Origin: a virus
Strand: one strand, 5' to 3'
IMG/VR virus record: IMGVR_UViG_3300021961_000715
Span: 1-22,041 of that record
DNA: 22,041 nt
Under the pieces are notes generated by a model. That model saw nothing but the letters and a program-made list of their open reading frames with translations. It made no database searches and was not told where the DNA came from. The stretch's first letter is position 1, and each line of letters begins with the position of its first letter. Position numbers and translations under genes: made by a program. Shown one piece after another: positions 1 to 22,041 of the stretch.

Positions 1-1061
1 TAATCGCGAATGTCACTTCGAGCAACTTCATGCCGCGCGCGGACTACGTGTTCGCCGAGGATCAGTTCAACGAGCTCGACGAAATCAATACCCGCATCAC
101 CTGGCTGACGCGCGCCGCAAAAGTGATCGGTGTGTACGACAAGGCAGCCGACGGCGTGCAGCGCATGCTGAACCAGGCCGCGGAGAACCAGCTCATTCCG
201 GTCGATAACTGGGCGATGTTTGCCGAGTCGGGCGGCGTGAAGGGCAAGGTCGATTGGTTGCCGATTGATCAAGTCGTCAACGCGATTGAGCGCTTGCGCC
301 AGTACCGCCAGGACAAGACCGTTCAGATCTACGAGGTGCTTGGCATCTCTGATGTGATGCGAGGATCGTCACGCGCTTCGGAAACCGCAACGGCGCAGCA
401 GATCAAGGCGCAGTTCGGCTCGACTCGCATTCAGCTCATGCAGTTCTACATTGCGGAGTGGATCACCGAAGCGCTGCGCATTCGCGCCGAAATTATTGCC
501 AAGCACTTCCAGCCCGATACGATCCTGCAGCGCTCAAATATTTTGCGCACGCCGGACGCGCAGTACGCGCAGCCCGCGGTGCAGTTGATCAAAGACGAGC
601 AGCTTGCCGAGTACCGCATTTCTGTCGAGGCCGACTCGATGGCTGCGATGGACTGGGCCGCTGAGCGCGACGCCGCCGTGCAATTCATGCAGGGCTTGGG
701 CGCGTTCATCTCGCAAGTCTCGCCAATGGCGCAGGCTGTGCCTGGTGCCGCGCCGTACCTGTTGCGCATGCTGCAGTGGAGCGTGTCGAAGTTCCGCGTC
801 TCAAGCGAGATCGAAGGCATTCTCGACCAGGCAATTGCGCAGATGCAAAACGCTGGCATGCAGCCGCAACAGCCTTCGCCGCTACAGCAGGCGGAAGTTG
901 CCGAGAAGATGGCTGGCGCCAAAGAGCGCGAAGCAAAGGCGCTCAACACGCGCATGGACGCCGAGCAGAAGGTGCTGCAGTTGAACGCGATGCGCGCGCC
1001 AATGGCGCAGGCCGCGATGCAGCCTAACCCGCAGTTGCCGCCAATTGTGCCGAGAGGTTAA
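1..1061 (+). CDS. Portal protein, 3' part (5' end outside the window)
   Basis: The reading frame is already open at base 3 and continues without a stop, so the Met at base 30 is internal and the gene starts upstream of the window. The portal forms the dodecameric vertex ring through which DNA is packaged and ejected. The stretch with 'VLGISDVMRG' followed by 'ETATAQQIKAQFGS' (about residues 105-130 counted from base 30) is a signature I know from portals of short-tailed phages. The C-terminus is rich in Gln, Ala and Met and looks helical, as in many portals with an extended C-terminal barrel. Its position before scaffold and capsid genes fits. The next gene starts three bases after the stop with a GAGAGG ribosome site inside the portal 3' end. 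Confidence 0.85.
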   Translation, partial: IANVTSSNFMPRADYVFAEDQFNELDEINTRITWLTRAAKVIGVYDKAADGVQRMLNQAAENQLIPVDNWAMFAESGGVKGKVDWLPIDQVVNAIERLRQYRQDKTVQIYEVLGISDVMRGSSRASETATAQQIKAQFGSTRIQLMQFYIAEWITEALRIRAEIIAKHFQPDTILQRSNILRTPDAQYAQPAVQLIKDEQLAEYRISVEADSMAAMDWAAERDAAVQFMQGLGAFISQVSPMAQAVPGAAPYLLRMLQWSVSKFRVSSEIEGILDQAIAQMQNAGMQPQQPSPLQQAEVAEKMAGAKEREAKALNTRMDAEQKVLQLNAMRAPMAQAAMQPNPQLPPIVPRG

Positions 1062-1064
1062 GCA

Positions 1065-2363
1065 ATGGCAAGTTCGCAAGAACTAATTGATGAGCTGCGC
1101 CGCCGCGCAAGCATCTTCACATCGTTAGACAACAGCGATGACTCGGATCTGGCGGACACTGGAATTGATTTTGCTGCAGGATTTGCGCCGGGAGTCGGTA
1201 CGGCATTGGCGTTTCGCGATTTTGAACGAGCACGACGAGACGGCGACAAGCTTGGGATGTTGTTGTCTGGTATTGGCGCAACGCCGGGTGTAGGCGGCAT
1301 TGCACGCGGCGTCAACATGACGCGTATGGCCGACAAGATGACGGCCGCGGAAAAAGCATGGGCGACGCGCATGGCAAAGGTTGCGCGTAATAAAGGCGTG
1401 CAGCACCGAGAAGCCTTAAGAAACGGCGAGACAATTGTTGAAGAAGTTACGCCGCCTCCGGCGCGGGTAATTATTTCGCCGGAGGAGTTGTACGGCAAAG
1501 TTGGTGTGCAGGTTCAGGGAGATCGAAGCAAAGCCAATTCAGTAGTGCGAGCATTGCGAGGAATTCCTGTTGAAGGTGGAGTGAAGCTGGAAGGCGGCCC
1601 TCAATACGCCCAGCTTGCTTTGGAAAACAATCCTGGCGGTGCGTGGGCAAGTATGCGGGGCGCCGCGCAGGGCAAGCAGAACCAATTTAATCGCGCGGCA
1701 GAGTTAACTGGGCGAGAGCCAATCGGCGTTTACAGCGCGATGAGCTCTGACGGCGTTAATTTTTCAACACCCGTAGCAGAGGCGATGATTAAGCAACTGC
1801 GAGTGTTGAAGCCAAACAAAAATGCCGTGGTTACTGCAGATCGAGAAATTAAACGGCTGGCGCCAGAGTTTGTTGGCTTGCAATCTCAAGAAGCACTTGA
1901 CCAGCTCTTAGGAAGGGGTGGCTTTCCAATGGAAGGCGCTGGTCAGGTAAGAAAAGCGCTTGTCGATACTTTGCGAAAAGCAGAGTACGAATATCAAGGC
2001 TTTCCAGTTTATGACGACATTATTGACGCAGTAACCGAAGCAGACTTAAAAAATGTTCCACTCGGAGCGTCTGGATACACGGCGTTTCGCGCAATTCCTA
2101 ATGCCAAGTTGATTGAAAAGGGAAGCGTTAAAACTCCACACGCGTCTTACGATACTGTCATCCCTGGCGAATACATTGGCGGGCTGCAAAAGTCAGTGCC
2201 GCCAGAAATTATGTTCCCAAAAATATACGAACGGCAGCGCGCGCTTGGCCGAAACCCGTTTCGGATTCATCGATCTTTGCAAACAAACAATCAAGACTTT
2301 GAAGAGTTTGATCAGCAGTGGCTCGATAACATTATGAGCTACTTGAGGAAGAGCGGCGAATGA
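1065..2363 (+). CDS. Large phage protein of unknown function (432 aa)
   Basis: I do not recognise a named family. The start is supported by GAGAGG upstream and a three-base gap from the portal. Residues about 33-85 form two glycine-rich 'PGVG' segments separated by a charged helix, a layout that resembles membrane-inserting parts of ejection proteins and the pre-toxin region of polymorphic toxins. The rest is soluble, with conserved-looking stretches such as 'NNPGGAWASM' and 'GVYSAMSSDGVNFSTPVAEAM', which I associate loosely with large metagenomic phage proteins. Codon use is visibly richer in A/T-ending codons (AAA, GAA, ATT, TTT) than in the portal or capsid gene, which suggests separate ancestry. 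Its last 32 bases overlap the 3' end of the antisense gene at 2332-2520. Possible roles are a virion-packaged effector or an ejection protein; both are inference. Confidence 0.7.
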   Translation: MASSQELIDELRRRASIFTSLDNSDDSDLADTGIDFAAGFAPGVGTALAFRDFERARRDGDKLGMLLSGIGATPGVGGIARGVNMTRMADKMTAAEKAWATRMAKVARNKGVQHREALRNGETIVEEVTPPPARVIISPEELYGKVGVQVQGDRSKANSVVRALRGIPVEGGVKLEGGPQYAQLALENNPGGAWASMRGAAQGKQNQFNRAAELTGREPIGVYSAMSSDGVNFSTPVAEAMIKQLRVLKPNKNAVVTADREIKRLAPEFVGLQSQEALDQLLGRGGFPMEGAGQVRKALVDTLRKAEYEYQGFPVYDDIIDAVTEADLKNVPLGASGYTAFRAIPNAKLIEKGSVKTPHASYDTVIPGEYIGGLQKSVPPEIMFPKIYERQRALGRNPFRIHRSLQTNNQDFEEFDQQWLDNIMSYLRKSGE

Positions 2364-2520
2364 GCGCTTGCAAGTTAACAACTAACGCTTGTATTCGCTC
2401 TTGTGTCGCCTCCGCAATTTCAAGCTGTTCTTGCCTCGTCAAATCAGAGAACTCGTCCGAGAACCGAAACGACGTTTCCCCTGTTTTTGCATCGTAGCTG
2501 ACAAATATGAGTTCTTTCAT
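2332..2520 (-). CDS. Small antisense phage protein (62 aa), unknown function
   Basis: This reading frame runs opposite to all its neighbours. It starts with ATG at 2520 and encodes 'MKELIFVSYDAKTGETSF', then an acidic helical stretch ('LTRQEQLEIAEATQERIQ') and ends in Arg-Arg followed by six serines. The composition is protein-like: a predicted beta hairpin followed by an amphipathic helix. The + strand in this interval encodes nothing plausible. An extended -10 motif (TGG-TATACT) lies seven bases before the ATG and there is no Shine-Dalgarno sequence, so a leaderless transcript is likely. The six-serine tail lies where the gene overlaps the end of the preceding + strand gene. A longer frame starting at 2820 exists but would run antisense through the 113-aa gene, so I chose 2520. 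Function is unknown; the size and separate promoter are typical of a moron or a small regulator. Confidence 0.65.
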   Translation of the reverse strand: MKELIFVSYDAKTGETSFRFSDEFSDLTRQEQLEIAEATQERIQALVVNLQALIRRSSSSSS

Positions 2521-2541
2521 AGTGTTGAGTATACCACAACA
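2521..2541 (-). promoter_or_regulatory. Divergent start region: extended -10 promoter for the - strand gene
   Basis: These 21 bases separate the start codons of two divergent genes. On the - strand, TATACT (2533-2528) is preceded directly by TGG (2536-2534), matching the extended -10 consensus with one mismatch, and transcription would begin at or next to the ATG. No good -35 was found at 17 bases, as expected for an extended -10 promoter. On the + strand, TATACC at 2530-2535 sits six bases before the ATG at 2542, but matches the consensus at only four of six positions. A TGTTG...CAACA inverted repeat (2523-2527 and 2537-2541) spans the site and could be an operator; that part is inference. 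Confidence 0.5.
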
Positions 2542-2883
2542 ATGACACGCAAGCGCTACATCTGGGACGACGAGGTCAAAGATCTGGTCGAAATCACGCC
2601 GGGCTACGAGCCGCCTCGCAAAGGCAAAGACGCCGCCAACCACTTGGGCAGCCTCTGGGGCGACCGTCACTACGACGGCCTGCGCGCGACCGACGGCGCC
2701 GATATCAGCACCCGCAAGAAGCATCGCGACTATATGCGCAAGATGGGGCTCACCACCGCTGACGACTACAAGAGCGACTGGGCCAAAGCTAAGAAGGCGC
2801 GCGAGCACTACATGCAGCACGGCGGATCAGTTCGCCGACAAGACGTTGAGAGAGCAATCGAGAAACTACAAAACCGCAGGTAA
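2542..2883 (+). CDS. Conserved phage protein between portal and scaffold (113 aa)
   Basis: The frame is open further upstream to 2389, but the protein-like sequence begins at 'MTRKRYIWDDEV', and the upstream part is low-quality sequence lying opposite the antisense gene, so ATG 2542 is chosen. There is no clear Shine-Dalgarno sequence before it. The protein is charged, with no membrane segment. It contains 'AANHLGSLWGDRHYDGLRAT', a stretch I recall from small proteins beside portal and scaffold genes of short-tailed phages, whose role has not been established as far as I know. The C-terminal part is predicted helical and ends in Arg-Arg. The scaffold gene follows after three bases, so the two are very likely co-expressed. 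A capsid-assembly role is inferred from position only. Confidence 0.75.
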   Translation: MTRKRYIWDDEVKDLVEITPGYEPPRKGKDAANHLGSLWGDRHYDGLRATDGADISTRKKHRDYMRKMGLTTADDYKSDWAKAKKAREHYMQHGGSVRRQDVERAIEKLQNRR

Positions 2884-2886
2884 CCC

Positions 2887-4017
2887 ATGTCAGAACCCAC
2901 CACGATTCGAGACGCTTTGGAAGCGGCTGTGCCCGACGAGACTGTTGAAGCATCGACGCCAGAACCAGTCGCAGAGCCGGAAGTTCAATCAAGCTTTGAG
3001 CTTGAGCCCACGTCCGCAGCAGACCCTGCGCCGGAGGTAGCCAAAAGCGAGAAGCGCGACGAGAGAGGGCGCTTTAAGCCAAAGGACACCCCCAAGCCGG
3101 AGGTGGCGCCCGAGGCGGTCCAAGCGCCAACCGAGCCCGCGCAAGGCATCCAACCTGGCCCGAAAGCCGAGCCGAAGGCAACCCCGCAAGAGCGAGCGCC
3201 AGCGTCATGGCGTCCAGACGTGCGAGAGCATTGGCAAAACCTGCCACCCGAGGTTCGAGCCGAGGTCGCCCGCCGCGAGCGCGAAATGCAAAGCACGCTG
3301 CAGGAGACGGCCGAGGCGCGCAAGTTCAGCGAGCAGCTCAACAAAGTTATCGCGCCGTACGAAATGTTTATTCGCGCCGAAAACAGCAACCCGCTGCAGG
3401 CGATTGATAATTTGATGGCGACTGCCGCCAAGTTGCGCACCGGCACCGCGCCCGAGCTTGCGCAGCTTGTAGCTGGAATGGTCAAGCAATTCGGCGTCGG
3501 CCGTTTCGGCCAAGGCTTTATCGAGTCGCTCGATTCAGCGCTCGCCGGCGAGGTACCTCGCGTCGATCCGGTTCAGAACCAGGTGCAGCAGGTGCTGCAG
3601 CAGCAGCTCGCGCCAGTTCAGCAATTTATGTCGCAGTTTCAGCAGGCGCAGGCTGCACAGCAGCAACGAATGCAGGAGGAGGCGGTCGGCGAGGTGCAAG
3701 CCTTTATCGAGCGCGCCGAGTTTGGCGAGGACGTGCGAGAGGAGATGGCCGACATTCTCGAAGTCGCTCAGCGCCGCGGGCGCGACTTATCGCTGCAGGA
3801 CGCGTACAAGCAGGCGTGTCTGGTCAACCCACGCGTCCGAAGCGTGCTGGAGCAGCGCGCCAAAACGCGCGGTGCGCAACAACTGACGGGCGCTGCACAA
3901 AAGGCTAGGGCGGCCGCTGTTAGTGTCTCAGGCGCGCCGACGCTCGCCGGGCCGAAGAGCGACGCGGCCGACGTGCGATCTGCGATTGAGGCAGCTATTG
4001 CGGCAAACTCAAGGTAA
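2887..4017 (+). CDS. Scaffolding protein (376 aa)
   Basis: The scaffold directs procapsid assembly and leaves before or during DNA packaging. The identification rests on position directly before the major capsid gene and on composition. Residues 1-110 are acidic and Pro/Glu/Ala-rich, probably disordered, with 'KRDERGRFKPK' in the middle. Residues about 110-160 contain 'PASWRPDVREHWQNLPPEVRAE', a pattern common in scaffold-like proteins of this phage group. Residues about 230-265 are a Gln-rich predicted coiled coil. The C-terminus is helical and moderately basic, which is typical of the capsid-binding end. No protease motif was seen, so this is not an obvious protease-scaffold fusion. The ribosome site is weak (GCAGG), and the gene is probably translated together with the upstream 113-aa gene. 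Confidence 0.8.
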   Translation: MSEPTTIRDALEAAVPDETVEASTPEPVAEPEVQSSFELEPTSAADPAPEVAKSEKRDERGRFKPKDTPKPEVAPEAVQAPTEPAQGIQPGPKAEPKATPQERAPASWRPDVREHWQNLPPEVRAEVARREREMQSTLQETAEARKFSEQLNKVIAPYEMFIRAENSNPLQAIDNLMATAAKLRTGTAPELAQLVAGMVKQFGVGRFGQGFIESLDSALAGEVPRVDPVQNQVQQVLQQQLAPVQQFMSQFQQAQAAQQQRMQEEAVGEVQAFIERAEFGEDVREEMADILEVAQRRGRDLSLQDAYKQACLVNPRVRSVLEQRAKTRGAQQLTGAAQKARAAAVSVSGAPTLAGPKSDAADVRSAIEAAIAANSR

Positions 4018-4214
4018 TGGTATAAACGCATCGGGGATGGTGTACCCGTAAGGAGACACCACCCCGGTGTGCCAAAGCACCGACAGCCACCGAAGCTCTT
4101 AGGAGCGCCTCTGGCGCCCACCTAGACATACCGGACTGATAAAGGTTCGCGTAGGCCACTGAAACCTGGTGGGGGTTTACCCCCGTTCATTTTTCATGTG
4201 GGAGTTTCATCACA
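4018..4214 (+). promoter_or_regulatory. Structured 5' leader of the major capsid gene
   Basis: These 197 bases encode no convincing protein but can form a series of stable hairpins. The strongest pairs CGGGG (4032-4036) with CCCCG (4062-4066), then, after a single bulged A at 4037, TGGTGT (4038-4043) with ACACCA (4056-4061). Its 12-base loop carries AAGGAG (4050-4055), a perfect Shine-Dalgarno sequence. Further hairpins are CGGTG/CACCG (4065-4069 with 4078-4082), sharing 4065-4066 with the first stem, GCTC/GAGC (4095-4098 with 4103-4106) and the competing GCGCC/GGCGC (4105-4109 with 4113-4117). The leader ends with GGGGG/CCCCC (4171-4184) followed by a T-rich run. The capsid gene's own GGAG (4201-4204) follows. 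Such leaders could stabilise mRNA, place a processing site or tune capsid yield; no known RNA family was recognised. Confidence 0.5.
4171..4195 (+). terminator. Terminator-like hairpin just before the capsid gene
   Basis: GGGGG (4171-4175), a TTTA loop and CCCCC (4180-4184) are followed by GTTCATTTTTC. The stem is short and the T run is interrupted, so it may be a partial terminator, an RNase barrier or a stabilising hairpin at the 5' end of the capsid mRNA. CCCACC at 4117-4122 can pair with GGTGGG at 4168-4173 and would disrupt the hairpin. Confidence 0.35.
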
Positions 4215-5192
4215 ATGGCTTTTGCAAATACGTCCGTTACGGACATCATTGCGACTACGATTCAGTCGCGCACGCGTCAGATCGCTGACAACGTCACCAA
4301 GAACAATGCTCTGCTTGCCAAGCTGAACCAGCGCGGCAACGTGAAGCCGTTCGGCGGTGGCTCGTCGATCATGCAGGAATTGTCGTTCGCTGAGAACGGC
4401 AACGCCGGCTTCTACTCGGGTTACGACTTGTTGCCGGTTGCGGCGCAGGACGTGATCTCGGCTGCCGAGTTCAGCATCAAGCAGCTCGCTTGCCCGGTCG
4501 TGATCTCGGGCCTTGAGCAGTTGCAGAACAGCGGCCGCGAGGCGTTCATCGACCTCCTTGAGGCTCGCATCAACGTCGCCGAGTCAACGATGGCGAACAA
4601 GCTCGCCCAGTCTGTCTACTCGGACGGCACCGGCTCGGGTGGTAAGGAAGTCGTCGGCCTCAACGCCGCCGTGCCTTCCGATCCGACCACCGGCACCTAC
4701 GGTGGTATCGACCGTGCGACGTGGACGTTCTGGCGCTCCAAGCTGTACGACTTCTCGACCGCTGCCGTTACGCCGGGCGCGAACACGATCCAGGCTGGCC
4801 TCAACACGCTGTGGTCGTCGCTCGTTCGCGGCGCTGATCGACCGGACTTGATCGTCCTCGATAACACCTACTGGAGCTACTACATGAGCTCCTTGCAGGC
4901 TCAGCAGCGCTTCACCGACCCGGCCACCGGCTCGCTCGGCTTCCCGACCGTGAAATTCATGGACGCGGACGTTGTGCTCGACGGCGGCATCGGCGGCTAC
5001 TGCCCGGCAAACACTGGCTTCATGCTCAACACGAAGTACCTGTTCATGCGGCCGCATCGCGACCGGAACATGGTTTCTTTGAGCCCGAATCGTCGCTACG
5101 CCATTAACCAGGATGCGGAAGTTCAGATCCTGGCATGGGCCGGCGCGATGACCTCTTCGGGTGCTCAGTTCCAGGGCCGTATCCAGAACTAA
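4215..5192 (+). CDS. Major capsid protein (325 aa)
   Basis: This protein forms the icosahedral shell. Position after the scaffold, length near 325 residues, and the sequence itself support this. It starts 'MAFANTSVTDIIATTIQSR' and has a helical 'LEQLQNSGREAFIDLLEARI' segment (the spine-helix position) and a C-terminal part 'INQDAEVQILAWAGAMTSSG', all familiar from major capsid proteins of HK97 fold in short-tailed phages. Codon use is strongly biased to C/G-ending codons compared with neighbours, as expected for the most highly expressed gene. GGAG at 4201-4204 is the ribosome site, ten bases from the ATG. The gene is isolated: a 197-base structured leader lies before it and a double-hairpin terminator region after it, so its output can be set apart from that of other head genes. 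Confidence 0.92.
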   Translation: MAFANTSVTDIIATTIQSRTRQIADNVTKNNALLAKLNQRGNVKPFGGGSSIMQELSFAENGNAGFYSGYDLLPVAAQDVISAAEFSIKQLACPVVISGLEQLQNSGREAFIDLLEARINVAESTMANKLAQSVYSDGTGSGGKEVVGLNAAVPSDPTTGTYGGIDRATWTFWRSKLYDFSTAAVTPGANTIQAGLNTLWSSLVRGADRPDLIVLDNTYWSYYMSSLQAQQRFTDPATGSLGFPTVKFMDADVVLDGGIGGYCPANTGFMLNTKYLFMRPHRDRNMVSLSPNRRYAINQDAEVQILAWAGAMTSSGAQFQGRIQN

Positions 5193-5206
5193 CCTGACCT
5201 CGTGGT

Positions 5207-5261
5207 GGGGGTCACCCTTGCCTTACCGGGTGGGGTGACCCCTCACTCGGTAGGGCTTTTT
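5207..5261 (+). terminator. Nested alternative hairpins and terminator after the capsid gene
   Basis: Two mutually exclusive structures overlap. One pairs GGGGTCACCC (5208-5217) with GGGTGACCCC (5233-5242), a perfect 10-bp stem. The other pairs CCTTACCG (5221-5228) with CGGTAGGG (5248-5255, one G-T pair), encloses a small GGGG/CCCC hairpin, and is followed directly by CTTTTT (5256-5261), a classical intrinsic terminator. The first stem would block the second. The Shine-Dalgarno GGAG of the next gene starts three bases after the T run. Confidence 0.7.
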
Positions 5262-5274
5262 GGGGAGATAAAAG

Positions 5275-5463
5275 ATGGCAGCAACCTATAGCTCAGCAGT
5301 GAATGCCGACAATCCCGCGGTCGTTGACACCAACGCCTCGCAGGCTACCGGCGCTGCCGTTGAAGGCATCGGACTTCGCGGCGCAGACGGCGTTAGTTTG
5401 AGTGGTTCGCGAATCGGCGGAGCGCCGGGCGCGGATTTCAAGTACGAAACAAACGTCGCCTAA
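5275..5463 (+). CDS. Small virion-region protein (62 aa), unknown
   Basis: The start is well supported by GGGGAG seven bases upstream. The protein is rich in Ala, Gly, Val and Ser, with no membrane segment, no cysteine and few charges; a middle part 'GIGLRGADGVSLSGSRIGG' looks like beta strands and turns. It lies alone between the terminator region after the capsid gene and the strong terminator that begins seven bases after its stop codon, so its mRNA probably comes from read-through of the capsid transcript. Position and composition would fit a head decoration or minor capsid protein, but I do not recognise the family, so this role is inferred. Confidence 0.65.
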   Translation: MAATYSSAVNADNPAVVDTNASQATGAAVEGIGLRGADGVSLSGSRIGGAPGADFKYETNVA

Positions 5464-5468
5464 TAACC

Positions 5469-5494
5469 AAGCGGGGCTTCGGCCCCGCTTTTCT
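5469..5494 (+). terminator. Strong intrinsic terminator with UUCG tetraloop
   Basis: AAGCGGGGC (5469-5477) pairs perfectly with GCCCCGCTT (5482-5490) around a TTCG loop, followed by TTCTTT. This is a textbook rho-independent terminator ending the capsid/62-aa unit. Confidence 0.9.
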
Positions 5495-5519
5495 TTGACC
5501 ATAAAAAAGGAAAATTCAA

Positions 5520-6134
5520 ATGCAGGTGAACACCGCCACGACGCCAACAGATTGGAATGCAATTGCTGACGCGCCGGGACTTGATGAGGATCGGTTTGCA
5601 GGCGACGCCAAGTTGTACGTTCAGTTTTTTCGCAAGCCCGTCATGCAGCCGGGCCTGTCGCAGCAAGAAGGGCGCGCAATATACAAAGAGACTGACTACA
5701 TCCGCATCATGGTTCCGGGTGACAAGTTGAGCGTGATTGAGCGCCCCGTTGACTCAATCGACGCGCGTAGATTTGCCGACCGATACTCGAAGTGGAAAGC
5801 CGGCGCCGGTAACGTAATCGAGGGCACGCCGCTCTCGTCGTTGCCGAAGATGACGCCGTCCAAGGTTGAAGAGTACAAATTCTTTGGGCTCCACACTGTC
5901 GAGCAACTTGCGGAAGCAAACGACAACTTGGGTCAAAAGTTCTTCGGATTTCAAGAAGACAAGCGTTCAGCGAAGGCGTTCATTGAGATTGCGAAGGGTA
6001 ACGCCCCAATCGAGAAGATGAACGAGGAGCTGAAAGCGCGCGACAGCAAGATCGAAGAGCTGCAGGCTCAGATTGAAGCAATTACGAAAATGATGAGTGC
6101 CAAGTCGGGAAAGTCCAAGACTGACGAGGAGTAA
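5520..6134 (+). CDS. Phage protein with C-terminal coiled coil (204 aa)
   Basis: AAGGA lies about eight bases before the ATG. Residues 1-90 form a soluble domain ('GDAKLYVQFFRKPV', 'YIRIMVPGDKLSVIERP'). Residues about 115-160 contain 'MTPSKVEEYKFFGLHTVEQLA' followed by 'FFGFQEDKRSAKAFIEIAK', a pattern I have seen in small proteins next to the capsid gene in several short-tailed phages. Residues about 165-195 are a predicted coiled coil ('NEELKARDSKIEELQAQIE') ending in a basic Lys-rich tail. It follows the strong terminator, so it needs read-through or its own promoter; no promoter is evident in the 25 bases between them. A head or connector assembly role is inferred from position only. No enzyme motif is visible. 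Confidence 0.75.
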   Translation: MQVNTATTPTDWNAIADAPGLDEDRFAGDAKLYVQFFRKPVMQPGLSQQEGRAIYKETDYIRIMVPGDKLSVIERPVDSIDARRFADRYSKWKAGAGNVIEGTPLSSLPKMTPSKVEEYKFFGLHTVEQLAEANDNLGQKFFGFQEDKRSAKAFIEIAKGNAPIEKMNEELKARDSKIEELQAQIEAITKMMSAKSGKSKTDEE

Positions 6135-6142
6135 CGAACCGG

Positions 6143-6898
6143 ATGGCTTATCAGATCGTTGACGAATCCTCCCTCTCGGCTATCGTCCAGAACGTCGCCG
6201 CGCTGGTGAGCTATCCGACTCCTTCCGACCCGGCGGGATCGCCTGACCCGTCTGTGCAGCAGATGGTGCAAGCGGTCAACCTTTCCGGTTACGACTTGCT
6301 GTCAATGAACGACTGGCAAGAGCTGCAAAAAGTTCACACGATGTCGATTGAGGCCGCGACGGCGGGACAGTCCGAGCGCGCGTTTGATCTTCCAGAAGAC
6401 TTCTACGAGTTTGTCGATCAAACGCAATGGAACTCGTCGATGCAGTGGCCGGCCATTGGGCCAATCTCGCCGCAGTTCTGGCAACAGCTCATCATTCGCC
6501 AAACGCTACCAACGCTGTCGTTTTACTGGCAGGTTCGCGGCAACCAGCTCTATATCCTTGTCCCACCCACCGAAGCCCAAACACTCTCGTTCTATTACCA
6601 GAGCTTCGCGTGGGTGCGTGACCAGGACAATCCAGACCTTTACAAAAATCGCGCGACAAAAAATGGCGACGTGATTTTGCTCGACTCGTATCTCGTCACG
6701 TTGCTCGCCAGGGCGAAGTGGCTTGAGATGAAAGGTCTTGACTCAAGCGCAGCAATGCGCGATTTCCAAGTCAACTACGAAAATCGAAAGGGTAACGAAA
6801 AGGGCGCCCCGGTTCTGACGATGGTGCGCACCTTCCAGTACCCGTACATCCAGCCACTAACCAACACGCCTGATACTGGATTTGGAGGCGTCGGCTAG
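6143..6898 (+). CDS. Head-tail adaptor protein (251 aa)
   Basis: The adaptor forms the ring below the portal and links head to tail. The sequence has the central segment 'RAFDLPEDFYEFVDQTQWN' (about residues 79-97), followed by 'PAIGPISPQFWQQL', which I know from adaptor proteins of the SU10/P22 gp4-type group. The C-terminal half has 'DVILLDSYLVTLLARAKWLEMKGLDSS', a helical region. Its place after the capsid genes and before a gp10-like hub is the expected order. The GAGGAG ribosome site lies inside the end of the preceding gene, eight bases away. Its stop overlaps the GTG start of the next gene (TAGTG), so the two are translationally coupled. P22 gp4 is shorter, so assignment to that exact family is not firm. 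Confidence 0.75.
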   Translation: MAYQIVDESSLSAIVQNVAALVSYPTPSDPAGSPDPSVQQMVQAVNLSGYDLLSMNDWQELQKVHTMSIEAATAGQSERAFDLPEDFYEFVDQTQWNSSMQWPAIGPISPQFWQQLIIRQTLPTLSFYWQVRGNQLYILVPPTEAQTLSFYYQSFAWVRDQDNPDLYKNRATKNGDVILLDSYLVTLLARAKWLEMKGLDSSAAMRDFQVNYENRKGNEKGAPVLTMVRTFQYPYIQPLTNTPDTGFGGVG

Positions 6899-8496
6899 TG
6901 CCGCTTGTCCCGCTCAAGTCGTGGAAGACGCCGCGACTGGCGGCGGCTGCGCAGGTGTCGCAGTTGATCGTATCGCCTGCGCCTGTGGGCGGGTTGAACT
7001 ATCGCGACCCGATTAGCAACATGGCGCTAACCGACGCGTTGGTCATGCGCAATTTCATTCCGAAGCAGACCGGCGCTGAACTGCGCAAGGGCTGGCAGTA
7101 TTTCACGCCGACGCTCTCGGGTGATCCAAGCATCAACTCGCTTTTCTCGTACAACGCGCCGAATCCGGCCAACAGCAAGCTCTTTGCTGCCGCGGATGGC
7201 AACTTGTACGACGCAACAACCGGCGGCGTTGAGCCAACCGTTGCAGTGTCTGGCACAGGCAGCGCCGACGACTTGTGGGACACAACGCAGTTTTCGACCG
7301 TTGCCGGCAACTTCTTATTGGCCGTTTCACCGGGCGCTGGATACTGGACGTACAACGGCTCGACCTGGACGCAGCAATCGGTGACCGGACTTCCCGCGAA
7401 CCCGACCAGCGTCGCAGTGTGGAAGAACCGCGTGTGGTTCACGGTGCAGGACAGTGCAAGTGTGTACTACCTCGACACCGTCAACGCCATCACCGGCACC
7501 GCGGTCGAGTTTCCTATGGGCGGCACGCTGCGCAACGGCGGCTACGTCCGTGGCCTTGTCAACTGGACGCTTGACGCAGGCGTCGGAATCGACGACTACC
7601 TTGTTGTCGTCGGCTCGCAAGGCGACGTGTCGATCTGGCAGGGCACAGACCCGTCAGACCCGACAAAGTTTGGAATCAAAGGCGTGTGGTATGTCGGCCC
7701 CGTGCCGCGCTATGGGCGCTTCTTCACTAACTTTGGCGGCGACGTGATGTTGTTGTCCGAGCTTGGCATTGTGCCGGTGTCGAGACTGATCAACGGGCAG
7801 TTCAGTGAAATTCAGCCAGGCCCGGCTCAAAAAATTCAATCGGTCTTGTCGCCAGTTATTAGCCGCCTTCGCGATGAAGTTGCGTGGGACGTGTACCTTG
7901 TCCCAAATAGCGACGTGCTCGTCATCAAACTGCCGGTTGTCGATGGCACGTACGAGCAGTACGCCATGAACGTCAACACCGGCGCGTGGTGCACGCTGTC
8001 CTCGATGCCAATCATGGCAACCGCAATTTTGAACGGGCAGCTTTACTTTGCAACTGACGACTCTGCAATTGCCAAAGGTTTTTATGGAGAGCTGGATCAA
8101 GTTGACATAAACGGCGACGGTGGAGAGGCCGTTGATGGCGAGCTGCAAACCTCGTTCAACGCTTTCAACACGCCGGGCCAACTGAAGCGCTTCACGATGA
8201 TTCGCCCAGTATTCATTGCTCGGCAACCGCCGTCGATCAAAATCAGACTCAACACACAATACTCGTTTGGCAACGTCGCCGGTGCGCCGTCGTTTACAAC
8301 TGACCCGCGGCCAGAGTGGGATGACGGCAGTTGGAACTTAGCGAGATGGGCGTCGTCATCAAACACCTACGAGATTTGGATCGGAGTTACAGGGCTTGGT
8401 TACTACGGATCGTTGCGCATGCGCATTCGAGGGCTGGGCGGGTCAACTTTGTTTGCAAGTTTTCACACGTTAAGTGAAATCGGCGGAGTGATGTGA
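6898..8496 (+). CDS. P22 gp10-like tail hub / packaged-DNA stabilisation protein (532 aa)
   Basis: This protein would form the nozzle-like hub that closes the portal channel after packaging. It begins with GTG overlapping the previous stop, with GGAGG nine bases upstream. The N-terminal part has 'APVGGLNYRDPISNMALTDALVMRNFIPKQTG', a pattern typical of gp10-like proteins ('...GGLN..DP...M....A..L.N..P...G...R.GW'). The remainder is mostly beta, with repeated Trp/Tyr-containing blades such as 'VAVWKNRVWFTV' and 'VVVGSQGDVSIWQG', consistent with a beta propeller. Length is slightly above P22 gp10 (about 472). The last base of the stop overlaps the next start. No tape measure or tail tube gene is nearby, which supports a short tail. 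Confidence 0.75.
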   Translation: MPLVPLKSWKTPRLAAAAQVSQLIVSPAPVGGLNYRDPISNMALTDALVMRNFIPKQTGAELRKGWQYFTPTLSGDPSINSLFSYNAPNPANSKLFAAADGNLYDATTGGVEPTVAVSGTGSADDLWDTTQFSTVAGNFLLAVSPGAGYWTYNGSTWTQQSVTGLPANPTSVAVWKNRVWFTVQDSASVYYLDTVNAITGTAVEFPMGGTLRNGGYVRGLVNWTLDAGVGIDDYLVVVGSQGDVSIWQGTDPSDPTKFGIKGVWYVGPVPRYGRFFTNFGGDVMLLSELGIVPVSRLINGQFSEIQPGPAQKIQSVLSPVISRLRDEVAWDVYLVPNSDVLVIKLPVVDGTYEQYAMNVNTGAWCTLSSMPIMATAILNGQLYFATDDSAIAKGFYGELDQVDINGDGGEAVDGELQTSFNAFNTPGQLKRFTMIRPVFIARQPPSIKIRLNTQYSFGNVAGAPSFTTDPRPEWDDGSWNLARWASSSNTYEIWIGVTGLGYYGSLRMRIRGLGGSTLFASFHTLSEIGGVM

Positions 8497-9467
8497 TGGC
8501 TCAAGCTAATCCTTTAATTGCAGCTCTGCGAGCAAACTCGCAGCCGGCGACTACAATGGGCTCTGGCCCGCAAGCGTTGAATTTTGCTTGGCAAAATCGC
8601 GCAAGCCCGACGTTGCCAGCGCCAACTGGCCCAGTGCCTAAACCGCCGCCTGTTCAGCCGCCGTCACCGCCTGTTCAGCCGCCGCCTCCTGTTCAGCCGC
8701 CGCCGCAGCCGCCCGTGCCGCCGCCGCGCACGCCGCCGACTCCTCCATTCCGACCGGATCTTGATTTGCGATTGACGCCGGATGGCCGATTGCCAAATTT
8801 CCCGCCGCCAACGCCACCAACGCCGTCGCGCGAAATTTTAGGTGACGAGCCGAATTTTCGGCGAGAGCCAGGCGTTCCGCCGCTGCTTAATCGGCCCGAC
8901 ATAGCGCCACCGACACCGCCAGTCGGCCCTGATTTGCCGCCGCCGCCAGCAGAAGACCCTGACCCGTGGCGTTTTCGCTATGAGCCGCCGCCAGTCGGTC
9001 CTGACTTGCCACCGCCGCCGGCAGAAGATCCTGACCCGTGGCGGCAGCCAGACCAACCGCCGCCCGTTGCGCCTACCACTCCGGTCACGCCGGAGCCGTC
9101 GGTGCGCGACATTCTCGGCAAAGTAGTGCCACCCAACACGCCGCCGCCGGTTGAGCCTCTGGCTCCGCAATTAAATGCAACGCCGGAGGATTTGCAGAGC
9201 CTGCGCGAGATTTTGAATTTTCAAATGCCGACCGATCTTTTCCAAATGGCGCCGACGTTTGTTGAAGGCTTCACGCCTCCGCCTGACGTGGCGGCAGCAA
9301 TGCAACCGCCAGCGCCGGAGCCGCAACTTATTGACCCAAACTTGCTGGCAATGCTCGACATGCAACAGCCACAGCAACCCGTGCAGGCTCAGCAACCGCT
9401 TCCAGAGGAGTTGATATACGGCAACGAGATGCCTTGGTGGATGTTTGGCGAGGAGATGCTTCGTTAA
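8496..9467 (+). CDS. Proline-rich repeat protein (323 aa), unknown function
   Basis: ATG 8496 overlaps the preceding stop (TGATG) and has GGAG seven bases upstream; a GTG three bases earlier is also possible. Residues about 45-200 are dominated by proline, first as 'PPVQPP' repeats and then as a 24-residue unit containing 'VGPDLPPPPAEDPDPWR', present twice. The C-terminal third is less extreme, Gln/Pro/Leu-rich, and ends in an aromatic-acidic tail 'EMPWWMFGEEMLR'. It is likely an extended, disordered or polyproline-II rod with a small C-terminal anchor. Poly-Pro tracts usually need host EF-P for translation. It sits between the tail hub and the acetyltransferase, so it may be a virion or tail-associated spacer. 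I know of no named family; the role is open. Confidence 0.75.
   Translation: MAQANPLIAALRANSQPATTMGSGPQALNFAWQNRASPTLPAPTGPVPKPPPVQPPSPPVQPPPPVQPPPQPPVPPPRTPPTPPFRPDLDLRLTPDGRLPNFPPPTPPTPSREILGDEPNFRREPGVPPLLNRPDIAPPTPPVGPDLPPPPAEDPDPWRFRYEPPPVGPDLPPPPAEDPDPWRQPDQPPPVAPTTPVTPEPSVRDILGKVVPPNTPPPVEPLAPQLNATPEDLQSLREILNFQMPTDLFQMAPTFVEGFTPPPDVAAAMQPPAPEPQLIDPNLLAMLDMQQPQQPVQAQQPLPEELIYGNEMPWWMFGEEMLR
8649..8702 (+). repeat. Three copies of a 15-base repeat in the proline-rich gene
   Basis: CCTGTTCAGCCGCCG occurs at 8649-8663, 8670-8684 and 8688-8702, encoding 'PVQPP' units. Spacing is 21 and 18 bases, so all copies stay in frame and length changes by whole codons are possible. Confidence 0.85.
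8916..9043 (+). repeat. Direct repeat with 72-base period in the proline-rich gene
   Basis: The segment 8916-8971 recurs at 8988-9043 with only a few third-position changes (GGC/GGT, GAT/GAC, CCG/CCA, GAC/GAT), keeping the peptide 'PPVGPDLPPPPAEDPDPWR' unchanged. Synonymous-only divergence indicates selection on the repeated peptide after an older duplication. Confidence 0.85.
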
Positions 9468-9904
9468 TGATCCAGACGGCAAATCAAGAAGTGCTGGCGC
9501 GCTGGTTGTGCGAGCGAATCGGCTTGATGCCATCGCCGCACTTGCGCTGCATCGCGAACGTCAATCGCGACGGCAAGATCTTGGGCGTGGTCGGTTTTGA
9601 TGGTTGGAATGGCGCCTCATGCCAGATGCATGTTGCCGGTGAAGGGAATTGGGTGACGCGTGATTTGCTGTTTGCCGGATTTGACTACCCGTTCAACGTC
9701 GCCGGATGCCGCGTTGTGTTGGGCTTGGTGCCATCCGGCAACAAGCAAGCGTTGCGATTTGACAAACATGTTGGGTTTGAAGAAGTTGCGCGAATCAAAG
9801 ATGCGCACCCTGATGGAGAGTTAATCCTATTAAAAATGCGGCGCGAAAATTGCCGCTATCTGAGGAAACAAGATGGGCAAGAAGTCATCTCCGCCGCCGC
9901 CTGA
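9467..9904 (+). CDS. GNAT-type N-acetyltransferase-like phage protein (145 aa)
   Basis: The frame extends upstream to 9434, but ATG 9467 overlaps the preceding stop (TAATG) and begins the protein-like sequence. The fold assignment rests on 'KILGVVGFDGWNGASCQMHVAG' (beta 2-4 region, about residues 37-58) and on 'SGNKQALRFDKHVGFEEVARI' (about 90-110), the typical C-terminal GNAT motif with an Asn and a 'GF' turn. GNAT enzymes transfer an acetyl group from acetyl-CoA to an amine; the substrate here is unknown. Such genes recur among tail genes of short-tailed phages. The classical Q/RxxGxG/A loop is not obvious, so catalytic activity is uncertain. The last 32 bases overlap the next gene. Confidence 0.65.
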   Translation: MIQTANQEVLARWLCERIGLMPSPHLRCIANVNRDGKILGVVGFDGWNGASCQMHVAGEGNWVTRDLLFAGFDYPFNVAGCRVVLGLVPSGNKQALRFDKHVGFEEVARIKDAHPDGELILLKMRRENCRYLRKQDGQEVISAAA

Positions 9905-11081
9905 CTATACCGGCGCCGCACTGGCGCAGGCAGAGGCGTCGAAGGAAAATTTGAACATTCAGAACTTTGCGAACCGTCCGACGGTGAACACGCCGTGGGG
10001 CTCGGAGTCGTGGACGACCAACGCAACAACTGATCCGGCGACTGGTCAGGTTGTGACGCAGTGGACGCAAAACACGACGTTGACGCCGGAATTGCAAGCG
10101 GCGCTGGATTCTCAAATTGGCCTTCAGCAGCAGCGAAGTGACCTTGCTGGTGGTTTCATGGGGCGTGTGCAAGACGCATACACGCAGCCCTTTGATTGGC
10201 AAAACATGCCGTCGCTTACCTCGGCTGGAATGCCGGGGCAGTTGTCTGCTGGCGTTTCCGACTACGCGCCAGGGCTCTCGACTGGTGTCGGTCCGACGCG
10301 AGTGCAGCGGTCTTTGAACATGGCAGACAACCCGGCAATGCCGGCGTTTGACCCGTCATATCGCGACGCCATCGCGACCGATTTGGTCGGGCGAATGCTG
10401 CCGGTCCATCAAATGCAGCAATCGTCGCTCGAAACGCAACTTGCTAATCAAGGTTTTCAAAAAGGCACCGAGGCGTACAAGCGCGCGTTTGACGACTTGT
10501 CTGGACGACAAGCGTCTGAGCGCTTTAATGCGCTTGATATTGCCGGCAACGAAGCTCAGCGCCTGTACGGCATGCAGATGGGGAGCCGGCAACAAGCGTT
10601 TAACGAGGATGTGGGCGCTGGCAATTTTGCCAACTCGGCTGCCAACCAAGCGTTTCAGATGCGCTTGGCAAACAACCAATTCAACAACCAGGCATTGCAA
10701 CAAGCGTCTGCAATGGACATTTCGAGGCAGCAGGCAAACAACGCCGCTGCAATGCAGCAGTTCAACATGGCGCAGCAATATGCCGATCAGCAAAATCGTT
10801 TGCGACAACAAGCGATTGCCGAGCAGCAACTGCAACGCTCGATGCCACTCAACGAGATGAACGCTCTACTTACCGGCCAGCAAGTCGGTATGCCGCAGAT
10901 GCCAGGCTTCCAGGCGGCAGGAATTGCTGACACGCCGCAGCTTTTGAATGCTGCAAACATGCAGTACCAGGCCGCGCTTGATGCGCAAAACGCAAAAAAC
11001 GCCGCGTTTGGAAACACGATTGGCGGATTGTTTAGCCTTGGAAGCGCTGCGCTTGGGAATCCATTTGCGTTCAAGAGTTAA
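9873..11081 (+). CDS. Internal virion / DNA-ejection-type protein (402 aa)
   Basis: The gene begins inside the end of the acetyltransferase gene, with a GAGG ribosome site. It starts 'MGKKSSPPPPDYTGAALAQ', then 'RPTVNTPWGSESWTT', a beginning I recognise from internal or tail-associated proteins of many short-tailed phages. Residues about 165-330 are very rich in Gln, Asn and Ala with repeated 'NQAF', 'NNQF' and 'QQA' blocks, predicted long helices. The C-terminus has a short hydrophobic glycine stretch, 'FGNTIGGLFSLGSAALG' (about 379-395), which could contact the membrane. This composition and the place before other large proteins suggest a protein released with the DNA into the host envelope. 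The precise role is inferred. Confidence 0.65.
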   Translation: MGKKSSPPPPDYTGAALAQAEASKENLNIQNFANRPTVNTPWGSESWTTNATTDPATGQVVTQWTQNTTLTPELQAALDSQIGLQQQRSDLAGGFMGRVQDAYTQPFDWQNMPSLTSAGMPGQLSAGVSDYAPGLSTGVGPTRVQRSLNMADNPAMPAFDPSYRDAIATDLVGRMLPVHQMQQSSLETQLANQGFQKGTEAYKRAFDDLSGRQASERFNALDIAGNEAQRLYGMQMGSRQQAFNEDVGAGNFANSAANQAFQMRLANNQFNNQALQQASAMDISRQQANNAAAMQQFNMAQQYADQQNRLRQQAIAEQQLQRSMPLNEMNALLTGQQVGMPQMPGFQAAGIADTPQLLNAANMQYQAALDAQNAKNAAFGNTIGGLFSLGSAALGNPFAFKS

Positions 11082-11102
11082 AAAATTACGGAGCATAGGA
11101 AA

Positions 11103-11507
11103 ATGAATGACGATTTGATGCTCGAATATCTGTTGCAAATGGGCGCCATGAATCCCGAGGAGCAACGGCTTGCTCGTAAGCAGGCGCAAGTAACCGCGCT
11201 TCGCGATCAGTCAATGCAGCCCCTTCAAGGCGGCATGGCTGGCCGAGTTTATGTGGGCCCGTCGATTGCGCAAGGGCTTGCGCAGCTCGGGCAGGCGTAT
11301 GGCGCTCGTAAGGGGCAGCAAAAAGTCGATGAAAAATTCGGCGAATTCAACACAAAGCAGGGCGACATGTTGCGCGAGATGCAACAGCGCATGCTGCAGC
11401 GCCGTGCAATGGCGACCGGCACAACGCCGCAAGCAATGCTGCCGCCGTCTGGTTCGTATGGCGGTAAAGGCCCGTACGATCCAGAAGAAAACTACGGGAT
11501 GTATTAA
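11103..11507 (+). CDS. Small phage structural-region protein (134 aa)
   Basis: The ribosome site upstream is GGAG or AGG within 'ACGGAGCATAGGAAA'. The protein has no membrane segment or enzyme motif. It starts 'MNDDLMLEYLLQMGAMNPEE', is Gln/Met-rich and helical through about residue 100, and contains 'GPSIAQGLAQLGQAYGARKGQQKVDEKF', a pattern common in small proteins beside internal virion genes. The C-terminus is Gly/Pro/Tyr-rich and probably flexible. It is flanked by two ejection-type genes and likely acts with them. Confidence 0.65.
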   Translation: MNDDLMLEYLLQMGAMNPEEQRLARKQAQVTALRDQSMQPLQGGMAGRVYVGPSIAQGLAQLGQAYGARKGQQKVDEKFGEFNTKQGDMLREMQQRMLQRRAMATGTTPQAMLPPSGSYGGKGPYDPEENYGMY

Positions 11508-11519
11508 GCGGAGAGCAGT

Positions 11520-12632
11520 ATGGACTACAACTTCCAAATGCCGCCGCTGAGCATCGACCCGCTTGCAGATGCTGAGGAGCAACTGCGAAAGGTTATGGTT
11601 GCTGGGCAACGGCCAAAAATGCTGCCGCGCTCAACTCAACGCGCTACCGCCGGCGGTGCTTTGACAAGCAACGTCAAGCCAGGCGACAGCTCAATGCTTC
11701 CGCAAACAACGCGCGGCATGGCCGACTACTTTACTCGTCAGGGACTTGACGCATACTCGGCCGACCCAGATGTGACTGGACTGCAGCAATACGCGAAACA
11801 GCGTGGTCAAGAAGGCGAGAGCGCTATGCTCAATGCGCTTGCCGCGCAATATGCTGGCGAGCGCTTTCAGCCGGTGCAGGCGCAATTTCTGAAGCGCGCG
11901 ATGGCCGCGCAAGACCCACTCAAGGTCGGCAACGCTGGCTATATCACGCCAAGCGGCGAGTACGTCAAAGATCCATCCTACGCGCAAGAGCGTCGTGCAG
12001 AAAAGTTCTTAGGTCTTGGGCAGCTTTATGGCGCTCAAGCAACTCGCGAAGAGCAGGGAGAGGCAGACCGCGCTAATCGCATGGCAATTGCTGGCTTGCG
12101 TGCGGCCGCGGGAGACGGCGCCAACGATTCACGTCTGTGGCGCGCAGAAGACAAGCTGCGCAACGATTTTGAAACGATCACCAAAGACTTGCGCACCGAG
12201 CTCGGCGCGACGCGCAAGATCACCGAGATCATTGCTGCGACGCCCGCCGGCACGCGACCGGACGCTATTACGCAGCAGTCGCTCGTGATCCTGCTCAATA
12301 AATTCCTCGATCCTGGCTCGGTGGTTCGCGAAGGCGAGTTTGATCGCGTCGTCAAGGCGCAAGGCCTTGAGGGCCGCGCGCGCAACCTGAGCGCTAACTT
12401 GCTGCGCGGTGAGCCGTTAAACGACGAGGCAATCCAGCAAATTAACTCGCTCGCGCAGCTCTATCAGCGGGCCGCCGAGGCCAAAATGCGCAGCGAAGCC
12501 GCGCATTACGCCACGGTCGCACGCCAGCGCGGTCTGGATATCGGCGCAGTCATCGTTGACGGCGCGCTGCTCGCGCCCGCGGCGTCAGCATCTGGCGCCG
12601 GCCCTCAAATTATCGACCTGCCGCCCCGTTGA
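11520..12632 (+). CDS. Internal virion / ejection-type protein (370 aa)
   Basis: The GGAG ribosome site is well placed in the 12-base gap. The first 60 residues look disordered; the rest is mostly helical. About residues 235-285 contain 'ALVILLNKFLDPGSVVREGEF' in near form (the seen core is 'LNKFLDPGSVVREGEFDRV'), a motif I know from internal virion proteins of many short-tailed and some long-tailed phages. It is followed by a helical C-terminal segment and a short Pro-rich tail. No lytic transglycosylase motif is visible. The neighbours on both sides are of the same class, which fits a multi-protein ejection complex as in P22 or T7, where three proteins leave the head before the DNA. Confidence 0.7.
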   Translation: MDYNFQMPPLSIDPLADAEEQLRKVMVAGQRPKMLPRSTQRATAGGALTSNVKPGDSSMLPQTTRGMADYFTRQGLDAYSADPDVTGLQQYAKQRGQEGESAMLNALAAQYAGERFQPVQAQFLKRAMAAQDPLKVGNAGYITPSGEYVKDPSYAQERRAEKFLGLGQLYGAQATREEQGEADRANRMAIAGLRAAAGDGANDSRLWRAEDKLRNDFETITKDLRTELGATRKITEIIAATPAGTRPDAITQQSLVILLNKFLDPGSVVREGEFDRVVKAQGLEGRARNLSANLLRGEPLNDEAIQQINSLAQLYQRAAEAKMRSEAAHYATVARQRGLDIGAVIVDGALLAPAASASGAGPQIIDLPPR

Positions 12633-12640
12633 GGTAAGTC

Positions 12641-14695
12641 ATGCCGTTGTATCGAATCGAAGGACAGGTCTACGAAGCTGCGACGCCTGACGAGGCGTAC
12701 AAGCAGCACGCGCAGAAGAATTCGCCTGGGATGCTAGGCGGGCTCGCGCAGCAGTTCAACCAGGGCCTCACGCTGGGCGGCGCCGACGAGTTGCAAGCAG
12801 GCGCTGAAACGCTGTTTGGTAATGAGTACGGTCGTTCACTTGAGCGTCAACGCCGCGAGCGAGCGGCTTTCCAGACTGAGCACCCGTACTTGTCCGCCGG
12901 CGCGACGGCGCTTGGCGCCGTGGCTCCGGTCGTGGCGTCAACTCTTGCCGGCTCTTTAGCCGGGCCTATGGGCACCGGAGCCGCAGCGACGACTACGGGC
13001 GGCCGTGCACTCAAGCTTACGATGGATGCGCTGTACGGTGGTGGCAATGCAGTCCGTAGCGCTAACAGCGTTGGCGGTGCAGTGTTAAGAGGTGGCGAAG
13101 CGTCCGTACTGCCTGGCATGACGGCCGGCTATTTATCAGCGGAACCGGGCAAGCGCGAAATGGGAGGTTTGGAAGGAGGCCTTGTCGGCGCCACGTTAGG
13201 CGGCGCTGTCGGCGGCGGTATTCAAACCGCGGGCGTGGCCGGTCAATACCTTACCCCGTATTTGCGTCGAGTGGCTGATGCGATTGGTGCAGGACGTAGT
13301 GGTTTGAGCTACATGACCGCGCCGTCTGCTCAGGGCGTCACCCAAGCGCCGCTCACGGCGGCTGAGGCCAAGGTGCTTGCCTCGATGGAGGCCGCTGGAG
13401 TGTCCCCAGAGGCCGCCGCAGCGCGTCTTGAGCAGGCTCGCCTGCTAGGCGTGCCGCTTGGCCTTATTGACGTTGGTGGAGCGCAGACGCAGCGCCTCGG
13501 GCGCGCCGTGCGCACGTTGCCGGGCGAGGGCAGCGAGATTGTTGATCGCGCCCTTGAAAAGCGCGCAGCAGATCAGCCAAATCGCGTCATCAATATTCTT
13601 GAGAAGGCGCTCGGGCGCAAAAGCTCGGGCAACTCGGGGCGTGTTTCGGATGACCTAACCATGCAGGCGCGCATGGAGTCGTCGCCGTTCTATCAGCAAC
13701 TTGGCAGCCTGCCGGATCTAGACGATCCAAAAATTTTGAGCACTTTCCAGTTGCCGGCAGTGCAGAAGATTGTGCAACAAGCAGAAGCCTCGCGGCGCGC
13801 CTGGGGTAGGTCGGTCAATCCGCTCTACGACGACGAGGGCAACTTGCTGCGTCGCCCGACGTTCCAAGACATCGATCTTGTTAAGCAAAATATTGACGAG
13901 ATGCTGCTTCCTGTTTATCGCCAGGGGCCGCGGCCCGCAGACTCGATTGATGTCAGCACGCGCACGTCGCGAGAGATGGCTGGCGACGTTAATCGCAAGC
14001 TCGTGGCAGCCGCAGACGCTGCTCCGTTTGGTGACATCTACGCAAACGCTCGTGCGAGCTACGCCGGGCCGGCGCAGGCGCGCGACGCGTTCAACAGCGG
14101 CCTTGATTTTCCGAATGCGTCGTTGCAAGACGTTATTGCGATGCGTCAGACGGGCAGCCCGGCAGAGCTCAAATATTACGGGCGTGGCGTTGTTGACGCG
14201 CTTCGCAACAAAGTTGAGGGAATGCCAGACCTTTTATCGTCGCCAAACGTGTTGCGCTCGGTCGCGGGGAACCGCAATGCTCGCGCCAAACTTGAGGCGG
14301 CAACGCCTGATCGCCGCGTGCAAGCGCTGCGAGATCGCATCACGGCCGAAAACGAAACCGCGCGCACGAACGCCTTTGTGCGCTCGGGCTCGCAGACCGC
14401 AGACAAGGCAGCAGAAGCCGCCGATGTGGCCGTTGATCTTGCAGCAGATGCCGCGACGAGCGGCGTCAGTAACGTCGCCGTGCGCAGTTTGCGCGCTGGT
14501 TACGACAGAGTTATGGCCGGCGCTAACGCAAACACACGCGCTGAAATTGCGCGCATCTTGACCAACTTTAACGACCCGGCGGCTCAACAAGCCCTGCTGA
14601 GACGATTGCAAGAATTGCAAGCTCAAGGCAACTTAACGGCGCAGCAAGTCGCAAACGTCGGTCGTTCAATGACAGTTCAGACTGAGGTGGAGTAA
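12641..14695 (+). CDS. Large internal virion / ejection protein with Gly/Ala membrane-like stretches (684 aa)
   Basis: GAGG lies six bases before the ATG. The N-terminus 'MPLYRIEGQVYEAATPDEAY' is a small domain seen at the start of several phage internal proteins. Residues about 85-117 and 133-203 are long Gly/Ala/Val-rich stretches of the kind that insert into membranes. The remainder (about 235-684) is soluble and helical with many charged residues, including 'VRTLPGEGSEIVDRALEKRAA'. This arrangement fits a protein that leaves the virion and helps form the DNA channel through the cell envelope. No peptidoglycan hydrolase motif was recognised. It is the last gene before the tail fibre. Confidence 0.7.
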   Translation: MPLYRIEGQVYEAATPDEAYKQHAQKNSPGMLGGLAQQFNQGLTLGGADELQAGAETLFGNEYGRSLERQRRERAAFQTEHPYLSAGATALGAVAPVVASTLAGSLAGPMGTGAAATTTGGRALKLTMDALYGGGNAVRSANSVGGAVLRGGEASVLPGMTAGYLSAEPGKREMGGLEGGLVGATLGGAVGGGIQTAGVAGQYLTPYLRRVADAIGAGRSGLSYMTAPSAQGVTQAPLTAAEAKVLASMEAAGVSPEAAAARLEQARLLGVPLGLIDVGGAQTQRLGRAVRTLPGEGSEIVDRALEKRAADQPNRVINILEKALGRKSSGNSGRVSDDLTMQARMESSPFYQQLGSLPDLDDPKILSTFQLPAVQKIVQQAEASRRAWGRSVNPLYDDEGNLLRRPTFQDIDLVKQNIDEMLLPVYRQGPRPADSIDVSTRTSREMAGDVNRKLVAAADAAPFGDIYANARASYAGPAQARDAFNSGLDFPNASLQDVIAMRQTGSPAELKYYGRGVVDALRNKVEGMPDLLSSPNVLRSVAGNRNARAKLEAATPDRRVQALRDRITAENETARTNAFVRSGSQTADKAAEAADVAVDLAADAATSGVSNVAVRSLRAGYDRVMAGANANTRAEIARILTNFNDPAAQQALLRRLQELQAQGNLTAQQVANVGRSMTVQTEVE

Positions 14696-14699
14696 AGCA

Positions 14700-16652
14700 A
14701 TGCCCCGCAACGGATCAGGTACATACACTTTGCCCGCTGGCAACCCGGTGGAAGCCGGCACAGTCATCGAGGCAAACTGGGCAAACACAACCCTTGAGGA
14801 CATTGGCGAAGAGCTGACAAATTCGCTTTCGCGAACTGGCGAAGGTGGAATGTTGGCGCCGTTCCGTTTGGCGGACGGCGGGGCGTCAACGCCCGGTATA
14901 GGTTGGCTAAACGAAACGTCGTCAGGCTTTTATCGCTCTGGCTCGGGCGAGATGTGGGCGACGATTCTTGGCATTCCGGTTCTTCAATACACTGTTAACG
15001 GCCTTTTGATTCCGGCAGGCAAGGCGCTAACCGTTACGAGTAACGCGACGATTGGCGGCACGCTGGGGGTGACGGGCAATGTCACGTTCACCGGAACTTT
15101 GGCGGCGAGTGGTGCGATTACCGCGACGGGTGGCTTAATCGGCAACGTCACGGGCAACGTCACGGCGGCGTCTGGAACATCAACTTTCAACAACGTCACA
15201 ATCAACGGCTCGCTCGACATGACGAGCGGCGTTATTTCGGGATTGTCTGACCCGGTAGCCAACAACGACGCGGCCAACAAGCAGTACGTCGATTCTGTCG
15301 CGCAGGGCTTGGATGCGAAAGCGTCGTGCGTCGCTGCGACAATCGGCAATATTACGCTGTCTGGCACACAGACCATCGACGGCGTGGCTGTTACGGCAGG
15401 CCAGCGCGTGTTGGTCAAAGATCAGACTAGCGCGGCAGAGAATGGCATCTACGTCGCCGCTGCTGGCGCGTGGAGTCGCGCTGCTGACGCCAACACCTGG
15501 GACGAGTTGGTGTCGGCCTTCGTGTTTGTCGAGGGTGGCACACTCAACGACGACAACGGCTACGTGTGCACCATCTCGGCAGGCGGCACACTCGGCACGA
15601 CGCCGGTCAACTGGACACAATTCTCCGGTGCCGGTCAGGTCGTCGCTGGCGCGGGTATGGTCAAAATCGGCAACACGCTCAACGTGCAGTCGGCTTCTGT
15701 GTCTCGCATTGTCGTTGGCGCGGATGAAATTGACCTGGCGGCAACGGGCGTCTCGGCTGGCACTTACAAGTCGCTTACGGTCGATGTCTACGGTCGTGTG
15801 ACTGGCGGCACTAACCCGACGACGCTTGCTGGCTACGGCATTACCGACGCCTACACCACCTCGTACATTGATGCGCTGTTTGGCTCGACTTCAAGCGCGG
15901 CAACGTCTGCCACGGCAGCGGCGGCTAGTGCATCCGCCGCGTCTGGCAGCGCTACGGCAGCGGCTGGATCAGCGGCAGCAGCAGCAGCCTCGTATGATTC
16001 CTTTGATGATCGGTACCTCGGCGCGAAGGCGTCTGACCCGACCGTTGATAACGACGGAAATCCGCTCATTACTGGTGCCTTGTATTTCAACACCGTCTCT
16101 AACGAGATGCGCGTCTACACCGGCTCTGTGTGGCTTGCTTCGTACATTCCGGCAACCACCTACGTGCAAGGCCCGGCGTCGGCTACCGATAACGCGATTG
16201 CGCGTTTTGACGGCACGACCGGCAAGGTGGTGCAAAACAGCGGCGCTTATATTGACGATAGCGGAAGCGTCGGTATTGGTACTGCGTCGCCCAGCAGCAA
16301 GTTGGAAGTTAGTGGAACGATCAAAGATTCATCCGGTAATGTCCGCGCTATTCCTAAGTCTGGGTCAGCAAAAACCACTAGTTACACCCTACAGACTTCT
16401 GATGTCGGGCTGTTTGTTGAAGTCGGCTCTGGCGGCAGTATCACGGTGCCTGACGCAACTTTTGCAACCGGTGATGTTGTATCCATCTTCAACAACACCA
16501 CGGGCAACGTCACGCTGACAATGAGCATTACGACGGCGTATATCGGCGGCACTAACACCGACAAGGCAACCATCACCTTGGCAACACGCGGCGTCGCGAC
16601 GATCTTGTTCATCAGCGGCACGGTGTGCGTGGTCAACGGTAACGTGAGCTAA
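14700..16652 (+). CDS. Tail fibre protein (650 aa)
   Basis: The N-terminus 'GSGTYTLPAGNPVEAGTVI' followed by 'WANTTLEDIGEELTNSLSR' is a virion-attachment domain I know from many phage fibres. Next come beta-repeat segments rich in Thr, Gly and Val ('TLGVTGNVTFTGTLAASGAI'), then 'GISDPVANNDAANKQYVDS'-like sequence and 'LVKDQTSAAENGIYVAAAGAW', a common fibre-shaft module. Residues about 395-430 are an Ala/Ser-rich helix-forming stretch before 'YDSFDDRYLGAK'. The C-terminal part has 'GSVGIGTASPSSKLEVSG', typical of fibre knobs, and ends in a beta domain. No intramolecular chaperone (S74 peptidase) motif was seen. Probably trimeric. The adhesin gene follows after four bases. Confidence 0.85.
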   Translation: MPRNGSGTYTLPAGNPVEAGTVIEANWANTTLEDIGEELTNSLSRTGEGGMLAPFRLADGGASTPGIGWLNETSSGFYRSGSGEMWATILGIPVLQYTVNGLLIPAGKALTVTSNATIGGTLGVTGNVTFTGTLAASGAITATGGLIGNVTGNVTAASGTSTFNNVTINGSLDMTSGVISGLSDPVANNDAANKQYVDSVAQGLDAKASCVAATIGNITLSGTQTIDGVAVTAGQRVLVKDQTSAAENGIYVAAAGAWSRAADANTWDELVSAFVFVEGGTLNDDNGYVCTISAGGTLGTTPVNWTQFSGAGQVVAGAGMVKIGNTLNVQSASVSRIVVGADEIDLAATGVSAGTYKSLTVDVYGRVTGGTNPTTLAGYGITDAYTTSYIDALFGSTSSAATSATAAAASASAASGSATAAAGSAAAAAASYDSFDDRYLGAKASDPTVDNDGNPLITGALYFNTVSNEMRVYTGSVWLASYIPATTYVQGPASATDNAIARFDGTTGKVVQNSGAYIDDSGSVGIGTASPSSKLEVSGTIKDSSGNVRAIPKSGSAKTTSYTLQTSDVGLFVEVGSGGSITVPDATFATGDVVSIFNNTTGNVTLTMSITTAYIGGTNTDKATITLATRGVATILFISGTVCVVNGNVS

Positions 16653-16656
16653 ACCT

Positions 16657-18285
16657 ATGTCTGGCATAATGATGATACTCCTAGCGGGAGCGCTTAAAAA
16701 ACCGGAAATTATTCAGGTTTTTACCGCTTCTTCGTCTTGGACCGCTCCGACTGGCGTAAGCGAGGTTGAATATCTTTGCGTAGCCGGAGGTGGTGGTGGC
16801 GGATGGGGCGGTGGTGGATCAAGCGGCGGCGGTGCTGGTGGCGCTGGTGGATTCCGAACAGGAACTGGATTTGCCGTAACCGCAGGAACTAACTACACCG
16901 TCACAGTTGGCGCTGGTGGTCCATTCGGGAGAGGTGCTTCTCCCGGCATTGCGGCGTCAACAGGGAACAACTCCGTTTTCTCAACCATTACTTCTGCTGG
17001 CGGTGGGCGTGGCGGCAGTACGATGTCTCCATTTCCGCCGAATCAAGCCGGCGGCTCTGGTGGCTCTGGTGGCGGCGCGAATGATAGTGGCACTCCTGCT
17101 GGCACTGGGAATACTCCAGCTGTTTCGCCATCGCAAGGATCAAATGGAGGCACTGGTTATGGCGGTGATCCAACAAGAGCAGGCGGCGGCGGTGGTGGTG
17201 CCTCCGCTGTTGGGGGAAGTGCAAGTTCTTCCACTGTTGGCAACGGCGGCAATGGCACAGCATCATCTATTACCGGCGCATCGGTAACTTACGCCGGTGG
17301 GGGTGGTGGTGGCACATCGGCTGCATATTCGTCAACCGGTGGCGCTGGCGGTGGCGGTGCTGGTAGTAATACCACAGCAGTTGCCGCGACTCCCGGAACT
17401 GCCTATACCGGCGGTGGTGGTGGCGGTGGATGCGGAGTTAATCCCGCAAGTAACAGTATCGGCGGCTCCGGCGGCTCCGGCGTTGTCATTATTAAATATT
17501 TGGCTGAGTTGCCGCAGGTTTTGACGTTCAAAGGAAGTGGATCATTTGTTGTTCCAACCGGAGTAACCTCTGTTGATTACCTTGTTGTCGCTGGCGGCGG
17601 TGCGGGTGGCGGCTCTAACGGCGGAGGCTCGGGCGGTGGCGGTGCTGGTGGATTCCGCACTGGTACCGGCTTTTCAGTAACCGCTGGCAACTCCTATGTC
17701 GTTACGGTTGGCGCTGGTGGTGTTGGCAACATCAACGTCAGCCCAGAAGCCGGAAACGGCTCAAACTCTTCATTTAGTACCATTACATCAACTGGTGGTG
17801 GTGGTGGAAGTTTTGCCTTTTCTGGCGGCGCAAGCGGCGGTTCTGGCGGTGGCGGAAGTAGCCGTGATCCACCGAACGGTCAGCCGGGAGGCGCTGGGAA
17901 CACACCCTCTGTTAGTCCCTCACAGGGTAATAGCGGCGGCTCTAACGGCGGTGGTGGTGGTGGTGCTTCCGCTGCCGGCGGTAATGGAAATCCAACCGGA
18001 GCCGGCGGTAACGGAGGTAACGGAACCGCGTCGTCTTTGTCTGGGGTATCTGTCACTTATGCCGGTGGCGGTGGCGGCGTTTCGGAGGCAATGGGCGGAA
18101 GCTCTGGCGGAAACGGAGGCGGTGGCCCCGGCGTTGCATACGCTTCTTTTAGCCCAACACCGGGCGTAAATTGGGCGCAAGCCAACACTGGCGGCGGCGG
18201 TGGTGGGTCTGGCTATCCAGGTGGGTCTTCCAATGACGGCGGTCGCGGAGGCTCCGGCATCGTAATCATTAAACTAAACGGATAA
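16657..18285 (+). CDS. Glycine-rich adhesin with two tandem modules (542 aa)
   Basis: After a short hydrophobic N-terminus the protein consists of two homologous modules (about residues 24-282 and 288-542). Each starts with a beta segment ('SWTAPTGVSEVEYLCVAGGG' and 'SFVVPTGVTSVDYLVVAGGG'), continues through 'GGAGGFRTGTGF', 'FSTIT', 'GNGGNGTASS', 'SVTYAGGGGG' and ends in 'GGSGGSGVVIIK' or 'GGRGGSGIVIIK'. Long glycine tracts of this type form polyglycine-II helix bundles in T-even gp38 adhesins, and such domains are known at the tips of fibres. Its position right after the tail fibre supports a receptor-binding role. The ribosome site is weak, so coupling with the fibre gene is likely. There is one Cys in each of two places in module 1 only. 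Confidence 0.8.
   Translation: MSGIMMILLAGALKKPEIIQVFTASSSWTAPTGVSEVEYLCVAGGGGGGWGGGGSSGGGAGGAGGFRTGTGFAVTAGTNYTVTVGAGGPFGRGASPGIAASTGNNSVFSTITSAGGGRGGSTMSPFPPNQAGGSGGSGGGANDSGTPAGTGNTPAVSPSQGSNGGTGYGGDPTRAGGGGGGASAVGGSASSSTVGNGGNGTASSITGASVTYAGGGGGGTSAAYSSTGGAGGGGAGSNTTAVAATPGTAYTGGGGGGGCGVNPASNSIGGSGGSGVVIIKYLAELPQVLTFKGSGSFVVPTGVTSVDYLVVAGGGAGGGSNGGGSGGGGAGGFRTGTGFSVTAGNSYVVTVGAGGVGNINVSPEAGNGSNSSFSTITSTGGGGGSFAFSGGASGGSGGGGSSRDPPNGQPGGAGNTPSVSPSQGNSGGSNGGGGGGASAAGGNGNPTGAGGNGGNGTASSLSGVSVTYAGGGGGVSEAMGGSSGGNGGGGPGVAYASFSPTPGVNWAQANTGGGGGGSGYPGGSSNDGGRGGSGIVIIKLNG
16726..18282 (+). repeat. Internal duplication of the glycine-rich module
   Basis: The two halves (about 16726-17502 and 17518-18282) align along their whole length at protein level. 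Parts also match closely in DNA, for example GGTGCTGGTGGATTCCG near 16841-16857 and again at 17641-17657. Glycine-tract lengths differ between the copies. Confidence 0.8.
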
Positions 18286-18289
18286 TTGT

Positions 18290-18544
18290 ATGAAGGCATA
18301 CATGATTATGGGTATTGATACGGCGGTTCACCTGCTTCGCCCCGGCGCAAAGTGGGAGTGGACTGGTGGATTAGGCTTTACTCGCTGGGACGATCCGCGC
18401 CCGAAGCCTTCGGTTGAAGAAGTGATGGAGACTATTGAAAAGATCAAAGCCTTCGAGGACAGCATCAATACAATTTTGCTGCCAGAGCAACAAGCCGCTT
18501 TTAAAAAGCAAATGTCAGATATTGAACAGGCATACGCCGCTTGA
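18290..18544 (+). CDS. Small fibre-accessory-like protein (84 aa)
   Basis: This small soluble protein follows the adhesin after four bases. It has 'WEWTGGLGFTRWDDPRPKP' (about residues 23-41) followed by a helical region. A Trp-rich beginning, a 'PRPKP' turn and a helical tail recur in small proteins encoded after phage fibres, some annotated as tail or fibre assembly proteins (XkdW-like). No catalytic motif is seen. Its stop overlaps the TTG start of the oxygenase gene, so the two are coupled. Acting as a fibre assembly chaperone is an inference. Confidence 0.65.
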   Translation: MKAYMIMGIDTAVHLLRPGAKWEWTGGLGFTRWDDPRPKPSVEEVMETIEKIKAFEDSINTILLPEQQAAFKKQMSDIEQAYAA

Positions 18545-19143
18545 TCACATACAACCTTTTTCCCACGGCTGTTGCCAAGTTTGAACTTGGACGGGACTAC
18601 ACCGCCGAGGAATTGGCGTTTGTAAATGAGCAGCCTACCTATAACAATATGGGAAATACGACCAGCAATGATAGTTATGTTCTGCGTCACGACACGATGG
18701 CAAGTCTCAGGGCGTTTACCGAGGCTAGCGTTAACGAGTATTTGCGCTCGATCTACATGCCAAAATACGACGTATCGCTGCGCCTAACGCAATCGTGGCT
18801 AAACTACACCAAGTCTGGTCAGTTTCACCACAAACACGCACATCCAAATTCGTTTGTCTCTGGCGTCTTGTACCTAAAAGCGGCGCGTGAACAAGACAAG
18901 ATCTACTTCTACAAAGATAGTTATCAGCAAGTCAAAATAACGACTGAAAACTACAATGTTTACAATAGTGATTCGTGGTGGTTTGAGGTTGGCGCTGGTG
19001 ATTTGATGCTGTTCCCATCCAATCTAACCCATATGGTTGAAACCGTGCAGGGCGAAGATCGAATATCGTTAGCGTTTAACACTTTTCCGGTTGGTTACGT
19101 TGGGGACGAAAGTAGCCTGACCGCGTTGCATTTGAAGGAGTAA
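18541..19143 (+). CDS. 2OG-Fe(II) oxygenase-like protein, TIGR02466 type (200 aa)
   Basis: The TTG at 18541 overlaps the previous stop (TTGA); no ATG occurs before residue 37 and the N-terminal 'NLFPTAVAKFELG' is typical of the family, so TTG is chosen. Iron and 2-oxoglutarate ligands are visible: 'HKHAHPNSFVSGVLYL' (H99 and H101), H164 in 'FPSNLTH', and R174 in 'GEDRISLAFNTF'. Enzymes of this fold hydroxylate proteins or small molecules using 2-oxoglutarate and oxygen. Members are frequent in aquatic phages, often among fibre genes, but their substrates are not known to me. A plausible substrate is a phage fibre protein or a host surface component; this is inference. The sequence looks complete with no missing ligand. 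Confidence 0.8.
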   Translation: MITYNLFPTAVAKFELGRDYTAEELAFVNEQPTYNNMGNTTSNDSYVLRHDTMASLRAFTEASVNEYLRSIYMPKYDVSLRLTQSWLNYTKSGQFHHKHAHPNSFVSGVLYLKAAREQDKIYFYKDSYQQVKITTENYNVYNSDSWWFEVGAGDLMLFPSNLTHMVETVQGEDRISLAFNTFPVGYVGDESSLTALHLKE

Positions 19144-19146
19144 GAC

Positions 19147-19515
19147 ATGGCTCATTTTGCAGAAATTGACTCAAACGGCGTGGTGCAGCGTGTGATCGTC
19201 GTTTCTAACAAGGACACGGCCGACGCTTACGGCGTTGAAAAAGAAAGTATTGGCGCGGCGTTTTGTGAGCGTTTGTTTGGCGGTACATGGCGTCAAACAA
19301 GCTACAACGGCAACTTCCGCAAAAATTACGCCGGTATTGGATATACATACAATGCGGCTCTGGACGCTTTTGTTCCGCCAAAACCTCAAAACTATCCTTC
19401 ATGGGTGCTAAACCCAGACACGGCTCAGTGGGAAACCCCAGTTCCAATGCCGGAAGACGGCAAAATGTACTCGTGGGATGAAGCGACAATTTCTTGGAAG
19501 CTTGTTGTTGAGTAA
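19147..19515 (+). CDS. Conserved cyanophage-type tail-region protein (122 aa)
   Basis: AAGGAG lies six bases before the ATG. The protein follows a pattern I know from many cyanophages and marine phages: 'MAHFAEIDSNGVVQRVIVVSN', then 'CERLFGGTWRQTSYNGNFRK' and 'NYAGIGYTYNAALDAFVPPKP', a 'W.L......W..P' stretch and a final 'YSWDEATISWK'. These are typically encoded near tail fibres and many are annotated only as hypothetical. The beta-rich, Trp/Tyr-rich sequence suggests a small structural or fibre-tip-associated protein. No catalytic motif is visible. Confidence 0.75.
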   Translation: MAHFAEIDSNGVVQRVIVVSNKDTADAYGVEKESIGAAFCERLFGGTWRQTSYNGNFRKNYAGIGYTYNAALDAFVPPKPQNYPSWVLNPDTAQWETPVPMPEDGKMYSWDEATISWKLVVE

Positions 19516-19566
19516 ATAGCAGCGTAACAAGAAAACAGCAACGGCGTTTGGTAGTGGAGTGAAAAG

Positions 19567-19782
19567 ATGGCAGAGGCGACACTGGAATCTCGCATTAGAG
19601 TTGTTGAGCAACAGATCAACACGCACGAAGCGGTGTGTGCGGAGCGATATGCCGGCATTTTGAAGTCGGCAAGCGACATGAAGTCGGATGTGCAAGCGCT
19701 TAACAAGCTGCTCACCAAGATCGGCTTGACGCTGCTTGGCGGCATGCTCGCCATTCTTGCCAAGCTTGTGTTTTTCAGTTGA
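19567..19782 (+). CDS. Coiled coil plus C-terminal membrane segment protein (71 aa), XhlA-like
   Basis: GGAG is seven bases upstream of the ATG. Residues 5-50 form a predicted coiled coil and residues 51-70 one membrane helix at the extreme C-terminus ('IGLTLLGGMLAILAKLVFF'). This layout is that of XhlA-type proteins from phage lysis cassettes, which anchor in the inner membrane and help the holin. It opens the lysis group, separated from the tail region by 51 bases with no clear terminator. Spanin or antiholin functions cannot be excluded. Confidence 0.6.
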   Translation: MAEATLESRIRVVEQQINTHEAVCAERYAGILKSASDMKSDVQALNKLLTKIGLTLLGGMLAILAKLVFFS

Positions 19783-19798
19783 ATCGGAGCGACGCGGC

Positions 19799-19963
19799 AT
19801 GAGCAACCAAAGCAGCATGTTTGAACTGTTTATCAAGGCATGGCCGGTTGTTCTTGGCGTCATCACGCTCATCATCGTGCTGTCGAAGCTCGACTTGCGC
19901 GTGGCGGTGCTGGAAGAGAAGGTCAAGGCCGCGTTTGAGCTACTGAACCGACGAGGCAAGTGA
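19799..19963 (+). CDS. Small one-TM lysis protein (54 aa)
   Basis: The frame is open from 19736, but that upstream part overlaps the 71-aa gene; ATG 19799 with CGGAG upstream begins 'MSNQSSMFELFIKAWPVVLG'. Residues 10-29 form a membrane helix and residues 31-50 a short leucine-zipper-like helix ('LDLRVAVLEEKVKAAFELL') with a basic tail. This orientation is the reverse of the previous gene (TM first, coiled coil second), so the two might interact. The stop overlaps the holin start (TGATG). Possible roles are holin accessory, antiholin or inner-membrane spanin; none is proven by sequence. Confidence 0.6.
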   Translation: MSNQSSMFELFIKAWPVVLGVITLIIVLSKLDLRVAVLEEKVKAAFELLNRRGK

Positions 19964-20457
19964 TGCTTGAGACACTCAGCGGCGGCGTATTGGGCAGCGT
20001 GTTGGGCGGTGCGTTTCGCCTGGTGCCGGAATTTTTGAAGGCATTTGACAGGAAGAACGAACGCACCCACGAACTGGCGATGTTCCAAGAGCAGTGCAAG
20101 CTCGAAAGCCTGCGTGGGCAGCAGAAGCTGTCTGAAATTGGCGCTGCGCGAGATGCGGCGGTAGACGTTGGCGTCATCGACGCCTTCAAGTCAGCCGTCG
20201 AGCAGCAAACTGAAATGACCAAAGCCGCAGGCGGCTGGGCGGCAGCGCTCAGCGCAAGCGTGCGTCCGGTGATTACGTACTGGGTGCTCGCGATCTGGTC
20301 GTTCGTGCACATTTGGTACGCGTACAACGCCTGGTATGCAGGCTCGGCGCCTATCGAAGTGTTTAAGACGATGATGACTGCAGACTTCGCGGCGCTTGTT
20401 GCAGGCACGCTCAACTATTGGTTCCTTGACCGGACACTAGCGCGACGAGGGTTGTAA
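19963..20457 (+). CDS. Holin of the GTA three-TM type (164 aa)
   Basis: ATG 19963 with GAGG seven bases upstream is preferred over the GTG three bases earlier. Residues 1-20 are a Gly-rich amphipathic start, residues about 30-70 a charged helical part ('ELAMFQEQCKLESLRGQQKL'), and residues about 100-160 carry 'SVRPVITYWVLAIWSFVHIWY' and 'ADFAALVAGTLNYWFLDRT', two hydrophobic segments. The 'RPVITY' and 'YWFLDR' parts match the holin family described for gene transfer agents (PF11351-like). It makes membrane lesions that release the endolysin encoded next; its stop overlaps the endolysin start. Confidence 0.75.
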   Translation: MLETLSGGVLGSVLGGAFRLVPEFLKAFDRKNERTHELAMFQEQCKLESLRGQQKLSEIGAARDAAVDVGVIDAFKSAVEQQTEMTKAAGGWAAALSASVRPVITYWVLAIWSFVHIWYAYNAWYAGSAPIEVFKTMMTADFAALVAGTLNYWFLDRTLARRGL

Positions 20458-20897
20458 TGAACCTTGAGCTTGCCGTTACGCTCTGCAAAGAGTTTGAAGG
20501 CTTTAGAGCCCGCAGCTACTTGTGCCCGGCTGGCGTGCCCACGATAGGGTTTGGATCAACGCGATACGAAGACGGGTGCAAGGTCACGCTCGACGATCCA
20601 CCCATCACACCAAAGCGCGCAGAGGAGCTGCTGCGCTGGCAGCTGGAGCGCGAGTTCATGCCGAGCGTACTGCGCTCGTGCCCATCTTTGATCGCGCATC
20701 CGCAAGCACTCAACGCGGTCATCGATTTCACCTACAACCTGGGGACTGGCCGACTCCAAACAAGCACGCTGCGACGACGTATCAACCAAGAAGATTGGGA
20801 AGGCGCCAAAGAGCAGCTCATGCGCTGGGTGCGCGGAGGCGGGCGAGTGTTGCCTGGCCTTGTGCGACGGCGAAAGGCAGAGGCGGCGCTGTTATGA
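20457..20897 (+). CDS. Endolysin, GH24 lysozyme (146 aa)
   Basis: The protein cleaves the glycan backbone of peptidoglycan. The catalytic region is visible: E14 in 'KEFEGFRARSYLCPAG', C23 at the position of Asp20 of T4 lysozyme, and T29 in 'VPTIGFG', with the spacing of the T4 triad (Glu, +9, +15). Cys in place of Asp is found in a subset of phage endolysins and T4 D20C remains active, so activity is expected. Further down 'ALNAVIDFTYNLGTGRLQTSTL' is the conserved C-lobe segment. There is no signal sequence or SAR domain, so release depends on the holin encoded directly upstream. Start and stop overlap the neighbouring genes (TAATG, ATGA). Confidence 0.93.
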   Translation: MNLELAVTLCKEFEGFRARSYLCPAGVPTIGFGSTRYEDGCKVTLDDPPITPKRAEELLRWQLEREFMPSVLRSCPSLIAHPQALNAVIDFTYNLGTGRLQTSTLRRRINQEDWEGAKEQLMRWVRGGGRVLPGLVRRRKAEAALL

Positions 20898-21190
20898 AGC
20901 GCGCCGGCATCCCGAAGCGATTCCAATTGCTCGGGCATGTCATCACGGTGCGAATCCTGCCAAAGTCGAAATGGCGACACGGCAAAGGCGTGGTCGGAAT
21001 GTGGGAGCCGGAAAAGCTTCGCATCGATCTGCTTGCGAATCCTATTGAGTCGCAAATCCAGGCCGTGTTCACGCACGAGCTAACACATGCCCTTCTTGAT
21101 CACATGTCACACGAGCTAAGCCACGACGAGGTGTTCGTCGATCAGCTCGGACTTCTTTTACAGCAAGCGTTAACGACGTTCGAGGAATGA
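20894..21190 (+). CDS. Small HExxH zinc metallopeptidase-like protein (98 aa)
   Basis: The open frame extends back to 20522 through the endolysin gene, but ATG 20894 overlaps the endolysin stop (ATGA) and is the natural start. 'HELTH' at residues 61-65 gives the zinc-binding and catalytic residues (H61, E62, H65), and E79 or D83 in 'HDEVFVDQLG' is a likely third ligand. The pattern resembles small ImmA/IrrE- or SprT-like phage zincins. It has no signal peptide, so it is cytoplasmic. Coupling to the endolysin and to the downstream phosphoesterase suggests co-expression late in infection. Target unknown. Confidence 0.75.
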   Translation: MKRAGIPKRFQLLGHVITVRILPKSKWRHGKGVVGMWEPEKLRIDLLANPIESQIQAVFTHELTHALLDHMSHELSHDEVFVDQLGLLLQQALTTFEE

Positions 21191-22041
21191 TGCCAGCGGC
21201 AAAAGTTTCAGACGACGAATTTATTCATATTTGGCAAACGTACAAAGAGCCCACCAAGGTCGCCCGCGCAATTGGCGTTGATGCACGCAACGTGCACAGC
21301 CGGCGCAAGTCGCTTGAAGCGAAGTACGGCATCGTTCTGGAGAGCGATAACGCCAGGCAGCGAGGCGGCCGAAACGGTCAGATTCGCGCATCAATCGAGG
21401 CGACCGCCCAGGCGCGCGCTCGCGACTACGAGCGAGACATGGCGCTTGAGGTCACCGACGGCGTCGTGCTGGTCGGCTCCGACGCGCACTACTGGCCGGG
21501 GCTCGTTACGGTCGCGCATAAGGCGTTCTGCAAACTTGCAAAGGAACTCAAGCCCGCGGTGGTGGTGCTCAACGGAGACGTGCTCGACGGCGCGCGTATC
21601 AGCCGCCACCCGAGAATCATGTGGGAGAAACAGCCCGAGCTCAAAGACGAGCTGTACGCGGTGCAGGATCGGTGTGCCGAGATTGAGCGAGCCGCTGGCC
21701 GGGCGCAGCTCATCCGCACAATCGGCAACCACGACGCGCGCTTTGAAAACTACTTAGCCGCAAATGCGCCCGAGCTCGAAGAGATGACCGGCGCAACCTT
21801 GATCGACTACCTGCCGCGCTGGCGGGCGGGGTGGGCAATTCACGCCAACGCCAACACCGACGCCTGGACGGTGATCCGGCATAGGCCGGTCGGGGGCGGG
21901 ATACACGCCGCGTACAACTCGACGCTGCGCTCAGGTGTGCACTACGTGCATGGACATCTCCACAAGCTGCAGTACACGCCCTGGGGCGATTACAGAGGCC
22001 GTCGGTACGGGGTGGACACTGGGAGCCTGGCAGAGGCGAAA
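21187..22041 (+). CDS. HTH-calcineurin-like metallophosphoesterase (partial, runs off the right edge)
   Basis: The frame is open from ATG 21187 (or ATG 21190) for 285 codons to the window end with no stop, so the C-terminus is missing. Residues about 9-49 look like a helix-turn-helix ('DDEFIHIWQTYKEPTKVARA'), followed by a basic linker. The phosphoesterase motifs occur in order: D99 and H101 in 'GSDAHYWPG', D131 in 'NGDVLDG', N181, H182 and D183 in 'GNHDARFE', and H257 and H259 in 'VHGHLHK'. All metal-binding residues are present, so an active enzyme acting on phosphodiesters, perhaps nucleic acid, is expected. This family is found in many phages, often annotated as DNA repair exonuclease or metallophosphoesterase. 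Its start overlaps the metallopeptidase stop. Confidence 0.88.
   Translation, partial: MMPAAKVSDDEFIHIWQTYKEPTKVARAIGVDARNVHSRRKSLEAKYGIVLESDNARQRGGRNGQIRASIEATAQARARDYERDMALEVTDGVVLVGSDAHYWPGLVTVAHKAFCKLAKELKPAVVVLNGDVLDGARISRHPRIMWEKQPELKDELYAVQDRCAEIERAAGRAQLIRTIGNHDARFENYLAANAPELEEMTGATLIDYLPRWRAGWAIHANANTDAWTVIRHRPVGGGIHAAYNSTLRSGVHYVHGHLHKLQYTPWGDYRGRRYGVDTGSLAEAK

Follow-up and report, generated by a model that had tools for sequence, protein, structure and literature searches.

A conserved structured RNA leader of a phage capsid gene, predicted to hide the ribosome site, shares its locus with an HNH endonuclease gene

The leader and its capsid locus

The DNA analysed here (the window) is a stretch of 22,041 nucleotides from the IMG/VR virus record IMGVR_UViG_3300021961_000715, and all features described lie on its plus strand. 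A scaffold-like gene (2887-4017) and the major capsid protein gene (4215-5192; PHROG 9953 major head protein, E 1.8e-110; NCBIfam NF033394) enclose a leader at 4018-4214, which we assign to class 1 of the capsid leader RNAs. The leader folds better than all of its dinucleotide shuffles (z -4.2, 0 of 200), and the class-1 covariance model matches it at 4067-4211 (E 6.6e-31, with the window sequence itself in the model). A -35 element (TTGCGG, 3998-4003) lies in the end of the scaffold gene, 17 nt from a -10 element (TATAAA, 4021-4026) that has a TG upstream (TGgTATAAA) and is conserved in at least 99 relatives. The Ile codon that provides the TTG is ATT in 34 of 36 relatives, compared with 78 of 234 for the remaining Ile codons of that gene end. 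From these elements we infer a conserved promoter overlapping the leader's 5' end, with a transcript start near 4033. A terminator-like hairpin of 16 bp with 10 GC pairs, followed by TTTTT, lies 3' of the capsid gene (5220-5261), so the capsid gene may be its own transcription unit. This hairpin and a second one (5469-5490) flank an ORF of 62 aa (about 5275-5463), suggesting several short transcription units 3' of the capsid gene.

A search with the capsid identified 80 related loci, in most of which one conserved motif fills the 170-210 nt 5' of the capsid gene. Three independent DNA-pattern scans of viral contigs yielded at least 99 distinct bona fide leader copies, each with the same capsid family downstream and with the capsid start codon 120-140 nt past CAGCCACCG. 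Motif-like matches without a capsid gene downstream lack the rest of the motif or are cut by a contig end. Since every bona fide copy precedes the same capsid family, the leader is linked in cis to the capsid gene, and its position and gene context are conserved in the manner of a cis-regulatory element. Among distant capsid relatives in prophages, none carries the motif, and the gap before the capsid gene is mostly between a few and about 90 bases (136 in one). The isolate with the nearest capsid, Stenotrophomonas phage BUCT555, carries a consensus promoter (TTGACA-17-TAGAAT) at the same place and a different leader. The Myxococcus phages Mx9 (L202) and Mx8 (L203) have related capsids and leaders of 146-163 nt that are of other sequence and in appearance rich in inverted repeats. 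An Rfam 15 search, which a first-pass annotation of this DNA had called for, gave no match in the window leader, with no family above the gathering threshold (E up to 5), and likewise nothing for class 1 as a whole or for the class-2 and HNH loci described below.

Helices conserved among relatives

Alignment of the relatives gives a consensus order of promoter, P1, GTGTGCC-AAGCACC-CAGCCACCG, anti-SD strand, AGGA-P4-CCACC, P5/P6, AGGC, P7 around P8, SD, and ATG. P1 (4027-4071) is a 5'-terminal hairpin with covarying pairs, and despite its hypervariable sequence this segment forms a single hairpin in all 72 distinct sequences (mean z -6.2). It is followed by an invariant block (GTGTGCC-AAAGCACC-CAGCCACCG, 4067-4092), the first half of which is like the KVCxKHP codons at the start of an HNH ORF found in other relatives, and, past the anti-SD strand, by an invariant AGGA (4101-4104). 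The P4 hairpin (4105-4117; 4105-4109 with 4113-4117), with an invariant CCACC after it, has two-sided compensatory changes in five of five pairs and 98.3% of cells paired. The region 4121-4155 contains P5 (CCTA/TAGG) and P6 (CGGAC at 4132-4136 with GTTCG at 4145-4149), the latter with G-U/G-C exchanges. G-U pairs are common on the sense strand (in P6, 45 of 52), which favours RNA over DNA as the folding molecule. The AGG of 4101-4104 can alternatively pair with CCT at 4121-4123, with two-sided changes from A-U to G-C in two sequences; this pairing and P5 use common bases, and there is some support for each. The window has CCTAGAC at 4121-4125, whereas CCTACGAC is found in nearly all relatives, so that one C of the usual CCTACG is gone from P5, a loss that is either natural or a sequencing error.

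P7 and P8 occupy 4156-4201. P7 (4156-4159 with 4198-4201, extended by 4160-4164 with 4192-4196) encloses P8 (4168-4187) and occurs in two covarying versions across the relatives, CCACA/TGTGG and CATCTGA/TCAGATG, and all six pairs of P8 covary with two-sided changes in each. Compensatory changes are thus seen in P1, P4, P7, and P8, and overall 89.8% of helix cells are paired, compared with 33-42% when the partners are slid as a control. About 33 leader positions are invariant and 25 nearly so, many of them in loops. A home-made phylogeny-aware G-test on an unrefined MAFFT alignment, which has little power, gave E 0.2 for its best pairs (P8), and a possible pairing of GTGTGCC with GGCGCAT has zero covariation among relatives. 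A lack of compensatory changes had been named in the first-pass annotation as grounds for refutation, and the outcome favours structure. Judged by folding, by the uniform P1 hairpin, and by the several covarying helices, the leader is a real structured RNA, beyond chance, as the first-pass annotation had proposed.

The coordinates given in that annotation are all correct in the window, and its individual functional readings fared differently once relatives were compared. The P1 stem is present as described (around 4027-4043 with 4056-4071), with AAGGAG (4050-4055) in its 12-base loop, but this supposed ribosome site occurs in the P1 segment of only one of 74 distinct sequences, that of the window. 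The GTG at 4067 does open a frame of 11 codons (stop at 4100-4102), yet the frame varies from 9 to 52 codons among relatives and is not conserved as a leader peptide. CCCACC (4117-4122) and GGTGGG (4168-4173) lie where they were reported, and their suggested pairing is formed in 53.8% of cells with zero covariation. The terminator-like stem before the capsid gene corresponds to P8, whose T run is absent in many relatives; it is one of five such matches in the region, where shuffles give 4.4. A conserved stem with a T run, as expected of a transcription attenuator or intrinsic terminator, was not found among the relatives.

A covarying helix predicted to close the capsid ribosome site

The capsid SD (GGGAG, 4200-4204) overlaps a strand (GAGTTTC, 4202-4208) that pairs with the anti-SD strand GAAGCTC (4092-4098), and P7 stacks on this helix. 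The anti-SD partner is formed by the variable segment flanked by CAGCCACCG and AGGA. Scored over 74 distinct leaders, the best helix that these strands can form has a mean of 15.1, compared with 12.5 for permuted partners (z 10.1, 0 of 200), and the same test on six other 24-nt windows gave z between -2.4 and +1.0. With one sequence per distinct strand, z is still 7.5 (controls up to +1.1). The strands change together in sets, which include GAAGCTC/GAGTTTC, AAATGCTCC/GGAGCATTT, ATGATCTT/AGGATCAT, TGACTCC/GGAGTCA, AATGCTCCAT/ATGGAGTATT, and GATGAGC/GTTCATC.

Partition-function folding predicts a closed capsid SD in nearly all class-1 leaders. The predicted unpaired fraction is 0.09, compared with 0.27 when the upstream sequence is shuffled (p 6e-9), and opening the SD is predicted to cost 9.5 kcal/mol on average; these thermodynamic predictions leave pseudoknots and co-transcriptional folding out of account. 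By the covarying pairing of the SD with a conserved upstream anti-SD strand, the leader is of the SD-sequestering kind. The covarying anti-SD helix and the low predicted SD accessibility indicate that it most likely represses capsid translation until opened. The proposal in the first-pass annotation of a cis-regulatory RNA that adjusts capsid output is therefore well supported, through a route more direct than the one it had envisaged: a covarying long-range helix that sequesters the capsid SD itself. When the SD was forced open in folding, the anti-SD strand found no consistent alternative partner. We also considered a release of the SD that depends on the transcription start site, in the manner of I-TevI, and rejected it, as read-through and promoter transcripts fold to the same closed SD.

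An HNH endonuclease gene and other alleles at the place of the leader

Thirteen relative loci (L008, L015, L016, L018, L043, and eight further) have an HNH ORF of about 194 aa exactly at the place of the leader (equivalent to 4018-4214 of the window), with the same promoter region in front of it and the capsid start immediately downstream. The ORF contains the invariant motif NMTVDHIVPL..GLHVE.NLQLL..NARKGNR, which places it in the HNH nuclease family, and matches PHROG 1035 endonuclease VII (E 2.9e-10); there was no match in Pfam or NCBIfam. The AlphaFold model of the protein is weak (pLDDT 70.6, pTM 0.37), and a fold search with it gave no informative match. On the capsid tree, the eight HNH rows require eight changes, six of them forced by well-supported branches. 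Each HNH row falls among class-1 rows, one of them beside an almost identical capsid that has the leader (L299/L237). This scattered distribution makes the ORF a candidate homing endonuclease gene. One 71-kb contig (IMGVR_UViG_3300047554_000338; L302, L044) has both alleles, an HNH one close to one end and a class-1 leader around its middle, and perhaps consists of two genomes joined in assembly.

The HNH ORF conceals more RNA structure than expected at both of its ends. Measured against synonymous-codon shuffles, the mean z is -3.1 for the last 190 nt (20 homologues elsewhere: -0.31; p 2.8e-5) and -2.6 for the first 120 nt (20 homologues elsewhere: -0.35; p 7.4e-5). At 25 loci we found a second class of leader, which is homologous to the 3' end of the HNH ORF as far as the capsid start (E about 1e-13, compared with a best of 0.55 for shuffles). 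When class 2 and the HNH genes are taken together, their P7 covaries (10 of 5000 permutations reached as high a value). Class-2 leaders (255-336 nt; L369, L395, L398, L411, L421, L443, and relatives) have the arrangement GCCATC-hairpin-GAACATGA...TCATGGAG and form at least four subgroups. A third kind of leader, in L048 and L052, has TCCCACTGGGCGAA, which is near the TPTWAN codons of the HNH gene (TCCCACTTGGGCGAA). The class-1 covariance model finds none of the class-2, HNH, BUCT555, Mx8, or Mx9 sequences.

Beginning at base 1, roughly the first 45 nt of class-1 leaders can be aligned with the starts of three HNH genes (E 0.007, 0.05, and 0.07), and the alignment takes in the conserved KVCxKHP codons (GTGTGC..AAGCACC). 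Homology over the whole length was considered and dropped, the alignment being restricted to the 5' part, and an HMM of the class-1 core, with the promoter region trimmed, had no match to HNH. The class-1 leader is probably in part derived from an HNH gene. It is one of at least three allelic states of the locus, the others being the HNH ORF and the class-2 leader, and a viral gene switch and a selfish gene seem to replace one another there.

The alleles differ in how they are predicted to present the capsid SD. Its accessibility relative to shuffles is higher in class 2 (0.48 versus 0.34) and in the HNH alleles (0.53 versus 0.36), so sequestration would not be required by all phages with this capsid, and class 1 would represent a distinct regulatory solution.

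Proposed mechanism and alternative explanations

We consider it likely that the leader RNA regulates capsid translation in cis, with the SD being buried by the covarying anti-SD helix together with P7 and opened by a putative trigger. Transcription would begin at the promoter overlapping the 5' end of the leader, and the transcript would fold into a 5'-terminal hairpin and a compact core. The long-range helix of 4092-4098 with 4202-4208, demonstrated by covariation, would close the core, and this helix and P7 would bury the SD, with low capsid translation as the predicted result. The helix may then be opened by a late signal that acts on the invariant core, whether a small molecule, a protein, or something else.

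A possible, though rather doubtful, alternative is a structural 5' leader without a switch, in which P1 shields the capsid mRNA at its 5' end and the translation rate is fixed by the remainder, with nothing being sensed. P1 behaves as a stabiliser would, always a hairpin at the predicted 5' end and hypervariable in sequence, and the lack of an alternative partner for the anti-SD strand fits as well; the roughly 33 positions without variation and the 25 with almost none, many of which lie in loops, and the conserved helix that closes the SD nevertheless exceed what a stabiliser needs. It is improbable that the fold works as DNA, for example as a cruciform recognised by the HNH enzyme or as a recombination site. 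The locus is a point of exchange with a nuclease allele and covariation alone does not separate DNA from RNA hairpins, but the common sense-strand G-U pairs of P6 and the targeting of the ribosome site itself by the anti-SD helix argue for RNA. Even harder to credit is a catalytic RNA, self-cleaving or intron-like, tied to the HNH element: its ORF overlapping structured RNA resembles intron-encoded endonucleases such as I-TevI in td (PMC2988022) and the leader has invariant loops, yet Rfam gave no ribozyme or intron match, there is no interrupted gene to splice, and the class-1 helices close on the SD.

Very unlikely, too, is that the leader is a functionless remnant of a homing endonuclease gene with structure left over from that gene. 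Class-2 leaders are homologous to the HNH 3' end, the class-1 5' end aligns with the HNH start, and the locus is often exchanged; the compensatory changes in P4, P7, P8, and the anti-SD helix, like the invariant positions, however indicate ongoing selection. The earlier reading as an attenuator with a leader peptide, or as a ribosome site in the first loop, is hardly tenable, for the AAGGAG, the GTG, and the hairpin with a T run exist in the window while the AAGGAG, the GTG frame, and the T run are contradicted by the relatives, in which none is conserved.

Beyond the translational regulator that we prefer, a wider scenario can be put forward tentatively. A homing endonuclease gene may have been converted repeatedly into an RNA that regulates the adjoining essential gene: RNA elements at the ORF ends would be needed by the capsid mRNA and so would have evolved within coding sequence, loss of the ORF would leave a stand-alone translational switch, and HNH alleles would re-invade leader alleles. 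Class 1 would then be a new sensor class for capsid timing in a tailed phage.

Relation to known systems

The leader works like SD-sequestering leaders while lying outside any Rfam family. It has, as translational riboswitches and ribosomal-protein leaders have, a conserved core and a helix that conceals the downstream gene's SD; it differs from them in that its gene is a phage capsid gene and in having no Rfam match. The T4-type homing endonucleases I-TevI, mobE, and segB are controlled by RNA hairpins (PMC2988022), and in these, as in the HNH allele, RNA structure lies at the beginning of the endonuclease gene and is overlapped by a promoter. Here, in contrast, related structure persists without the ORF and would control the downstream capsid gene, and, unlike in the start-site control of T4 I-TevI (PMC2988022), folding from the predicted start leaves the capsid SD closed. 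The stable hairpin that abuts the ribosome site of seg43(25) in Aeromonas phage 25 (PMC2988022) is comparable to P7 in class 2 and the HNH alleles, although it precedes the endonuclease gene, whereas P7 is found where the endonuclease ORF ends, ahead of the capsid gene.

The HNH allele also resembles the hidden HNH insertions of the ShiLan type (PMC11855218), in which an HNH ORF of about 195 aa runs from near the 5' end of the element to a stop at its 3' end, and which likewise belong to no known intron type. Those insertions lie out of frame within a methylase gene with no conservation of RNA structure reported, whereas the allele described here is intergenic. Homing endonuclease genes (HEGs) have been described beside essential genes, including capsid genes, at recombination boundaries in phages (PMC10448857), which is similar to the arrangement here; the available part of that account describes no leader RNA allele, unlike the capsid locus. 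In the open-access literature, we found no capsid leader RNA of the SD-hiding kind, no HEG-derived regulatory RNA, and no alternation of an RNA with an endonuclease gene that hides related structure, and no capsid motif is mentioned in two surveys of structured RNAs.

A conserved RNA that would hide the SD and so govern synthesis of the major capsid protein was not found described in the families and open-access literature searched, and through the leader the timing with which a tailed phage makes its most abundant protein becomes directly testable. The exchange between this RNA and a homing endonuclease ORF whose coding ends hide RNA structure hints that selfish genes and viral regulatory RNAs may arise from one another, a route for which the open-access literature offered no clear precedent.
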